Below, one piece after another: positions 1-64,000 of a stretch of 64,000 bases of DNA. The notes below the pieces were generated by a model. It was not told the DNA's origin, made no database searches, and saw only the letters and a list, made by a program, of their open reading frames with translations. Within the stretch, counting starts at the first letter, position 1. Each line of letters opens with the position of its first letter. This stretch comes from Alphaproteobacteria bacterium (GTDB lineage: Bacteria > Pseudomonadota > Alphaproteobacteria > Micavibrionales > UBA2020): the NCBI GenBank assembly GCA_016794125.1, contig JAEUKT010000001.1, positions 186,001 through 250,000 on the forward strand, read 5' to 3'. The translations under genes and the position numbers were made by a program.

Positions 1-555
1 TTGCTCGGCGGGTCGTTTAATCCGGCGCATGAGGGGCATCGGCATATCAGCCTTTATGCGCTGAAGATGCTAGGGCTCGATGCCGTGTGGTGGATGGTGT
101 CGCCGCAGAACCCGCTGAAATCGCGCAAAGACATGGCGCCGCTGGCCGAGCGCATGGAAAGCGCGCGTGTGGCGTCGCATCACCCGAAAATCCATGTGAC
201 GGATATCGAACAGCATTTGAACACCCGCTACACCGCCGATACCTTGCGCGCGCTGCAGGCGCATTTTCCGCGCACGAATTTCGTCTGGCTGATGGGCACC
301 GACAATCTGCGGCAGTTCCACCGCTGGCAGGAATGGCGGGAGATTTTCAAGATGGTGCCCGTCTGCGTCCTCGACCGCCCGCCCCGCCACAACGCCGTGC
401 GCGCCTGCAAGACGTCGGAGACCTTCCGCGCCCATATGATCCCGCAGGAAAAGGCGGTGACGCTGAAAACCGCCGCCCTGCCCGCATGGACGCTGCTGCA
501 TATCCCGCTGAACAGCATGTCGGCAACCGCAATCCGCGAAGCACGCAAGAAGTGA
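1..555 (+). CDS. nadD: Nicotinate-nucleotide adenylyltransferase, 5' end cut by window
   Basis: NadD transfers AMP from ATP to nicotinate mononucleotide, giving deamido-NAD in NAD synthesis. The visible 184 residues open with the nucleotidyltransferase loop GGSFNPAHEGH (about residues 3-13), whose HxGH histidines bind ATP phosphates. MGTDN follows at about residue 98, and the C-terminal SATAIREARK corresponds to the ISSTxIR signature. The reading frame is open at base 1, and family members normally have several residues before LGGSFNP, so the true start lies upstream of the window. It precedes rsfS, a common alphaproteobacterial order, but a 370-base gap with its own signals separates them. 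The identity is secure; only the start is missing. Confidence 0.95.
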   Translation: MLGGSFNPAHEGHRHISLYALKMLGLDAVWWMVSPQNPLKSRKDMAPLAERMESARVASHHPKIHVTDIEQHLNTRYTADTLRALQAHFPRTNFVWLMGTDNLRQFHRWQEWREIFKMVPVCVLDRPPRHNAVRACKTSETFRAHMIPQEKAVTLKTAALPAWTLLHIPLNSMSATAIREARKK

Positions 556-661
556 CCTTATCCCCTCGCCCTATGGGGAAAGGGCTCGTCCGGAGCGAAG
601 GTCATAGAGTCGCTACAGGCGACTGTTATCTACGCATTTTATTGATTTATGTAAATATTTG

Positions 662-686
662 AATTCCCCACCCATTTTGGGGAATT
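662..686. promoter_or_regulatory. Perfect inverted repeat upstream of a promoter
   Basis: The arms AATTCCCC and GGGGAATT flank a 9-base centre. The repeat ends one base before the -35 hexamer of the promoter at 688-716. It could be an operator for that promoter or a weak terminator for nadD, though only ATTATT follows it instead of a T run. The symmetry is plain; the role is inferred. Confidence 0.5.
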
Positions 687-687
687 A

Positions 688-716
688 TTGCCCCACTTGG
701 CCATTGGCGTTATACT
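688..716 (+). promoter_or_regulatory. Sigma70-type promoter
   Basis: TTGCCC (688-693) and TATACT (711-716) are separated by exactly 17 bases, placing the transcription start near 723. No start codon with a good Shine-Dalgarno follows closely; a strong intrinsic terminator ends at 838 instead. This points to a short RNA or an attenuated leader for rsfS. Confidence 0.55.
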
Positions 717-722
717 GGAAGT

Positions 723-838
723 AGAGGGGATATCAGCAGCCCCTTCAAAGGGAGGATTGCTCATCATTGATGGCACTTCAAACACACCAGATAAACAATC
801 GCGGGCCTGCTGAAACGCAGCCTGCGTTTCGTTTTTTT
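723..838 (+). ncRNA. Candidate ~116-nt small RNA or attenuated leader upstream of rsfS
   Basis: This stretch starts at the predicted +1 of the promoter at 688-716 and ends in the terminator at 812-838. It contains two overlapping, mutually exclusive hairpins: GGGG(728-731)/CCCC around 740, and CCCTT/AAGGG directly after. I do not recognise it as 6S, SRP, tmRNA or a known riboswitch. A 27-codon open frame (770-853) overlaps it, so a leader peptide is possible; its nearest Shine-Dalgarno (GGAGG, 751-755) is rather far from the ATG. The existence of a short transcript is inferred from promoter plus terminator. Confidence 0.45.
812..838 (+). terminator. Rho-independent terminator
   Basis: The stem GAAACGCA/TGCGTTTC has a 3-base loop and is followed by G and seven T. 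It lies in the nadD-rsfS gap and would end the RNA starting near 723, or attenuate read-through into rsfS. Confidence 0.75.
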
Positions 839-925
839 GGTGCATTTTTTTAAGATATCTGGGGGAGAAATATCATCGCCACAAAACCGAAAAAGCCGGC
901 CGCGAAATCCGCGAAGCCCGCGCTC

Positions 926-1348
926 GTGAAATCAGACAAGCCCGCCGCAAAGACCGCCACCGCCAAGGCCGCATCCAAGAAAGCCGCCAACGCCGAAACG
1001 CACAAGCTGCATGACATCGTCATGAAGGCGCTGGACCAGGACAAGGGCGAAAACATCGTTTCCATCAACCTTGAAGGCAAAAGCGCGATTGCCGATTACA
1101 TGGTAATCGTGACCGGCACATCGACCCGCGCCGTGGTCGGTATGGCCGAGCGCCTGCGCGACCGCCTGGCCAAGGAAGGCGTTAAAGCAAGACTTGAAGG
1201 ACAGGATACAGGCGACTGGGTTATCGTGGATGCGGGCGACGTGATCGTGCATGTTTTCCGCGCCGAAGTGCGTGAATTCTATAACCTTGAAAAGCTCTGG
1301 TCGGCCGATTTTTCGACCGTCGATTACACGCTGTACCAGTCTTCCTAA
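926..1348 (+). CDS. rsfS: Ribosomal silencing factor RsfS, start uncertain
   Basis: RsfS binds ribosomal protein L14 and blocks joining of the 30S and 50S subunits under starvation. The conserved domain runs from HDIVMKALDQDKGE to the C-terminus, with the family signatures ADYMVIVTGTS, GDWVIVDAGDVIVHVF and REFYNLEKLW. The GTG at 926 is the only canonical start in frame. However, the frame stays open upstream to a stop at 851, and the intervening codons give the same Ala/Lys/Pro-rich composition as the annotated N-terminus. A strong Shine-Dalgarno GGGGGAG (861-867) sits 7 bases before an in-frame ATC at 875, so the real protein may start there. rlmH follows, as in most bacteria. Confidence 0.9.
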   Translation: MKSDKPAAKTATAKAASKKAANAETHKLHDIVMKALDQDKGENIVSINLEGKSAIADYMVIVTGTSTRAVVGMAERLRDRLAKEGVKARLEGQDTGDWVIVDAGDVIVHVFRAEVREFYNLEKLWSADFSTVDYTLYQSS

Positions 1349-1368
1349 GCTCCCCTTTTTCCTCCGCC

Positions 1369-1390
1369 GCCCCGGCCGTTGCGCCGGGGC
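1369..1390. other. GC-rich intergenic hairpin between rsfS and rlmH
   Basis: An 8-bp perfect stem GCCCCGGC/GCCGGGGC with a 6-base loop lies in the rsfS-rlmH gap. No T run follows, so it is not a classical terminator. It may stabilise or process the mRNA between the two cistrons. Confidence 0.5.
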
Positions 1391-1405
1391 CGGATTGGAC
1401 ATTCC

Positions 1406-1849
1406 ATGAAAATCCGCATCATCGCCGTCGGCAAGCTCAAGGCCTCCCCTTTCCATGACCTGTGCGCGGAATATATCAAGCGTATGAACTGGACGGTGAA
1501 GCTGGTCGAGGTTGACGCGCCCAAGGCATCGACCTCCGCACAGGAAGCGCCACTGATCCTGAAACAGATACCCGACAAGGCGATCGTCATCGCGCTCGAC
1601 GAGCGCGGCGAGACGCTGACCAGCCCCGAATTTTCCGCGAAGATCGCCAAATGGGGGCAGGCCGCGCCGGAGGTTGTTTTCCTCATCGGCGGGGCTGACG
1701 GTTTCCACGAAACTGTTAGGGAAAAGGCCAAGTATTTGCTCAGTTTCGGCAAACAAACATGGCCACATATGATGGTTCGGGTTATGCTATTGGAGCAAAT
1801 CTATCGTGCCCAGCAAATCATCGCCGGGCACCCTTATCACAGGACCTGA
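1406..1849 (+). CDS. rlmH: 23S rRNA (pseudouridine1915-N3)-methyltransferase RlmH
   Basis: RlmH is a SPOUT methyltransferase that uses SAM to methylate pseudouridine 1915 in helix 69 of 23S rRNA. The 147-residue product has the usual family length. It begins MKIRIIAVGKLK, carries the SAM-binding trefoil-knot segment FLIGGADGFHE, and ends with the family tail EQIYRAQQIIAGHPYHR. ATG 1406 is chosen because it restores the canonical N-terminus; an upstream in-frame start at 1379 would add unconserved residues. It sits between rsfS and the envC-like gene in one direction, so co-transcription is likely. Confidence 0.96.
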   Translation: MKIRIIAVGKLKASPFHDLCAEYIKRMNWTVKLVEVDAPKASTSAQEAPLILKQIPDKAIVIALDERGETLTSPEFSAKIAKWGQAAPEVVFLIGGADGFHETVREKAKYLLSFGKQTWPHMMVRVMLLEQIYRAQQIIAGHPYHRT

Positions 1850-1855
1850 ACGGGG

Positions 1856-3031
1856 ATGCAGGGTTTCACAAAAGCGATGGTTTTATGCAGCGCCGCTCTC
1901 GCGCTCTGCCTCGCTGCGCCCGAAATTTGTTTTGCCGCCGGTTCCAAAAACGTAAAAGCGGAACTGGCGCAGAAGCAGCAGGAAACCGCCGCGCTTGAAA
2001 AAAAATCGAAAGAGCTGAACAGCGAACTGGGCGGGCTGAAAACGAAACTGGTCGGCACAGCCGCCAACCTGCGCGCGACCGAAGACAAATTGTCGGACAC
2101 CGAACGCCAGTTGAAAGACCTTCAGGCGCGCAAGGAAACGACGCAGAAAATCCTTTACCGCGATCATGACGCGCTGGGCGGGCTTGTCGCCGCCACCGGA
2201 AAATTCCAGCGCACGCCGAAGCCGCAATTGCTGCTGCTGGGCAACCCGCTGGATTCCGCGCGCGCGGCGCTGGTGATGAAGGACATGATCCCGGCGTTGC
2301 AGGGCCATGCCGAAGAATTGAAAACGCAGCTGGCCGAAATGGCGCGTATCGAAACCGACATTTCGAAACGCCAGACGGAACAGGCGCAATCCCTGAAAAA
2401 ACTGCAGGGCCAGCAGGAAGACGTCGCGGCGCTGCTGAAGGCGCGCCAGGACATCTACGAAAAAACCGAAGCATCGCGCCAGCAGCAGGAACGCGAAGTC
2501 GCCACGCTGGCGAAACAAGCAAAAACGCTGGAAGAACTTGAGCGCAAACTGGCTGAACAGGCGCGCGCGGAAGAAAAAGCGGCAATGGCCGCCGCGAAAA
2601 AAGCCGGCACAACTGTCGCCCGCAACCGCAGCGCAGGCCCCCTGCCCTCCGGCCTTGTGCAGCCCGTCGCGGGCATAGTGCATACCGGTTTCGGCGCAAC
2701 CGACGATATCGGCGCGACCAGCGAAGGTATTACCTTCATGGCGCGCGCCGGCGCGATGGTCGTCACGCCGCTGGCGGGTTCGGTGAAATTCGCAGGGCCG
2801 TTCCAGAAATACAAACAGATCGTCATCATCCAGCACGCGAACGGCTATCACAGCCTGATCGCGGGCCTTGGCCGTATCGACACCGTCGTCGGCGCGAAGC
2901 TGGATGCGGGCGAACCCGTCGGCATCGCCGAAAAAACTGAATCCAAAATCTATTACGAGCTCCGCCGCGGCGGAGAACCCGTCAACCCCCGCCAGTCAAT
3001 GGTCGCCCAACGCAAACAGGACAAGAGCTAG
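1856..3031 (+). CDS. envC: EnvC-like murein hydrolase activator (degenerate LytM/M23 domain)
   Basis: The 391-residue exported protein has a signal peptide (about 1-27, ending CFA-A), a long coiled coil (about 30-250) and a C-terminal LytM domain (about 285-375). The zinc ligands of active M23 peptidases are missing: the HxxxD site reads SEGITF and the HxH site reads YYELRR. This matches EnvC, which activates amidases at the division site instead of cutting peptidoglycan. In E. coli the coiled coil docks on FtsEX; whether that holds here is unknown. It starts 7 bases after rlmH and ends 4 bases before ctpA, so translation is probably coupled. Confidence 0.85.
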   Translation: MQGFTKAMVLCSAALALCLAAPEICFAAGSKNVKAELAQKQQETAALEKKSKELNSELGGLKTKLVGTAANLRATEDKLSDTERQLKDLQARKETTQKILYRDHDALGGLVAATGKFQRTPKPQLLLLGNPLDSARAALVMKDMIPALQGHAEELKTQLAEMARIETDISKRQTEQAQSLKKLQGQQEDVAALLKARQDIYEKTEASRQQQEREVATLAKQAKTLEELERKLAEQARAEEKAAMAAAKKAGTTVARNRSAGPLPSGLVQPVAGIVHTGFGATDDIGATSEGITFMARAGAMVVTPLAGSVKFAGPFQKYKQIVIIQHANGYHSLIAGLGRIDTVVGAKLDAGEPVGIAEKTESKIYYELRRGGEPVNPRQSMVAQRKQDKS

Positions 3032-3034
3032 AAC

Positions 3035-4444
3035 ATGTCTATTAAAAACGCACTGAAATCCGCAACCGCCATCGCTATCGTCATCGCATTCGCGTCCGTC
3101 GCCGTCGCGCAGGGCAAGGGGGACAGCGACGTGGCGGGTTCGGTTTCCGAATCCTACAAGGCGCTGAACCTGTTCGGCGACGTGTTCGAACAGGCGCGCG
3201 CCAATTACGTGGAAAAAGTCGAAGACAAGAAACTGATCGAATACGCGCTGAACGGCATGCTGTCGTCGCTGGATCCGCATTCAAACTACATGACCGCCGA
3301 AGAAAGCAAGGCGATGGAAGTGCAGAACCGCGGCGAATTCGGCGGCCTTGGCATCGAAGTCACGATGGAAAACAGCGTCGTCAAAGTCGTCTCTCCCATC
3401 GACGACACGCCTGCCGCGCGTGCAGGCATCCAGTCGGGCGACCTGATCGTGGAACTGGACGGCAAGCAGGTCATGGGCATGACGCTGAACGAAGCCATCG
3501 AGAAAATGCGCGGCAAGGTCGGCACCGAAATCGTGCTGACGGTCGTACGCGAAGGCGCGAAAGAGCCGCTGAAATTCCGCCTGGTGCGCGACAACATCCA
3601 GATCAAATCGGTGCGCAGCCGCGTGATCGACGGCAAGGCCGGCTATATCCGCATCACCCAGTTCAACGCGCAGACCTTTGAAGGTCTGAAAAAAGCCATC
3701 GCCGACGCGCAAAAAGAAGCCGGCGACAAGCTGATGGGCTTCATCCTCGACCTGCGCAACAACCCGGGCGGTTTGCTGGATCAGGCGATCAAGGTGTCGG
3801 ATGTGTTTATCGACAAGGGCGAAATCGTCTCTACCCGTGGCCGCAACCCCGAAGACACCCGCCGTGACAACGCGACACCGGGCGACCTGACCAATGGTTT
3901 GCCCTTGGTCGTCATCATCAACGGCGGCTCTGCATCGGCGTCCGAAATCGTGGCGGGCGCATTGCAAGACCACAAACGTGCGATCCTGATGGGTACGCAA
4001 AGCTTCGGCAAGGGATCGGTGCAAACGCTGTTCCCGGCGCCGGGCGGCGGCGCGATCAAGCTGACGACCGCGCGCTACTTCACCCCCTCCGGCCGCTCCA
4101 TTCAGGGCAAGGGCATCACGCCCGACCTGATCGTGGAACGCGCGAAGGTCGTGGCTGAAAAAGAAGGCTTCAGCGAAATCCACGAAGCCGACCTGAAAGG
4201 CGCGCTGTCGAACCCGAACGCGCCCGAGAAGGTCGAACCCACCCTGCTGCCCGACGACGCGTCGAAAGATAGCGACAAGAAAGACGACCCCAAGTCGAAA
4301 GACGCAAAAGCCAAGCAGATCGGCGACAAGGATGACTACCAGCTTGTCCGCGCGCTTGACCTGCTGGTCGGCATCGGCCTGTCGCGCGGCCTTGGCGGCC
4401 CCGTCACGCCGGTGAACGACAACGCCACGCCCGAAAAGAAATAA
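3035..4444 (+). CDS. ctpA: Carboxy-terminal processing protease, S41 family
   Basis: This periplasmic serine protease cleaves proteins near their C-termini. A signal peptide ends near residue 25 (VAVAQG). A PDZ domain (about 95-180) includes GLGIEV and AARAGIQSGDLIVELDG. The S41 core contains the dyad: Ser301 in GGSASASEI and Lys326 in SFGKGS, 25 residues apart as in Prc and CtpA. The C-terminal 80 residues are charged and low in complexity. The gene lies directly behind the EnvC-like gene, a conserved pair in alphaproteobacteria, which suggests a joint role in peptidoglycan remodelling. Confidence 0.95.
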   Translation: MSIKNALKSATAIAIVIAFASVAVAQGKGDSDVAGSVSESYKALNLFGDVFEQARANYVEKVEDKKLIEYALNGMLSSLDPHSNYMTAEESKAMEVQNRGEFGGLGIEVTMENSVVKVVSPIDDTPAARAGIQSGDLIVELDGKQVMGMTLNEAIEKMRGKVGTEIVLTVVREGAKEPLKFRLVRDNIQIKSVRSRVIDGKAGYIRITQFNAQTFEGLKKAIADAQKEAGDKLMGFILDLRNNPGGLLDQAIKVSDVFIDKGEIVSTRGRNPEDTRRDNATPGDLTNGLPLVVIINGGSASASEIVAGALQDHKRAILMGTQSFGKGSVQTLFPAPGGGAIKLTTARYFTPSGRSIQGKGITPDLIVERAKVVAEKEGFSEIHEADLKGALSNPNAPEKVEPTLLPDDASKDSDKKDDPKSKDAKAKQIGDKDDYQLVRALDLLVGIGLSRGLGGPVTPVNDNATPEKK

Positions 4445-4462
4445 CGGGAAGCAAGGGCGCAT

Positions 4463-5458
4463 ATGGGATGGTCGTCCTTTCCACCTGAGCACAAGAAAAG
4501 CCTCGCACGGGCATTGGGACTCTATGCCGGTGCGGTGGCGCTTGTGGGCGCGTGGGTCTGGCTGCATTCCGATGCGACACTGCGCGACTGGCACAAACGC
4601 ACGCCGCTTGCGATTGCGACCGTAAAAACCGTCACCGTCGACAACTTGCAGGGCGACACGGCGGCGCAGACGCCGGATGTCGAAAGCGCCATCCCTATGC
4701 CGCCGCCCTCGCCCGGCGAAGGATATATCTCGATCATCATGACCGATATCGGCCTGTCGGAGGCCGACACCGCGCGCGCGATGAAGGAACTGCCGACCGA
4801 AATCACGCTCGCCTTTTCGCCCTATGCGCCCGCCCTGTCCGACTGGCTGAAAAAGGCGAAGGACGCGAACCGCGACACGCTAATCCTCCTGCCGATGGAA
4901 CCGGTCAATTACCCCAAGGAAGACCCCGGCCCGCAGGCGCTGCTGCTGCGCCAAAGCGACCAGGACAACGCACGCCGCCTCGAAGCGGTGCTGCGCCAGT
5001 CGGGCGGCACGGTGGGCGCGATGAATTTCATGGGATCGAGCCTGCTGGAAGACGAAAAGAACATCACTTCTGTCATGACGGCGCTGCGCAAACGCTCCGG
5101 CCTGTTCATCGAAGACCCGCAGGGCGGCGATTCCGTCGCATCCGACATTGCGGAGCGTACGGGCACGCCATACCTGCGCGCGCAGGGAAAAATCGACGCG
5201 AAGGCATCGGAGCTGGACATCAACCAGCAATTGCTCAACCTTGAAAACATCGCCAAGCAGCGCGGTTACGCGGTGGGCATCGCGCAGCCCTACCCCGTCA
5301 CCTTTACCGTCTTGAAAAACTGGACCGCGCAGCTGCAGCAACGCGGCATCAAGCTGGTGCCGCTGGCCGCCATCTGGCAGGAAAAGACGCGCCAGCAGAC
5401 CGCCGCCGAGCCGCCGCCCATGCCCGTTCCGCCGCCCCCCGCGCCCGTTACCCCCTGA
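4463..5458 (+). CDS. Divergent polysaccharide deacetylase family protein (YibQ-like)
   Basis: The 331-residue protein has an N-terminal membrane anchor (about 16-35), a Pro-rich linker and a NodB-like barrel starting at YISIIMTDIGLSEADT. The family shows ITLAFSPYAP, LLPMEP and GAMNFMGS, where GVNNHMGS is usual. The acidic and histidine metal ligands of active deacetylases are mostly replaced here (NFMGS for NHMGS), so activity is doubtful. The product ends in a Pro-rich tail. These proteins are regularly encoded between ctpA and rppH in alphaproteobacteria. The family assignment is good; the function is unknown. Confidence 0.85.
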   Translation: MGWSSFPPEHKKSLARALGLYAGAVALVGAWVWLHSDATLRDWHKRTPLAIATVKTVTVDNLQGDTAAQTPDVESAIPMPPPSPGEGYISIIMTDIGLSEADTARAMKELPTEITLAFSPYAPALSDWLKKAKDANRDTLILLPMEPVNYPKEDPGPQALLLRQSDQDNARRLEAVLRQSGGTVGAMNFMGSSLLEDEKNITSVMTALRKRSGLFIEDPQGGDSVASDIAERTGTPYLRAQGKIDAKASELDINQQLLNLENIAKQRGYAVGIAQPYPVTFTVLKNWTAQLQQRGIKLVPLAAIWQEKTRQQTAAEPPPMPVPPPPAPVTP

Positions 5459-5468
5459 AAGCCAAGCC

Positions 5469-5981
5469 ATGCCCAAGAAACCAGACACCGATGACAAGCT
5501 GAGCCAGTACCGCCCGGGCGTGGGCATCGTGCTGCTGAACGGCGCGGGCAAGGTTTTCGTGGCCGAACGCCTCGACAACAAGGGCGCATGGCAGATGCCG
5601 CAGGGCGGTATCGACGACGGCGAAGAACCCGAAATCGCCGTCTTCCGCGAGATGAAGGAAGAAATCGGCACCAAAAACGCCCGCATCATCGGGGTGATGG
5701 AAGAATGGATCAGCTATGATATCCCGGAACGCACCGCCAAGAAATTATGGGGCGGCAAGTACAAGGGACAGAAACAAAAATGGATCGCGCTGGAATTTTT
5801 AGGCAAGGACAGCGACATCGACCTCGAAGCTGACGCGCATCCCGAATTTTCGAAATGGAAGTGGGTGCCGATCGAAGACCTGCTCGCCTATGTCGTGCCG
5901 TTCAAGCGCGATGTGTATCGCCGCGTGATGCAGGAATTCAAGCCTCTCGCCGCCGCGCTTGCCAAAAAATCCAGGTCATGA
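5469..5981 (+). CDS. rppH: RNA pyrophosphohydrolase RppH
   Basis: RppH removes pyrophosphate from 5'-triphosphate RNA and so starts RNase E/G-dependent decay. The 170-residue protein has the N-terminal YRPGVGIVLLN segment and a full Nudix box from GGIDDGEEP to REMKEEIGT, whose REMKEE glutamates bind metal. It also has WGGKYKGQKQKW, diagnostic of RppH as against MutT enzymes. Its last codon overlaps the start of the rhomboid gene (ATGA). An RNase G-type enzyme at 53.9 kb could act downstream of it. Confidence 0.95.
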   Translation: MPKKPDTDDKLSQYRPGVGIVLLNGAGKVFVAERLDNKGAWQMPQGGIDDGEEPEIAVFREMKEEIGTKNARIIGVMEEWISYDIPERTAKKLWGGKYKGQKQKWIALEFLGKDSDIDLEADAHPEFSKWKWVPIEDLLAYVVPFKRDVYRRVMQEFKPLAAALAKKSRS

Positions 5982-6826
5982 TGCTGTTCCTGCCCGTCGG
6001 CGACGTGAACGATCAGGGCGAAGGGCATCATAGCTTCGTCAATGCGGGGCTCATCCTGCTCTGCATCGCCGTAACCGGGTACCAGTTGCACCTTGCGGCG
6101 CTGGGCGGCACGGCGCTGGAACAGTTCATGAACCCGTGGATGTTCGACCCCAAATCGCAGCTGGGCGAAGGCTTCCTTGCGCTCGGCCCGCTGGAGCGGT
6201 TTTTCGCGCTGATGGCGAAGCTGGCCGACCTGAAGAGCGGCGCTTTCGTTAAAATGGCGGCGGGCGCGTTTTTCCACGGCGGGCTGCTGCATCTGGGCGG
6301 CAATATGCTGATTTTATGGATGCTGGGCGATAACGTCGAATATGTGATGGGGCATCTGCGCTATTTGATTTTCTTTATCCTGACCGCCGTGCTGGCGACC
6401 TGCGGCGAATTGATGTTCGCGGGTGCGGGAAACTTCAACGGCATCATCGGCGCATCGGGCGCGATCTTCGCGGTCGCCGCCGCCTACCTGATTTATTTTC
6501 CGGGCGCGAAGATCAATTTCTTTTACTGGGTCTTCTTTATCTTCTGGGGACGGCGCGCGGTATCGGCGCGGCTCGTCATCCTGCTGTATTTCATTTCGCA
6601 ATTCATCACGGGGTACACCAGCCTTGGATCGGGCGCCGATTACGGGCGCGTGGCGGTCTGGGCGCATATCGGCGGGTTCGTGGCGGGGCTTCTGCTCTGC
6701 CTCGCCTTCCGTGCCGGACGGCCGGAGGAAAAGAAACATTACGAACCGGTCCTGCGCAAGCCCTACACCAAAACCCCGTGGGGAAACCCGCCCGATGGCG
6801 GGCCTTGGGGAAAACCCGGACAATAA
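5978..6826 (+). CDS. Rhomboid family intramembrane serine protease
   Basis: A 282-residue multi-span membrane protein carries the rhomboid signatures: HLGGNM in the second core helix, the nucleophile loop GASGAIFAV, and the catalytic His in AHIGGFVAG. Together these form the Ser/His dyad that cleaves transmembrane substrates. ATG 5978 overlaps the rppH stop in an ATGA arrangement, so it is the last gene of the operon, and a bidirectional terminator follows. The substrate cannot be told from sequence. Confidence 0.92.
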   Translation: MMLFLPVGDVNDQGEGHHSFVNAGLILLCIAVTGYQLHLAALGGTALEQFMNPWMFDPKSQLGEGFLALGPLERFFALMAKLADLKSGAFVKMAAGAFFHGGLLHLGGNMLILWMLGDNVEYVMGHLRYLIFFILTAVLATCGELMFAGAGNFNGIIGASGAIFAVAAAYLIYFPGAKINFFYWVFFIFWGRRAVSARLVILLYFISQFITGYTSLGSGADYGRVAVWAHIGGFVAGLLLCLAFRAGRPEEKKHYEPVLRKPYTKTPWGNPPDGGPWGKPGQ

Positions 6827-6858
6827 AAAAACCCCGGCCTTTCGAGCCGGGGTTTTTC
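6825..6858. terminator. Bidirectional terminator between rhomboid and tolB
   Basis: The stem ACCCCGGC/GCCGGGGT is flanked by an A run on the left and a T run on the right. It therefore works as a terminator on both strands for the two converging genes. Confidence 0.9.
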
Positions 6859-6874
6859 TTTAAGCCGTATCCGC

Positions 6875-8203
6875 TTACGGGTTCAGCGGCGACCAGGCGG
6901 GGTCGGAACCGTCGAGCGGGGTCGTGACGGGCGTCTCGTTAAAGCCCGTCAGGTCGATCGTGTGGATGCGCGAGGTGCGGCCCTGGCGGCGGACGCCCGA
7001 GGGGCTTTCCGTGAAGAAGGCCAGCACGCGGCCATTGGGCGACCAGGTCGGGCCTTCGATGTGGTAGGCCGACTTGATCAGGCGTTCGCCCGAACCGTCC
7101 GGCTTGATCACGCCAAGATAGAACTGACCCTTCAGCATTTTAATGAAGGCGATCAGGTCGCCGCGCGGCGACCAGACGGGGCTGGCATAACGGCCTTCGC
7201 CAAACGTGATGCGCTGCGCGCTGCCGCCGGATGCGTCCATCACATAGATCTGCTGCTTGCCGCTGCGGTCGGATTCAAACGCGATGCGGCGTCCGTCCGG
7301 CGCATAGGTGGGCGAGGTGTTGATCGACGCGTCGTTCGTCAGGCGCGACGTGCTGCGCGAGCCGAGATCCATCGTATAGATGTCGGAGTTGCCGTTTTTC
7401 GACAAGCTCATGATCACCTTGCGGCCATCGGGGGAAAAACGGGGCGCAAAGGTCATGCCAGGGAAATCGCCCAGCACGGATTGACGGCCCGAATTGATGT
7501 CGTACAGGTACACGCGCGGCTTGTTGTTGTAATAAGCCATATAAGTGATCTGCTGCATCGTGGGGGAGAAACGCGGGGTCAGCACCAGCGCCGAACCGTC
7601 GGTCAGGAAGCGGTGGTTGAAGCCGTCCTGGTCCATGATCGCAAGACGCTTCACGCGCGCATTGCCGGGGCCGGTTTCCGAGATGTACACAAGACGGGTG
7701 TCGAAATAGCCGTTTTCACCCGTCAGGCGTTTATAGATCGCATCGGAAATGATATGGGCGATGCGGCGCCAGTTGGAGTTGGTGGTCGTATAAGCCGTTC
7801 CCAACATCTGCGACTGGCCGAACACATCCCACAGGCGGAATTCGACGCGCGTCTTGCCGTCGGGCGTTTTCGACAGCAGGCCGGTCGCCAGCGCCTCCGC
7901 ATTGATCGTGCGCCATTCGCCGAAATTCGGCTTCTGCGCGGCGGCGGCGGCAGGCTGGATGAAGGATGACGGGTTCAGCGGGCGGAACAGGCCGGAGCGC
8001 TGCAGGTTTTTGGTGATGACCGCGACCATGTTCGCACCGAGTTCATCGGGCGCACCGGAAGCGGTGACGAAATTGGGTATAGCGATGGGCAGCGGGTCGG
8101 CCTTTTCGCCGCCCACGACCACGCGCAGTTCAGCCTGCGCGGGTGCCGCTAGCGCGAAAATCGCGAAGACGGCAAACATAAAACTAAAGGCAATATTTTT
8201 CAT
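6875..8203 (-). CDS. tolB: Tol-Pal system beta-propeller protein TolB
   Basis: TolB is the periplasmic propeller that links TolA to Pal during outer-membrane constriction. The 442-residue product has a signal peptide (about 1-25, ending AQA), an N-terminal domain (about 25-165) and five to six TolB/WD40-like blades with motifs such as [21 protein letters not shown] and [10 protein letters not shown]. It ends at [10 protein letters not shown] as in homologues. It is the last gene of ybgC-tolQ-tolR-tolA-tolB; pal and cpoB, which often follow, are not next to it here. Confidence 0.97.
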
Positions 8204-8224
8204 CTCAAGGTTCCCTCGTGGTTA

Positions 8225-9076
8225 TCAGAACATCTGGCTTGCGTCGAAAACGACGGTCGTGTTTGCCCAAGTGTCATACTTATCAGGCGGCAGCTCAAAA
8301 GGCGAGCAATTTGGGTTGCGTACCGCACGCATTGCGCTGTCGGCGATGGCGCGGAAGAAAGTGTCGCTGGCATAGCGCCCGGTATCGACAACGCGGGCGG
8401 ATGCCAATGTCCGGTCGCGGGTGATAACCATAAATATTTCGACCTGCGTGGTATCAATGTCCTTTGCACCGATCGGCACGTTCCAGCATTGCGCCAGCTG
8501 GGCGCGCAACGCGTCCATTTCAGTCATCGTCATGCGCTGGCCGAGCGGAATGTTCTGCCCCTCCTTCGGGGTCGATTCATCCAGCTTCATGTCCGGCACT
8601 TTCGGCATCGGCGGGGTCTTGTCTTTTTCGTCCGAGAGGTTTTTGAGTACGGATGCGAAGTCCTTCTTCGGCTCCTCCGTCACCTTTTTCTTCTTCTCGT
8701 CTTTTTTCTCGAGTTTTTTATCCGGATGCGCGGCGGGATCGACGAGGACTTTTTCTTCCTTCTTCACCACCTCTTCTTTCTTCACCGGCTCCTTGGTCGG
8801 CGTGACGGCTTCGGTCGAGGTATTCTGCTTCGGGGGCGGCGGTTTGGGCGGGGTGGGTTGTTCTTCCTTTTTTTCCTGCTTCTTCACAGGTGTCGGCGCG
8901 ACCTTGGTCGTTTGCGCCATTTTGTCGATGGCGACCAGTTCGACCGAAACGGGCGTTGGAATTTCGTAGTCCTTTTTCAGCCAAGGAATGCTGACCATGG
9001 CCAGCACAAAACATGCCGCATGGAACGCAAGGGATATCGATACAGAACTTCTCCGCATCACCGCTGCCTCCGCCAT
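8225..9076 (-). CDS. tolA: TolA-type protein of the Tol-Pal system
   Basis: The 283-residue protein has one N-terminal membrane span (about 12-32), a long Lys/Glu/Pro-rich periplasmic rod (about 50-165) and a C-terminal TolA domain. That domain includes LRAQLAQCWNVP, VEIFMVITRDRTL and FFRAIADSAMRAVRNPNCSPFELP. TolA passes the proton-motive force from TolQR to TolB/Pal. It is shorter than E. coli TolA because the rod is reduced, which is usual in alphaproteobacteria. It sits between tolR and tolB. Confidence 0.93.
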   Translation of the reverse strand: MAEAAVMRRSSVSISLAFHAACFVLAMVSIPWLKKDYEIPTPVSVELVAIDKMAQTTKVAPTPVKKQEKKEEQPTPPKPPPPKQNTSTEAVTPTKEPVKKEEVVKKEEKVLVDPAAHPDKKLEKKDEKKKKVTEEPKKDFASVLKNLSDEKDKTPPMPKVPDMKLDESTPKEGQNIPLGQRMTMTEMDALRAQLAQCWNVPIGAKDIDTTQVEIFMVITRDRTLASARVVDTGRYASDTFFRAIADSAMRAVRNPNCSPFELPPDKYDTWANTTVVFDASQMF

Positions 9077-9085
9077 GCCTTTCCC

Positions 9086-9517
9086 TTACTTGCCTTGCGA
9101 GTCGAACAGCATCGACACGTTGCTGAGCCCCGATGTGGTGATCGACCCCATCACGGCGGCGACCTTGCCATAGGGCAGTTTTGAATCCGCCTTCAGGTAC
9201 ACGCGGCGGTCTTTCGATTCCGCCGCAATCGCCTGCAGCATGCCGGTCAGGCGGTCGAGTGTGACCTTCGTCTCGCCAAGGTAAATCTGGCCGCTGCCGT
9301 CAATCGTGACCTCGAGCGGTTTTGAGTCGTTTTGCGACAGCGATTTGGCGTTCGCCTTGGGCAAATTCACTTGCACACCCGCCGACAGCAGCGGCGCGGT
9401 CACCATGAAAATGATCAGCAGCACCAGCATCACGTCGACCATCGGCGTGACGTTGATATCCGACATCGGCGCGGCACGTTTGCGGCCGCGCGTGCGCCCT
9501 GCGAGTTTCGCGCCCAT
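9086..9517 (-). CDS. tolR: ExbD/TolR family protein TolR
   Basis: The 143-residue protein has one N-terminal membrane span following the typical SDINVTPMVDVMLVLLIIFM motif. The Asp in MVDVM is the residue that takes part in proton movement. The periplasmic domain contains the family strand DGSGQIYLGE. Its start codon overlaps the tolQ stop (TAATG), so the two are translationally coupled. Confidence 0.96.
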   Translation of the reverse strand: MGAKLAGRTRGRKRAAPMSDINVTPMVDVMLVLLIIFMVTAPLLSAGVQVNLPKANAKSLSQNDSKPLEVTIDGSGQIYLGETKVTLDRLTGMLQAIAAESKDRRVYLKADSKLPYGKVAAVMGSITTSGLSNVSMLFDSQGK

Positions 9518-10260
9518 TAACGGCCCGTCCCGCGTTGTTCAAGATGGCGGCCGAGGATGGAGCTGAGTTCCGCCGCGAAACCGTCTAGCCTGTCCTGATA
9601 ACGGCCAAGATCGGTATTGAATTTATTGTACGCGACGACCGCCGGAATAGCGGCGACAAGGCCGATGGCGGTTGCGAACAACGCCTCCGCGATGCCGGGC
9701 GCAACCACGGCAATGGAGGTGTTTTGCGAACCGGCGATGGCGGCAAAGGAATTCATGATGCCCCAGACCGTGCCGAACAGCCCGATGAAGGGCGCGGTGG
9801 AACCGACGGTGGCAAGGAAGGTCATGTAACGCTCGAGTATCCCGATCTCGCGCGTGATCGAGGCGCTCATGACGCGGTCGATGCGTTGCTGCAATCCGGC
9901 GCGCAGGTCGCCATCAATCGCGGCGTGGTTTTCGGTCGTGATTTTCCATTCATTCATGCCCGAGCAAAAGGTGATCGACATCGGGTCGGCGGGTTTCGCC
10001 GAAATGCGCTTGAACAGTTTTTCCAGCGGTTCGCCCGACCAGAACGCGGTTTCGAATTTGCTGCTTTTCGAATTCAGGCTCTTGAACGTCACCCATTTGT
10101 CGAAAATGATCGCCCAGCACCAGACGGACGACGCGATCAGGATGATCATCACGCTTTTGACCACAAGGTCGGCCTGCAGGAACAGCCCCCAGACGGAAAA
10201 ATCATGCGCGGCCACGGTGCCGGCCAGCTGGGTTGCCTGAATGGGGATAGTGGGATCCAT
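9517..10260 (-). CDS. tolQ: Tol-Pal proton channel subunit TolQ
   Basis: TolQ forms the inner-membrane channel with TolR. Three membrane spans are visible, near residues 25-45, 130-155 and 170-190, with the MotA/ExbB signatures ATVGSTAPFIGLFGTVWGIM and GIAEALFATAIGLVAAIPAV. ATG 10260 (MDPTIPIQATQ) is chosen because GAGGA lies just upstream and homologues start there. An in-frame extension to 10386 would add 42 unconserved residues and run into the ybgC coding region. Confidence 0.96.
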   Translation of the reverse strand: MDPTIPIQATQLAGTVAAHDFSVWGLFLQADLVVKSVMIILIASSVWCWAIIFDKWVTFKSLNSKSSKFETAFWSGEPLEKLFKRISAKPADPMSITFCSGMNEWKITTENHAAIDGDLRAGLQQRIDRVMSASITREIGILERYMTFLATVGSTAPFIGLFGTVWGIMNSFAAIAGSQNTSIAVVAPGIAEALFATAIGLVAAIPAVVAYNKFNTDLGRYQDRLDGFAAELSSILGRHLEQRGTGR

Positions 10261-10318
10261 TTTATCGTCCTCGAATATGTGCCTGAAATCCGCCGGTGAT
10301 GGCGGTCGCGGATCAGGA

Positions 10319-10723
10319 TTATGTCTTATGTTTGAACAATTCCCTGACCGCTTCTGGTAATCTAGCAGCTTTGCCACGCTTATCAATACAGGCGATTTTC
10401 ACCGTCATATCAGCCAGTACGTCATCCCCGCGGCAGATGGCCTGCGCCATTTCCATGGACGCACCCCCGACCGACACCATACGTGTTTGGACGGTCAAAA
10501 GTTCATCAAGCTTGGCGGGAATTTTGAAATTAATGTTCATGGATATTACGGTAAACGCGACGCCCGTTTCGTGGAGGATTTGGGCATGTTCAAACCCCGC
10601 ATCCCGCAGCATCTCCGTCCGCCCCCGCTCCGCAAAGCGCAGATAATTCGCGTGATAAACGATGCCCGCTGCATCGGTGTCTTCGTAATAAACGCGGATG
10701 GGCAGGATATGGGGTGCGGTCAT
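10319..10723 (-). CDS. ybgC: Tol-Pal-associated acyl-CoA thioesterase YbgC
   Basis: This 134-residue hotdog-fold thioesterase carries the signature YYEDTDAAGIVYHANYLRF, whose Asp and His residues belong to the 4-hydroxybenzoyl-CoA thioesterase type active site. It hydrolyses acyl-CoA or acyl-ACP and is almost always the first gene of the tol operon, as here. Its physiological substrate in the Tol context is unsettled. Confidence 0.95.
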   Translation of the reverse strand: MTAPHILPIRVYYEDTDAAGIVYHANYLRFAERGRTEMLRDAGFEHAQILHETGVAFTVISMNINFKIPAKLDELLTVQTRMVSVGGASMEMAQAICRGDDVLADMTVKIACIDKRGKAARLPEAVRELFKHKT

Positions 10724-10744
10724 GGGTTACGCCTTTTGCGATAC

Positions 10745-10774
10745 AGAATACCCGATGCCCCCGCGCCGGAACAA
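10745..10774 (-). promoter_or_regulatory. Possible promoter of the ybgC-tol operon
   Basis: On the minus strand, TTGTTC and TATTCT are 18 bases apart, placing the start about 15 bases before the ybgC ATG. The match is moderate and rests on sequence alone. Confidence 0.35.
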
Positions 10775-10814
10775 TTGCTGAAATAAGGAATTATTGTGCA
10801 GAAGATGTGCAGTT

Positions 10815-11426
10815 TTACTCTATCCCGCACGCCGTCCTTAACCGCTTCCGGCATTCCATCATCATACGGCTTTTGATGAGGGCGTTGAGGGTCAGTTCGG
10901 GCGGCAGCAGCGGTTCCCAATGCGCGCGGAAGCGGCTTTCGGCGGCCCAGATCGGCATGTTGCGGCGGCTGTGTTCGGCCAGTTCAATGAACAGCTGCGG
11001 TTCGGTTTTGAACACCTGCGCGATCATGCAGTCGAAAATTTCCTGCGTCACGCCCAGCCGCGTCGTCGCTTCATCGACCGGCAGAACCGGCAATTCCTGA
11101 CCGACGCGCAGCGGCTTGCCCAGCACCGGCGCTTCGCCCACGCCCGCCGCCGCACGCGCACGCCGGCTGAGTTCATAAAGGAAATCAAACTGCGCGACCG
11201 AATGTTCCGGCACCGCCACATGCTTCCCGGCCTCGTCCCGCACACAGGCAAGGATCTGGTTGGACGCATCATAGAACGCATAATCGCGCGGAATTTTTTC
11301 CGATGCCACCAACGCCGCGATCAAGTCCGGCTGCTTTTCCTCCAGATGTAGCACCAGCGCATCGACAACGTCCTGCGTCACTTGCGCGCCGGAAGATACC
11401 GGAAGGATGGGCAGAGACATCGTCAT
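10815..11426 (-). CDS. Hypothetical protein between tol and ruv genes
   Basis: The 203-residue soluble protein has no family that I recognise. It lacks a signal peptide and membrane spans, looks mostly alpha-helical, and has two Cys residues in its C-terminal part (EIFDCMIAQ, MMMECRKRL). ATG 11426 is chosen because it overlaps the stop of the upstream acetyltransferase gene (TGATG), implying translational coupling; an in-frame start at 11456 would overlap that gene further. The coupling suggests a joint function with the acetyltransferase. It is followed by a possible tol promoter and then ybgC. Confidence 0.7.
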   Translation of the reverse strand: MTMSLPILPVSSGAQVTQDVVDALVLHLEEKQPDLIAALVASEKIPRDYAFYDASNQILACVRDEAGKHVAVPEHSVAQFDFLYELSRRARAAAGVGEAPVLGKPLRVGQELPVLPVDEATTRLGVTQEIFDCMIAQVFKTEPQLFIELAEHSRRNMPIWAAESRFRAHWEPLLPPELTLNALIKSRMMMECRKRLRTACGIE

Positions 11427-11923
11427 CAGTCCATCTTCAACATCATATGCACGCAATCCATATCGATCTTGGCAGATGATATGTAGTGCTTGCCATAGCC
11501 TGTCACGCGGAAGCCGTTGCGGCGGTAGAAGGCTTCGGCGTTGGTCGATGAATCCATGGCAAGGAAGCGGCAGCCCTGCGCCTTGGCATGGGCGATCAAT
11601 TCTGTCAGGATGCGTTCGCCCACGCCGCCGACGGGGTTTTTGCGGACATAGACCGCGCCCAGCACGTTTTTGGATGCGTTCACCTGCCCGAAGCCGATGA
11701 TCTGCCCGCCCAGTTCGGCGACAAGAGTCAGAAATTCTTCGCCCGCGATATGGTCTTCAAGCTTTGCAACGCGCGCGTCGGAAATTTCTTCGGGCGCCCA
11801 GGCGTTGATGACTTCGGCGGGGTAATGCGCGGCAGCCTTTTCGCGCACCGCTGCGTGATGGGCTTCGACAATATTGCGCGCATCGCCGACACCGGCGCGG
11901 CGTATCACAAGGCTGTTCGTCAT
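11426..11923 (-). CDS. GNAT family N-acetyltransferase
   Basis: The 165-residue protein has the GNAT fold: the beta4 segment [20 protein letters not shown], an acetyl-CoA loop around [20 protein letters not shown] and the C-terminal segment [15 protein letters not shown]. It transfers an acetyl group to an amine, substrate unknown. The start ATG 11923 overlaps the ruvB stop (ATGA). The longer frame to 12064 runs inside ruvB and is not needed. Confidence 0.88.
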
Positions 11924-12990
11924 ATCAGGTCTTCCTGCGCGGGGCTGTCGATCATCAGCGCCATCTGGCGGTCTTTGGCGTTTTTCGGCAGCGGCAGGCC
12001 GAGGTATTTGAAACCCGCATCCGAAATCATGCGCCCGCGCGGCGTGCGGATAATCAACCCGCATTGCAGCAGATAGGGCTCGACCACTTCCTCCAGCACG
12101 TCGCGCTGTTCTGAAAGTGCGGCGGCAATCGTTTCGATGCCCACAGGCCCGCCGCCGTAATGGTCGACGATGCAGCTCATGTATTTTCTGTCCATGCTAT
12201 CGAGGCCGGTCGCATCGACCTCCAGCTTCAACAGCGCCACATCGGCGATTTTCGCATCGACTTTTTTGTTACCATCGACGACGGCGAAATCGCGCACGCG
12301 GCGCGTCAGGCGGCCGGCGATACGCGGCGTACCGCGCGACCGTTTGGCGATTTCGAACGCGCCTTCGGGCGTGATATCCATGCCCATGATCTTCGCGCCG
12401 CGCGCGACGATCTGCGACAGTTCTTCGGGTTTGTAAAATTCAAGGCGCAAGGGAATGCCGAAGCGTTCGCGCAAGGGGCGCGTGATAAGGCCGCTGCGCG
12501 TGGTGGCTGCAACCAGCGTAAAGGGCGGAAGGTCGATGCGCACGGAACGCGCGGCAGGCCCCTCCCCGATGATCAGGTCCAGCTGGCGATCCTCCATCGC
12601 GGGATAGAGGATTTCCTCGACCGCGGAATTCAGGCGGTGGATTTCGTCGATGAACAGCACATCATTCGGCTGCAAATTCGTCAGGATGGCGGCAAGATCG
12701 CCCGCCTTGGAGATCACAGGACCCGATGTCGCGCGGAAACCGACATTCATTTCCTTCGCCACGATCTGCGCCAGCGTCGTTTTGCCAAGGCCGGGCGGAC
12801 CGAACAGCAATACGTGGTCGAGCGGTTCACCCCGCGATTTCGCGGCCTCGATAAACACCTTCAGGTTTTCGCGCGCCTTTTGCTGGCCAGTAAAGTCGGC
12901 GAGCGACAGCGGGCGAATGGAGAATTCATCGGCATCCAGACCGGGCTGGCGTTCGGGGGAAATTTCGCGGGCGGGAATGGCGGAGGTCAT
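11920..12990 (-). CDS. ruvB: Holliday junction branch migration ATPase RuvB
   Basis: RuvB is the hexameric motor that drives branch migration with RuvA. The 356-residue protein shows Walker [10 protein letters not shown], Walker [10 protein letters not shown], sensor 1 [17 protein letters not shown] and the C-terminal winged helix ending near [10 protein letters not shown]. It overlaps ruvA by 4 bases (ATGA). Together with ruvA, ruvC and yebC it forms a compact minus-strand run. Confidence 0.98.
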
Positions 12991-13625
12991 GCGCTCAGCT
13001 CCTTCAGGCTTTCGCGGATCAGCTCGCCCAATGCCACATCATCGCCACGGTCGCGCATGACGTTCGATACCGCGCCAAACGCCTCCGCGCGACCATAACC
13101 GAGATTGATGAGCGCCGATACCGCGTCGTTGCTGGCAGATTTCGGCACAACCGCCCCGGCCTTGCCGGTCTTGCTGCGCAGTTCCGACACTTGTTGTTGC
13201 GCGGCGGCACCCAGCGCCATCTTGCCCGCTTTTTCCTTCAATTCCGTCACAAGGCGCACGGCCAGTTTTTCGCCCACGCCATCCGCCTGTTTCAGCATCG
13301 CCTTGTCACCCGATGCAATCACGACGGGCAGCTGTTCGGGCGACACGGCCGTCAAAATCGCCTGCGCCGCTTTCGGCCCCACGCCCTGCACGGTGCAGAG
13401 GATCTGGAACCAGTCTTTTTCCGCATGGTCGGCGAAACCGTAGAGCAAAAACGCATCTTCGCGCACGACCGTTTCGATATGCAGGCTGACCGGCGTGCCC
13501 TTGGCCGAGCCGATTTTCGCGAGCGTGCGGTTGGATGCCTGCACCAGATATCCAACGCCGTTTACGTCGACGATCACATGGTTCAGCGATACGCTGTCGA
13601 TCAGTCCGGTGAGTTTTGCGATCAT
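12987..13625 (-). CDS. ruvA: Holliday junction DNA-binding protein RuvA
   Basis: The 212-residue protein begins with the OB-fold [28 protein letters not shown]. It has two helix-hairpin-helix segments ([26 protein letters not shown]) and a C-terminal RuvB-contacting domain ([13 protein letters not shown]). It holds the four-way junction for RuvB and RuvC. Its ends overlap both ruvC and ruvB by 4 bases. Confidence 0.97.
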
Positions 13626-14128
13626 CGCGCCGCTCCCGCCATCACGCCGCCGATTTTCATTTTGGTCGCGCCGTGATGCGCATGGCAGATAGCGACGGCC
13701 AGCGCGTCGGCTGCATCGCTGGTGGCTTCAACGCCCTGCAATAAAATCTTGATCATCATCTGCACTTGTTCTTTTTCCGCATGGCCTGCGCCGACAACGG
13801 ATTTTTTCACGAGGTTGGCGGGGTATTCCGCGACATCCAGCCCGTAATGCGACGGCGCCATCATCACCACGCCACGCGCAAGGCCGAGCTTCAGCGCCGA
13901 GGCGGGGTTTTTGTTGACGAAGGTTTCCTCGATCGCCGCATGGGTCGGCTTCCACAATTCGATCATCTTGGTGATTTCAACGAACAGGTGGCGCAGCCGC
14001 GCGGCTGTTTCGACTTTGGCATCCGTCTTGATGACACCATGGGCGATATGCTGCAAGCGGTTGCCCGTGACATCGATCACGCCCCAGCCCGTTTTCTGCA
14101 AGCCCGGATCGATGCCGAAAATCCTCAC
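13622..14128 (-). CDS. ruvC: Holliday junction resolvase RuvC
   Basis: The 168-residue RNase H-fold endonuclease cuts Holliday junctions. Acidic catalytic residues are visible in [12 protein letters not shown] (Asp7), [13 protein letters not shown] and [16 protein letters not shown]. Length is normal for the family. The start overlaps the yebC stop by 4 bases. Confidence 0.97.
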
Positions 14129-14877
14129 GCGGAGAGCCTTTCCATGACGGCGTCATCGACTTCAAAATTCGAGAATACGTTCTGCACGTCGTCGCTGTCC
14201 TCCAACGCCTCGATGAGGTCGATGAGTTCCTGGGCCTGCGCCTGATCGAGCTTCACGGTCATGTTAGGCCTCCAGATGACGGCGGCGCTTTCGGGTGCGC
14301 CGAATTTCTTTTCCAGCGCATCCTTGACCGACAGGAAGTCTTCGGGGCGCGCAATCACTTCGTGCTTCGCATCGACGGTTTCCACGTTGTCGGCCCCCGC
14401 CTCTACGCCTGCCTCGAATATAGCATCAAATGATGCCGCCGTGGCGGGATAAGTGATAAGGCCGATCTTGGCGAACATGAAGGTGACCGAGTTCGTCTCC
14501 CCCAGCGTGCCGTTATTCTTGGTGAAGGCGGAGCGCACTTCGGCGGCCGTGCGGTTGCGGTTGTCGGTCAGCGCCTCGACGATAACGGAAACGCCGCCCG
14601 GGCCGCGCCCCTCGTAGCGGATTTCGTCATAATTGCTGGCACCTGCCGCGTTGGGCATCGCCTGCTCGATCGCGCTCTTGATGCGCGAGTTCGGCATGTT
14701 ATCGGCGCGGGCCGCCTGAATAGCGTTGCGCAGGCGCGGGTTGGCATCGGGGTCCGGCAGGCCGGATTTGGCGGCAACGGTGATTTCCCGCGCCCACTTG
14801 TTGAAAATCTTGGCCTTTTTTTTGTCCTGCGCACCTTTACGATGCATGATGTTCTTGAACTGGGAATGACCTGCCAT
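14125..14877 (-). CDS. yebC: YebC/PmpR family transcriptional regulator
   Basis: The 250-residue protein starts [18 protein letters not shown], the classical TACO1/YebC N-terminus, and shows [20 protein letters not shown]. Members bind DNA or assist translation of difficult peptide stretches. ATG 14877 is chosen over an earlier in-frame start at 14898 because MAGHSQF is invariant. It is the first gene of the yebC-ruvCAB run. Confidence 0.96.
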
Positions 14878-15076
14878 GTTTAGCCTGTAGTGCCTCAAGT
14901 GTTAAAGATACGTTAAACCATATTACGGTATAATAGTGTTGCAGAGCCGTTTTAGCACGGGGGACAGCCCGCGGAAAAGCGCGAAATGGCTTGATATTGA
15001 CGGCATAGCACGCTATTTCTGAATACAGGGGGCATCAGAAAACTTTGATTTCATTACAAAAACCCGATAGTGCCGT

Positions 15077-15679
15077 ATGAGCTACCAGTTTAAGAACATC
15101 ACCGTTTTGGTCGTGGAAAGCACGCGGGCGATGTTCGACCTGACACGCTCGGTGCTTCAGGCATTCGGCGTGAACCAGGTCTATTCAGCCTACGGTGCCG
15201 ATGAAGGCTTTGAAACTTTCTGCCGCGTAAACCCCGACCTCGTCATCATCGACTGGCTGGAGGATCCTGCCAACGGACTGGAACTGACGCGCCGCATCCG
15301 GACCGATGCCAAAAGCCCCAACCCCTTCATGCCCATCATCATGATGACGGGCTACAGCCAGAAAAAACGCGTGCTGCAGGCGCGCGATTCAGGCATCACG
15401 GAATTCATTGTAAAACCATTTACCGCCAAGGCACTGTATCAGAAAATTGAACAGTTGGTTGAACGCCCCCGCCACTTCGTTAGCAGCGAAAACTACTTCG
15501 GCCCCGACCGCCGCCGCAAGCGCGACGGGGACTACAAAGGCCCCGACCGTCGCAGCGACCAACAGCCCGAAGTGAAGCCTGCCGCCAGCACCGTCAGCCT
15601 GACAAGTGCGGTCGCAAAGGCGAAAGAGATCAAGGCGCGCCACGACAAGGAAAACCCCGCCAAAAAGGATGAATGGTAA
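15077..15679 (+). CDS. Single-domain response regulator with PDRR-rich tail
   Basis: A CheY-like receiver domain spans about residues 7-130. The predicted phosphoacceptor Asp is in LVIIDWLED, the switch Thr in IIMMTGYS and the invariant Lys in FIVKPF. The leading acidic pair is weak (VVESTR instead of DD). No DNA-binding or enzymatic output domain follows. The tail contains two GPDRR motifs (FGPDRRRK, YKGPDRRS) and a Lys/Ala-rich end, a pattern common in alphaproteobacterial receivers. It overlaps the next gene, so the two probably work together. No clear Shine-Dalgarno precedes the ATG; GATAGT 6 bases upstream could be a -10 for a leaderless transcript. Confidence 0.85.
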   Translation: MSYQFKNITVLVVESTRAMFDLTRSVLQAFGVNQVYSAYGADEGFETFCRVNPDLVIIDWLEDPANGLELTRRIRTDAKSPNPFMPIIMMTGYSQKKRVLQARDSGITEFIVKPFTAKALYQKIEQLVERPRHFVSSENYFGPDRRRKRDGDYKGPDRRSDQQPEVKPAASTVSLTSAVAKAKEIKARHDKENPAKKDEW

Positions 15680-16212
15680 CTCCCATGAACCAGCCCAACA
15701 CAGAAACTTTTGAAGGCCAGAAAAAAGTCCGCAAAGCGGAGCTGATTTCGCCCCCGAACCGGCTGAAGGAAAAAGTCGGCCATGGCGGCATCGACGAAAC
15801 GGTGCTGGGCAAGGCGCAGGAGCTTTTGGAAAATAATACCGTCGATTTCAAACCGATCGCGCTGATGCTGGTCGATCTGTTGCACGAAGCGATTTCGGAT
15901 GCGAAATCCAGCACGACCACCGGCGAGGACGCGATCGAAGCGATGCTCTACCCCGCCATGCAGCTGAAGGCGCAGGGCGGCATGTTCCACTACCCGCTTA
16001 TTTCGGAAATCAGCAATATCCTCGTCAACTTCCTTGAAACTGTGACGGATACGAACAAGGACGTCATGGATATCGTGGTCGCCCATAAAATGTCGATCAA
16101 CGCGGTCATCGCAAGCCAGATCAAGGGCGACGGCGGCAAGGTCGGGCGTGAATTGCGCGACGCTTTGCTGGATGCCTGCGCGCGGTACTACAAGAGCCGC
16201 AAGTCGCAGTAA
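15673..16212 (+). CDS. Hypothetical partner of the response regulator
   Basis: The 179-residue predicted cytoplasmic protein is mainly helical (MLVDLLHEAISDAKS, ISEISNILVNFLETVTDTNKDVMDIVVAHKMSIN). I do not recognise a family. It overlaps the response-regulator stop by 7 bases if the ATG at 15673 is used; a second ATG at 15685 is equally possible, and neither has a well-spaced Shine-Dalgarno. The coupling suggests a downstream partner or phosphotransfer-like helper, but no conserved phospho-His motif is obvious. Confidence 0.7.
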   Translation: MVTPMNQPNTETFEGQKKVRKAELISPPNRLKEKVGHGGIDETVLGKAQELLENNTVDFKPIALMLVDLLHEAISDAKSSTTTGEDAIEAMLYPAMQLKAQGGMFHYPLISEISNILVNFLETVTDTNKDVMDIVVAHKMSINAVIASQIKGDGGKVGRELRDALLDACARYYKSRKSQ

Positions 16213-16230
16213 TAATTTTCAGCTGAATTT

Positions 16231-17493
16231 CTAGCGTGACAGGTTTGAAATGACGGCCGCACGGTCGCTGAGCGCGTCTTCCATCTGATCGGTCGAGCCT
16301 TCATGCGCGATGATCGCGACCTTGCCCTGCTGGGCGACGAACAACAGCGCGGCGGCGGCATCGTTTTCGCCGTCGATGCAGGCAAATTCACCCTCCACCG
16401 TTTCTGCGCCGCGCACGTTTTTCACAGGTTCGCTTTCGTTATGCGCGAAGTCGCCTTTGCAGCGCGCCTTTGCCTGCTCCACATAAGCGCTCACGGCATC
16501 CTGCAGCGTGCCGCCGGCGGGAATTGCGCGCTGTTCGGCGGCACCGAACAAATCCTTGGCAGTCCATGAATACGTATTGCCGCGCTTGGTCGCGGGCAGT
16601 TGCGAACGGGTCATGATGTCGGACAGGAAAGTATCGGGCGCGGCGACAATCTTGGGCGCAACGGGTGTATCCTCAACATCGGGTTTTGCCTCATCGGGGA
16701 ATGTCACATGCACAGCCGCGCGCGCGGCCGCCATACCCTGCTCAGCCGCCAGGCGCTGCTGCTTTTCACGTTCCGCCTGCAGGTCGATATCGGCCTGCAC
16801 GACTTGTTGGGCATTCTGGTGATTTTCCGCTAGCAGCTTCCGGTTTTCAAGGCGCAGGCGTTCGATTTCGTCCTTCAGTGTTGTTTCGGCCGCCTCGACC
16901 CCGATATTCTTGCCGGGCATCGCATCTGGCGGGATCACAGGCTCGCCGGCATCAAGCGGCGTTTTCACGGCGACCGTCACCGGCTTGAATTCCCGGCCGA
17001 CCGAAATATCGCTGGCGCATTTCGTCAGCGCGTTCAGCGCATCCTGCGTACCGCTCAGGGAAAATGACAGTTTCTGGCTGGCGAAAGAAACGCCGAGCGA
17101 GCTTTTTTTCTGCAGTCCCGAATAAAATTCGCGGTCGAGACCCATCTGGATCAGCATCACCTGCGGCGTGCCGGCCAGCGCGATCATCTTGCGCTTCACA
17201 TTGTCGGCGGAAAGATCGACCGTGTATTGGCCGCCTGACTGCAGCAGTTTTTGCGGAAAAGAAATGGCAAGCGAATTCGCCCCTTCCGCATCGCGTGCAA
17301 CGACCAGCATATGGCCGCCTTCGAACACGTTTTTCATCGAGCAGAATTTCAGGCCGTTGGCGGAGGCGGCATTGATCGGCCCCACTTCCCAATCCTGCTT
17401 CGGCAGTGAATCAGCCGCAGCGGAAAGCGCTGCGACAAGCCCGCACACGATGGCGACGAAACCGAAGCCTGCTGTTTTGCGGGTCAGCCGCAT
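16231..17493 (-). CDS. Exported two-domain coiled-coil protein (smaller paralogue)
   Basis: The 420-residue protein has a signal peptide (about 1-27), an N-terminal domain with the pattern WEVGPINAASANGLKFCSMK, a coiled coil (about 205-255) and a C-terminal domain starting FLSDIMTRSQLPATKRGNTY. Both end domains align with those of the 1,368-residue protein encoded just upstream: the FC-M pair, GxYxVxL, FYxxLxxxxxLGVxF, and later LSD, the GNT-W segment and paired Cys. It therefore has the same architecture with a much shorter rod. The N-terminal domain loosely resembles the IalB type. The gene starts 1 base after its paralogue ends. The function is unknown; a cell-envelope role is inferred. 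Confidence 0.75.
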   Translation of the reverse strand: MRLTRKTAGFGFVAIVCGLVAALSAAADSLPKQDWEVGPINAASANGLKFCSMKNVFEGGHMLVVARDAEGANSLAISFPQKLLQSGGQYTVDLSADNVKRKMIALAGTPQVMLIQMGLDREFYSGLQKKSSLGVSFASQKLSFSLSGTQDALNALTKCASDISVGREFKPVTVAVKTPLDAGEPVIPPDAMPGKNIGVEAAETTLKDEIERLRLENRKLLAENHQNAQQVVQADIDLQAEREKQQRLAAEQGMAAARAAVHVTFPDEAKPDVEDTPVAPKIVAAPDTFLSDIMTRSQLPATKRGNTYSWTAKDLFGAAEQRAIPAGGTLQDAVSAYVEQAKARCKGDFAHNESEPVKNVRGAETVEGEFACIDGENDAAAALLFVAQQGKVAIIAHEGSTDQMEDALSDRAAVISNLSR

Positions 17494-17494
17494 C

Positions 17495-20400
17495 TTACTC
17501 GATCACCAGCGTTTCAAAATCGCCCTGCCCTGCATTTGCGGGCTGGCGGCCATACTGCGCGCCGTAGGACGCGGCAGGCTGATAGGACGGCTGGTAAGCG
17601 GGCTGGTAGCCGGCCGAAGATTCTTCGCGGATATTAAAACGGTACTGGCGTTCAGCCGCCGGTGCCACAATCGCATCCGCCTTGCGGACCGCCGCGCTGG
17701 GCGACAGAGCCGGAGCGGCAGCAGACCCGCCGCCGATCACAGAAGCGACGCTGTCGGCGAGACCCTTCACCTGCGCGCCGTCATCCGGGTAGCCGGAATG
17801 CAGCACGGCGTTGAAGCTGCCCGCATCCTGCCAGAAGACCATCGCGGTGGTGTAGGTGTTGCCGGGAACCGGGCAGGAAATATCGGCGCGGGCGAAGCTG
17901 CCCGAAGCGGATTTCTGCACAGGCCCCATGCTGACGGACAGCTGGCTGCAATCGCCGCGATAACGCTCGATATAGCCTTGCGCGTTTTCGCCGAAGCTGC
18001 GGCCCTGGGATGCGGTGTGTTCGTACATGCCGCTCAACCCGTTGGTCGTCCACTGGCGCGTATTGCCTTCGCTGCCGGTGAATTGCGCATCATTGATGCC
18101 CGCATCGGACAGGATGGTTTCGACGGAGGACAGCGACGACGTGCGTGCGCGCACAGGCGCAACGCGCGCGGGCGTGCCATTAAGCGGGGTCGCTGTGACG
18201 GGTGCCGGGAATTCAGAAGTGTCTTCCTGAACGACAGGCTGCATCACGGGCGCGCTGCGCAGCGTCGGCATCGACGGCGTGCCGGCCGCCGTTTCGATTT
18301 GCGACAGGTCGGCGGGCGAAGCTTTCACGGTCGTCATGATCAGCTTGCGCGATGCCTGTTTCGGCGCGGCAAAAACGGGCGATGTATCCGACGAAGCGCG
18401 CACAGCCGCTTTCGCGCCGTTCGGGCGGTGATGCGACATGATGCGGTCGAGGAAAGCCGCAGCGCGGTTTTCGTCGAAGGCGGGATCTTTCTGCACAGCG
18501 GGCACGGCAGCCGGGGCTGCCGCAACAGTTTTTGCGGTGGCCGGCGACGCCGCAACGGGCTCAACCGGCGCTGCCGCAATGCGCTTCAGTTTAATGGCGG
18601 GCTCGGAAGCGGTATGAGCCGCGGCCGGGATTTTGCCGTCGAAGAAGCTTCGCGAGATCGTGGGAGCGGGCATTTCGCTCATGCCGGTGTCTTCGCCAGC
18701 CGCGGGCTCGATCGCCGCCATCTTGCGGTATGCGGCTTCGTTGGCGCGGGCTGTTTCCTCGTCGCGGACGGGCTTGTTGCGGGCGACGATATCATTGGTC
18801 ACGTCGCGAGCATCGAACTTGCGCGATGTCGCGGGCTTGCGCGACGGGATCGGCGATGAAACAGTTTCTTCGGAAATGACCGGCGCTGCGAATTCATCAT
18901 TCGCGGCAAGGGCGACAGGCGCCGCAATCTTTTCTGCAGCAGAAATGCCGGCAGGCGTTTGCGCGGTGCGTTTGGCCGCCTGCAGTTCTTTTTCAGCCAT
19001 CGCGAGTTTTTCGCGGGTAGCAGCAAGTTCGGCCGCGCTCTTGTCCGCCGCCATCTTTTCGGAAGGCGCGGCAACGGGCGCAAGGCGCGCCTGCTGCGCG
19101 TTCTGGGCCAGCTTGCCGGCAAGCGCGAGATTGTCGGATTTCAGTTTTTCGATTTCCGCTTCGGCGGAAGCCAGCTTGGCGTTGTTATCGGCCAGCGCCT
19201 GTTTCGCGGCGGCGGTGTTCTTGCCTTCGCCCTGCGCGTTGAACAGCTTGCCTTCCAGCTCCGCCGTGTTGGACTTCAGGCGGGCAATTTCCGCCTCGGC
19301 AGCCGCCAGCTTGCGTGACTGCTCTTTCGCCGAAGCCTCCTCCGCCGCGGCCGCGACGGTCGTTTGCTTGGCGGCGGATTTTTGAAGCTCGCTCACCTGT
19401 TCGCGCGTGGTGTCGAGCTGGCTTTCGAGCGCGGAGATGCGCGTATGCGCGTCTTTCAGCTCGGTTTCGGCTTTGTTGACTTCCGCTTCGGCGGCAGCCA
19501 GCGCTTCGGCATGTTTTTTTGCGGCGAGGTCTGCGGCCGGCTTGTCGTCGTCATTCACGACGATCAGGCTCTTGCGCAGGCCCTGCATTTCGCGGCGGAC
19601 TGTGGCGACATCTTCCTGCGCCTTGTTCGCGCGGGTGGTTGCGGCCGAACGCTCGGATTCCAGCACCGCCAGTTTCGATTCCAGCTGAGCGACATAGGTG
19701 TCGCGGCTCGCCAGTTCATCGGACAGCTGCTTTTGCTTCTGTGCGAGTGTGCTGTCGGCGCTGTTGGACGCCTGCTTGCTGCGTTCCAGCAGCTTGATAT
19801 AGGTGGCTTTCAGCTCTTCGAACTGCAGCTCCTGCCCTGCCATCTGCTTGCGCAGGTCGGCGGTTTCCTTGTCATGCGCTTCTTTTTCAGCCGCAAGCGA
19901 CGCCTTGACGGCAGCCAGCTGTTTGCTGTCGCTGCCGGTGGCGGCTTCCATCTGTTTTGCGCGGGCGGCTACGTCTGCGCCCTGTTTTTCGGCGGTTGCA
20001 AGTCGCGCTTCCAGCGCCTTTTTGTCAGCCTGCGTGCGATCCAGTTCTTCCTGAACGGCGGCAAGGCTGCGGCCCTGCGTCTCGGCCTTGGCAAGGCGTT
20101 CCTGCAGCGCCTGCTTCTCCTGCTCGGCTTTCAGCACCTGGCCCTGCAGCTCGGTCAGTTTTTGCTTTTCGCCCTTGCCGGCTTTCTGCGCGGCGGTGTT
20201 CTGCTCCAGCGCGAGTTCCAGCTGGCCCTGCAGCGCGGCTGCGCGCGCGGTCGATGCCTGCGCGGTCGCCTGCGCATCAACCGCCGATTTCTGCGCGGTC
20301 GCAAGGCTTGCCTTGAGCGCGTCGCGTTCAGCCGCGATCGCCTGCAGTTTCGCATCGTATTCGGATTGGGTCGCCGACAGCTTCCGGGTCAGCTCGTTCG

Positions 20401-21601
20401 TCTGGGCCACGCGCTCGGCGCTGATGCGCGCAAGTTCCGCCTGTTTCGCGACGAGGCTTGCCTTCAGCGCCTTGTTCTCGGGCGCGGCGGTTTTCGACGC
20501 TTCGATCTTGACGGCTTCCTGTTTCACGGCGGCCGCTTTTTCGTCGAGCTTTTCCTTGCCGCGGCTGTATTCGTCCACCTGCTTGGCGGCGGCGGCGGTT
20601 TTTTCGGCTTCAACCGCTTCCACTTTCGCGGCGGTTTCGGCATCGTTCCATTGGATCTGCTGCGCGGGTACGGCAGCAACTTCGGGCTGCACCTGCGTCT
20701 GCTGCGCGTCCCACAGTTTCGCGGTCGCGCCGGTTGCCGATGCTGCAGGCGCGGAACCGTTCGATTTGGTGGACGCGATCAGCTTGCGCTCGACCTGCTG
20801 TTTTTCCTCGGCGATCTCGGCCGATTTTTGTTTCTGCGCGCCGATTTCGGCCTGCACGCTTTGTTTTTGCGCATCGAGCGCGGCGAGCTGCGTGCGGGCG
20901 GCGACATCGTTGCTTTCCGCTTTCGCCTCGACAGCGTCGAACAGCGCGTCTTTGTCTTTTGCGTCATCGGTCGTGTTCGCATCGGCGAGTTCGTCGCCCG
21001 AAATTTCGGCGAGTTCGCGGTCGAGCGGCGCGAGAGCGGCTTTTTCAACTTCTTTCACTTCAACCGCAGGCATCTTGCCGGGGGCGGAGATGTTGCCGAC
21101 GAGCGACTGCGAGCAATCGACCAGCTGGCGGTAGGATTGCGCAAACTTGTTGAGCGTGAATTCCACGTTCAGCGCAGGAAGGCCGACGCCCAGCGCCGCG
21201 TTGCTCTTCAGCGCCTCGTAAAACGCCTTGTTCTGGCCGACCTGCACGACGACCGAACGCTCGGACGTTGCGCGGCCGGGATACGTGCCTGCCTTGCTGC
21301 CGTTGGTTTTCAGCGCGACCTGGTACACATCGCCCGGCGTGAATTTCGCATCTGTCACATCGACCGCGACCGAGCCGTAACCTTCGGGCGACAGCGCAAA
21401 AGCGAGGCCGAAGTTTTTGTCGAATTTGTTGACCATCGCGCAGAAGCTCTGCCCTTCCGGATCGACGATGCCGACTTTCCATTTGTCGAGCTGTTTGAGC
21501 GCGCCGAGGCTGGCCGGGGTGATCGCCTGTGACGATGTTGCAACAGTGACGAGAGCAGTCAGGGATACCGTCGCAAGGGCGTTGGAAACGGAGCGGCGCA
21601 T
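17495..21601 (-). CDS. Giant exported coiled-coil protein, 1,368 residues
   Basis: A signal peptide (about 1-26) is followed by an N-terminal domain (about 28-175; WKVGIVDPEGQSFCAMVNKF), then an Ala/Glu/Lys/Gln-rich coiled coil of roughly 600-700 residues (about 195-880). Next come a long Ala/Pro-rich linker, a C-terminal domain (about 1185-1300; ETILSDAGINDAQF, YRGDCSQLS) and a Tyr/Gln/Pro tail with YQPAYQPSYQP repeats. The two end domains match the neighbour at 16231-17493. GAGGTGA precedes the ATG. Such a rod could span tens of nanometres, enough to bridge the periplasm. I do not know a named family; cytoskeletal or envelope-spanning roles are speculation. Confidence 0.8.
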   Translation of the reverse strand: MRRSVSNALATVSLTALVTVATSSQAITPASLGALKQLDKWKVGIVDPEGQSFCAMVNKFDKNFGLAFALSPEGYGSVAVDVTDAKFTPGDVYQVALKTNGSKAGTYPGRATSERSVVVQVGQNKAFYEALKSNAALGVGLPALNVEFTLNKFAQSYRQLVDCSQSLVGNISAPGKMPAVEVKEVEKAALAPLDRELAEISGDELADANTTDDAKDKDALFDAVEAKAESNDVAARTQLAALDAQKQSVQAEIGAQKQKSAEIAEEKQQVERKLIASTKSNGSAPAASATGATAKLWDAQQTQVQPEVAAVPAQQIQWNDAETAAKVEAVEAEKTAAAAKQVDEYSRGKEKLDEKAAAVKQEAVKIEASKTAAPENKALKASLVAKQAELARISAERVAQTNELTRKLSATQSEYDAKLQAIAAERDALKASLATAQKSAVDAQATAQASTARAAALQGQLELALEQNTAAQKAGKGEKQKLTELQGQVLKAEQEKQALQERLAKAETQGRSLAAVQEELDRTQADKKALEARLATAEKQGADVAARAKQMEAATGSDSKQLAAVKASLAAEKEAHDKETADLRKQMAGQELQFEELKATYIKLLERSKQASNSADSTLAQKQKQLSDELASRDTYVAQLESKLAVLESERSAATTRANKAQEDVATVRREMQGLRKSLIVVNDDDKPAADLAAKKHAEALAAAEAEVNKAETELKDAHTRISALESQLDTTREQVSELQKSAAKQTTVAAAAEEASAKEQSRKLAAAEAEIARLKSNTAELEGKLFNAQGEGKNTAAAKQALADNNAKLASAEAEIEKLKSDNLALAGKLAQNAQQARLAPVAAPSEKMAADKSAAELAATREKLAMAEKELQAAKRTAQTPAGISAAEKIAAPVALAANDEFAAPVISEETVSSPIPSRKPATSRKFDARDVTNDIVARNKPVRDEETARANEAAYRKMAAIEPAAGEDTGMSEMPAPTISRSFFDGKIPAAAHTASEPAIKLKRIAAAPVEPVAASPATAKTVAAAPAAVPAVQKDPAFDENRAAAFLDRIMSHHRPNGAKAAVRASSDTSPVFAAPKQASRKLIMTTVKASPADLSQIETAAGTPSMPTLRSAPVMQPVVQEDTSEFPAPVTATPLNGTPARVAPVRARTSSLSSVETILSDAGINDAQFTGSEGNTRQWTTNGLSGMYEHTASQGRSFGENAQGYIERYRGDCSQLSVSMGPVQKSASGSFARADISCPVPGNTYTTAMVFWQDAGSFNAVLHSGYPDDGAQVKGLADSVASVIGGGSAAAPALSPSAAVRKADAIVAPAAERQYRFNIREESSAGYQPAYQPSYQPAASYGAQYGRQPANAGQGDFETLVIE

Positions 21602-21758
21602 TGTTCACCTCGTAAAGGGAGTAGCGTTTGAAATAACTGTAAATTCTGAGCCACCATAATAGGGATTCGCGGTCTTTTTTCCAGTCCCTTTTTGCGTATT
21701 GTAAGGCGTTGATAAGGCTAGGTTATGAAAACATTCTTTCTTTTTCTTTCAGATTACG

Positions 21759-21764
21759 TATAAT
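21759..21764 (+). promoter_or_regulatory. Perfect -10 hexamer upstream of ankyrin gene
   Basis: TATAAT lies 42 bases before the ATG of the ankyrin gene at 21807, with only a weak -35 (TCTTTC, 18-base spacing). The surrounding 80 bases are clearly A/T-rich. The predicted start is near 21771. Confidence 0.4.
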
Positions 21765-21806
21765 CTGCGACAGTTTATTTTCTAATTAGATTAGGCGTTC
21801 AAAAAC

Positions 21807-22346
21807 ATGTCCTCGCCCGACTTCAATAACGCCGCCAATCATGGGGAACAGCCCGTGCAGCTTGTACGGAAACTGTTTCTGGCGGGCGTGGCTGCAGGGG
21901 ATGTGAATATCGTGGGCGAAGTCCTGAAATCGCATCCTGAAGCGGCTAACTGGGGGCGGCCGCCCTTCCCGTTTCGGTCTTTCGCTGAATCCGTGACGGC
22001 ATTAATGGTTGCCGCGGAGAACGGTCACGCGCCTGTCGTGCGCATGTTGCTGCAGGCGGGCGCAAACGGCAACGCACAGCAAAGCCGTGGCTGGACTGCG
22101 CTTATGTACGCGGCGGAGCGCGGACACAGTGAAGTCGTGGATGCCTTGCTGGAACATAGCGTAGATACAGCTATCACGAATGAAAACGGCGATACGGCAG
22201 CTGTCATGGCGGCCAAGCGCTTCGATTACGAAACCGCCCGCCGCATCAACGATGCATTAAAAATTTTCGGCCTGAGCAAGCTTTCGAGCGGGGCAGGCCG
22301 CCCGGTCAACGCGCCTGCCACCGCCCGCTGGAAAAAGAAGCCGTAA
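21807..22346 (+). CDS. Ankyrin-repeat protein, 179 residues
   Basis: Ankyrin repeats cover about residues 45-150, with matches such as SVTALMVAAENGHAPVVRMLLQAGAN, GWTALMYAAERGHSEVVDALLEH and GDTAAVMAAKRFDYETARRI. No signal peptide is seen. Ankyrin proteins mediate protein binding; the partner is unknown. It is one of four ankyrin genes in this window. The C-terminal tail is basic (ATARWKKKP). A small membrane-protein gene converges on it, with adjacent stop codons. Confidence 0.88.
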   Translation: MSSPDFNNAANHGEQPVQLVRKLFLAGVAAGDVNIVGEVLKSHPEAANWGRPPFPFRSFAESVTALMVAAENGHAPVVRMLLQAGANGNAQQSRGWTALMYAAERGHSEVVDALLEHSVDTAITNENGDTAAVMAAKRFDYETARRINDALKIFGLSKLSSGAGRPVNAPATARWKKKP

Positions 22347-22430
22347 TCAGTTCCCGACCATGCCGAACATATAGAGCAGGATGATAACGGGGATCGGAAT
22401 ACCGACGAGCCAGAGAATAATACCTTTCAT
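22347..22430 (-). CDS. 27-residue single-span membrane protein
   Basis: This short frame starts at ATG 22430 and ends in TGA at 22347. It is preceded by a strong Shine-Dalgarno (GGAGGC, 22435-22440) with 4-base spacing. The product starts MKGIILWLVGIPIPVIILLY and continues MFGMVGN, essentially one transmembrane helix with a central IPIP kink. Very short proteins with a similar (I/L)W-x-x-GIP pattern occur in other proteobacteria as unnamed genes. It is too small for most gene finders. The Shine-Dalgarno plus hydrophobic pattern makes it a convincing gene; its function is unknown. Confidence 0.72.
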   Translation of the reverse strand: MKGIILWLVGIPIPVIILLYMFGMVGN

Positions 22431-22498
22431 AAGTGCCTCCTTGCAGGGTTCTTAAGTCTCGCCCCGCCAATGCTTATGACACCCGCTATGTTCCCTTG

Positions 22499-22527
22499 TT
22501 TACTCGGGGCGTTGAATTCGCTAGGCT
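22499..22527 (+). promoter_or_regulatory. Promoter giving a predicted leaderless TerB-like mRNA
   Basis: TTTACT (22499-22504) and TAGGCT (22522-22527) have 17-base spacing. The predicted start lies at or next to the A of the ATG at 22534. No Shine-Dalgarno is present between them. Confidence 0.45.
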
Positions 22528-22533
22528 CTTCAC

Positions 22534-23052
22534 ATGACAAACACATCCGTACCCCCTGTTAAAAAGTCCTTCTCCGAAAGCATGCTTTACATGTGGCGGA
22601 GCATTATCCTGATGGCCCATGCCGATGGCGTGGTGCATGATAAGGAACGCCAGCTGTTCGACCGCATCTTCGTGAAAATCGCGAAGGCCTATGACGCGAC
22701 ACCGGAGCAAATGCAGCTTCTGGCCCGCGACCTGTCGGAACAGCAGGATTTCGATGAAATCACCCGCCATGTGACCGACCCGGAACACAAGGCCGTGCTG
22801 GTCTATTTCGCGCAGGTCGTCGCCTCCATCGACGGCGTCCTTGCCTATGACGAGGCATCCATGATCGGCCGCCTGCAGGGCGCGTTCGGGCTGAAACCGG
22901 ACACCGAAGAAGTCATGAAGAAAATCCGCGCCGAGATTTCGGAGCAGATGCAAAGACGGAAAGCGGAAGTCGAGACCGCCACGCCCCGCGAACCCATCCA
23001 GTACGCGCTTGACGCGCTGCTGTTCCGTCTTGGCATGGAACGGCTGGATTAA
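22534..23052 (+). CDS. TerB-like (tellurite resistance family) helical protein
   Basis: The 172-residue protein contains the two acidic helix-turn motifs typical of TerB-like domains: MAHADGVVHDKERQLFDRIF (about 28-47) and VASIDGVLAYDEASMIGRL (about 98-116). These are thought to bind metal or act as a membrane-associated scaffold. No other ter genes are nearby, so a role in tellurite resistance is not implied. The next gene starts 2 bases after its stop. The mRNA is predicted to be leaderless. Confidence 0.8.
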   Translation: MTNTSVPPVKKSFSESMLYMWRSIILMAHADGVVHDKERQLFDRIFVKIAKAYDATPEQMQLLARDLSEQQDFDEITRHVTDPEHKAVLVYFAQVVASIDGVLAYDEASMIGRLQGAFGLKPDTEEVMKKIRAEISEQMQRRKAEVETATPREPIQYALDALLFRLGMERLD

Positions 23053-23054
23053 TC

Positions 23055-23720
23055 ATGTCCCTGCGCAAAAAACTCAGCGATATGTTCGGCGATAAACAGG
23101 GCGCGGCGATCAAGCGCGTCTATAAAAAAATTGAATCCGGCGCGGAATGGAAAGACATCAAGGACGATGTGTTCCCGCAAGACGGCAAAGTGGGCGCACC
23201 GACATCCGCCGTTGTCCACGCCATCCTGCTCCACAAACGCTTCGACCTGCTGACGCCCGTCGCGGCGGAGGCCGGCGACTGGATCGGCGTGATCGACCTT
23301 GTCTATCGCAAGAGCGAAGTCGGCAAAGTGCCGGCTGCGCGCGCGCAGGAACTCGAAGAAATCTACAACGCGCTGAAGGCCGCGCCGACACACGGCAAGA
23401 AACTCGCGGCAAGTTTTGTCGAGACGGTCGAAAACTGGGCCTGCCAGCGCGATTTCGAAGCGGGTTATGACTGGGCGAAAACGAAACCCGAATTCGTCCC
23501 CGTCCCGCCCCTTGGCTTGGCATCGCTTGCCGAACGCCCCATCGACGGCAATCCGCTTGCCATGAAGATTTTGAACTCCCCCGCGGAAATCCAGCGCGCG
23601 ATCGAAGCCGCCGAATGGGTGGAGAGCGGCCACGACCGCGACGACGCGATTGCGAACCTCAAAGACTGGCGCGAAAAACTTGCCAAAAATCCGCCGAAAC
23701 CGACCGGGCCGGTATTTTAA
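23055..23720 (+). CDS. Hypothetical protein downstream of TerB-like gene
   Basis: The 221-residue soluble protein has a basic N-terminus (MSLRKKLSDMFGDKQG). It has helical segments (KVPAARAQELEEIYNALKAA, LAASFVETVENW) and a C-terminal helical part with AAEWVESGHDRDDAIANLKD. I recognise no family. It starts 2 bases after the TerB-like gene and should be translated from the same mRNA, so a joint role is likely. Confidence 0.72.
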   Translation: MSLRKKLSDMFGDKQGAAIKRVYKKIESGAEWKDIKDDVFPQDGKVGAPTSAVVHAILLHKRFDLLTPVAAEAGDWIGVIDLVYRKSEVGKVPAARAQELEEIYNALKAAPTHGKKLAASFVETVENWACQRDFEAGYDWAKTKPEFVPVPPLGLASLAERPIDGNPLAMKILNSPAEIQRAIEAAEWVESGHDRDDAIANLKDWREKLAKNPPKPTGPVF

Positions 23721-23741
23721 GAGGCAGCACCTTCACAAAAC

Positions 23742-23770
23742 TTGACAATCACGCCCGATACGCCTACAAA
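23742..23770 (+). promoter_or_regulatory. Sigma70 promoter with consensus -35
   Basis: TTGACA (23742-23747) and TACAAA (23765-23770) are 17 bases apart, giving a start near 23777. It would drive a leader of about 120 bases ahead of the ankyrin gene at 23898. Confidence 0.6.
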
Positions 23771-23833
23771 CACAACTGCGCCGATTTGAATGCTGACAGC
23801 TTGCGGGCGCGTTATAAATACTGCTAAAGCGTT

Positions 23834-23877
23834 GGCGGACTGGTTCCGCCCTCGTGCTACACGTCGGCGGTTTTTTT
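23834..23877 (+). terminator. Attenuator-like leader: overlapping anti-terminator and terminator
   Basis: The terminator stem is CCGCC (23846-23850)/GGCGG (23866-23870) with an inner CGTG/CACG stem, followed by seven T (23871-23877). The CCGCC arm can instead pair with GGCGGA at 23834-23839 to form a competing hairpin (23834-23850). The two are mutually exclusive. The downstream gene has its own strong Shine-Dalgarno at about 23884-23890. This could be a regulated attenuator or the 3' end of a separate ~100-nt RNA. Confidence 0.65.
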
Positions 23878-23897
23878 ATTCCCGAGGAGGAATAACC

Positions 23898-24272
23898 ATG
23901 TCCTACACCTATACCGGCTCCCAAAACAATTACGACCTGAACACCGACACCGTCTGGACGCGCCGCAGCGACGCCAGCGTATCGCAAGGCTTTGAATCCA
24001 TCGCCCTGTTCCGCGCCGCGAAAGAAGGCGACGCCACCAAAATCCGCGTGCTGGTTGAATCCGGCGCCGATACGGATGCCGCCGACGAAAACGGCTGGAC
24101 GCCCATTTTCTGGGCGATCAAGAACCGTCATGTAAAGGCGGTGGCGGAATTGATTATCGCGGGCGCGTCGCTGGCCGCCGAAGCCCGCAACGGCCTCACC
24201 CCTCTCTCCCTTGCTGTCAAGGTCGGCAGCCCGCTGATTATCAGTTTGGTGTCGCAGGCGGGGGCGAAGTAG
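23898..24272 (+). CDS. Small ankyrin-repeat protein, 124 residues
   Basis: ATG 23898 follows GAGGAGGAATAACC, a near-perfect Shine-Dalgarno, and is preferred to an in-frame ATG at 23790 that lies before the terminator hairpin. Two to three ankyrin units are visible: IALFRAAKEGDATKIRVLVE, NGWTPIFWAIKNRHVKAVAE and NGLTPLSLAVKVGSPLIISL. The first 40 residues are polar and Tyr/Thr-rich. Its expression is probably controlled through the attenuator-like leader. Confidence 0.87.
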   Translation: MSYTYTGSQNNYDLNTDTVWTRRSDASVSQGFESIALFRAAKEGDATKIRVLVESGADTDAADENGWTPIFWAIKNRHVKAVAELIIAGASLAAEARNGLTPLSLAVKVGSPLIISLVSQAGAK

Positions 24273-24385
24273 TCAGATATCGATGGCATCGCGCGGCATG
24301 AAAACCCTGTTTTGCATTTTTTGCATGTTTTGATGGAATTTGCGTGAAAACGGGTTGTGTCGCCCGCCGGTGGCGCGACAGGCTA

Positions 24386-24399
24386 TTGATTTACATCAA
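24386..24399. promoter_or_regulatory. FNR/FixK-type binding site
   Basis: TTGATTTACATCAA matches the FNR/FixK consensus TTGAT-N4-ATCAA exactly. It is not upstream of a known start codon, since both flanking genes converge here. It is either fortuitous or controls an unannotated RNA. Confidence 0.5.
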
Positions 24400-24414
24400 T
24401 AAAATTTTCGGGTT

Positions 24415-24436
24415 CGAAAAGTAGCGTCACTTTTCG
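24415..24436. other. 8-bp perfect hairpin
   Basis: The arms CGAAAAGT and ACTTTTCG enclose a 6-base loop. No T run follows on either side. CGAAAAGT recurs at about 24574-24581 inside the second direct repeat. Confidence 0.5.
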
Positions 24437-24479
24437 GCGGTTCTACGGTGGGTTTACGGGCCTTCTGCGCACATACCAG

Positions 24480-24588
24480 TTTTTGAAAATGCTGTGAATT
24501 CAAGGAGTTACAAAACGGGAATTCAGCGATTTTGAAAATGGGAGTTGAGGAGATTCAAGGGGTTACAAAGACTCGAAAAGTGGGAATT
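24480..24588 (+). repeat. Two imperfect direct repeats
   Basis: Copy A (24480-24522) and copy B (24530-24588) share, in the same order, TTTTGAAAATG, ATTCAAGG(A/G)GTTACAAA and GGGAATT. Copy B has insertions between the blocks. There are only two copies, so this is neither CRISPR nor a standard iteron array. It may be the remnant of a duplication or a protein-binding array. Confidence 0.6.
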
Positions 24589-24626
24589 TTGAGTAATTTC
24601 GGATGCTAGGTGTGTGTCCCCGGAAT

Positions 24627-25094
24627 TTAATCTTTTTCTCGGATGCTTTTATGCACTATGGCACCGCTCAATTTTCCTATGCTATCAGCATAACGGATAC
24701 TTTGGCGGGTGCTACACTGTATTAAGAATGGTAAAGCGGTGCGCGCAACGGCTATCGCTATTCCCTGCTGACGCTCCGCTGCGTCGATAGAATTATCTTC
24801 AAGGTTTAATAGCAACCTTAAACGATCTTGATCGGCCGGCTCAAGTGCATCAAGACGAATCCTGATGTGGCAGTCACTTTCTTTCGGATCGCGTTTGTCG
24901 TCGGGATCACCCCGTAAGTCTTTAGCAAAAATGCCCAAGTTGATATAATACTGTTTACCAAAATTAGATTTTTGAAGATTTACAACGAGAATAGTTTCAT
25001 CCAAATAACGATACCATGTGCTCGACTTGCGTTGAAAGTGCGCAGGATTCAATGCTTCATCTATACCAAACTTGATTGGATTACCCGTTTTCAT
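24627..25094 (-). CDS. DUF4304 domain-containing protein
   Basis: The 155-residue protein shows the DUF4304 pattern: HFQRKSSTWYRYLDE followed by TILVVNLQKSNFGKQYYINL. Function of the family is unknown; members are often found near toxin-immunity or mobile regions. Codon use is more A/T-rich than in neighbouring genes, and the adjacent non-coding repeats support recent acquisition. No catalytic motif is evident. Confidence 0.8.
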   Translation of the reverse strand: MKTGNPIKFGIDEALNPAHFQRKSSTWYRYLDETILVVNLQKSNFGKQYYINLGIFAKDLRGDPDDKRDPKESDCHIRIRLDALEPADQDRLRLLLNLEDNSIDAAERQQGIAIAVARTALPFLIQCSTRQSIRYADSIGKLSGAIVHKSIREKD

Positions 25095-25144
25095 GAATCC
25101 ATTTTATATTTTTATAACGAATGAACTACACTTCAATATCCTGA

Positions 25145-25984
25145 TTACAGGGTATGGAAATCCAACTTCCCGCCCCAAAACTTCTCGATCAGCGGCAACG
25201 CTTCGGCGGAGTAGCCGGTGGAGAGGAACACGCGCTTGCCGTTCGCCGTCACGTTATACTCGGGATGCTTTTGCAAATACCCCTTCAGCGCGGCGGCGGT
25301 TGCTTCGGGCTGGTGGATGATGGGCACGTTGGGGGGCAGTTGTTCGGCGAACAGGTCGGCGACTAAGGGATAATGCGTGCAGCCGAGGATGACCGATGAC
25401 GGGGCATGGCCGCCCAGTTCGCGGTCCTCCAGCTCCTTCACGAATTTCTGCACCATGGCGCGCAGGGTATCGCGCGGCGCGCCGGCTTCGATAGCGCCCG
25501 CAAGTTCGGGGCAGGCCTGCTGCACGACGCGGATATCGGGGCGGCGCTTGCGGATTTCGAAGGGGTAATTGCCGGTATCGACGGTGCGGGCGGTGGCGAA
25601 GACGGCGATGGTGCCGCCGCCCTCCTCCTTCGGCGCGTCATGCCAGCTGACGCCGGTTGCGGCCTCGATGGTCGGCACGACGATGCCGATGGCGTTTCGT
25701 TTGATACCGTCCTGCTTCATGCGGACGGGAAGCCATTGCTGCTGTATCCAGCGTAATGCCACGACCGATGCCGTATTGCAGGCGACGATCACCAGCGTCG
25801 CCCCTTGCGCGAACAACGCCTCCAGCCCCGCGCAGGTAAGGGTCAAAACCTCGATTGGCGGGCGTGTGCCATATGGCGCGTTTTTATTGTCGCCCAGATA
25901 GACGAAATCCTGTTCCGGCAGCGCGTCGATCAGCGCCCGGTGAATCGTTAACCCGCCAAAACCGCTGTCAAAAACGCCGATCAT
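25145..25984 (-). CDS. murI: Glutamate racemase
   Basis: MurI converts L- to D-glutamate for peptidoglycan. The 279-residue enzyme has both catalytic cysteines, in VACNTAS (about residue 70) and LGCTHYPLV (about residue 198), and the substrate-binding DSGFGGLT and PYGTRP motifs. Length and domain order are normal. It stands alone on the minus strand beside the acquired DUF4304 gene. Confidence 0.96.
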   Translation of the reverse strand: MIGVFDSGFGGLTIHRALIDALPEQDFVYLGDNKNAPYGTRPPIEVLTLTCAGLEALFAQGATLVIVACNTASVVALRWIQQQWLPVRMKQDGIKRNAIGIVVPTIEAATGVSWHDAPKEEGGGTIAVFATARTVDTGNYPFEIRKRRPDIRVVQQACPELAGAIEAGAPRDTLRAMVQKFVKELEDRELGGHAPSSVILGCTHYPLVADLFAEQLPPNVPIIHQPEATAAALKGYLQKHPEYNVTANGKRVFLSTGYSAEALPLIEKFWGGKLDFHTL

Positions 25985-26115
25985 TCATTTTTACCGTCCA
26001 TGGGACATTTTATGCGGATACCGGAATTTTTGCCACCCTCATCCGGCCTTGAAACCCTATTGCCCACCATCGTGCGCGCTGCTATGGCTTTCTCCATAAT
26101 ACAAAAGGAAATGTC

Positions 26116-26451
26116 ATGACCTCGGTTTTTAACAACGCCGCGCCCGACAAACTGAACGTCTATAAAATCACCGCCGCCCTGCCCAAAGGCGCGGATGTGA
26201 TGGACACGTTATTGACGACCGGGCATTTCAAGGAAAGACTATCCAACTGGATCGCAGCCGAGACGGGGTTCAAGCCGGATATCGAACTGGTCGATTACGG
26301 CGCAAACGGCGCGATGACGCTGGTCTGCACCGCAGGCGCGATCAAGAAAGTCGAAGCAGCCTTCGGTGCGCAGATCGCATCCGTCGAAAAGCTGCCAAGC
26401 TATAGCGATATTCCGCCGTCGCAGCGTGGACCGCGCGGACCCACTCGTTAA
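26116..26451 (+). CDS. Hypothetical protein, 111 residues
   Basis: AAAGGAAATGTC before the ATG gives a fair ribosome binding site. The protein looks like a compact alpha/beta domain (VYKITAALPKGADVMDTLL, MTLVCTAGAIKKVEAAF) with a Pro/Arg tail (SQRGPRGPTR). The strand-helix pattern vaguely recalls small ferredoxin-like domains such as protease propeptides, but I cannot assign a family. Confidence 0.65.
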   Translation: MTSVFNNAAPDKLNVYKITAALPKGADVMDTLLTTGHFKERLSNWIAAETGFKPDIELVDYGANGAMTLVCTAGAIKKVEAAFGAQIASVEKLPSYSDIPPSQRGPRGPTR

Positions 26452-26473
26452 AACAATAAATTGGTTGTTTTTA

Positions 26474-26917
26474 TTAAAGCAATTCCTGAAGAACGGGAAT
26501 AAGCGGAATATCCGCGGGCGGCATCGGGTATTGGGCGAAGTCTTTGGGATAAACCCATGCAAATGCCTGACCTTCTTTGCCCACCACAGTCCCCTTCCAT
26601 ACGCGACAGACGAATACCGGCATGAACAGGTGGAATTTCTCGTAAGTATGGGAAGCAAAGGTTAAAGGGGCAAGGCAGGATGTCTTGGTATCCACACCTA
26701 ATTCCTCGTGGAGTTCGCGAATAAGGGCGTGTTCGGGCAGTTCGCCGGGTTCGATTTTGCCGCCCGGAAATTCCCAGAGGCCGGCCATATCCTTGCCTTC
26801 GGGACGCTGCGCCAGCAAAACACGCCCATCGCGATCAACCAGCACGGCCGCGACCACATAAACGATCTTTGACGGCAGCGCGGCTGCCGGTTTATCGAGT
26901 TCAAAACAGGCTGACAT
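26474..26917 (-). CDS. mutT: MutT-type Nudix hydrolase (8-oxo-dGTP diphosphatase)
   Basis: MutT clears 8-oxo-dGTP from the nucleotide pool. The 147-residue protein carries a complete Nudix box from GGKIEPGELP to RELHEELG and the typical AAVLVDRDGRVLLAQRPEGK and LWEFPGGK segments. It starts 1 base after dnaQ ends, so replication fidelity functions are paired. The C-terminus (DIPLIPVLQEL) is normal for the family. Confidence 0.92.
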   Translation of the reverse strand: MSACFELDKPAAALPSKIVYVVAAVLVDRDGRVLLAQRPEGKDMAGLWEFPGGKIEPGELPEHALIRELHEELGVDTKTSCLAPLTFASHTYEKFHLFMPVFVCRVWKGTVVGKEGQAFAWVYPKDFAQYPMPPADIPLIPVLQELL

Positions 26918-26918
26918 A

Positions 26919-27560
26919 TCAAGCCTTCGGCGGATTGTCTTTAGGCTTTACCGCAGGTGTGGCGGCAGGCGTTGCGGCCTTGTGCTTCTCGTAATCGGCC
27001 TGCAGGTTGGGATAGATCGCCCCCAGCAGGCGCGCATCGAGCAGCGCGCCGTGGCCGTTGTCGTCCCGCTCCTTGCGGCTGACGCCGTAACGGTCCAGCA
27101 CCTTGTCGAGCGTCGCGGCTTTGTCGCCGAACATCTGCTCCGACCAGCGGCGGACATTCGTCCATTGCTTTTCCGGCACTTCCCTGATGCCCGCTTTCTG
27201 GAATTCCATGTTCATCATGGCGATATCCAGCGTGTAGTCGTTCGTCGTGCGGCAGGTGATGATGATCTGGTCGTCGCCGATGAAATCGCGGATCTGTTTT
27301 GCCACTGCGGCGAATTTGGGTTCGTTCTTGACCCGTTCGTCGTCGATGCCGTGGATTTTCACGACCTCTTCTGGGATGTGGCGGTCGGGGTTGATATAGA
27401 CATGCAACTCGCGGCCGGTGGGTTTCTTGCCCACCATTTCCACGATAGCGACCTCAACGATCCGGTGGCCTTCGGAGGTGAAAAGGCCTGTGGATTCCAC
27501 ATCGAGGACGAGCTCGCGCGGGCCCTGCGATTTTTTGTCGAAAATTTTCAAAATGCTCAT
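26919..27560 (-). CDS. dnaQ: DnaQ-like 3'-5' exonuclease, variant Exo II motif
   Basis: The 213-residue protein is a DEDDh exonuclease related to DNA polymerase III epsilon. Exo I is LVLDVESTGLF, with D and E retained. Exo III is HGALLDARLLG, with H and D retained. The usual Exo II HNAxFD is replaced by TTNDYTLD, where only the Asp is conserved. The C-terminal Pro/Ala/Lys tail lacks an obvious clamp-binding motif. Start ATG 27560 (MSILKIFDKK) is preferred; a longer frame to 27596 is less likely. It precedes mutT. It is probably the proofreading subunit, though a divergent DnaQ-like enzyme is possible. Confidence 0.85.
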   Translation of the reverse strand: MSILKIFDKKSQGPRELVLDVESTGLFTSEGHRIVEVAIVEMVGKKPTGRELHVYINPDRHIPEEVVKIHGIDDERVKNEPKFAAVAKQIRDFIGDDQIIITCRTTNDYTLDIAMMNMEFQKAGIREVPEKQWTNVRRWSEQMFGDKAATLDKVLDRYGVSRKERDDNGHGALLDARLLGAIYPNLQADYEKHKAATPAATPAVKPKDNPPKA

Positions 27561-27658
27561 GGCATCATTGGTAGCCCGTCCACATGATTCCGTCAATAGG
27601 GGTCAGCCAAGCCCCTGTAAACATGGAATTACATTATTCGGCGTATAACAGATGAAAC

Positions 27659-27692
27659 AAAAAAAGCGGCCCCTCGCGGAGCCGCTTTTTTT
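27659..27692. terminator. Bidirectional terminator downstream of ppiC-type gene
   Basis: The stem GCGGC/GCCGC, extended by A and T runs on the two sides, has a 10-base loop. On the minus strand it ends the parvulin transcript before dnaQ. Confidence 0.85.
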
Positions 27693-27708
27693 GTAACGTG
27701 ATGAAAGC

Positions 27709-28677
27709 TTAGTCCTGTTTCTTTTCCGCTTCTTTTTCTTCCAGAAGCTGGGCGGCGTTTTTCGGGCCGTCTTTTTTCGGCGCTTTTGCTTTCTTGTCTT
27801 CTTTTTTATCTTCCTTGGCTGCCTTTTCCGCGCCGTCGGCCGCAGCCGCCTCCGCGTTCAGGGGCTTGCCGTTTTCATCGAACAGCTGCACATCGGCCTT
27901 CGAACGCAGGTCGGAGACGACCGCTTTCAGCGCCTGCTGCGACAGCTGGCTGCGGATCGCAAGTTCGACTTCGGCGAATTTCGGCACCTGGCGTTCGCGC
28001 TTTTCCTCCAGCTTGATCACATGCCAGCCGAGTTCGGTCTTGACGGGTGTCTTGCTGTAGGTGCCGGGCTTCATCTTGAAGGCGACTTCCGAAAACGCGG
28101 GGATCATTTCATCTTTCAGGAACCAGCCCAGATCGCCGCCGGAGCGGGCGTTGGGGCCCGAGGAACGCTTGGCCGCAATTTCCTCGAACTTGGCACCGGC
28201 ATCGAGGTCCTTGATGGCCTGCACAGCTTCTTCTTCGGAAGGCACCAGAATGTGGCGCGCATGAACCTCGACCTTGCCCTTGTTTTCTTTTTCGAATTTG
28301 TCGTAGGCCGCCTTCACCTGCTCCTGGCTGACCTTGCTTTTCAGCAGACGTTCGAAATACATCTGCTTGACCAGCTGTGCTTTCAGGATTTCAACGCGTT
28401 TTTTGAAATCGGCGCTTTCATCGATCTTGGCGGCGGCCGATGCGTCGTCCAGCAGCTTTTCGTTGATGATCTGATCGACCACCAGCGGGAAAACCTGTTT
28501 CTTGTCGACGCCTTCAAGTTTTTGCCCCAGTTCCTTGATCGCGTTATCGACGTCTTTCTTGGAAATCTTGGTGCCATTGACGATGGCGACGGTGGTGTCG
28601 GCCGCTGCAAAAGCCGGAAGCGCGCCAAACAGAATGGCGGCGGCGGCAAGAGCGATCACCTTTTCACGAAACAGCAT
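27709..28677 (-). CDS. Periplasmic parvulin-type peptidyl-prolyl isomerase
   Basis: The 322-residue protein has a signal peptide (about 1-25, ALPAFAAAD), a SurA/PrsA-like N-terminal helical domain (about 27-135) and a parvulin domain. That domain includes HARHILVPSEEEA, SGGDLGWFLKDEMIPAFSEVAF and TELGWHVIKLEEKRE. The C-terminus is a Lys/Glu-rich low-complexity tail. It assists folding of secreted or outer-membrane proteins. It is divergent from secA, and GGAGA precedes its ATG. The family is sure; which paralogue (PpiC, SurA-like or PrsA-like) is not. Confidence 0.9.
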   Translation of the reverse strand: MLFREKVIALAAAAILFGALPAFAAADTTVAIVNGTKISKKDVDNAIKELGQKLEGVDKKQVFPLVVDQIINEKLLDDASAAAKIDESADFKKRVEILKAQLVKQMYFERLLKSKVSQEQVKAAYDKFEKENKGKVEVHARHILVPSEEEAVQAIKDLDAGAKFEEIAAKRSSGPNARSGGDLGWFLKDEMIPAFSEVAFKMKPGTYSKTPVKTELGWHVIKLEEKRERQVPKFAEVELAIRSQLSQQALKAVVSDLRSKADVQLFDENGKPLNAEAAAADGAEKAAKEDKKEDKKAKAPKKDGPKNAAQLLEEKEAEKKQD

Positions 28678-28820
28678 AGCATATTCTCCATAGGGGTTAT
28701 TTTACGAAATCCGGCAGAACTGCCCGCCACGCGGATAACTTGGGTTTCTCAAGCGATATAATGCCGTTTGGCACGTTAAAGCAAGGGTTTTAGCAAGCAT
28801 TATCAGGGGAAAAGCCTTGA

Positions 28821-28848
28821 TTGACTTCATATCAATCTGGTTTATATC
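28821..28848 (+). promoter_or_regulatory. Promoter of secA
   Basis: TTGACT (28821-28826) and TATATC (28843-28848) have 16-base spacing. The predicted start is near 28856, leaving about 26 bases of leader with an AGGA ribosome binding site. Confidence 0.5.
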
Positions 28849-28881
28849 TGACGGGACATAAATAAGGACAGGCTCAGGAAT

Positions 28882-31587
<2,706 letters not shown>

Positions 31588-31621
31588 GCTTTTTCCCGCG
31601 TGACAACCCTCGATTGAAGGG

Positions 31622-31636
31622 GCAGAATAATTCTGC
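31622..31636. promoter_or_regulatory. Perfect palindrome before HD-GYP gene
   Basis: GCAGAATAATTCTGC is a 15-base perfect palindrome ending 23 bases before the HD-GYP start codon. It is a plausible operator; no cognate regulator can be named. Confidence 0.4.
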
Positions 31637-31659
31637 ATGAACTGCAGGGAGTTCCGGCC

Positions 31660-32274
31660 ATGCCCCATGACGAAATCACGCTTGCACTTTACCAAAGCCT
31701 TGCCACGCTGGCAGATATCATCACGCTGCGCGAAGCGGGTGCGATGGATCATCAGCGCAACGTGTCGCAGATATCCCGCGCCATCGCGCAGATCATGCGC
31801 ATGGACGAAGACGCGATCGAAGCGATCCGCATCGCCGGCACGCTGCATGATGTGGGCTTTATCCTGATTCCGTCCGGCATCCTGACCAAGCCGGACGAAC
31901 TGACCGAACAGGAACGCGCCGTCATCCGCCAGCACCCGATTCATAGCGCCGAGATTATCAAGAACATCGAATTCCCCTGGCCGGTCGCCGAAATCGTTTT
32001 GCAGCACCACGAACGCCTCGACGGTTCCGGCTATCCGCAAGGCCTGAAGGGCGACGACATCTTGCTGGAAGCACGCATCATCGCGGTCGCAGATGTAGTT
32101 GAGTCTATGCTATCCCCCCGCCCGTGGCGCAATGCGCTGACTCTGGAGGACGCGCTGGCGGAGATCGAGGGCGGCAGCGGCACAAAATACGATCCGCTGG
32201 TTGTGGAAACAGCCGTCGAGCTTTACACGAAACAGAAATACCGCCTCGACCCCGAATATTACGGGCGCGGCTGA
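31660..32274 (+). CDS. HD-GYP domain phosphohydrolase
   Basis: The 204-residue protein is essentially a stand-alone HD-GYP domain, the family that degrades cyclic di-GMP. The metal-binding HD occurs in GTLHDVGFI (about residue 65), followed by HPIHSAEII, the LQHHERLDGSGYP signature (about 116-128) and ARIIAVADVVESM. No receiver or sensor domain is attached. It has a GGGAG ribosome site and ends 1 base before a TTG-started PAP2 gene. Key metal ligands are present, so it is likely active. Confidence 0.9.
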   Translation: MPHDEITLALYQSLATLADIITLREAGAMDHQRNVSQISRAIAQIMRMDEDAIEAIRIAGTLHDVGFILIPSGILTKPDELTEQERAVIRQHPIHSAEIIKNIEFPWPVAEIVLQHHERLDGSGYPQGLKGDDILLEARIIAVADVVESMLSPRPWRNALTLEDALAEIEGGSGTKYDPLVVETAVELYTKQKYRLDPEYYGRG

Positions 32275-32275
32275 T

Positions 32276-33001
32276 TTGAAACCGTCCTTCGCACACAAGC
32301 ATCCGCTCCTCCGCAATGCGCTGCAAACGCTGCGCAACCACCCGAAATATTTCATCATCGCCGCGCTGTGCCTTGCCGGTTTCTGGATGTTCGGCGAGCT
32401 GGCGGGCGAAGTGCACGAGGGCGAAACCGCCGTGATAGACAAGCAGTTGCTGCTCATGCTGCGCAACCCCGCCGATGTGACCGACCCGATCGGTGGCTGC
32501 TGGCTGGAAGAAATCATGCGCGACCTGACCGCGCTTGGCGGCGCGCTTGTCGTGACATCCATTTCCGTCATCGCCTTCATTTACCTGCTGGTATCCAAAC
32601 AGACCGCGCGCGGCTGGTATCTGGCCATTTCCGTTGCGACGGGTTTCATGTTCAGCAGCCTGATGAAATACGGTTTCGACCGCCCGCGCCCCGATCTTGT
32701 GCCGCACGGGTCTATTATTTACACCTCCAGCTTCCCGAGCGGTCATTCGCTGATGAGCGCGCTTGCCTACCTGACGCTGGCGGTATTGCTGGCGGAGGCG
32801 CAGACGCGCACCGGCATGAAAATCTATTTCATGGTCGTCGCCATCCTCATTACCATGCTGACAGGCATTTCACGCGTCTATCTGGGCGTGCATTGGCCCA
32901 GCGACGTACTGGCCGGATGGCTGGGCGGCGCGTCATGGGCAATGATGATCTGGCTCATCTGGGCGCGCATCCTGCACACCAGCAAAAACCGCAAGAAATA
33001 A
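32276..33001 (+). CDS. PAP2-family membrane phosphatase
   Basis: The 241-residue protein with about five to six membrane spans carries the three PAP2 motifs: KYGFDRPRP, SSFPSGHS and SRVYLGVHWPSDVLAG. Members dephosphorylate phosphatidic acid, undecaprenyl pyrophosphate or related lipids. The TTG at 32276 is chosen as start because it lies just after the HD-GYP stop and keeps the full N-terminal helix; no upstream ATG exists in this frame without overlapping that gene. It may recycle a lipid carrier. Confidence 0.9.
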   Translation: MKPSFAHKHPLLRNALQTLRNHPKYFIIAALCLAGFWMFGELAGEVHEGETAVIDKQLLLMLRNPADVTDPIGGCWLEEIMRDLTALGGALVVTSISVIAFIYLLVSKQTARGWYLAISVATGFMFSSLMKYGFDRPRPDLVPHGSIIYTSSFPSGHSLMSALAYLTLAVLLAEAQTRTGMKIYFMVVAILITMLTGISRVYLGVHWPSDVLAGWLGGASWAMMIWLIWARILHTSKNRKK

Positions 33002-33562
33002 TCACTTCACCACTTCCGCGTTTTTCAGCCGGTAAAACACGCCGCTGTCGGGGTCCGAAGGCACCAGTTCCAGCACGCCTTTGACCGTGATCGGATCATA
33101 GGAAAATTTGGCGGGCTTTTTATCCGCATGCACCTCGATCACCAGCGCGGGCGCGACATGGTAATGGAACGGGCAACCGACGGGAAATGGACCCAGCAAA
33201 AATTCTTTCTGCCTGTCGGACGATTCAAGCGGGAACATGAACCCCTTCACCGTGATTTCCTTGCCCGCCAGCGCCTTTACCTCCGGCGTGAAAACGGGTT
33301 TGTAATATTGGTATTCGTAGCCGTCTTTATCTTTTCCCTGAATGTTTTTTTCAACGGTTGATCCCAGCAGTTTCCAGTCGGTCGCGCCCTTCGGCACATC
33401 GATATAGTTTTTCGCCAGATCCTTCAGCGTCTGCGACGGGCTGTCTAGCGGGCCAAGGTCGATGGTGCCGGAAATGCTGCTGCGGCCTGTGGAATACTCG
33501 ACCTTTTCCAGAGCATGAGCGGGCGTTGCGAAGAGCAGCAGGAACGCGATGATATACTTCAT
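33002..33562 (-). CDS. DUF3299 exported protein, last gene of ABC cluster
   Basis: The 186-residue protein has a signal peptide (about 1-17, ATPAHA) and the DUF3299 core GFMFPLESSDRQKEFLLGPF followed by VGCPFHYHVAP. The Cys/His-rich PVGCPFHYH suggests metal binding. The family is often encoded with an ABC permease and ATPase, as here, and a related zinc-regulated cluster (zrg) is known from Vibrio. Its start overlaps the permease stop by 4 bases. Confidence 0.82.
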   Translation of the reverse strand: MKYIIAFLLLFATPAHALEKVEYSTGRSSISGTIDLGPLDSPSQTLKDLAKNYIDVPKGATDWKLLGSTVEKNIQGKDKDGYEYQYYKPVFTPEVKALAGKEITVKGFMFPLESSDRQKEFLLGPFPVGCPFHYHVAPALVIEVHADKKPAKFSYDPITVKGVLELVPSDPDSGVFYRLKNAEVVK

Positions 33563-34764
33563 GCGCGCACCCGTGCCAACAATCCGGCAATATCCGTCCG
33601 TGCGGCAGACACCGCAGGAATAACCGCCGCAAGCAATCCGGTTACAACCCCCATCGCCAGCAGCCAGCCATCCAGCGCATGAAATTTCAGGAAAGACGCA
33701 GGCGCGACGACACCGCCAAGGCTGGAAACATTTGCCGCCATTTGATAGGCCAGCGCATGGCCAAGCGCGATGCCCGCGACGGTGCCTGCGCCTGCAAGCA
33801 TCAGCCCCTCTGCTGCAACAGTACCCGCCAGCGTTTCGGGTGATGCGCCCAGCACACGCAATACGCCAAGATCATACCGCCGCGCCGATAACGAAGACGC
33901 AAGCGAGGACAGCAGCATCAATGCAGACAGTGCGACAAAACCGATACCCACCGCCGCCAGCAGGTCGCGACCAAAGCCCAGACTCTGCGACAGCCGCGCC
34001 ATTTCGTAGGACGGGCTGGCGGCGATCATGTTCGATGTCGCGTTGATCTCGCGCGGCAGCGACATGGTGGCGATGGGGCTATTGACCTTTATCAGCAACG
34101 CCGTCACCTGATGTGCCACCTGCAAATCCTCCGCCGCATCGGGATCGCCGATATCGGGATGGCGGTGCAGTTCCTGCACGCTGCCGAGCGCGGTTACGAT
34201 CAACCTGTCCAGCACCGTGCCGGTCGGTTTCAGCACGCCCGTGATTTTATAGTCATGAAAATGATGCACATCGTCACCATCGGCGGCCAACCCATGAACA
34301 CCCGCAAAACTGTCACCAGTTTTCAAGCCTGTCAGCGCACCTGCGACGGCGTCAAACGGCGCGGCAAAGACTTTGCCTTGCGCATATTCGGCGCCGTAAT
34401 GCGCCAGATATTCCGGCACGGTGCCGACGATGCGAAAACCGCGATAATTATCGCCCAGCGCGATGGGAATGATGGATTTCACCTTGGAATTGTGTGCCAG
34501 TTTTTCCATGTCGTTCATATCGATATTTCCGGTCGGCACATCGGCATGATAGACGCTGGATAATACCAGCTGCAGCGGGCTTCCCTTGGCACCGACCACG
34601 ACATCAATGCCCTGCGCGTTGCGCAGGAAACCGTCCTGTACGCCCTGCGACAACAACAATAACGCCGCCAGCAGCGCGATACCCGCGGATGCCGCCAATA
34701 TGCAAAGCCCCGATTGCAGCGTGCGCGCACGGATGGAAGACAGGGCGAGTGATAACGCGTTCAT
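33559..34764 (-). CDS. FtsX/MacB-type ABC transporter permease
   Basis: The 401-residue permease has one N-terminal span (about 20-42), a large periplasmic domain (about 45-265) and three C-terminal spans, the MacB/FtsX/LolC topology. The first residues (ALSSIRARTLQSGLCILAAS) match the family. It contains the His-rich stretch GDDVHHFHDYK. It overlaps the ATPase gene by 4 bases. Substrate is unknown; with the DUF3299 gene a metal-linked role is suggested. Confidence 0.88.
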   Translation of the reverse strand: MNALSLALSSIRARTLQSGLCILAASAGIALLAALLLLSQGVQDGFLRNAQGIDVVVGAKGSPLQLVLSSVYHADVPTGNIDMNDMEKLAHNSKVKSIIPIALGDNYRGFRIVGTVPEYLAHYGAEYAQGKVFAAPFDAVAGALTGLKTGDSFAGVHGLAADGDDVHHFHDYKITGVLKPTGTVLDRLIVTALGSVQELHRHPDIGDPDAAEDLQVAHQVTALLIKVNSPIATMSLPREINATSNMIAASPSYEMARLSQSLGFGRDLLAAVGIGFVALSALMLLSSLASSLSARRYDLGVLRVLGASPETLAGTVAAEGLMLAGAGTVAGIALGHALAYQMAANVSSLGGVVAPASFLKFHALDGWLLAMGVVTGLLAAVIPAVSAARTDIAGLLARVRA

Positions 34765-35411
34765 GCGATCTCCTTCACCCGCGCATCAAGGCGGATGATT
34801 TTGGTGAAACGGGACAGGATGCGGGTGTCATGCGTGGCGACGACCAGCGCGGCTTTCGTCTCCGCCGCCTGCGCGACCAGCAAATCCATCACCGCATCGG
34901 CATTGGCCTCGTCAAGTGCGGAGGTCGGCTCGTCGGCCAGCAGCAGTTGCGGCTTGTTCAGCACCGCGCGGGCAATGGCGGCGCGCTGCTGCTCGCCCTG
35001 GCTGAGCGCATCCGGCTTGCGATGCGCTTTCTCGGCAAGGCCAAGCGTTGCCAGCAATTCGTCGATCCTGTCTTCGTACCGCGCCGTGCCGGCCATATCG
35101 GCGGCAAGGGCGATATTCTGCCGTAGTGTCAGCGCAGGCAGCAGGTGTAGCGTCTGGAATACACAGCCCACATTCCTGCCCCGCCATTTGTCGCGCGCGC
35201 GGGGCGACATGGCATAGACATCGCGCACATGGAAATTGACCGTTCCGGATGTCGGGCGCAGCAGCCCCGCAATCACGGACAGCAGCGTCGTCTTGCCGCA
35301 GCCGGACGGGCCCAGCAATACAACACGGTCATCGAATTCAACGGATAAATTGGGAAAGGCCAGCAGCGGCGCATTTTTCCGCGCCACGGATATGTTACGT
35401 GCATCAAGCAT
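34761..35411 (-). CDS. ABC transporter ATP-binding protein (LolD/MacB type)
   Basis: The 216-residue ATPase has Walker A GPSGCGKTT, the signature LSQGEQQRAAIARA, Walker B LLLADEPTSALD and the switch His in VVATHD. It pairs with the permease encoded next. The type is that of LolD/MacB mechanotransmitter ATPases, not importers with binding proteins. Confidence 0.93.
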   Translation of the reverse strand: MLDARNISVARKNAPLLAFPNLSVEFDDRVVLLGPSGCGKTTLLSVIAGLLRPTSGTVNFHVRDVYAMSPRARDKWRGRNVGCVFQTLHLLPALTLRQNIALAADMAGTARYEDRIDELLATLGLAEKAHRKPDALSQGEQQRAAIARAVLNKPQLLLADEPTSALDEANADAVMDLLVAQAAETKAALVVATHDTRILSRFTKIIRLDARVKEIA

Positions 35412-35451
35412 CGGCGTATAACTCCAAAAATTTCAGGACAGGACTGAAAGA

Positions 35452-35754
35452 TCAAGAATATGCAGGCGGTGCGCGGGCGAGGAATGAACGGACGGATGTG
35501 AAAACGCGGAACTGCACAGGCAACGCTCCGCCGAAATCGGCGCGCGCGAATTGCAGCGCGACAAACACCGCAACCACAACCATGCCAAGGCTGTGCGCGG
35601 CAAAAGCAACAGGGCAATCATCACCGAGCTGTTCGCTTTGCGCCTGTTCCTTCAGGTGGGCAGGATAATGCGCGGCAATCGCCACCTGCACGATGAGCAT
35701 CATCAGCAGCACGGCAGGCAGGACGAATTTCGATGTAAAGGCGCGCCAATTCAT
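35452..35754 (-). CDS. Small membrane protein, first gene of ABC cluster
   Basis: The 100-residue protein has two predicted spans (about 10-27 and 48-66) joined by a His/Cys-containing loop (AHYPAHLKEQAQSEQ, DDCPVAFAAHS). This pattern resembles small copper/zinc-associated proteins such as the DUF2946 type, but I cannot assign it. ATG 35754 coincides with the predicted transcription start of the promoter at 35762-35790, so the mRNA may be leaderless. It heads the operon with the ABC and DUF3299 genes. Confidence 0.7.
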   Translation of the reverse strand: MNWRAFTSKFVLPAVLLMMLIVQVAIAAHYPAHLKEQAQSEQLGDDCPVAFAAHSLGMVVVAVFVALQFARADFGGALPVQFRVFTSVRSFLARAPPAYS

Positions 35755-35761
35755 TGGGCAA

Positions 35762-35790
35762 AAGCTAGGCCTCGGCCAGTTGCGAGTCAA
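35762..35790 (-). promoter_or_regulatory. Promoter of ABC cluster, leaderless type
   Basis: On the minus strand TTGACT and TAGCTT are 17 bases apart, so the start falls at about 35755, beside the ATG at 35754. The 14-base string ATTGACTCGCAACT around the -35 is identical to that before the nitronate monooxygenase gene at 40.8 kb. Confidence 0.5.
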
Positions 35791-35892
35791 TAGCAACGAA
35801 ATTTGACATTGATTTTGCAGAGATTAAAGCCAATTGCATAATTCATCGCCCGTGCTATCCTTCCGTCACAACCACAGCACAGAGGTTTTCGC

Positions 35893-36729
35893 ATGTCCGA
35901 TCTGACCAAAGATTTCGGCGCTTCCGCACCCAAGGCAAAGGCAGAACCGAACCGCGACAACATCAACCTCCTCCTTCTCAGCAACGGCGCGCTCGCGCAA
36001 AAGCGTAACGAGACCATCCAGGAATTGTTCGGCGCATCGCCCGAAAATCCCAAGACGATAATGTATGTCGCCTATGCGCTGGGCGATCAGGATGCGGCAT
36101 TGGCGCGCACAAAAGCATGGATGGAGCCGCTCGGCATCAACGTCATTTCCGCGCATCAGCAGGCCGACCCTGTCGCCGCGTTGGCAAAGGTGGACGGTGT
36201 GTTCGTGACGGGCGGCAACACGTTCCGCCTTCTCGACAAACTACAAAAAACCGGCCTGCTCGAAGCCATTCGCGACAAGGCATTCGAGGGCTTCCCCTAT
36301 ATGGGCGCAAGCGCCGGCATCAACGTGACCGGCCTGACCATCATGACCACCAACGACATGCCGATCGTGCAGCCGCGCGACATGAACGCAATGGGCCTTG
36401 TGCCGTTCCAGATCAACCCGCATTACGTCGATGGCAAATTCTATTACGAGGAAGACGGCAAGATCATTCCCTATGCCGGTGAAAGCCGCGCCGACCGCCT
36501 GAACCAGTATCACGAAGAAAACAGCACGCCCATCATCGGCGTGCGCGAAGGATCGGCCTTGCGCGTGCGCGGTAACTCCATCGAATTACTGGGCGGCAAA
36601 GTCGCTCATGTCTTCGAACAGGGCAAGCCAAATACCGTCACAACTGATGACAAGGTTTTAAGCGCATTTATGTCACCCGCCAAGCCCCAAACACCCGCCG
36701 CGACTGCGCCGAAGCCGCCCAAGCCTTAA
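35893..36729 (+). CDS. Peptidase E-like S51 family peptidase
   Basis: The 278-residue protein resembles alpha-aspartyl dipeptidase PepE. The nucleophile Ser is in MGASAGINVTG, the preceding VFVTGGNTFRLL and the INPHYVDGK motif (catalytic His) match the family, and TNDMPIV fits too. Compared with PepE it has an N-terminal extension of about 20 residues and a Pro/Ala/Lys-rich C-terminal tail. A GAGG ribosome site precedes the ATG. It likely cleaves Asp-X dipeptides. Confidence 0.87.
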   Translation: MSDLTKDFGASAPKAKAEPNRDNINLLLLSNGALAQKRNETIQELFGASPENPKTIMYVAYALGDQDAALARTKAWMEPLGINVISAHQQADPVAALAKVDGVFVTGGNTFRLLDKLQKTGLLEAIRDKAFEGFPYMGASAGINVTGLTIMTTNDMPIVQPRDMNAMGLVPFQINPHYVDGKFYYEEDGKIIPYAGESRADRLNQYHEENSTPIIGVREGSALRVRGNSIELLGGKVAHVFEQGKPNTVTTDDKVLSAFMSPAKPQTPAATAPKPPKP

Positions 36730-36734
36730 CAAGC

Positions 36735-36763
36735 TTGAAGACAAAACCTGACGCACGTATTAG
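36735..36763 (+). promoter_or_regulatory. Promoter of Sel1 lipoprotein gene
   Basis: TTGAAG (36735-36740) and TATTAG (36758-36763) have 17-base spacing, giving a start near 36770 and a 28-base leader. Confidence 0.45.
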
Positions 36764-36797
36764 AATCCTGACGGGTTCTTTTAACAAGCAGGTATTC

Positions 36798-37631
36798 ATG
36801 AAAAAGTTTTCCATCCTCTCCGCTGTCATCCTTGCGGCCACGCTGTCTTCTTGCGCCGCACCGCGGCAGCAGGCATCCGATGCGCCGCTTGACACGCCGG
36901 CACAGGTGGAGGAACGCGTCCGTCAGGCGGAAACCGGCGATATCAAAGCGCAGGAAGAACTGTGCTCCATTGCACCGTCCAGTAACTCACTCTACAAACC
37001 TGCCGATGTGGGGCTGCGCATGTGCGAAATGGCCGCAGCGCAGGGCAGCATTTACGCGATGCTCGATGCCAGCTCCCGCTATGAAATGGGGATGGGTGTC
37101 GAAACCGATCACACCAAGTCTTATGAATGGCTCAAACGTGCAACGGAAACCAAGCCCCAGCCGGGTGATATCTATCAGGCAGAGGCTTATGGCAGCATGG
37201 CAGAAGTCCAAGAACTGGGCCTGCTTGGTAAAAAGCCCGACCAGCGCGCCGCCTTCAACTGGCATCTGAAAGCTGCCAAGCTGGACTGGCCAAACTCCTA
37301 CCACCGCCTTGCCCACATGTATGAGGCCGGCATCGGTACACGGCAGGATTTCGGCGCGGCGGCAAAGTGGTTCCAGAGGGCGGCGGAAAACGGAAACTGC
37401 GCTTCGGCGCACAGCCTTGCGACACTTTACCTCAAGGGCCTTGGCGTGCCCCGTGACCTGAACAAGGCCTATTTCTGGGATACAATAGGCACGAAGCTGG
37501 AGAAAAAGAACGCCGCCTGCGTTCCGCCCGGCAGCGTGTTCCCCTATAACAGCTACGCATCCGATGCACAGTTAAAGACTGTGGATGCCGAAATATCGAC
37601 TTGGGAAGCTGAAAAAGAACAGCAGAAATAA
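36798..37631 (+). CDS. Sel1-repeat lipoprotein
   Basis: ATG 36798 gives a lipoprotein signal peptide with lipobox LSSC (Cys at about residue 19), so the mature protein is membrane-anchored. The rest is made of Sel1-like repeats, for example GSIYAMLDASSRYEMGMGVE, PNSYHRLAHMYEAGIGTRQD and GNCASAHSLATLYLKGLGVP. These TPR-like solenoids act as protein scaffolds in the envelope or at host contact. Partners are unknown. An upstream in-frame start at 36735 would lie inside the promoter and mask the signal peptide. Confidence 0.88.
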   Translation: MKKFSILSAVILAATLSSCAAPRQQASDAPLDTPAQVEERVRQAETGDIKAQEELCSIAPSSNSLYKPADVGLRMCEMAAAQGSIYAMLDASSRYEMGMGVETDHTKSYEWLKRATETKPQPGDIYQAEAYGSMAEVQELGLLGKKPDQRAAFNWHLKAAKLDWPNSYHRLAHMYEAGIGTRQDFGAAAKWFQRAAENGNCASAHSLATLYLKGLGVPRDLNKAYFWDTIGTKLEKKNAACVPPGSVFPYNSYASDAQLKTVDAEISTWEAEKEQQK

Positions 37632-37660
37632 TAAATATTTACAGCTATTTAGATATTTTT

Positions 37661-37689
37661 AGTTGCAGCGACTCTCCTTGAGTATTATA
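37661..37689 (+). promoter_or_regulatory. Promoter in the 37.6-37.8 kb gap
   Basis: TTGCAG (37661-37666) and TATACA (37684-37689) are 17 bases apart, start near 37696. It leaves a leader of about 148 bases before the GTG at 37844; no clear structure was seen in the leader. Confidence 0.5.
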
Positions 37690-37843
37690 CATAATATTCA
37701 TAGGAGCGTTTACTCTCGGCTGCGGTTTTCCGGTATGGATTGTTTCCCTCAGCCCCGACCACTTCCAACGCCCGGTAAAACAGCCTTGAGGTTTTCGTGA
37801 GTGAAAAATGCAGCGCGCATGTCGCCTGCAATGGGGGTAAGCG

Positions 37844-39331
37844 GTGGGACAGTTAAAACAGAAATTTGCTGATGCGGCGCTGCGCGCGAAAGAAAAATCC
37901 CTTCATCTTATCTACACGACGCCGATTGAAATCGCTATCGGCGCCGTGTTCGTTGGGGCTCTGACGGGCGGCGGAAGTTACTGGGTGCAATCGGGTGATG
38001 AAGGAAAAATTCCCATCGCATTTTCTGAAGTAGGCAAGACAATCCGCGCGCTTGAAAGTGAAGGAAAGCCTGTCCCTGCCCTGACGAAGTTCTATGCCAC
38101 CACCAGCGACTACACGATGCAGGTTTTCGAGGCGAACAACACGGCCTTTGAAACCGGTGGCAGCAACAAGACTTTTGGCGCGGAACTCGATTACCGCATG
38201 GACCGCGCGCTGCGCATCCACAAACAGATACCCGAATATGCGGCGGAAATACCGGGCGCAGCAGCTGCTGCCTTGGATTCTGTCGATAAACTGGTGAAGG
38301 CAGCACAGGAACTGCCGCCCGTCATCGCTTCATTCGAGGCTGCGTGGGAAGAAGACCATCGCGATGTGACCAAGACACGCCGCTGGACAGAGAAAGAATG
38401 CGACGCGGACAATAAAAACTGCCGCGATGTGGAAAAAAGCGAAGAAGTTTACGATTACACCATCCACACCTATACATACCATCCGCAGCAGGCGGCGCAG
38501 GCGGCACAGCTGCTGGGGGCTTTTCTGGAACGCCACCCGGATTTACAGGTGAACGAACGCCTGATACTGGCCACGAAGACCGACCCCGAAAACGAATACG
38601 CAATTGAAAAAAGCATGAAAAAGCTTTTCGAAGGCAAAATCCCGACACAGGCACAGGCGCTGGAGATGGCGAATAAATGGGCGACGGGTTCAAACCTTTA
38701 CACTCTACAACCCACGATCAACGCGAACCATGGCGGTTTGCGCAGCATCGCACCGCAATGGCAGGCTGCTCTGCGCACGGCGAAAAGCACGCAATACAAC
38801 ACATCTTCGCACAGCGATTCAGGGCCCGCCGAATTCCAGACGGCGAACAACGCACGCGACTATGCCAGCCACACACACGACGCGGCATCGCGCGTCGTTA
38901 ACGGCATCCGCATGGCAGGCTACAGCGCAAAAACGCTGGAAACTCAGGTGAGAGATTATGTTGGCATCACGCAGGATTATAAACCCGGCAACGCCGACAA
39001 AAAACGGGACGAAGTGATGCAGACAGCGCGCGCGATATACCAGAACAACTTCGCGGGCGGACTGGACGTGCAACCCTTCAAATGGCTCGAGGTCATGATT
39101 TATGCGGGCATCGGCCTGCTGGGCGGCGGGCTTGCGGGTGCGGGCGCCGATAAACTCATCAACATCAAGCGCCGCGAAAGCTATCGCATGGGCAACCTGC
39201 TGCCGCAACGCAACTGGAACAGCAATCTCAGCGGATCGTTCGGCAGCCGCAGCAACCTGTTCCCGAACGCGACCGACGATGCTCCCGCCATAGGCCGCAG
39301 CAAAAAACCGGGCAACGGTATCCGACTGTAA
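37844..39331 (+). CDS. Novel two-span membrane protein, 495 residues
   Basis: The protein has a short cytoplasmic N-terminus, a first span (about 28-48), a large extracytoplasmic region of some 370 residues, a second span (about 420-445) and a basic Asn/Arg-rich cytoplasmic tail. The middle part contains a charged segment with two Cys (KECDADNKNCRDVE), possibly a disulfide, and helical parts. I know no matching family. The start is GTG 37844, with GGGGG seven bases upstream. A strong terminator follows, so it is a single-gene unit. Confidence 0.78.
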   Translation: MGQLKQKFADAALRAKEKSLHLIYTTPIEIAIGAVFVGALTGGGSYWVQSGDEGKIPIAFSEVGKTIRALESEGKPVPALTKFYATTSDYTMQVFEANNTAFETGGSNKTFGAELDYRMDRALRIHKQIPEYAAEIPGAAAAALDSVDKLVKAAQELPPVIASFEAAWEEDHRDVTKTRRWTEKECDADNKNCRDVEKSEEVYDYTIHTYTYHPQQAAQAAQLLGAFLERHPDLQVNERLILATKTDPENEYAIEKSMKKLFEGKIPTQAQALEMANKWATGSNLYTLQPTINANHGGLRSIAPQWQAALRTAKSTQYNTSSHSDSGPAEFQTANNARDYASHTHDAASRVVNGIRMAGYSAKTLETQVRDYVGITQDYKPGNADKKRDEVMQTARAIYQNNFAGGLDVQPFKWLEVMIYAGIGLLGGGLAGAGADKLINIKRRESYRMGNLLPQRNWNSNLSGSFGSRSNLFPNATDDAPAIGRSKKPGNGIRL

Positions 39332-39356
39332 TCCACCACAGATACTTGCGAACGAG

Positions 39357-39387
39357 AATCCCCCTTTTGGACGAAAGGGGGATTTTT
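39357..39387 (+). terminator. Rho-independent terminator
   Basis: The stem AATCCCCCTTT/AAAGGGGGATT has a short loop and is followed by a T run. It ends the transcript of the 495-residue membrane protein. Confidence 0.9.
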
Positions 39388-39464
39388 CGTGTAGGTTAAA
39401 ATCCACGCAAAAGCCACGCAGAACTGCAGCGGGAGTTGATTTCAACGAATGATTTGAAGGGAAA

Positions 39465-39539
39465 TGGTGCTGTTGAGTGGGATTGAACCGCCGACCTCCC
39501 CCTTACCAAGGGGGTGCTCTACCACTGAGCTACAACAGC
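39465..39539 (-). tRNA. tRNA-Thr (anticodon GGT)
   Basis: The minus strand folds into a full cloverleaf: 7-bp acceptor GCTGTTG/CAACAGC, D-stem GCTC/GAGC, a 5-bp C/G anticodon stem with loop TTGGTAA, T-loop TTCAATC and encoded CCA. The T-stem GGCGG/CCACT contains one C-A mismatch and one G-T pair, slightly unusual but common enough in tRNAs. Length is 75 with CCA. Confidence 0.95.
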
Positions 39540-39640
39540 TTACCTAGTAAAATCAGATACTTAAGGTACAGGGGTTGGTGATTTCCGCCCGTTTTCGCCC
39601 TTATGAATAAGTGATTTGGGGGTGTTTTGTCAACACCTGC

Positions 39641-40744
39641 TTACTTTTTCCGCACAGCCCTGAAAAGGCTGTATTTCCCGCCGTCTTTTTTGTGAAAGAA
39701 CATCTCGTGCCCGTCTTTCGGGATGGCGGGGGCTTCGGTGAAGCCGTCAAGGGTGGCCAGCGCCTTGGGCGTATCAAACGGGCGGCTGGTGCTGGCGCGC
39801 GTGGCGACCATGATATGCGGCACATCGCCTTCGATAGCGCGGGTGAAATAAAGCTCCAGCCCGTCCGCCGAAATCGCAGGTGCGTATTCAAGCGCGTCGG
39901 AATTCACGTTGAGCAGTTGCGCAAAGCTTTCGGGGGCGATGCGGAAATTGCCGTAGCCGTCGATGCTGGCCAGCATCAGGTCGGATTCTTTGGGCACCAC
40001 GCTGCCCGGTTCGAACCGCGCGCGGGCGACATACATCTGGCGGCCATCGGCGCTGATGGATGCGTCCATGTTGATCTCGCCCGGAGTTTTGGGGTTGATG
40101 TCACCCCGCACGGCGCGCAGGTCGATAATCTGCCCGTTCCTGAAAATACCCGTGTAGAGCGACTGCATATTTTCGGCATAGCTGCGCAGGCTGGTGAAAT
40201 AGAAACGGCCGTTTTCATCGATGCTGGGGATGGCATCCAGCTTGGGCGTGTTGCTGCCCTCCAGCTTGCCGGCATATTTAAATGTCAGGTCGCCCGTGCG
40301 GGTGGCGTAATGAATGTCGGTCTGGGCATTTGCATCATTTTCATTATTGAAGAAAAGGATATTGCCGTCGGCCGTTACCGCCGGTTCCATCGCCTGCCCT
40401 TCATATCCTTCGATCGTGACCGCTTGGGGATTGCCATACAGGTCGCTGTTCTCGTGCTTGGGCATGACGGGCTTGGCGGTTGCCGGTTCTTCAAGCATCG
40501 CGAGCGCATTATCCAGCAGGTTCTCGGCGGTTTTCATGTCGCCATCCGCCAGCGCCGGTTTCACCTGCTGTGCCAGCGCATAGGGTTCGGTAATGTCGCG
40601 GTTGGATTTTGCCCATGCCAGTAGCCCAGCTTCGACACGCGCGCCTTTTTCCTGCAGGCGATGCGCTGTCGTGCCGACGAAAGCGCCGATGCCAAGGATG
40701 ATGACGAGCAGCAGGACGGCGATGCCGATAAAAAAGCGTTTCAT
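39641..40744 (-). CDS. Membrane-anchored PD40/TolB-like beta-propeller protein
   Basis: The 367-residue protein starts with an N-terminal anchor (MKRFFIGIAVLLLVIILGIG) and a helical spacer (about 25-95). A beta-propeller follows with WD40-like PD40 units such as PAVTADGNILFFNNEN, PSIDENGRFYFTSLR, ASISADGRQMYVA and PAISADGLELYFT. The propeller resembles TolB but has no TolB N-terminal domain. It is expected in the periplasm. ATG 40744 is chosen because it begins the membrane anchor. Ligand unknown. Confidence 0.85.
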   Translation of the reverse strand: MKRFFIGIAVLLLVIILGIGAFVGTTAHRLQEKGARVEAGLLAWAKSNRDITEPYALAQQVKPALADGDMKTAENLLDNALAMLEEPATAKPVMPKHENSDLYGNPQAVTIEGYEGQAMEPAVTADGNILFFNNENDANAQTDIHYATRTGDLTFKYAGKLEGSNTPKLDAIPSIDENGRFYFTSLRSYAENMQSLYTGIFRNGQIIDLRAVRGDINPKTPGEINMDASISADGRQMYVARARFEPGSVVPKESDLMLASIDGYGNFRIAPESFAQLLNVNSDALEYAPAISADGLELYFTRAIEGDVPHIMVATRASTSRPFDTPKALATLDGFTEAPAIPKDGHEMFFHKKDGGKYSLFRAVRKK

Positions 40745-40810
40745 TCTTTTGGTATCCGATTTTAACGCCGTATCGGCAACCTGTTTTTGATTGTCATAAG
40801 CTAGATGACA

Positions 40811-40839
40811 TTGACTCGCAACTTCGCCACGCCTAATCT
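40811..40839 (+). promoter_or_regulatory. Promoter of nitronate monooxygenase operon, leaderless type
   Basis: TTGACT (40811-40816) and TAATCT (40834-40839) are 17 bases apart. The predicted start is the A of the ATG at 40846. No Shine-Dalgarno is present. Confidence 0.55.
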
Positions 40840-40845
40840 GGACGC

Positions 40846-41859
40846 ATGACAACACCCTCCGATAAGATCCGCGCGAATACATCCCTGCCCTTGATCGTGG
40901 GGCCGATGTTCCTTGTGTCGAATGCCGATCTGGTGCTGGCATCCTGCAAGGAAGGCATCGTTGGCAGCTTTCCGGCGGGCAGCAAATGGACCTCGGCGGA
41001 TTTCGAGGCTTTCCTGAAAGATGTCACGGACGGGCTGACGGATTACAAGGCCAAGAACCCCGGCAAAACCGTCGCCCCCTATTCCATCAATCTCAGCGTG
41101 CGCAAAAACACCGCGCGGCTGCAGGCCGATCTTGCGTTGTGCGAGAAATATAAAGTTCCGATCGTCCATGCCTCCGGCGCGGTCACGCCGGAAATCGTGA
41201 AGCAGATCCATTCATATGGCGGTATCATCGTGCAGGATGCGCTGACCGCCGAAGAAGCAAAGCACGCGGTCGCGGCGGGCGTCGATGGCATCATCGCCGT
41301 TGCGGCGGGCGCTGGCGGACAAGCGGGTACGGTCAATCCCTTCGTGCTACTGGGCGAAATACGGCAGTTTTATGACGGCCTGCTGATTTTGGCGGGCGGG
41401 TTGACGACGGGTAAAGACATCCTTGCCGCGCAAACCATGGGTGCCGATTTCGCGCTGATGGGCACGCGGTTCCTGGCGACCAAAGAATCCGCCGCCGAGC
41501 CGGATTACAAGAAAATGGTTTTGAATTCCGGATCATCCGACATCATCTACACCTCCGCCATCAGCGGCATCGCGGGCAGCTTCCTGAAGGCGAGCATCGA
41601 GCAGAACGGCTACGATACCGAAGACCTGCGCAAACGCGGCCCCGGTGCCGACAAAATCCCCACCCCGCCCGGCGAAGAAGGCAAGGCGTGGAAATACGTC
41701 TGGTCGGCGGGACAGGCATCCGGCAACATCACCGACCTGCCCAGCGTCGCTGATTTGGCCGACCGTTTGAAAACAGAGTATGCGGATGCAAAAACCGCGC
41801 TCGCCAAAAAACTCGGCCTCGGCCCAAAACCGGCATCGCCGAAAGCACCCGCGCCTTGA
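40846..41859 (+). CDS. Nitronate monooxygenase (2-nitropropane dioxygenase family)
   Basis: The 337-residue TIM-barrel flavoprotein oxidises toxic alkyl nitronates. Signatures include the N-terminal PLIVGPMFLVSNADLV, a His in PIVHASGAVTPEIV, AAGAGGQAGTVNPFVLL and LMGTRFLATKESAA, which bind FMN and substrate. It heads a three-gene operon with a TTG-started lipoprotein gene that overlaps its stop. The first gene is predicted to be translated from a leaderless mRNA. Confidence 0.9.
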   Translation: MTTPSDKIRANTSLPLIVGPMFLVSNADLVLASCKEGIVGSFPAGSKWTSADFEAFLKDVTDGLTDYKAKNPGKTVAPYSINLSVRKNTARLQADLALCEKYKVPIVHASGAVTPEIVKQIHSYGGIIVQDALTAEEAKHAVAAGVDGIIAVAAGAGGQAGTVNPFVLLGEIRQFYDGLLILAGGLTTGKDILAAQTMGADFALMGTRFLATKESAAEPDYKKMVLNSGSSDIIYTSAISGIAGSFLKASIEQNGYDTEDLRKRGPGADKIPTPPGEEGKAWKYVWSAGQASGNITDLPSVADLADRLKTEYADAKTALAKKLGLGPKPASPKAPAP

Positions 41860-42329
41860 AATCAGTCCGCTTATTATTCTCGCTACTTATTATTCTAATG
41901 GCATGTTCATGCCAGAAAGCCATGACCATGAAACCCGATTTCAACGCAGCGCTGCAAAAGCATTTCGATTCCATCGAACACCGCGATATCGACGCGTTCA
42001 AGGCGAGCATTACGGGCGACAAGACACTTTATACCATCGTGCAAAACGGCCATGCCTTCACAACGCCGCAGCAGGTGATCGACATCCACCGCGAATGGTT
42101 CAAGGACAACCGCTGGAGCTGGAAAGGCCAGGTCATCCATACCGTCGTTGGCGAAGACATGGCGATGGCAGTCGTGAAATACACTTATCAGGCAAAGCCG
42201 GACAGCCCCGCGCTGGAATCATGGCTGACCTATGTCTTCAAGCTGGAAGGTGGCGCATGGAAGATCGTACATGACCAGAACACCGCGCTCGATTTTCCCG
42301 CCTTTGCGAAGTCGATGAGCGAGCAGTAA
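41856..42329 (+). CDS. NTF2/SnoaL-like lipoprotein
   Basis: The 157-residue protein starts at TTG 41856, overlapping the previous stop. Its signal peptide has a lipobox MACS, so it is probably lipidated. The mature part is an NTF2-like cone fold of the DUF4440 kind (LQKHFDSIEHRDIDAFKASI, WLTYVFKLEGGAWKIVHDQN). The fold binds small ligands; it may capture or isomerise a product for the neighbouring enzyme, which is speculation. Confidence 0.8.
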   Translation: MKSVRLLFSLLIILMACSCQKAMTMKPDFNAALQKHFDSIEHRDIDAFKASITGDKTLYTIVQNGHAFTTPQQVIDIHREWFKDNRWSWKGQVIHTVVGEDMAMAVVKYTYQAKPDSPALESWLTYVFKLEGGAWKIVHDQNTALDFPAFAKSMSEQ

Positions 42330-42667
42330 TGTATAATCCTCCACTCGGGCCTAAACGGCTTATGACAGAATTTGAAAAGGATTTAGTGCGCGGATGCCTG
42401 CGTCAGGCCGGAAAATCTGAGCAAGATTTTTCAATTGATACTCTAGAAGTACAGGAAATGACAGACAGCGGAACAGGGGCGCTCTATTTTGTTGCTGATG
42501 GCAAAACTTGGTCAGGACGCGGTTTTGGCGACGATATAATCAATTATGATATGTATGATACAGTAGATGAAACTGGCGTGAAAATCAGTGTTAATCTGAT
42601 TTTGGACAAAGAAGGAAGGTTATTCGAACTAGATATTTTTAGATTTGACAATAAGCTCAAACGTTAA
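42329..42667 (+). CDS. Hypothetical protein, 112 residues
   Basis: The protein begins MYNPPLGPKRLMTEFEKDLV and ends with an acidic/hydrophobic strand pair (LFELDIFRFDNKLKR). The N-terminal pattern loosely resembles the DUF6984-type small proteins, but I am not sure. Its codon use is clearly A/T-richer than that of the two preceding genes, suggesting separate origin. It overlaps the preceding stop (TAATG) and is followed by a terminator. Confidence 0.7.
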   Translation: MYNPPLGPKRLMTEFEKDLVRGCLRQAGKSEQDFSIDTLEVQEMTDSGTGALYFVADGKTWSGRGFGDDIINYDMYDTVDETGVKISVNLILDKEGRLFELDIFRFDNKLKR

Positions 42668-42673
42668 AAAATA

Positions 42674-42703
42674 AAGGGGCGAACATGTCGCCCCTTCCTT
42701 TTA
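42674..42703. terminator. Terminator at end of nitronate monooxygenase operon
   Basis: The stem AAGGGGCGA/TCGCCCCTT has a 5-base loop and is followed by CCTTTTATC. It lies between convergent genes and has A/T on both sides, so it may act both ways. Confidence 0.8.
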
Positions 42704-42725
42704 TCGGTCTGTGGTGGATGTGCGG

Positions 42726-43097
42726 TTAATCGCCGCCGCCCCCGCCGCCGCCATCTCCACCGCCACCAGAGTCCCCGCCGCCGCTATCGCACCAGCTGCC
42801 GCCGCTGTCGTGATGGCCGCTGTCGCCGTGGGTGTGTGAATGTCCGTGATGAACCGATCCGGTATCGATGAAATACGGATAGCTGTCGGTGCTGCTGGAA
42901 CTTGTTCTGCGCGACCCGTAACCGTAGCCGGGGGAACTCTCCTTGCGTTTTTTCTTTGCGGGGATGCGCGCGCCAGATGATTTCCGTGACGCGCGATTAA
43001 AAAAGCCGCCATTCGTTTCATTCGAATTGGCGGCTTCTGGGGGAGCATCTTTTCGTCCGGTGATACGCGCGAACGCGCGCGAGAGCCAATTGCTCAT
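42726..43097 (-). CDS. Low-complexity His/Ser/Gly-rich protein
   Basis: The 123-residue protein has a basic first half and a C-terminal half dominated by His, Ser, Asp and Gly (HHGHSHTHGDSGHHDSGG, then Gly/Asp runs) with a single Cys. Such tails often bind zinc, nickel or copper. The start has an AAAGGAT ribosome site. Similar Gly-rich tails occur in unnamed bacterial proteins. No membrane span is seen. It is real by codon use and ribosome site, but its function is unknown. Confidence 0.65.
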   Translation of the reverse strand: MSNWLSRAFARITGRKDAPPEAANSNETNGGFFNRASRKSSGARIPAKKKRKESSPGYGYGSRRTSSSSTDSYPYFIDTGSVHHGHSHTHGDSGHHDSGGSWCDSGGGDSGGGGDGGGGGGGD

Positions 43098-43331
43098 GCA
43101 GTATCCTTTCTGTGCTGGGTGGGATTTTTAAAGATGTAAGTGCGTTTTTTCATGCTTACAACTCCATCAGACGTTGATTCGCGCCATGCGTCAAAGCATC
43201 CGGATAAATCCTAGTGATTTTATATGATTAGCCTTCTCGTTATGCTCCGCCGGAACATTACCGCAATGCGCATTTCGCCCCTCGCCTTTGTGTTTCGGCT
43301 GCGGTAAAAATAGGTAACGGGGGCATTTAAC

Positions 43332-43733
43332 ATGATTATTCCGCATATCACCGCCTTTTATGCCGGCTTTTTGGGCCTGATGCTGGTTGCGCTGTCGTGG
43401 CGCATCATGGCCATGCGCGCGCGTCTGGAGGTCGTGGTTGGCGACGGGGGAGAGAAAAACCTGAGCATCGCCGTGCGGATGCAGGGCAACTTCATCGAAT
43501 ACGTCCCGATGGCGCTGCTGCTGATCGCCTTCAACGAAATTATCGCCAGGCCGTCATGGGTCATCCATGCCCTGTGCCTGCTGCTGGTGGCGGCACGGCT
43601 GGCGCATGTCCACGGCATGAGCCAGAAAAATGCCATGGGACGGGGACGCCGCCTCGGCGCGATGATGACTTTCGCCGTCATCGTCGCGGCATCCATCCTT
43701 TGCATCGCATCGATGATCATGGGGCGCGTGTAA
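43332..43733 (+). CDS. MAPEG family membrane protein
   Basis: The 133-residue protein has four hydrophobic spans. The MAPEG signature is visible: RMQGNFIEYVPMALLLIAFNEI and ARLAHVHGMSQKNAMGRGRRLGAMMT. MAPEG proteins include glutathione transferases and eicosanoid-type enzymes; bacterial members are mostly uncharacterised detoxification proteins. Its stop overlaps the ankyrin gene start (TAATG). Confidence 0.88.
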   Translation: MIIPHITAFYAGFLGLMLVALSWRIMAMRARLEVVVGDGGEKNLSIAVRMQGNFIEYVPMALLLIAFNEIIARPSWVIHALCLLLVAARLAHVHGMSQKNAMGRGRRLGAMMTFAVIVAASILCIASMIMGRV

Positions 43734-44593
43734 TGTCGAAATTTGCCGTCACAAAACCAGCCGCCGCGCCTGAAAACCTGTCGCCGGCCGACATGGCCGA
43801 GAAAATGGTGCAGGCGATCCTGAAAAACGATGTCGCCGCCATCAACGCGCTGATCGTGAAGGGCGCGGATGTGAATGCCAGCGATTCAAAAGGCAACAGC
43901 ATGCTGTTGATCGCCGCAACAGATCCGCGCGAGCACCGCGCGCTGGAGGCGCTGATCGCAGCACAAGCCGACCCGAACAAGCCGTCCGCCAACGGCCGCA
44001 TGCCGCTGCATTCCGTGCTGCGCATGAAGGACGACAAGCTGATGCCCGCCGCCGCCGAAACACTGTTCAAGGCCAAGGCCGACCCCAACATCGTCGAACG
44101 CCGCCCGAACAACCCGCCACAAACCGCGTTTCAGGTCGCCTATGAACAGAACCGCCACGACCGTGTGCTGGAAATGCTGCTGAAGAACGGCGCTGACCCA
44201 TCGCTTGGCGAAGACATGGCGACGAAAACCGTCGCGCCGCTGCATGCGCTGGCATGGACGGGGCGTTACGGGGTGCTGGAGATTGCGTACCAGAACGGCA
44301 TCGACCTTGATAAGCCGGCGGGCGACGGCATGACCTGCCTGATGCTGGCCGCGCGCGAGGGCGCGCTGAAGACGGTCGAAGTCCTGCTGGAATGCAACAC
44401 AGACCCCACGCTGCTCGACCGCCGCGGACAGGATGCGATCGCCTATGCGCATAAATGCCCGCCCGAGACGGACAAGCGCGCCTTGCTGAAAATGCTGGTG
44501 CGCGCAGCCCGCGAATTCAGCCTGCGCAAGGAAATCGCCAAACTGCGCCACGATCTGGAAGCCTTGCGCAAACAGGTCGAAAAATCGGCCTGA
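43733..44593 (+). CDS. Ankyrin-repeat protein with C-terminal coiled coil
   Basis: ATG 43733 overlaps the MAPEG stop and gives a 286-residue product. About five ankyrin units cover residues 25-235, including VAAINALIVKGADVNASDSKG, RALEALIAAQADPNKPSANG and GMTCLMLAAREGALKTVEVL. The C-terminus is a short coiled coil (LRKEIAKLRHDLEALRKQVE). No signal peptide is present. The coupling with a MAPEG membrane enzyme is unusual and could mean a membrane-bound complex. Confidence 0.87.
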   Translation: MSKFAVTKPAAAPENLSPADMAEKMVQAILKNDVAAINALIVKGADVNASDSKGNSMLLIAATDPREHRALEALIAAQADPNKPSANGRMPLHSVLRMKDDKLMPAAAETLFKAKADPNIVERRPNNPPQTAFQVAYEQNRHDRVLEMLLKNGADPSLGEDMATKTVAPLHALAWTGRYGVLEIAYQNGIDLDKPAGDGMTCLMLAAREGALKTVEVLLECNTDPTLLDRRGQDAIAYAHKCPPETDKRALLKMLVRAAREFSLRKEIAKLRHDLEALRKQVEKSA

Positions 44594-44659
44594 TTGAATT
44601 TTTATGGCAAAACACGCAAATCCTTGACCCGACCGACCCCGCTTCGTTACTTTCCGGAT

Positions 44660-44797
44660 ATGACCAAGGACGACAAGCCCACTTCGCAACCGCTGCCCAG
44701 CCCGCGCATGGAAAAACAACGTGCCGAGGCGCTGCGCAATAACTTGCTGAAGCGCAAACAACAAACGCGCGCGCGCGATAATGAGGAGAAAAAATAA
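44660..44797 (+). CDS. 45-residue basic protein before dcd
   Basis: The product ([20 protein letters not shown] followed by a Lys/Arg/Gln helix) ends RARDNEEKK. Its stop overlaps the dcd start codon (TAATG), and its last codons contain the dcd ribosome site. Very small basic proteins with a similar ALRxNLxxRKxQ pattern occur in related genomes, as far as I recall. The start could also be an in-frame ATG at 44594. The function is unknown. Confidence 0.55.
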
Positions 44798-45351
44798 TGC
44801 CCATCATGCCCGACAGCTGGATCCGCGAACAATCGCTCCAAAACGGGATGATCACGCCCTTCGAAGAACGGCTGAAGCGCGAGGGCGTGATTTCCTACGG
44901 CCTGTCGTCATACGGCTATGACTGCCGCCTGTCGGACGAATTCATGATCTTCACAAACGTCGATAACGCGATCGTCGACCCGAAGGCCTTCAACCCCCAA
45001 AGCTTCGTCACGCGCAAGACGGATGTCTGCATCATTCCGCCCAATTCATTTGTCCTGTGCCGCACGGTGGAAACATTCAAGGTGCCGCGCGATGTTCTGG
45101 TGATCTGCCTTGGCAAAAGCACCTATGCGCGCTGCGGGCTGATCGTCAACGTCACGCCGCTGGAACCCGAATGGGAAGGGCAAGTGACGCTCGAAATTTC
45201 CAACACAACCCCCCTGCCCGCCAAAGTCTATGCGAATGAAGGCATCGCGCAGTTCCTGTTCCTGAAAGGCGACAGCACCTGCGAAACCTCCTACGCCGAC
45301 CGCGCGGGTAAATATATGGGACAAAAAGGCGTGACACTGCCGAAGATGTAA
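44797..45351 (+). CDS. dcd: dCTP deaminase
   Basis: Dcd deaminates dCTP to dUTP, feeding dTMP synthesis. The 184-residue enzyme shows [37 protein letters not shown] and [27 protein letters not shown], where the Glu/Arg residues form the trimer active site. It ends in the [12 protein letters not shown] tail that closes over the substrate. GAGGAG lies just upstream. It is normal in length. Confidence 0.97.
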
Positions 45352-45362
45352 GGAGTTCCGCG

Positions 45363-45770
45363 ATGCTGAAGAAAAAATTCAACGCCGCCAGCGCGCCGAT
45401 TTTTGAATATCATATCGTCATGAACGAACCCGTGCTGTCGGACGACAAAAACGAACAGCGCAACGCCTGCCGCGAACGGTCTGAACATTTCTCACTGCTG
45501 CTCAACGGCTGGGCCGTGGGTGCAGGCGCGAAGCGCGACGGGCGTTTCGATGCGGCTGTGCCTTATGGTGCCGCGCCGAAAAGCGACGCTTATGATGCTG
45601 CCGACCGCCCCTTCCTGAAAGTGTTTTGCAGTTCCGCCACCATGCGCGAGTTGCAGCGAGATTTCGGCCACCGCCTGCATTCCATCAGCCGCGCTGCAAA
45701 ATGGCACAAAGCCGGCCCCGAGGTTTCCAAATATCAGTGGAAACACCCGCGACTGCCGAAAAAGCAATAA
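45363..45770 (+). CDS. Hypothetical protein between dcd and DHH gene
   Basis: The 135-residue soluble protein has a basic C-terminal third (HRLHSISRAAKWHKAGPEVS, then KYQWKHPRLPKKQ) and a central FLKVFCSSATMRELQRDFG. I do not know its family. It starts 11 bases after dcd with an AAGGAG site, so it may share dcd's transcript. Confidence 0.68.
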   Translation: MLKKKFNAASAPIFEYHIVMNEPVLSDDKNEQRNACRERSEHFSLLLNGWAVGAGAKRDGRFDAAVPYGAAPKSDAYDAADRPFLKVFCSSATMRELQRDFGHRLHSISRAAKWHKAGPEVSKYQWKHPRLPKKQ

Positions 45771-45820
45771 GATATTGATTTTACAAGACAATAAACCTTA
45801 CATATCCATAACTTCGGCTG

Positions 45821-45829
45821 TGCTATAAT
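45821..45829 (+). promoter_or_regulatory. Extended -10 promoter of first DHH gene
   Basis: TGCTATAAT is a perfect extended -10 element. The start is predicted at about 45835-45836, i.e. on the ATG at 45835, and no Shine-Dalgarno precedes it. The -35 region is weak, as usual for extended -10 promoters. Confidence 0.6.
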
Positions 45830-45834
45830 CGCGC

Positions 45835-46923
45835 ATGGCCGCAAAAGAACCTGCACCGCTGGTTGTCGTCTATCACGCCGATTGTATCGACGGCGCGGCT
45901 TGTGCGTGGGCGGTGGCGAAGTCGGAAGGCATCGACAAGAAAAAAGACGCCAACGTCACCTACATCCCCTACGCGCATCATGACGTTGAAAAGGCGCAGG
46001 AGAAAATCCGCGCGGCGCTGACCGAAAATGCGAATGTCTATTTCGTCGATGTCGCGCCGGCGCCGAAATTCCTCGACGAGTTGATGACAACCGGCAACGA
46101 CGGCAAGGCCAAAGCAGCCACGATCCGCGTCATGGACCATCACGAAAGCGCGGCGAAGGATTTGAAGGGCTATACGCCACCGGTGACGACGGGCGACCAG
46201 CCGAAGCTGGAAATCCAGATCGAGGAGCGTCGCATGTCCGCCGCGCTGATGGTATGGCAGAAAATGATGCCGAATGAGCCCATTCCCGCCGTGCTGGGCA
46301 TGATCGACAAGATGGATGGCGATGCGCGCGGGTTATTGACCCCGCATGATTTCGCCGCCGCCGCGATTATCGACACGCGCGACATTTCGACCCCCTGGAA
46401 GGCGTTCTCCGCCCTGCGCGGCTTGGCCTCCATCACTTTCAACGACATGGCAAAGCGCGGCCGCCCGATGGTGCGCGACCAGGATCGCCGGATAAAACGT
46501 GTGCTGGAAAATTCCTACATCGTGCCGCTGCCGCTGGTCGAGGGGCAGCCGCCGCAAAAAGTGCTGATGGTAAACGCCGATGTGAAGCAATTCGGCCGCC
46601 ATATTTCCGCCCGCCTGATCGAGGCGGCCAAAGAACAGGGCGCGGATGTTTCTTTCGCATGGTTCCTGCAGAAAAACGGCACGGTGACCGCCAGCATTCG
46701 CACTGACGGAAACCCCGACGCGTCTGAAATCGCCACATACTTGCGCAAAACGATGTGCGTGACGGGCGGCGGTCATGACAGCGCGGGCGCGATCCATTTC
46801 CCATCATTATTTGATTTCGCACGCCACATTCAGGCCGCGCAAGCCGTGGCCAGCGGCATGACCGCGGCAAACGATCCCGCCAATCCGGCGAAGAAATATA
46901 AGCCGCCGCCGTCCATTCACTAA
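45835..46923 (+). CDS. DHH-family phosphoesterase, copy 1
   Basis: The 362-residue protein has DHH-type motifs: VVYHADCIDGAACAWA (motif I), YFVDVAP (motif II Asp), VMDHHESAA (DHH motif III), IDKMDGDARG and a C-terminal DHHA1-like domain with GTVTASIRTDGNPDA and the GGGHDSAGA glycine-rich loop. Related enzymes cleave nanoRNA, pAp or cyclic dinucleotides; the YHxxCxDG form of motif I marks a less studied branch. A close paralogue lies at 48597-49640, with a long ankyrin gene between them on the other strand. The N-terminal half keeps all metal ligands. The substrate is unknown. Confidence 0.87.
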   Translation: MAAKEPAPLVVVYHADCIDGAACAWAVAKSEGIDKKKDANVTYIPYAHHDVEKAQEKIRAALTENANVYFVDVAPAPKFLDELMTTGNDGKAKAATIRVMDHHESAAKDLKGYTPPVTTGDQPKLEIQIEERRMSAALMVWQKMMPNEPIPAVLGMIDKMDGDARGLLTPHDFAAAAIIDTRDISTPWKAFSALRGLASITFNDMAKRGRPMVRDQDRRIKRVLENSYIVPLPLVEGQPPQKVLMVNADVKQFGRHISARLIEAAKEQGADVSFAWFLQKNGTVTASIRTDGNPDASEIATYLRKTMCVTGGGHDSAGAIHFPSLFDFARHIQAAQAVASGMTAANDPANPAKKYKPPPSIH

Positions 46924-46948
46924 TCAATTATTTCCCTGCCAGGATTTA

Positions 46949-48466
46949 TCAGCCGCGCAATGCGGCGGGCCGCTTGTGCAAGGTTGCGGCGCGCGGCTCC
47001 GGCGGGGTGCCTCCGAGGGATTTTAGTTTCTCATACGCCTCGACAATCGCTTCCTGACGCTGCATGTCGTCGAAATTCTGGATGGTGACGGGCGCGGGAC
47101 GTTCGAGATCGCGGAAGATCACCTGCTGTGTCCAGAAATTAAATGTCATCGTCAGCCCCTCGCCTTCGCGCACTTCGAGACTGTGGTCGTTGACGCGAGT
47201 GAATCGGTAATCATCGCCGGACTCAGTGCCCTTTTGTTCAGGCACCACTAGTTCGCCGCGATATTTGCCGAGAAAGCTTTTAGCCTTTGTCTTGCCGCCC
47301 GCAACTGCATGGTCGTAGGCGCTCATGCCGTGGATGTCGGCAGCGGCGGGTTTCGCGCCCGCCTTGATCAGGATTTCGATCGATTCTGTATTGTCGCTGG
47401 TTGCGGCCTTCATCAGCGGCGTGCGGCTGTTATTATCCGGCGCATTCACATCTGCGCCCGCCTTGATGAGAAGTTCGAGGACGCGACCGAAACCTTTTTC
47501 CGCCGCCAAATGCAGCGCCGGGGCGAGATCCAGCTTCACACCCTGTTCCTGCGCCGCATTCAGCAGGGTCATGACCATGCGGATATTGCCGTTTCCGGCG
47601 GCGTTCGACAGCGCGGTGCGGCCTTCGCTGGTGGGGATATCCAGCGACGCGCCAGACTTGACCAGCATTTCCAGTATTTCCTGATGCCCTGCAGCGGCGG
47701 CGTAAGACAGCGGTGTCATGCCGCTGGCGGTGGCGACATCCGGCGATGCCTTGCCTGCCAGCAGTGCGGCAACGGCATCCTGCCGCCCCGAAATAACCGC
47801 ATGCAGAAGCGCGGTGACGCCATCGCCATCGCGCTGGTCTACTAAAATATCCTGTTGCTTCAGCAGCACGCCGATATAGGCCGCGTTGCCTTTCTTGGCG
47901 GCCATGATCAGCGGCGGCGGGCTGTTATAGCTGGGCGCGTTCACGTTAAGGCCCGTTTCAAACAGGCGGGATAGCAGCGCCACAGGGGCATCGTGTTCGA
48001 TCGCCTGTGCGGCAATCGTCTGCTTATGGTTGTTTGTGTGGATCTTGTGGCCGCCCTTGTCGACCAGCATCGTCGCCACATCCCAGGATTTGCGGCGGAT
48101 GGCGTTGAACAGCGGCGGATTGCCAAGGTGGTCACGCAGATGTATATCCCCGCCCGCCTCGATCAGCACCGTCATCAGCGGTACGCCGCCCCGTGTGCTG
48201 TCTGCGGCGGCATGCATCACGGACTGGTTTTTTTCGCGGTCGAACATGTTGGGCAGCGCGCCTGCCTGCAGCAGCATGGTAGCGGCAAGCAGCATTTGTT
48301 CCTGGGTGTACATCCCAACAGCTTTGAACAGCGGCGCGCCGGGCCGGTAACGCTCGTTATTCACGTTTGCGCCCGACTTGATCGCCTTTTCCAGCGCGGC
48401 GACGGAAAATTCATCGATCGCTTGATAAAGCGCGTAGTCTTTTTCTTTCTGCGACCAGCCGAGCAT
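46949..48466 (-). CDS. Large ankyrin-repeat protein, 505 residues
   Basis: At least ten ankyrin units cover residues about 10-400, for example GDGVTALLHAVISGRQDAVA, GMTPLSYAAAAGHQEILEML and GRTALSNAAGNGNIRMVMTL. A C-terminal non-repeat domain (about 405-505; YRFTRVNDHSLEVREGEG) contains MTFNFWTQQVIFRDLERPAP. No signal peptide is seen. It lies between two DHH phosphoesterase genes. The repeats suggest a protein-binding scaffold, possibly for those enzymes. Confidence 0.9.
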   Translation of the reverse strand: MLGWSQKEKDYALYQAIDEFSVAALEKAIKSGANVNNERYRPGAPLFKAVGMYTQEQMLLAATMLLQAGALPNMFDREKNQSVMHAAADSTRGGVPLMTVLIEAGGDIHLRDHLGNPPLFNAIRRKSWDVATMLVDKGGHKIHTNNHKQTIAAQAIEHDAPVALLSRLFETGLNVNAPSYNSPPPLIMAAKKGNAAYIGVLLKQQDILVDQRDGDGVTALLHAVISGRQDAVAALLAGKASPDVATASGMTPLSYAAAAGHQEILEMLVKSGASLDIPTSEGRTALSNAAGNGNIRMVMTLLNAAQEQGVKLDLAPALHLAAEKGFGRVLELLIKAGADVNAPDNNSRTPLMKAATSDNTESIEILIKAGAKPAAADIHGMSAYDHAVAGGKTKAKSFLGKYRGELVVPEQKGTESGDDYRFTRVNDHSLEVREGEGLTMTFNFWTQQVIFRDLERPAPVTIQNFDDMQRQEAIVEAYEKLKSLGGTPPEPRAATLHKRPAALRG

Positions 48467-48560
48467 GTGTAAACCCGTTTTTTAAAGGGGGCTAAATTTG
48501 CCATATCATGGTATTTCCCATATGAAATGTCAAGCCCAATCCCCCGCTATCGGCCGTGAA

Positions 48561-48589
48561 TTGACATTCACTAACCAACTGATGAATAT
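48561..48589 (+). promoter_or_regulatory. Promoter of second DHH gene, leaderless type
   Basis: TTGACA (48561-48566) lies 17 bases before GAATAT (48584-48589). The start is predicted near 48596, adjacent to ATG 48597, with no Shine-Dalgarno. Confidence 0.5.
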
Positions 48590-48596
48590 ACAAAAT

Positions 48597-49640
48597 ATGA
48601 AATTCACCAACCGCCGCCACCTGATCGTCGTCTATCACGCCAGCTGCATCGACGGCCTCGCCTCGGCATGGGCCTTCGACCAGAAATGGGGGCCCGATCT
48701 GGGCGTGCATATTTCCTACATCCCGCTCGGCCATCACGACACGCCGGAGGCAGAGGCGATGATCCGCAAGGAGCTAACGAAAAACGCCGAGCTGTTTTTC
48801 GTGGATGTCGCGCCATCGCGCATTTTGCTGGATGAATTGATGTCAGGCGACTTGCTGAAGGACATCACGATCATCGACCACCACAAATCCGCCGCCGAAG
48901 CGCTCGACAATTACGAAGCGCCGAAGCATGCGAACGCCCCTGCCCTGCAATTCCATTTCGACAGCCACGCCCCCGCCGCATCAGGTATGGTCTGGGATAG
49001 ATTGATGGGCGGCGCGAAGAAGCCTGTATTTTTAAAAATGATCGAGAAGATGGATCTGGCGCGCGATATCACTGCAGAGGAAGACTTGGCCGCCGCTGCC
49101 CTGATTGATTCAAAAGGCCTGCGCAGCGTGGGTGATGCGTTTCAGGCTTTCGGCGAGCTGATCGAACTGGAACTCGATGACATGATCGCGGCGGGCAAAA
49201 GCATCCTTGCCGACCAGCATAACCGCATCGCCAAGCTGAATGACAACGTGATGTATACACGCCTTGTGATACCGGACGAGGACACACGAGAAACCACGAT
49301 CTGGATCCCCGCCATCAATGCCGATGTGCAGAATTTTGGCCGCCATATTTCCGATTACCTGCGCGAACAGGGCGACCGCACCGGCATGGGCATGGCTTTT
49401 GCCTGGTATGTGCAGGGCAACGGCACGGTCACCATGAGCATCCGCTCCGACGGCGACCCCGATGCCGCGCAGATCGCCGAAATCCTCTGCCTCAATCCTG
49501 GCGTGAAGGGCGGCGGTCACAAGACGAGCGCCGCCGTGCATTTCGCTTCGCTGAAGCAATTCACCGAGCTGATGCCGCTTTATACCGAAGGGCAAATGGG
49601 CGTATTGAAGCTGAAAGAGCAGCTGTCAGCGGTGGGCTAG
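48597..49640 (+). CDS. DHH-family phosphoesterase, copy 2
   Basis: The 347-residue paralogue of the 45835 gene keeps the same motifs: IVVYHASCIDGLASAWA, LFFVDVAPSRILLDEL, IIDHHKSAAEAL, GTVTMSIRSDGDPDAAQIAE and VKGGGHKTSA. ATG 48597 (MKFTNRRHLIVVYH) is chosen because it fits the promoter and copy 1; longer in-frame starts to 48498 cross the promoter. It replaces the GGGHDS of copy 1 with GGGHKT, so substrate preference may differ. Confidence 0.85.
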   Translation: MKFTNRRHLIVVYHASCIDGLASAWAFDQKWGPDLGVHISYIPLGHHDTPEAEAMIRKELTKNAELFFVDVAPSRILLDELMSGDLLKDITIIDHHKSAAEALDNYEAPKHANAPALQFHFDSHAPAASGMVWDRLMGGAKKPVFLKMIEKMDLARDITAEEDLAAAALIDSKGLRSVGDAFQAFGELIELELDDMIAAGKSILADQHNRIAKLNDNVMYTRLVIPDEDTRETTIWIPAINADVQNFGRHISDYLREQGDRTGMGMAFAWYVQGNGTVTMSIRSDGDPDAAQIAEILCLNPGVKGGGHKTSAAVHFASLKQFTELMPLYTEGQMGVLKLKEQLSAVG

Positions 49641-49647
49641 CCGTCTA

Positions 49648-49677
49648 TTGACATAATTATATTTTCGATGCTATCTT
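49648..49677 (+). promoter_or_regulatory. Promoter of 500-residue helical protein gene
   Basis: TTGACA (49648-49653) and TATCTT (49672-49677) are 18 bases apart. The start is near 49684, giving a 23-base leader that includes GCGGAGC as ribosome site. Confidence 0.55.
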
Positions 49678-49706
49678 CCGCCCACTTCTTGAAGCGGAGC
49701 ATTTCC

Positions 49707-51209
49707 ATGAAAGACGATTTCAACCTCGAAATTATCTACGGCAAGCTGGGACAGGCGATTGCGAACCGCAATTATCATGACGGCATTAAAAAACCGCTGA
49801 AGGAACTGCTGAAATTTGCTGGAAATGCGGATGCCGAAGATGTGGTGGCCGATACAGTTGCCTTCGCCGCCGATAAACTGGGCGCGCAGCACGGGCTTTA
49901 CCTGATCCATGAATTGCTGGGCGAGAAGCCCTCGCCAGCCCTCACCGTTTTCATGCTCGACAAATGGGATGCGCTGCTGGCGGCCGAAGTCACACGCGAA
50001 CCGAGCTCGGCATTGAGTTACCTCACCTCAGGCGCGCGCAATATGGAGGACGATCATCCGCTGTCGCCGCTCGCCCTGTCGCGCTGGTCACGCCTTGTCG
50101 ATGCTTTGTCGCCGATGGATGATTTCGAGAACAAGGTGACGTTCAATATCGACAACGTCAAGAACAGCGCGTTCCGCGCCGCCGCGCTGGGCAAGCTGTC
50201 GGAACTGAAGGACACGCAGCCCGCGATGGTGCTGGAGCGGATGATGGCGATCGTGAACGGCCAGTATTTCAGCTTCAAGGACAAAGACCGCGCCAGCGCG
50301 GAAATCGTCGTCACCACGCTTGCCGATATCCTCGAGGCGCATCAGGGCGAGTATGACGCCAAGAAAAAATCCGATATTGCCTGGAAAGTATTCAGCAACG
50401 GCGAAGGCATGAATGCCGAAGCCGAACAGATTGCCGCACGCATCTATCTGGAGGCTGCGGCCGAACTGTCCGATAAAAATGCCGGTTTCGACATGTATCA
50501 CGGCCTGATACAGCGCCGCCACAACAAGAATATCGCGGGCGAAAGCCGCGACGCGGCGTTTGAAGTACTGGCGATGGTCGATGGGGGCCGGATGCCCGGC
50601 AACAAAACGCGCGCCGATATCGCGCGGCTGGTGTTCGACGAAATTTTCTCCCCCGCCATCAAGGACGAGACGAAGGATGCCGACCTTGCCGCCCGCGCCT
50701 CCGACACCTTGCTCAACCTTGTACGCACGGAATTGGCGGGCAATGATGCACGCCATTCATACCTGCATTTCAACGCGGCAATCGCCCTGCTGAAATATTA
50801 CCCGCCGGATGATCCCCGCGTGACGGAAACCGTGTCGATCTGGCAAACCGCGCTGACCAAAAACTTCAAGGACAGCGAGCCGGATTATTATACACGCCAG
50901 ATGGGCTGGATGGCTGATGTGGCGGCAGCGCGCGGCGACAGCGCACTAGCCGAATTCGCCAAGACCGAATGGGTGAATGGCGTTACCGCGATGTCGAACG
51001 CCAAGATGCAGGCGGCCGAAGCCTATAAAATCGTTCACGGCATCGTCATCAACGCCGCGCATTACGGCAGCGCTTCCATCCTGGTGAAGGAAGCGGAAAA
51101 GCTGCTGCCCGACATGGAACAACGCGCCGGCGTCGTCCACATGCCCCCGACGCTTAGCCGCGCCGACTACAAAAAATTCCTGCAGGAAAAGCGCGCGCCG
51201 AAGCCTTAA
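49707..51209 (+). CDS. Hypothetical alpha-helical protein, 500 residues
   Basis: ATG 49707 has a GGAG ribosome site about 8 bases upstream; in-frame starts from 49668 are excluded by the promoter. The product is almost wholly helical, without signal peptide or membrane span. Segments such as DVVADTVAFAADKLGAQHGL, EQIAARIYLEAAAELSDKNA and ARHSYLHFNAAIALLKYYPP suggest a HEAT- or TPR-like solenoid. I know no family. It follows the DHH-ankyrin-DHH group and may belong with it. Confidence 0.75.
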   Translation: MKDDFNLEIIYGKLGQAIANRNYHDGIKKPLKELLKFAGNADAEDVVADTVAFAADKLGAQHGLYLIHELLGEKPSPALTVFMLDKWDALLAAEVTREPSSALSYLTSGARNMEDDHPLSPLALSRWSRLVDALSPMDDFENKVTFNIDNVKNSAFRAAALGKLSELKDTQPAMVLERMMAIVNGQYFSFKDKDRASAEIVVTTLADILEAHQGEYDAKKKSDIAWKVFSNGEGMNAEAEQIAARIYLEAAAELSDKNAGFDMYHGLIQRRHNKNIAGESRDAAFEVLAMVDGGRMPGNKTRADIARLVFDEIFSPAIKDETKDADLAARASDTLLNLVRTELAGNDARHSYLHFNAAIALLKYYPPDDPRVTETVSIWQTALTKNFKDSEPDYYTRQMGWMADVAAARGDSALAEFAKTEWVNGVTAMSNAKMQAAEAYKIVHGIVINAAHYGSASILVKEAEKLLPDMEQRAGVVHMPPTLSRADYKKFLQEKRAPKP

Positions 51210-51330
51210 TTGCGCACTGAATATTTATGTAAACTTAATTCCACAATAATGCCTTAAGTTTTGTTGAATATCTGCACATGAATATGAGAAAACTGCGGAT
51301 AGAAATTCACGGCAGGTAAATAGGACGATC

Positions 51331-52607
<1,277 letters not shown>

Positions 52608-52611
<4 letters not shown>

Positions 52612-53084
52612 GCCGTATTGTCGAACTAAAGCTCGATAACGAAACCATCGGCACCCGCTCCGCCGAAATAGAGGTCGAGCGCCACCGCGCGATTTCCGAT
52701 TTGCTGGAACAGAACTCCTTCGCCGTGAAGGATTGCGAAGGGCCGTACAAGCTGCACCTGTCGCTGCAGGGCGAACGGCTGGTGATGGATGTGAATTGCA
52801 CCGCCAGCGGCAGGCGCGAGGAAATCCCCCTGCCCCTGAATTACCTGAAACCGCTGATACGCGATTACACCATGATCTGCGATAGTTTCTATAAAGCCGC
52901 CAAGGAAGGCGAGATGCACAGACTCGAGGCAATCGACATGGGCCGGCGCGGAATCCACAACGAAGGGGCCGAAACTCTGGCCGAAACCCTTGAAAACAAA
53001 GTAATTGTGGACAAATTGACGGCAAGGCGTTTATTTACCCTTTTATATGTGCTACATATTCGCAGCACCACAAATATCACCTGA
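52608..53084 (+). CDS. UPF0262 family protein
   Basis: The 158-residue protein begins [20 protein letters not shown] and includes [20 protein letters not shown] and [20 protein letters not shown], as in the alphaproteobacterial UPF0262 family of unknown function. The order murA-UPF0262-infA-maf is conserved in the class, though hisD and the phosphatase gene often found in between are missing here. The start overlaps the murA stop. Confidence 0.92.
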
Positions 53085-53090
53085 GGAATA

Positions 53091-53312
53091 ATGTCAGAAA
53101 AAGAAGACCTGATGAGCTTTGAAGGCATCGTTTCGGAACTGCTTCCGAACGCGATGTTCCGTGTAAAGCTCGACAATGGCCATATGATCCTGGGCCACAG
53201 CTCCGGCAAAATGCGCAAAAACAAAATCCGCATCCTGGAAGGCGACCGCGTCACTGTCGAAATGACGCCTTACGACCTGACCAAAGGCCGCATCACTTTC
53301 CGCCACAAATAA
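53091..53312 (+). CDS. infA: Translation initiation factor IF-1
   Basis: The 73-residue S1-domain protein shows [39 protein letters not shown] and a C-terminal GRITFRHK, as in IF-1 from alphaproteobacteria. It binds the 30S A site during initiation. GAGGAATA is the ribosome site. Its stop overlaps the maf start (TAATG). Confidence 0.97.
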
Positions 53313-53881
53313 TGCTGATCCTCGCCTCCGCTTCGCCGCGCCGGCTCGAGCTGCTGAAGCAGCTTGGCATAGCGCCGGATCGCGTGGCACCCGCCGATAT
53401 TGATGAAACGCCGCTGAAGGCCGAACTGCCCGCGCGCTACGCCGTGCGCATCGCAGCGGCAAAGGCGAAAAAAATCGCGGCTGAAAATCCGGGCGCGATC
53501 ATCCTTGCCGCCGATACCGTCGTGGGCGTGGGCCGCCGCATCCTGCCGAAAACAGAAACCGAAGCCGAAGCGCGCAAATGCCTTGAACTGATGTCCGGTC
53601 GCCGCCACAGCGTGCTGACCGCGGTTTCTATCGTGAATACATCCGGCCGGCAGAAGACGAAACTCGTTGTTTCTGCTGTGAAATTCAAGCGCCTGTCCGG
53701 AGCCGAAATCGCGCACTATATCAATACCGGTGAATGGAAAGGCAAGGCGGGCGGCTATGCGATACAGGGCCATGCCGCCGCGCTGATCCCCTTCATCAGC
53801 GGGTCTTACACCAACATCGTGGGGCTGCCGCTGTTTGAAACGCAGGCGATGCTGAAGGATGCCGGATATGAGCGGGCTTGA
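53312..53881 (+). CDS. maf: Maf family nucleotide pyrophosphatase
   Basis: Maf proteins hydrolyse dTTP/UTP or modified nucleotides. The 189-residue product has LILASASPRRLELLKQLGI, the Asp in ILAADTVVGVG and GEWKGKAGGYAIQGHAA, all family hallmarks. It sits between infA and rng, a widely conserved order. Exact substrate class (YhdE- or YceF-like) is not resolved. Confidence 0.93.
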   Translation: MLILASASPRRLELLKQLGIAPDRVAPADIDETPLKAELPARYAVRIAAAKAKKIAAENPGAIILAADTVVGVGRRILPKTETEAEARKCLELMSGRRHSVLTAVSIVNTSGRQKTKLVVSAVKFKRLSGAEIAHYINTGEWKGKAGGYAIQGHAAALIPFISGSYTNIVGLPLFETQAMLKDAGYERA

Positions 53882-55064
53882 GCTTTTCGTCGATGACATC
53901 GAAGGCCGCATGCATGCCGTCGTCGTCAAAAAAACGGCCATCAACGACCTGTATGTGGATTCCCTGAACAAAGCCTGCGGCTGGGGCGCGATCTTCCTTG
54001 GCCGCGTCATCAAGCTCGACAAGAAACTCGATTGCGCCATCGTCGATCTGGGCAACGGACAGACGGGATTTCTGCCGGCAAAACACATTTATCTGCCGGG
54101 CGGCGACCCTTCCGAAAGCCGCAGCGGACTGACCGAGCTTGTTAAAAACGGCCAGATGCTGATCGTGCAGGTGAAGGCCGAGGCAAAGGAAGCGTCGCAC
54201 AGCGAAAACCTCAAGATGCCGCGCCTGACGACGCAGATTTATATCATGGGCCACCATCTGGTCTATTGCCCGATGTCGAACCCCGTCACAATGTCGCGCA
54301 GCATCGAGCGCGGCGACGTGTTGAGCATGACGGCAGGTTTCGCTGCAAAGGGCGGCTGGATCCTGCACGACCATGCCGAAAGCGAAGACATCGGCATTTT
54401 ATCCGAAGAAGCGCAGAAGCTGCTGACCGAATGGCAGGTGCTGATGGGCATGCAGGCGGAAGGCGGCAAGGAACCCGCGCTGCTGAAGGGCGGCCCTAAC
54501 GCCTTCGCACGCGCCATGCTCGATTTCGGCGCGAATGGTTTTAATCATATCCATGCGGGCGGCCGTGCCGCTTTCGACCAGATCGCGAAATGGTGCGAAA
54601 AATACGACCCGCCCCTTGCGACATCGAAACGCCTCCGCCTGTTCAAGCCGGAAAAGCCGATGCAGAAGCTGTTCGACATTCACGACATTTACGGTGAACT
54701 GAACGAGCTACAGGATAGCCGCGTCGAACTGCCGGGCGGCGGGTCGATCATCATCGACTCGACGCATGCCTGCACGATCATCGACGTCAACCAGGGCGGC
54801 GCGGACAGCGTGATCGCGGCCAACACGGAAGCGGTCGTCGAATCCGCGCGCCAATGCCGCCTAAGGAACATCAGCGGCGCGATCCTGATCGATTTCATCG
54901 GCATGGCGGAGCGCCCCGCCCGCATCAAAATTTCCGAAGCGGCAGAGGCTGCCTTCAGCCACGATCCCGCCCGCGCGCAAGTGCACGGATTCACGCGGCT
55001 TGGCATACTGGAAATCACGCGCAAACGCCGCGCGGCCGGTTATGCCGAAAAAATTAAAAGCTAG
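53868..55064 (+). CDS. rng: RNase E/G family ribonuclease lacking the Zn-link
   Basis: The 398-residue endoribonuclease begins with an S1 domain (GWGAIFLGRVIKLDKKLDCA, GNGQTGFLPAKHI) and holds the DNase I-like catalytic part with the Mg-binding Asp residues in CTIIDVNQGG and AILIDFIGMAERP. The chain stops at RLGILEITRKRRAAGYAEKI, just before the CPxC zinc-link and small domain of E. coli RNase E/G. So it may use another way to form dimers. ATG 53868 overlaps maf by 14 bases; 53859 is an alternative. yacG, often next, is absent. Confidence 0.9.
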   Translation: MSGLELFVDDIEGRMHAVVVKKTAINDLYVDSLNKACGWGAIFLGRVIKLDKKLDCAIVDLGNGQTGFLPAKHIYLPGGDPSESRSGLTELVKNGQMLIVQVKAEAKEASHSENLKMPRLTTQIYIMGHHLVYCPMSNPVTMSRSIERGDVLSMTAGFAAKGGWILHDHAESEDIGILSEEAQKLLTEWQVLMGMQAEGGKEPALLKGGPNAFARAMLDFGANGFNHIHAGGRAAFDQIAKWCEKYDPPLATSKRLRLFKPEKPMQKLFDIHDIYGELNELQDSRVELPGGGSIIIDSTHACTIIDVNQGGADSVIAANTEAVVESARQCRLRNISGAILIDFIGMAERPARIKISEAAEAAFSHDPARAQVHGFTRLGILEITRKRRAAGYAEKIKS

Positions 55065-55074
55065 CCGGGACTGA

Positions 55075-56643
55075 TTATTCCAGGACTTCTGCCGCGCTGG
55101 CAGGCGCCTTGTCCGCCCGCTTGCCGACCTTCAGGAACGGCAGGAATACCATCACGCTCAACACCACGAACATCAGCGCATAGAAATCGTTGATATAGGA
55201 TATCGCCGCCGCCTGACGCGTGACCTCGGCATTCAGGTACGCCATCGCGGCCTGCGAATAGGCGTTGACGGGGATATCGGGCATGATGCCCAGCATGACT
55301 TTGGGCAGGTTAAAAATACTGATGCGCTCGCCCAGTTCCATGTGGTTCACTTGCGTATTGCGCGCCAGCAGCGCGATCATGACGGCGATGCCGACGCTCG
55401 ACCCGATATTGCGCACAAGGCTGAACACGCCCGCCGCGTCGTTGCGGTAATGGCCGGGCAGCGTCGCATAGGCGACAGCCGTCAGCGGCACGAAGACGAA
55501 GCCCATGCCGAAGCCCTGCAGCAGCCCCGTCTCGACCAGCATCGCCTGCGAAATTTCAAGGTTGAACTGGCTCATCTGCCACAGGCTGACCGCCATACAG
55601 GACAGCCCGAAGGCCAGCATGTAGCGCACATCTATTTTGTTCATCAGTTTCCCCGCCAGCATCATGGATACCATCGTGCCGATGCCGCGCGGCGCAAGGA
55701 TGATGCCCGTCGTGACGACGGGGTAACCCATCAGGCCCTCTAGGAACGGGGGCAGCAGCGCCATGGTCGCCAGCAGGATAATCCCCATGACAAACATGAA
55801 GACGAGGCTGAACGAATAGTTACGGTCCTTGAACATGGCGGGTTCGATAAACGGTTTTTCGGCCGTCAGGATATGAACCATAAACATATAGAAAGCCGTG
55901 AGCGCAATGACGCTTTCGATCACGATTTCGGAGGAGGAAAACCAGTCCTTGCTTTCGCCGCGGTCGAGCGCCAGCTGCATGCTACACAGGAACAGGCTCA
56001 ACAGCGCGAAGCCGAAGAAGTCAAATTTGCGCAGCTTGTCGATCACTGTCTCCTTCATGAAGGCATAAATGCCGAAAGCGGCCAGCACACCGATGGGCAG
56101 GTTGATGAAGAAGACCCAACGCCAGTGGAAATTTTCCGTGATCCAGCCGCCGAGGGTGGGCCCAAGGATGGGGCCCAGCATCACGCCCACGCCCCAGATC
56201 GCCATCGCCTGCGCATGGCGTTCCTTGGGGTTAATGTCGAGCAGCACGGCCTGCGACAGCGGCACGAGGCTTGCGCCGAAGATACCCTGAAACAGCCGGA
56301 AAACGACCATTTCCGGCAGGTTCGTCGCAATACCGCACAGGACGGAAGTAACAGTGAAGCCGATGACGGCAATCAGGAACAGCTTGCGCCGCCCGATTTT
56401 CGCGGCCAGCACGCCGGATGGCGCAGTCATGACGGCGGCGGCGATGATGTATGACGTCAGCACCCATGAAATCTGGTCCTGCGTCGCCGACAATTCGCCC
56501 TGCATATGTGGCAACGCGACGTTGGCAATAGTCGTGTCGAGCGCCTGCATGATGGTGGCTAGCATGACGGAAAGCGTGATGAATCCCTTATGCGGGATGT
56601 CCACCCATTCTCCGTCCGGTTTCGCCGCCGCATGTGCGCTCAT
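55075..56643 (-). CDS. emrB: DHA2-type MFS efflux transporter (EmrB-like)
   Basis: The 522-residue transporter has about 14 membrane spans. Family motifs include LDTTIANVALPHMQGELSAT, ISWVLTSYIIAAAVMTAPSG, FRLFQGIFGASLVPLSQAVL and GPILGPTLGGWITENFHWRW. It exports drugs or hydrophobic acids with proton antiport. It is encoded with a HlyD adaptor and a MarR regulator in one minus-strand operon. The outer-membrane partner is not in this window. Confidence 0.93.
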   Translation of the reverse strand: MSAHAAAKPDGEWVDIPHKGFITLSVMLATIMQALDTTIANVALPHMQGELSATQDQISWVLTSYIIAAAVMTAPSGVLAAKIGRRKLFLIAVIGFTVTSVLCGIATNLPEMVVFRLFQGIFGASLVPLSQAVLLDINPKERHAQAMAIWGVGVMLGPILGPTLGGWITENFHWRWVFFINLPIGVLAAFGIYAFMKETVIDKLRKFDFFGFALLSLFLCSMQLALDRGESKDWFSSSEIVIESVIALTAFYMFMVHILTAEKPFIEPAMFKDRNYSFSLVFMFVMGIILLATMALLPPFLEGLMGYPVVTTGIILAPRGIGTMVSMMLAGKLMNKIDVRYMLAFGLSCMAVSLWQMSQFNLEISQAMLVETGLLQGFGMGFVFVPLTAVAYATLPGHYRNDAAGVFSLVRNIGSSVGIAVMIALLARNTQVNHMELGERISIFNLPKVMLGIMPDIPVNAYSQAAMAYLNAEVTRQAAAISYINDFYALMFVVLSVMVFLPFLKVGKRADKAPASAAEVLE

Positions 56644-56649
56644 GGATAC

Positions 56650-57696
56650 TTACTCCGCTGCCGCCAGCGACGGTTTTTTCAGGTGCGGATAACTGCCCGT
56701 ATCAATCGTCACTTCCGCGCTCATACCGGTTTGCAGCGGCGGTTCGTCTTCCTGATGGTCGGGCTCGACGCGCACGGTGATGCGCTGCACGACTTTCACC
56801 CAGTTGCCGGTCGCGTTCTGCGCGGGCAGGACGGAAAATTCAGCACCGGTTGCGGGTGCGATGCTGCTGACCACGCCCGTCCATTCGCGTCCGGGATATG
56901 TGTCGATTGTCACGGTCGCCTTTTGGCCTGCGCGGATATTCGTCAGCTCGGTTTCCTTAAAATTCGCCTCTATCCACAGCGCTTTGCTCTCGACGAGACT
57001 GACGGCGGGAACGCCGGCTGGCAGGTAATCGCCAACGCGCGGCAGGTCGCCGGTGATTCCGTCGGCGGGCGCGCGCACGATGGTGCGGTCAAGGTTCAAC
57101 TGCGCGGTTTCCAGCATCGCCTTCGCGGATTTAAACATCGGATGGTCTTCGGGATTCACATCCACATTTCCGTCCAGACGCGCGACGGTTGCCGCATATT
57201 CCTGCTGCAACTGCGCGATTTTTGCGGCGGCGACGGCGCGGTCATGACTTGCCTCGTCCACGCTTTCTTCCGATACCGCGCCCTTCATATGCGGGCCGGT
57301 GCGGCGGTTGTAAAGCGTATCGGCCAGCGATTTGTCGGCCTGCGAGCTTTTCAGCTCTTCCTGTTTTTGGCGCGCGGTCGCCTTCAGCTCCTCGATTTCC
57401 GTGCGCACAACGGCAAGGTTCGATTGCGCCTTTTCAAGTTCGATGCGGAAGGATGCAGGGTCGATGGTGAACAGCACATCGCCCTTGGCCACTGCCTGAT
57501 GGTCTTTCGCTGTCACGGAGACAACCGCGCCGGTTACTTGCGGCGCAACGGCGATTTTGTTCGCCTTCACGTACGAATTGTCCGTGGACATGTAACGTCC
57601 CGAAAAGGCATAGGTCACACCCGATACTGCGGCGACAACGATCAACCCGATCGTCATCAAAAAGCGCCGTAATGTTTTTTTCTTTTCCGCGGTCAT
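56650..57696 (-). CDS. emrA: EmrA/HlyD-type membrane fusion protein
   Basis: The 348-residue adaptor has one N-terminal span (about 12-30), a barrel-sandwich half-motif (ITGAVVSVTAKDHQAVAKGD), a coiled-coil hairpin (about 85-165) and the second half (IVRAPADGITGDLPRVGDYL). It connects the EmrB-like pump to an outer-membrane channel. Its start overlaps the marR stop by 4 bases. Confidence 0.92.
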   Translation of the reverse strand: MTAEKKKTLRRFLMTIGLIVVAAVSGVTYAFSGRYMSTDNSYVKANKIAVAPQVTGAVVSVTAKDHQAVAKGDVLFTIDPASFRIELEKAQSNLAVVRTEIEELKATARQKQEELKSSQADKSLADTLYNRRTGPHMKGAVSEESVDEASHDRAVAAAKIAQLQQEYAATVARLDGNVDVNPEDHPMFKSAKAMLETAQLNLDRTIVRAPADGITGDLPRVGDYLPAGVPAVSLVESKALWIEANFKETELTNIRAGQKATVTIDTYPGREWTGVVSSIAPATGAEFSVLPAQNATGNWVKVVQRITVRVEPDHQEDEPPLQTGMSAEVTIDTGSYPHLKKPSLAAAE

Positions 57697-58166
57697 TGTT
57701 TTTCTCCTGCGACTTTAGATTTGGTTTCTTCCTGCGCGATCATGTTGGCGCGCATTTTCAAAAGCGTTTTCAAAAATTGTTCCTGCTCGTCCGCGCTGAT
57801 GCCCGCGAGCGCGCCTGCACGCGTATCCGCGCCGTGCTTTTTCAGCGTCTTTAATGTGGGTTCGGCCTGTTCGGTCAGGAAAAGCTGCGTTGCGCGGCGG
57901 TCGCCCGGATCGTTGCGGCGCTCCACCCAGCCCGCCGCCTGCATACGGTCGATCAGGCGCGTGGCGCTGATGGCCTGCGTTTCCAGCGCGTCGGCCAGAT
58001 GGCATTGGCGCATGCCGGGGTTGCGCGACAGGTTTAGCAGCGCGCGCCACTGCGCCTGCGTCAGGTCAAGCTCCTGCACGCGGCGGTTGAAATCGGTGCG
58101 CATCAACCGCGCAACATCCTGCAGCAGGAAGCCAAGATTTTCGACGGTAGGGTCAGAACACGACAT
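57693..58166 (-). CDS. MarR family transcriptional regulator
   Basis: The 157-residue winged-helix protein contains LTQAQWRALLNLSRNPGMRQ, ATRLIDRMQAAGWVERRNDP and GDRRATQLFLTEQAE, the MarR core with the DxR wing. It probably represses its own operon (marR-emrA-emrB) by binding the palindromes at 58184-58216 and lets go when it meets a drug or phenolic ligand. The operon order with the regulator first is typical. Confidence 0.93.
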   Translation of the reverse strand: MSCSDPTVENLGFLLQDVARLMRTDFNRRVQELDLTQAQWRALLNLSRNPGMRQCHLADALETQAISATRLIDRMQAAGWVERRNDPGDRRATQLFLTEQAEPTLKTLKKHGADTRAGALAGISADEQEQFLKTLLKMRANMIAQEETKSKVAGEKQ

Positions 58167-58183
58167 TGTTGATTCTCACAATA

Positions 58184-58197
58184 ATAAGCATGCTTAT
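58184..58197. promoter_or_regulatory. MarR-type operator palindrome
   Basis: ATAAGCATGCTTAT is a perfect 14-base palindrome 17 bases upstream of the marR start codon. Size and A/T-rich ends fit a MarR dimer site. Repression of the operon is inferred. Confidence 0.6.
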
Positions 58198-58201
58198 AAT
58201 T

Positions 58202-58216
58202 ATATTAGCTTAATAT
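58202..58216. promoter_or_regulatory. Second operator-like palindrome
   Basis: ATATTA-GCT-TAATAT is a perfect inverted repeat 4 bases beyond the first palindrome. Two adjacent sites could allow cooperative binding or serve the promoter of the operon, which should lie in this A/T-rich stretch. Confidence 0.5.
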
Positions 58217-58286
58217 ATGCATGATTTCAACAATTATGGTGCATCGCCGCATTGCATGCAGCGTAACTTACTGTATTTATTTGATA

Positions 58287-58901
58287 TTAATAGCCGACGG
58301 TGAAGCGCGCGCGGATGTGGCGGGGTTCCTCCACCTCGTCCAGCATCGCAATCGCGTAATCTTCCTGACTGATATGGCTGTTGCCTGCGGCATCCACCAG
58401 CAGGTCATCCTTGCCGGTGCGGAATGTGCCGGTGCGCTCCCCCGGCGCGATCATCGCGGAGGGAGAAAGGAACGTCCATTCCAGTGTCGGTTCTGTTTTG
58501 AGGTGGTTGAGGAAGTCACGCCCCTTGAGCGCAATGTCTTTCCACGCTGCAGGAAAATCGGGCTGATCGACAAGCTGCCCATGACCGCCCGGCGCATTCA
58601 GGCTCCCTGCCCCGCCCACGACGAGCAGGCGTTTCACGCCTGCCTTTTTCAGCGCCGCGCAGAGCACAGACGGTTCGACATTGAGGAACGGCAGCGAACT
58701 GATAACGGCCTCGTGCCCATGCACGATAGATGCAAGCGCGGCGCTATCCGCGGCATCTCCCTTTTGGGGGGAGAGCCGCGGATGGCCGGGAAGTTTCGAC
58801 GTATCGCGGGCAATGGCCGTCACGTCATGGCCGCGCTCCAGCGCCTCCGCCATGATTTTCGACCCGATATTGCCGGTAGCGCCAATGACCGCGATTTTCA
58901 T
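58287..58901 (-). CDS. NAD(P)-binding protein, NmrA/SDR-like
   Basis: The 204-residue Rossmann protein starts MKIAVIGATGNIGSKIMAEA, the GxxGxxG dinucleotide-binding loop of atypical short-chain dehydrogenases. It continues with VTAIARDTSKLPGHPRLS and ends VEEPRHIRARFTVGY. It lacks the YxxxK dyad of classical SDRs. Similar YwnB/YesF-type proteins bind NAD(P) and may be redox sensors. It ends 1 base before the YceI gene in the same direction. Confidence 0.87.
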   Translation of the reverse strand: MKIAVIGATGNIGSKIMAEALERGHDVTAIARDTSKLPGHPRLSPQKGDAADSAALASIVHGHEAVISSLPFLNVEPSVLCAALKKAGVKRLLVVGGAGSLNAPGGHGQLVDQPDFPAAWKDIALKGRDFLNHLKTEPTLEWTFLSPSAMIAPGERTGTFRTGKDDLLVDAAGNSHISQEDYAIAMLDEVEEPRHIRARFTVGY

Positions 58902-58902
58902 C

Positions 58903-59478
58903 TTATTTCAAGCCCGCTTCTGCTTCGATGGCGATGGTCACTTCGTCCGACACGTTCGGCACGTATTTGTCGATGCCGAATTCGGAGCGCTTGATGACCG
59001 TCTTGCCGGAGAAGCCGACCGACTTGATTTTCGTCATCGGGTTTTCGCCCTGCTTGTTCAGTTTCACATCCAGCACGACCGGCTTGGTCACGCCATGCAG
59101 CGTCAGGTCGCCGGTGACTTTCGCTGTGTTGTCCGCGCCGGTTTCAACCTTCGTGCTTTTGAAGGTCGCTTCGGGGAATTTCGCGGTGTCGAGGAAATCC
59201 GCCGATTTCAGGTGCTCGTCGAATTTCGGTATGCCGGTCACAAGGCCGTTCACGTCGATCGTGACATTGACGCTGCTGTTCGCGGGCGCGGCTTCGTCAA
59301 TCGTAATCGAGCCGTCTTTCAGGCCGAAACGGCCCGAGGGGTTCGAGAAACCGAAATGGTTTGCATTCCAGTTGATGTTGGTGTGGTTGGGGTCGAAGTT
59401 ATAGGTTTCGGCGGCCTGCGCGACAACCGGCATCGCGAACATGACGACCGCGGCGGTCGCAAGAAGAATACGCTTCAT
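58903..59478 (-). CDS. YceI family periplasmic protein
   Basis: The 191-residue protein has a signal peptide (about 1-22, VVAQAAE) and the YceI lipocalin-like barrel (YNFDPNHTNINWNANHFGFS, GRFGLKDGSITIDEA, VTGDLTLHGVTKPVVLDVKL). Family members bind isoprenoid or fatty-acid-like ligands. It lies upstream of the NAD(P)-binding gene in a two-gene unit. Confidence 0.93.
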   Translation of the reverse strand: MKRILLATAAVVMFAMPVVAQAAETYNFDPNHTNINWNANHFGFSNPSGRFGLKDGSITIDEAAPANSSVNVTIDVNGLVTGIPKFDEHLKSADFLDTAKFPEATFKSTKVETGADNTAKVTGDLTLHGVTKPVVLDVKLNKQGENPMTKIKSVGFSGKTVIKRSEFGIDKYVPNVSDEVTIAIEAEAGLK

Positions 59479-59579
59479 AAGGAAAAACTCCGTGTAAGTT
59501 TATGTCAACCGCGAGGCATTCGCGGGCGACTGTCAGTTTATAGGGTGAATGTTAATTTTGGGTAGGGGTCGGATAAAAA

Positions 59580-60377
59580 TTATCCCGCCATCTTCGCCGC
59601 AGCCGCCTTGGAGTTTTCATAGGCGATGCGGATACCCTGCGGCACGATATCGGGCAGGATGGCATCGAAAACTTTCTGGTCCTTGAACAGCTGTGAAAAA
59701 CCGCCGGTGCCGATCACGACAGCGTCTTCGCCGGCAAACAATTCCTTTTTATAGCCCGCGATGATTTCGCGCAGCGCGCCAAGATGACCGAAATACAATC
59801 CGCGCTGGATGCATTCGCGCGTGGACTGGCCAAGGTAAGTGTTCGGCTCCTCGATATCCACCTCCATCAGTTTCGCGGTGTTTGATTTCAGCGCCTCCAT
59901 CGACAGGCGCATGCCGGGCATGATCACGCCGCCGAGGAAATCGGCTTTCTTGGTGACAGCAATGAGCGTGGTGGCGGTGCCGAGATCGGCGATGATGCAG
60001 TTCTTGTTCGGGAATGCATCAACCGCGCCAATCGCACCCGCAATAAGATCCGCGCCCACTTCGGTGGGGTTTTTGTATTTGATGTTGATGCCGGTCTTCA
60101 CGCCCGCCTGCAGCACGAAATATTCGGCCTTGGGGAAATAGGTGACGAAGGCATGGCGGATGGTGAAATTGCAGCTGGGCACAACTGAGCAGAGCGCGGC
60201 GACCTTGATTTTTTCGTAATTGATGCCGTTCGTCTCAAGCATATTGCGCAGGAAAATACCGAACTGGTCGGAAGTGCCGAGCTGATGCGTGGCATACCTA
60301 AAACGTAATGCCAGTTTCTTGTCATCGAACAAAGCGCCGACGATATGGGTGTTGCCGACGTCGAGACACAGTAACAT
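59580..60377 (-). CDS. coaX: Type III pantothenate kinase
   Basis: CoaX phosphorylates pantothenate, the first CoA-specific step. The 265-residue ASKHA-fold kinase has CLDVGNTHIVGALFD, PTEVGADLIAGAIGAVDAF, IIADLGTATTLIAVTK and FLGGVIMPGMRLSMEAL. Residues for ATP and the monovalent cation are present. It is the last gene of the operon with panC and panB, so synthesis and activation of pantothenate are coupled. Confidence 0.96.
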   Translation of the reverse strand: MLLCLDVGNTHIVGALFDDKKLALRFRYATHQLGTSDQFGIFLRNMLETNGINYEKIKVAALCSVVPSCNFTIRHAFVTYFPKAEYFVLQAGVKTGINIKYKNPTEVGADLIAGAIGAVDAFPNKNCIIADLGTATTLIAVTKKADFLGGVIMPGMRLSMEALKSNTAKLMEVDIEEPNTYLGQSTRECIQRGLYFGHLGALREIIAGYKKELFAGEDAVVIGTGGFSQLFKDQKVFDAILPDIVPQGIRIAYENSKAAAAKMAG

Positions 60378-60391
60378 GGCGGATACTCCGT

Positions 60392-61174
60392 TTAAGCTGC
60401 CCTGTCCTTTTTAACCTCAGATAGCGGCACGTTGTCAATAAGGCGCACATCGCCGAGCCAGGCGGCGGCCAGGCGGCGGCCCCATTTTGTGGCAACGTAT
60501 TCAGGGCGAAAGCCCGCTTCGGCCAGCTTTTTCATGATGTCGTCATCCGACAGGCTGCTTTTCAGAAGTCGGGAGATTTCTACTGCCTGTTTGCGCTGCT
60601 CGGGGCTCAGGCGGCCGTTGCGGGAGGACAGCGCAAGACCGTCTTCCTGCCGGATGGTCGGGCAAGGGATGATTTCGGTCGGCACGAAAAACGCCTCGAC
60701 CATTTTTTTCACGAGCGTCAATTGCTGGAAATCTTTCTCGCCAAAATACGCGCGGTCGGCCTGTGCGATATTGAGCAGTTTCAGCACGACCGTCAGCATG
60801 CCTTCGAAATGGCCGGGGCGGAATTCGCCCTCCAGCTCTTTCGAAATCGTTTTTTCGATCACCTGTACATCGTATTTATCGGGATACATCGCCGGTTCGT
60901 CGGGATAGAGGACGAAATCGACACCCGCCTCCTCCAGAAGCTTCACATCGGCATCAAAGGTGCGCGCATATTTCTCGTAGTCCGACCGCTGGTTGAACTG
61001 CGTCGGGTTCACGAAAAGACTGACGATCACATGGTCGTTTTCCGCCTTCGCGCGACGCGCGAGCGCGATATGGCCTTCATGCAGGTTGCCCATCGTCGGT
61101 ACGAAGCCGAGAGTGCCTTTGAGTTCCTTACGCTGTTTTTGCCAGCTTCTTGGATCCGAAACTATGCTCGGCAT
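60392..61174 (-). CDS. panC: Pantothenate synthetase
   Basis: PanC joins pantoate and beta-alanine with ATP. The 260-residue enzyme shows GFVPTMGNLHEGHIALARRA, SLFVNPTQFNQRSDYEKY, FGEKDFQQL and LALSSRNGRLSPEQR. ATG 61174 is preferred to an in-frame start at 61213 because CAGGAG lies 8 bases before it. It still overlaps the end of panB by 47 bases, an unusually long overlap. Confidence 0.95.
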   Translation of the reverse strand: MPSIVSDPRSWQKQRKELKGTLGFVPTMGNLHEGHIALARRAKAENDHVIVSLFVNPTQFNQRSDYEKYARTFDADVKLLEEAGVDFVLYPDEPAMYPDKYDVQVIEKTISKELEGEFRPGHFEGMLTVVLKLLNIAQADRAYFGEKDFQQLTLVKKMVEAFFVPTEIIPCPTIRQEDGLALSSRNGRLSPEQRKQAVEISRLLKSSLSDDDIMKKLAEAGFRPEYVATKWGRRLAAAWLGDVRLIDNVPLSEVKKDRAA

Positions 61175-61943
61175 CGGGGAATGCTCCTGTGGTGACGGCG
61201 TTGTGGTAATCATCCAGCGCGGCGGTGACGAGGTCTGCGCCGTTCATAAACTTCTTGACGAATTTCGGCTTGAAATCTGTGTTGAGACCGAGGAGATCCT
61301 GGAACACCAGCACCTGACCATCCGTGTTCGGGCCCGCGCCGATGCCGATGGTCGCGATTTTCAATTCCTTGGTGATCTGCGTCGCGAGTTCTGTCGGCAC
61401 GCATTCCAGCACAAGGGAGAAGCAGCCAGCTTGTTGCAGGGCGAATGCCTCTTCCATCAGGCGCTTGGCGCTTTCATCGGTCTTGCCCTGCACATGGTAT
61501 CCACCAAGCAGGTGGACGAATTGCGGGGTGAGGCCGATATGGCCCATGACCGGCACGCCGGAATCCGCAAGATGCTGGATAAAACCGGTATTGCCCGATG
61601 CGCCCTCCAGCTTCACGGCATGTGCGCCCGCCTGCATGATCGCCTGCACGGCATTGACGTTTTCGGTGAGCGATTTGCGGTAGGCGAGGAACGGCAGGTC
61701 GCCCACGATAAATTTATCTTTCGCGCCGCGTGCGACGGCGGCGGTATGCGACGCCATCATGTCGACGGTCGCATGAACGGTGGACGGAAAGCCGTGCATG
61801 GTCATGGCAAGGCTGTCGCCCACCAGTATACAGTCGATTTCCGATTTGTTGACCAGCTGTGCCGAGGTGTAGTCGTAGCACGTCACCATCGTCAGCTTTT
61901 CGCCGGCGGCTTTCTTTTTGTTGAAGTCGAAAATGTTCATCAT
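61128..61943 (-). CDS. panB: 3-methyl-2-oxobutanoate hydroxymethyltransferase
   Basis: PanB adds a hydroxymethyl group to alpha-ketoisovalerate to form ketopantoate. The 271-residue TIM-barrel enzyme has LTMVTCYDYTSAQLVNKSEI, ILVGDSLAMTMHGF, AHAVKLEGASG, MGHIGLTPQFVHLLGGYHVQ and GIGAGPNTDGQVLVFQDLLG. ATG 61943 has GGGAGAAGG upstream and overlaps the stop of the DUF2520 gene (ATGATGA). Its C-terminus extends into panC. Confidence 0.97.
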   Translation of the reverse strand: MMNIFDFNKKKAAGEKLTMVTCYDYTSAQLVNKSEIDCILVGDSLAMTMHGFPSTVHATVDMMASHTAAVARGAKDKFIVGDLPFLAYRKSLTENVNAVQAIMQAGAHAVKLEGASGNTGFIQHLADSGVPVMGHIGLTPQFVHLLGGYHVQGKTDESAKRLMEEAFALQQAGCFSLVLECVPTELATQITKELKIATIGIGAGPNTDGQVLVFQDLLGLNTDFKPKFVKKFMNGADLVTAALDDYHNAVTTGAFPDAEHSFGSKKLAKTA

Positions 61944-62947
61944 GATGCCTTCTCCCGTAACTTGGTTTGTGAAGATGCGTATGCTTTGACGAAGGACTCG
62001 TAAACGGCCTTGAAAGGGTCGCCCGAGAGAGCCTTCAGGTTTTTCTCGATCGTCTCGATGTCGCCGCGGGCAAGCGGGCCCGTCAGCGCGGTTTTGTAGT
62101 CCGTCAGTAAATTTTCGGTCTGCTGCTTCAGGTACATATCGGCGATATTCGGCGGAAATCCGAATTCGCCCTGCAGCGTGTCGAACAGTTTCTGCCACAG
62201 GATGCAGGAAAAATTACCCGCCATCACGCAGGCCGCATGGTATTTCGCCTTTTGCTGCGCGCTAAGGCGCACATTCTGGTTATGCAGGCCGGGCAGCAGC
62301 GCGCGGAACGGCGGTGCTTTTTCATCCACGACAAACGGAATGGCGAGATATTTGTCGAGCGTGTAAAGCTGCTGGCCAAACGTCATCAACGGATGCGCGC
62401 CCCATGCCTTCTTGGTCACAAGGCTGCCGGAAAAATGCACCTTGGTCGCCATCGGCAGCGAGGTTTTGAGCGTATGGAGCCCCTGCCCCAATTCCTTGGT
62501 GCGTGCGGCCACGGCAACTTCGTCGCCAGCCTTCACGGCGGCACGCAGCGTATCAACGATCTTCAGCAATGCAGCGACCTGGCGGCGGCCGGCGGCGTTC
62601 AGCTGCGGATGCGCTTCGTCAAAGGATTTGATCGCGGCCTCGATGCCCTTCACGCTGTCGGCGTTGCGCGATTTTTTGACGGCATCGAAAGCTGTGTTGA
62701 GAATGACGATATGGTCGCAAGGCGCGATATCGGCCAGATGCTCGTCGATAAACGGCTCGATCGCGCTGTCCTTGATCGCCAGCAGGATATGCGTGGCGCC
62801 GGTCGCAAGCTCATGCAGGCGCGCCAAAGGCTGGGAGCGATCCCATTTCGAATAGTCTTTGATTTTAAGCAGGGAAAAATAATGGCATAAATGCCGCGCA
62901 AGGCGGCCATTGCCAATGATCAGGTATTTGTTTGGTACTTGTCTCAT
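61940..62947 (-). CDS. DUF2520/Rossmann protein, probable ketopantoate reductase
   Basis: The 335-residue protein starts with a dinucleotide loop (YLIIGNGRLARHLCHYFS) and a Rossmann half with THILLAIKDSAIEPFI. It then has a helical insert of some 80 residues before the DUF2520 core (VHFSGSLVTKKAWGAHPLMTFG) and a helical C-terminal domain. It is the first gene of an operon with panB, panC and coaX, which otherwise lacks the reductase (panE) step. A DUF2520-like ketopantoate reductase, PanG, is known from Francisella, as I recall. The role as reductase is inferred. ATG 62947 is used; a TTG at 62953 is an alternative. Confidence 0.8.
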   Translation of the reverse strand: MRQVPNKYLIIGNGRLARHLCHYFSLLKIKDYSKWDRSQPLARLHELATGATHILLAIKDSAIEPFIDEHLADIAPCDHIVILNTAFDAVKKSRNADSVKGIEAAIKSFDEAHPQLNAAGRRQVAALLKIVDTLRAAVKAGDEVAVAARTKELGQGLHTLKTSLPMATKVHFSGSLVTKKAWGAHPLMTFGQQLYTLDKYLAIPFVVDEKAPPFRALLPGLHNQNVRLSAQQKAKYHAACVMAGNFSCILWQKLFDTLQGEFGFPPNIADMYLKQQTENLLTDYKTALTGPLARGDIETIEKNLKALSGDPFKAVYESFVKAYASSQTKLREKAS

Positions 62948-63157
62948 GATCAAGCCCGGTATCCCGATGTTTAAAAAGTCCGTCTCACGTGCCGGTCAAG
63001 CAGTGATCCGGCCTGATTTCATTATATGATATCGTGCTGCAAAGCGTCAAAGCAAGTCTTATGCCCCTGAAATTTCCCCGTATTATGAAAGGGTTAAAAA
63101 ACTCTGGACATAAGCCCGCGCCCTGCGATATAACCCTTTTTGCTGTAATAACGGCGC

Positions 63158-63233
63158 GCCCGGATAGCTCAGTTGGTAGAGCAGTAGATTGAAAATCTAC
63201 GTGTCGCTGGTTCAAATCCGGCTCCGGGCACCA
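63158..63233 (+). tRNA. tRNA-Phe (anticodon GAA)
   Basis: The cloverleaf has acceptor GCCCGGA/TCCGGGC, D-stem GCTC/GAGC, anticodon stem GTAGA/TCTAC with loop TTGAAAA, T-stem GCTGG/CCGGC and encoded CCA; 76 bases in all. It is followed 12 bases later by tRNA-Val. Confidence 0.97.
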
Positions 63234-63245
63234 CTTTCTACCGAT

Positions 63246-63320
63246 GGACGCGTAGCTCAGCGGAAGAGCACACCCTTCACACGGGTGGGGTCATAGGTTC
63301 AATCCCTATCGCGTCCACCA
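63246..63320 (+). tRNA. tRNA-Val (anticodon CAC)
   Basis: The cloverleaf has acceptor GGACGCG/CGCGTCC, D-stem GCTC/GAGC, anticodon stem CACCC/GGGTG with loop TTCACAC, T-stem ATAGG/CCTAT and encoded CCA; 75 bases. It reads GUG codons. Confidence 0.97.
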
Positions 63321-63429
63321 TCCCTCTCCCCTTACAGGCCTTTTCTATAACCCATTGAAATCGTAATTCTAAATTCACGACTCTTGTCGTAAGCTTTGCT
63401 CTGTACACTTCTTTGGGCAGAACTTTTTC

Positions 63430-64000
63430 ATGAGCAAGTCCTCTTTCGATGCCGACAAGACAAGCAGCACCTACCAGATGCTAACCATGCTGCTGATCGC
63501 TTTCGCGCTGGGCGCGGCGGCGCTGCATTTTGTCATCGACGGCAAGCAGAAATACCTGCTGCAAACCACATCGATGGCGGAACAGCAATTCGGACTTGCG
63601 CAGACCGTAGCTATGCTGGTCGCGCAGCACCAGCTGGACAACGAAGAATCCACGCTCGACAACCTGAAGGAAAAAGCCGCGCTGCTGTTGCAGCAGAACG
63701 ATACGATCGCGTCGTATTTCCTGCCCGTGATGGGTCAGGCTTCGCTGAAGGATACATCCGCGCTGCAGACGCTGGGATTAAGCTCGATGCGCGGGATCGC
63801 GGGCGCGGCATTCAGCTATACGTCCGCCCCGAATGATGAAAACGCCAAGCAGCGCGTAGCGGAAATTTCGACCATGGCGACAAAGGAACTGCGCGAAAAC
63901 TGGGGCAAGGACGTTGCGACATATACCGCCGCCCTGCAAAAACAGATCGCCATGATGACCTATGGCCTTTACGGGTTGTCCGGCATCGCGGCGCTGCTGG
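63430..64000 (+). CDS. Membrane sensor protein, 3' end cut by window
   Basis: From ATG 63430 the frame stays open to the window end (190 codons). It encodes an N-terminal span (MLTMLLIAFALGAAALHFVI, about 16-36), an extracytoplasmic helical domain of about 130 residues (LLQTTSMAEQQFGLAQTVAM and onward) and the start of a second span (YGLYGLSGIAALL). This is the topology of sensor kinases, chemoreceptors and GGDEF sensors. The output domain lies beyond the window, so the class cannot be told. Confidence 0.75.
   Translation, partial: MSKSSFDADKTSSTYQMLTMLLIAFALGAAALHFVIDGKQKYLLQTTSMAEQQFGLAQTVAMLVAQHQLDNEESTLDNLKEKAALLLQQNDTIASYFLPVMGQASLKDTSALQTLGLSSMRGIAGAAFSYTSAPNDENAKQRVAEISTMATKELRENWGKDVATYTAALQKQIAMMTYGLYGLSGIAALL

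Follow-up and report, generated by a model that had tools for sequence, protein, structure and literature searches.

A conserved pair of tandem exported paralogs with homologous end domains and spacers of unequal length in the order of Micavibrio

Two adjacent genes in a 64,000-nucleotide stretch of an alphaproteobacterial genome (positions 186,001 to 250,000 of contig JAEUKT010000001.1; hereafter the window) encode a long and a short protein that, as judged from alignments and profile comparisons, are paralogs of ancient origin, homologous at both ends. Two known folds are predicted for the end domains, and we found no curated family that combines them; the architecture is real, conserved and unnamed.

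Results

The gene pair and its products

The window organism belongs to the order of Micavibrio and to a different family within it. Both genes have open frames, and a genome-wide search with the short protein as a query matched these two genes only. An earlier interpretation made from the letters alone (the sequence-only reading) had placed the genes 1 base apart, which is confirmed, as a single base lies between the stop and the next ATG. The two genes probably form one operon, with the short partner encoded on the same transcript. Both proteins begin with an export signal and, on inspection of their sequences, neither has a second membrane anchor. The features are as follows.

17495..21601, minus strand: first gene, encoding the long protein of 1,368 aa (signal peptide, N domain, 980-residue spacer with the rod, C domain, conserved tail)
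21524..21601, minus strand: signal peptide of the long protein, spanning residues 1-26 and likely cleaved after SSQA (sequence reading and equivalent ortholog segments)
21071..21505, minus strand: N domain of the long protein, residues 33-177, IalB/MotY-N-like fold (from ortholog L048), Cys54 and Cys163
18131..21070, minus strand: spacer of the long protein, residues 178-1157 (sequence and ortholog model)
17723..18130, minus strand: C domain of the long protein, residues 1158-1293, PsbP/Mog1-like fold (from an ortholog), Cys1218 and Cys1243
17498..17518, minus strand: C-terminal tail FETLVIE, residues 1362-1368, conserved among orthologs
17494..17494, minus strand: the 1 intergenic base between the long-gene stop and the short-gene ATG
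16231..17493, minus strand: second gene, encoding the short protein of 420 aa (signal peptide, N domain, short helix, C domain)
16975..17415, minus strand: N domain of the short protein, HMM envelope residues 27-173, pLDDT mostly >90, Cys51 and Cys159
16714..16902, minus strand: lone predicted helix of the short protein (AF2), residues 198-260
16234..16629, minus strand: C domain of the short protein, residues 289-420, Cys345 and Cys372

The spacer of the long protein is proline-free and mainly helical at about residues 193-284 and 375-841, and proline-rich thereafter, its final 300 residues included; this later part is probably disordered. In 4 of about 17 segments scanned along the rod, all between residues 477 and 756, heptad-like periodicity lies above the 99th percentile of shuffles. 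One proline-free stretch has 313 residues, and such stretches reach 752 in relatives; at 1.5 A per residue, 313 residues would extend for about 47 nm if they formed one continuous helix. The AF2 models cover monomers only. One modeled ortholog of the long protein, 1,070 aa in length, has its N domain followed by three helices (77, 174 and 125 residues), then disorder, then the C domain and finally a tail that is again disordered; in one ortholog pLDDT is 70-90 for the rod and <50 for the tail. For the short protein, modeled with 43 sequences, the mean pLDDT is 84.9, with both ends mostly >90, and the spacer is about 115 residues. The sequence-only reading had put the rods at about 650 and 50 residues, which has to be revised: the spacers have 980 and about 115 residues and the helical cores are shorter (approximately 375-841 and 198-260).

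The end of the long protein might have a role of its own. The pattern T[VLI][VI][VI][QE] terminates all 13 first-gene products of family f1, including those lacking the C domain, and among 1,508 complete ORFs it is confined to them; the stretch preceding it is variable and probably disordered. Such a tail may be a docking peptide; in the ortholog model the tail (pLDDT <50) is not docked onto the rest of the chain.

As for the surroundings of the pair, a stand-alone response regulator (15077-15679) and an unnamed 179-aa protein (15673-16212) are encoded with overlapping ends. These two genes adjoin the pair in f1 genera g1, g3 and g4, where they lie between the pair and yebC-ruvCAB-tol. Positions 21807-24272 hold two ankyrin-repeat genes enclosing a TerB-like gene and one for an unnamed 221-aa protein, a cluster that stays with the pair in the near relatives L050 and L052. 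Rfam gave no matches across 14000-24500.

Common origin of the long and the short protein

The N domains of the two proteins match each other with 42 bits in phmmer and with a local alignment score of 133 (shuffled maximum 54); for the C domains the corresponding values are 24 bits and 84 (shuffled maximum 61). Neither the N nor the C score was reached by any of 500 shuffles. When profiles built from orthologs were compared, the ends aligned with 99.8% (N vs N) and 97.8% (C vs C). The sequence-only reading is borne out in its description of tandem exported paralogs with shared ends on rods of unequal length. The ends, however, are homologous rather than identical as it had stated, with 25% identity for N and 22% for C. 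Exactly two cysteines are present in each of the 102 N and 82 C copies examined, and no cysteine falls within the long protein's rod. Common ancestry of the N domain with the C domain was considered as well and rejected, the profile comparison giving <1% and phmmer producing no N-C alignment.

Known folds in an unnamed combination

In structure comparisons the predicted N domain falls with Bartonella IalB (3dtd; Z 11.3 and 11.6 for two models, 123-125 of 147 residues), MotY (2zf8; Z 10.9 over 128 residues) and a chain of the LPHT ring (Z 10.8 and 11.7). MotY chains in the PDB have 271-272 residues and the LPHT-ring chain 270-271, and we infer that this chain is MotY. The predicted C domain is similar in fold to EagT6/SciW, DcrB, PsbP, LpqN and Mog1 (Z 8-12), single scores being 12.2 for EagT6, 11.4 for DcrB and 10-11 for Mog1. 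Thus, the models predict an IalB/MotY-N fold for the N end and a PsbP/Mog1/DcrB fold for the C end.

At the level of sequence families the picture is different. The sequence-only reading knew of no named family, and Pfam and NCBIfam are indeed blank for both ends, the curated DUF1795, PsbP, Mog1 and DcrB models included in the case of the C domain. The Pfam model of IalB (PF06776) matches neither protein, and the best of 43 relatives attains 15.6 bits (E 0.018), short of the cut-off at 22.1; the N-domain profile compared with two true IalB proteins from one and the same genome gave a weak score of at most 33%. Pfam finds no OmpA-type domain in either protein, nor are Rod_CreS and Filament among their matches; each of the latter two matches one of the 43 relatives (E 0.0017 and 0.001), which is typical of coiled coils. 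Searches of Pfam, NCBIfam and PDB sequences with the whole proteins yielded nothing beyond coiled-coil noise (SMC, HOOK, Med9), which was discarded. Matches to well-described families therefore exist in fold (IalB/MotY-N and PsbP/Mog1) but not in sequence family.

Proteins of the IalB family (Bartonella IalB, 3dtd; S. meliloti RgsG) resemble the pair in the predicted fold of the N domain and in having a signal peptide, but IalB itself has neither a rod nor a second domain, and the N domain of the pair stays below the Pfam cut-off. MotY of the flagellar T ring (2zf8, 8z5n) has the same N-domain fold and is also periplasmic with a second domain; that domain is an OmpA-type peptidoglycan binder, whereas here it is PsbP/Mog1-like and a rod stands in between. 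The PsbP/Mog1/DcrB/EagT6 (DUF1795) proteins share the fold of the C domain, which here carries two cysteines without exception and in most cases comes after an N domain. TolA, encoded in the same window (8225-9076), is similar in its long Ala/Glu/Lys-rich helix and small C-terminal head; unlike the pair it is anchored in the inner membrane and has no N head. The window genome has its own TolA.

Fusion partners and cellular location

Single end domains are found in other combinations. Nine genes of the order that carry only the N domain were scanned with Pfam, and eight of them contain TcpQ modules; the ninth (L139), which lies on contig 4 of G118 and outside the tandem locus, has none. L137:7571-8677 and seven similar first genes are fusions of the N domain with TcpQ, located directly upstream of a gene with the N-rod-C architecture, and first genes of f4, among others, contain TcpQ modules. 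The protein TcpQ serves to localise a secretin (PMC4971541). One relative from an alphaproteobacterium not belonging to the order (L121:6109-7389) has the N domain fused to a trypsin/HtrA/DegP-like protease. In genus g2 of f1 the C domain is missing from the first gene, and a separate gene (L149:5863-7539, L150:5877-7421, L151:6382-8028) encodes a C domain, a proline-rich linker and a barrel-like half. This half is, by its sequence, a probable outer-membrane beta-barrel, although that of L149 has no Pfam or PDB sequence match. In the C-domain tree, which is the quick tree of the two, L149, L150 and L151 group with the f1 short proteins.

Because export signals, cysteine pairs and envelope-type fusion partners are found together, we infer that the system is periplasmic. 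Signal peptides, paired cysteines in the ends and a cysteine-free rod fit an oxidising, extracytoplasmic place.

Occurrence and gain of the rod

A search with these proteins across alphaproteobacteria showed the pair or one of its members to be present in 17 of 18 genomes of the family and near order-wide (131 of 142 genomes), with compact relatives elsewhere. At the same threshold, at least 19 genomes outside the order match among 385 drawn from the class; this is a lower bound, as few first-look candidates per genome were scored there. In 15 such outside proteins the N and C domains are separated by 2-47 residues (median 14). Within the order the spacer measures 305-1,288 residues in all 29 second genes measured in families f4, f6 and f7, 689-1,126 in f1 long proteins, 115-330 in f1 short proteins and 31-352 in f2. 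Its length differs by a factor of about 1.6 inside one family and of more than four across the order. Among 14 ortholog pairs the N head is better conserved than the rod in all 14 and the C head in 10. N-domain relatives of the short protein were also noticed on large Azospirillum replicons (NC_016585.1, NZ_CP029830.1, NZ_CP054621.1 and NC_013855.1), one of the four having an annotation beneath the match, 'hypothetical protein'.

In f4, f6 and f7 the locus reads ompA - prfB - [N-only gene] - N-rod-C gene - PAS/GGDEF/EAL - phaR - phaA - phaB - crp - AsmA, certain genes being absent in certain genomes. Four of the 20 outside loci are syntenic with it: in L112 and L115 the compact gene is beside both the PAS/GGDEF/EAL gene and phaR, and in L122 and L127 it is beside the PAS/GGDEF/EAL gene; the other 16 show no such synteny. 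The synteny at the four loci supports both orthology and the insertion of the rod between two old domains. Rods of 300-1,290 residues have thus probably been inserted into an old compact two-domain protein.

In the N-domain tree, f1 first genes, f1 second genes, f4-type second genes and outside copies form separate groups. Copies from f2 join each of the f1 groups, which implies that the f1 duplication predates f1. The gene trees separate the paralogs well, while the correspondence between f1 and f4 genes is not settled by them. In most f1 genomes the pair adjoins yebC-ruvCAB-tol. A Tol-Pal role argued from this neighbourhood was considered and dropped, since adjacency to tol-pal is kept only in part of f1 and in one f2 genome and not across the order; the gene surroundings point to no firm pathway.

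Discussion

What might such proteins do? Likeness in fold does not by itself show the function of the heads. Our tentative preference, held at somewhat less than even confidence, is that the pair are secreted periplasmic tethers or scaffolds whose heads dock on envelope machinery and whose rods associate along the wall. Each end domain would be locked by one disulfide and would dock on an envelope partner, be it outer-membrane, peptidoglycan-bound or ring-shaped machinery. The helical rods would pack side by side, along the wall rather than across it, and in this way might keep the partners at a flexible but limited distance. The short protein could co-assemble with the long one through the homologous ends, and rod length would tune the reach while being fairly free to drift. 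The 'two-component' idea of the sequence-only reading is reasonable in this respect, since the pair is conserved. A lead for function comes by analogy from RgsG, a periplasmic IalB-domain protein that is essential for polar growth of S. meliloti and whose network also has TolQ (PMC7327166).

A counterpoint to the tether reading is the Ala/Pro-rich composition of much of the spacer, which may be no more than a linker there. In a rival reading the heads would do the work, as DcrB/EagT-like or IalB-like binding or chaperone modules, and the rod would be a weakly constrained low-complexity linker of drifting length. Compact rodless relatives outside the order, Ala-rich and Pro-rich stretches and the free variation in length (929 vs 546 residues within one genus) are all consistent with it. 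We nonetheless consider it unlikely, since long spacers are kept in every f4/f6/f7 second gene measured and in the f1 long proteins, and part of the rod has heptad periodicity above that of shuffles.

Another possibility, to which we give little credence, is a periskeletal filament, with the long and short paralogs co-polymerising in the periplasm and bending the cell like CrvA/CrvB of Vibrio cholerae. Micavibrio is a curved rod (PMC3189940), the paralogs are two and in tandem, and the rods exceed the length needed to span the periplasm. CrvA and CrvB make periskeletal polymers at the concave face (PMC8938487); they are likewise paired periplasmic proteins able to form extended structures, a likeness drawn by description only, from that paper and general knowledge. 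However, the short protein has little rod, and the existence of compact rodless relatives in other alphaproteobacteria indicates that the end domains have another basic job.

A role as accessory scaffold of a polar machine, either the flagellar motor or a type IV pilus/secretin, with the N domain placed as MotY-N is in the T ring and the rods reaching into the wall, is likewise rather improbable. It would agree with the MotY-N-like fold (Z 10.9-11.7), with the TcpQ modules of f4 and other first genes and with FlgH being present in 130 of the 142 order genomes. Yet the OmpA domain of MotY is absent from both proteins, the labelled neighbourhoods held no recognisable flagellar or pilus gene, and FlgH is so nearly universal that its co-occurrence does not discriminate. 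Co-occurrence with FlgH and with TcpQ, also nearly universal in the order, was on this ground rejected as a functional clue.

The periplasm is roughly 20-30 nm wide. The sequence-only reading, right about the architecture, is not supported in its idea of a simple envelope-spanning device: a straight strut or ruler running from inner to outer membrane and setting their distance would suit exported, rod-like, paired proteins, the short one of which could fit inside the periplasm, but it is very improbable, because a helix of about 47 nm, as 313 proline-free residues could give, would go far beyond the periplasm, close relatives differ strongly in length, unlike a ruler, and no second anchor is seen.

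Under the tether or scaffold reading or otherwise, the pair offers a natural before/after case, with the same two domains having almost no spacer elsewhere in the class and 300-1,290 extra residues here. This comparison lets one ask what a rod adds to an envelope protein. These are large envelope proteins that occur nearly throughout an order including a predatory genus, and no library tested names them. In M. aeruginosavorus, where the machinery of predation is poorly understood, they are candidates for structural factors. As a long shot, one might even imagine an order-wide two-subunit skeleton of filaments or tethers, created when rods were inserted into an old compact protein, which would shape either the cell or the pole at which epibiotic predators feed.
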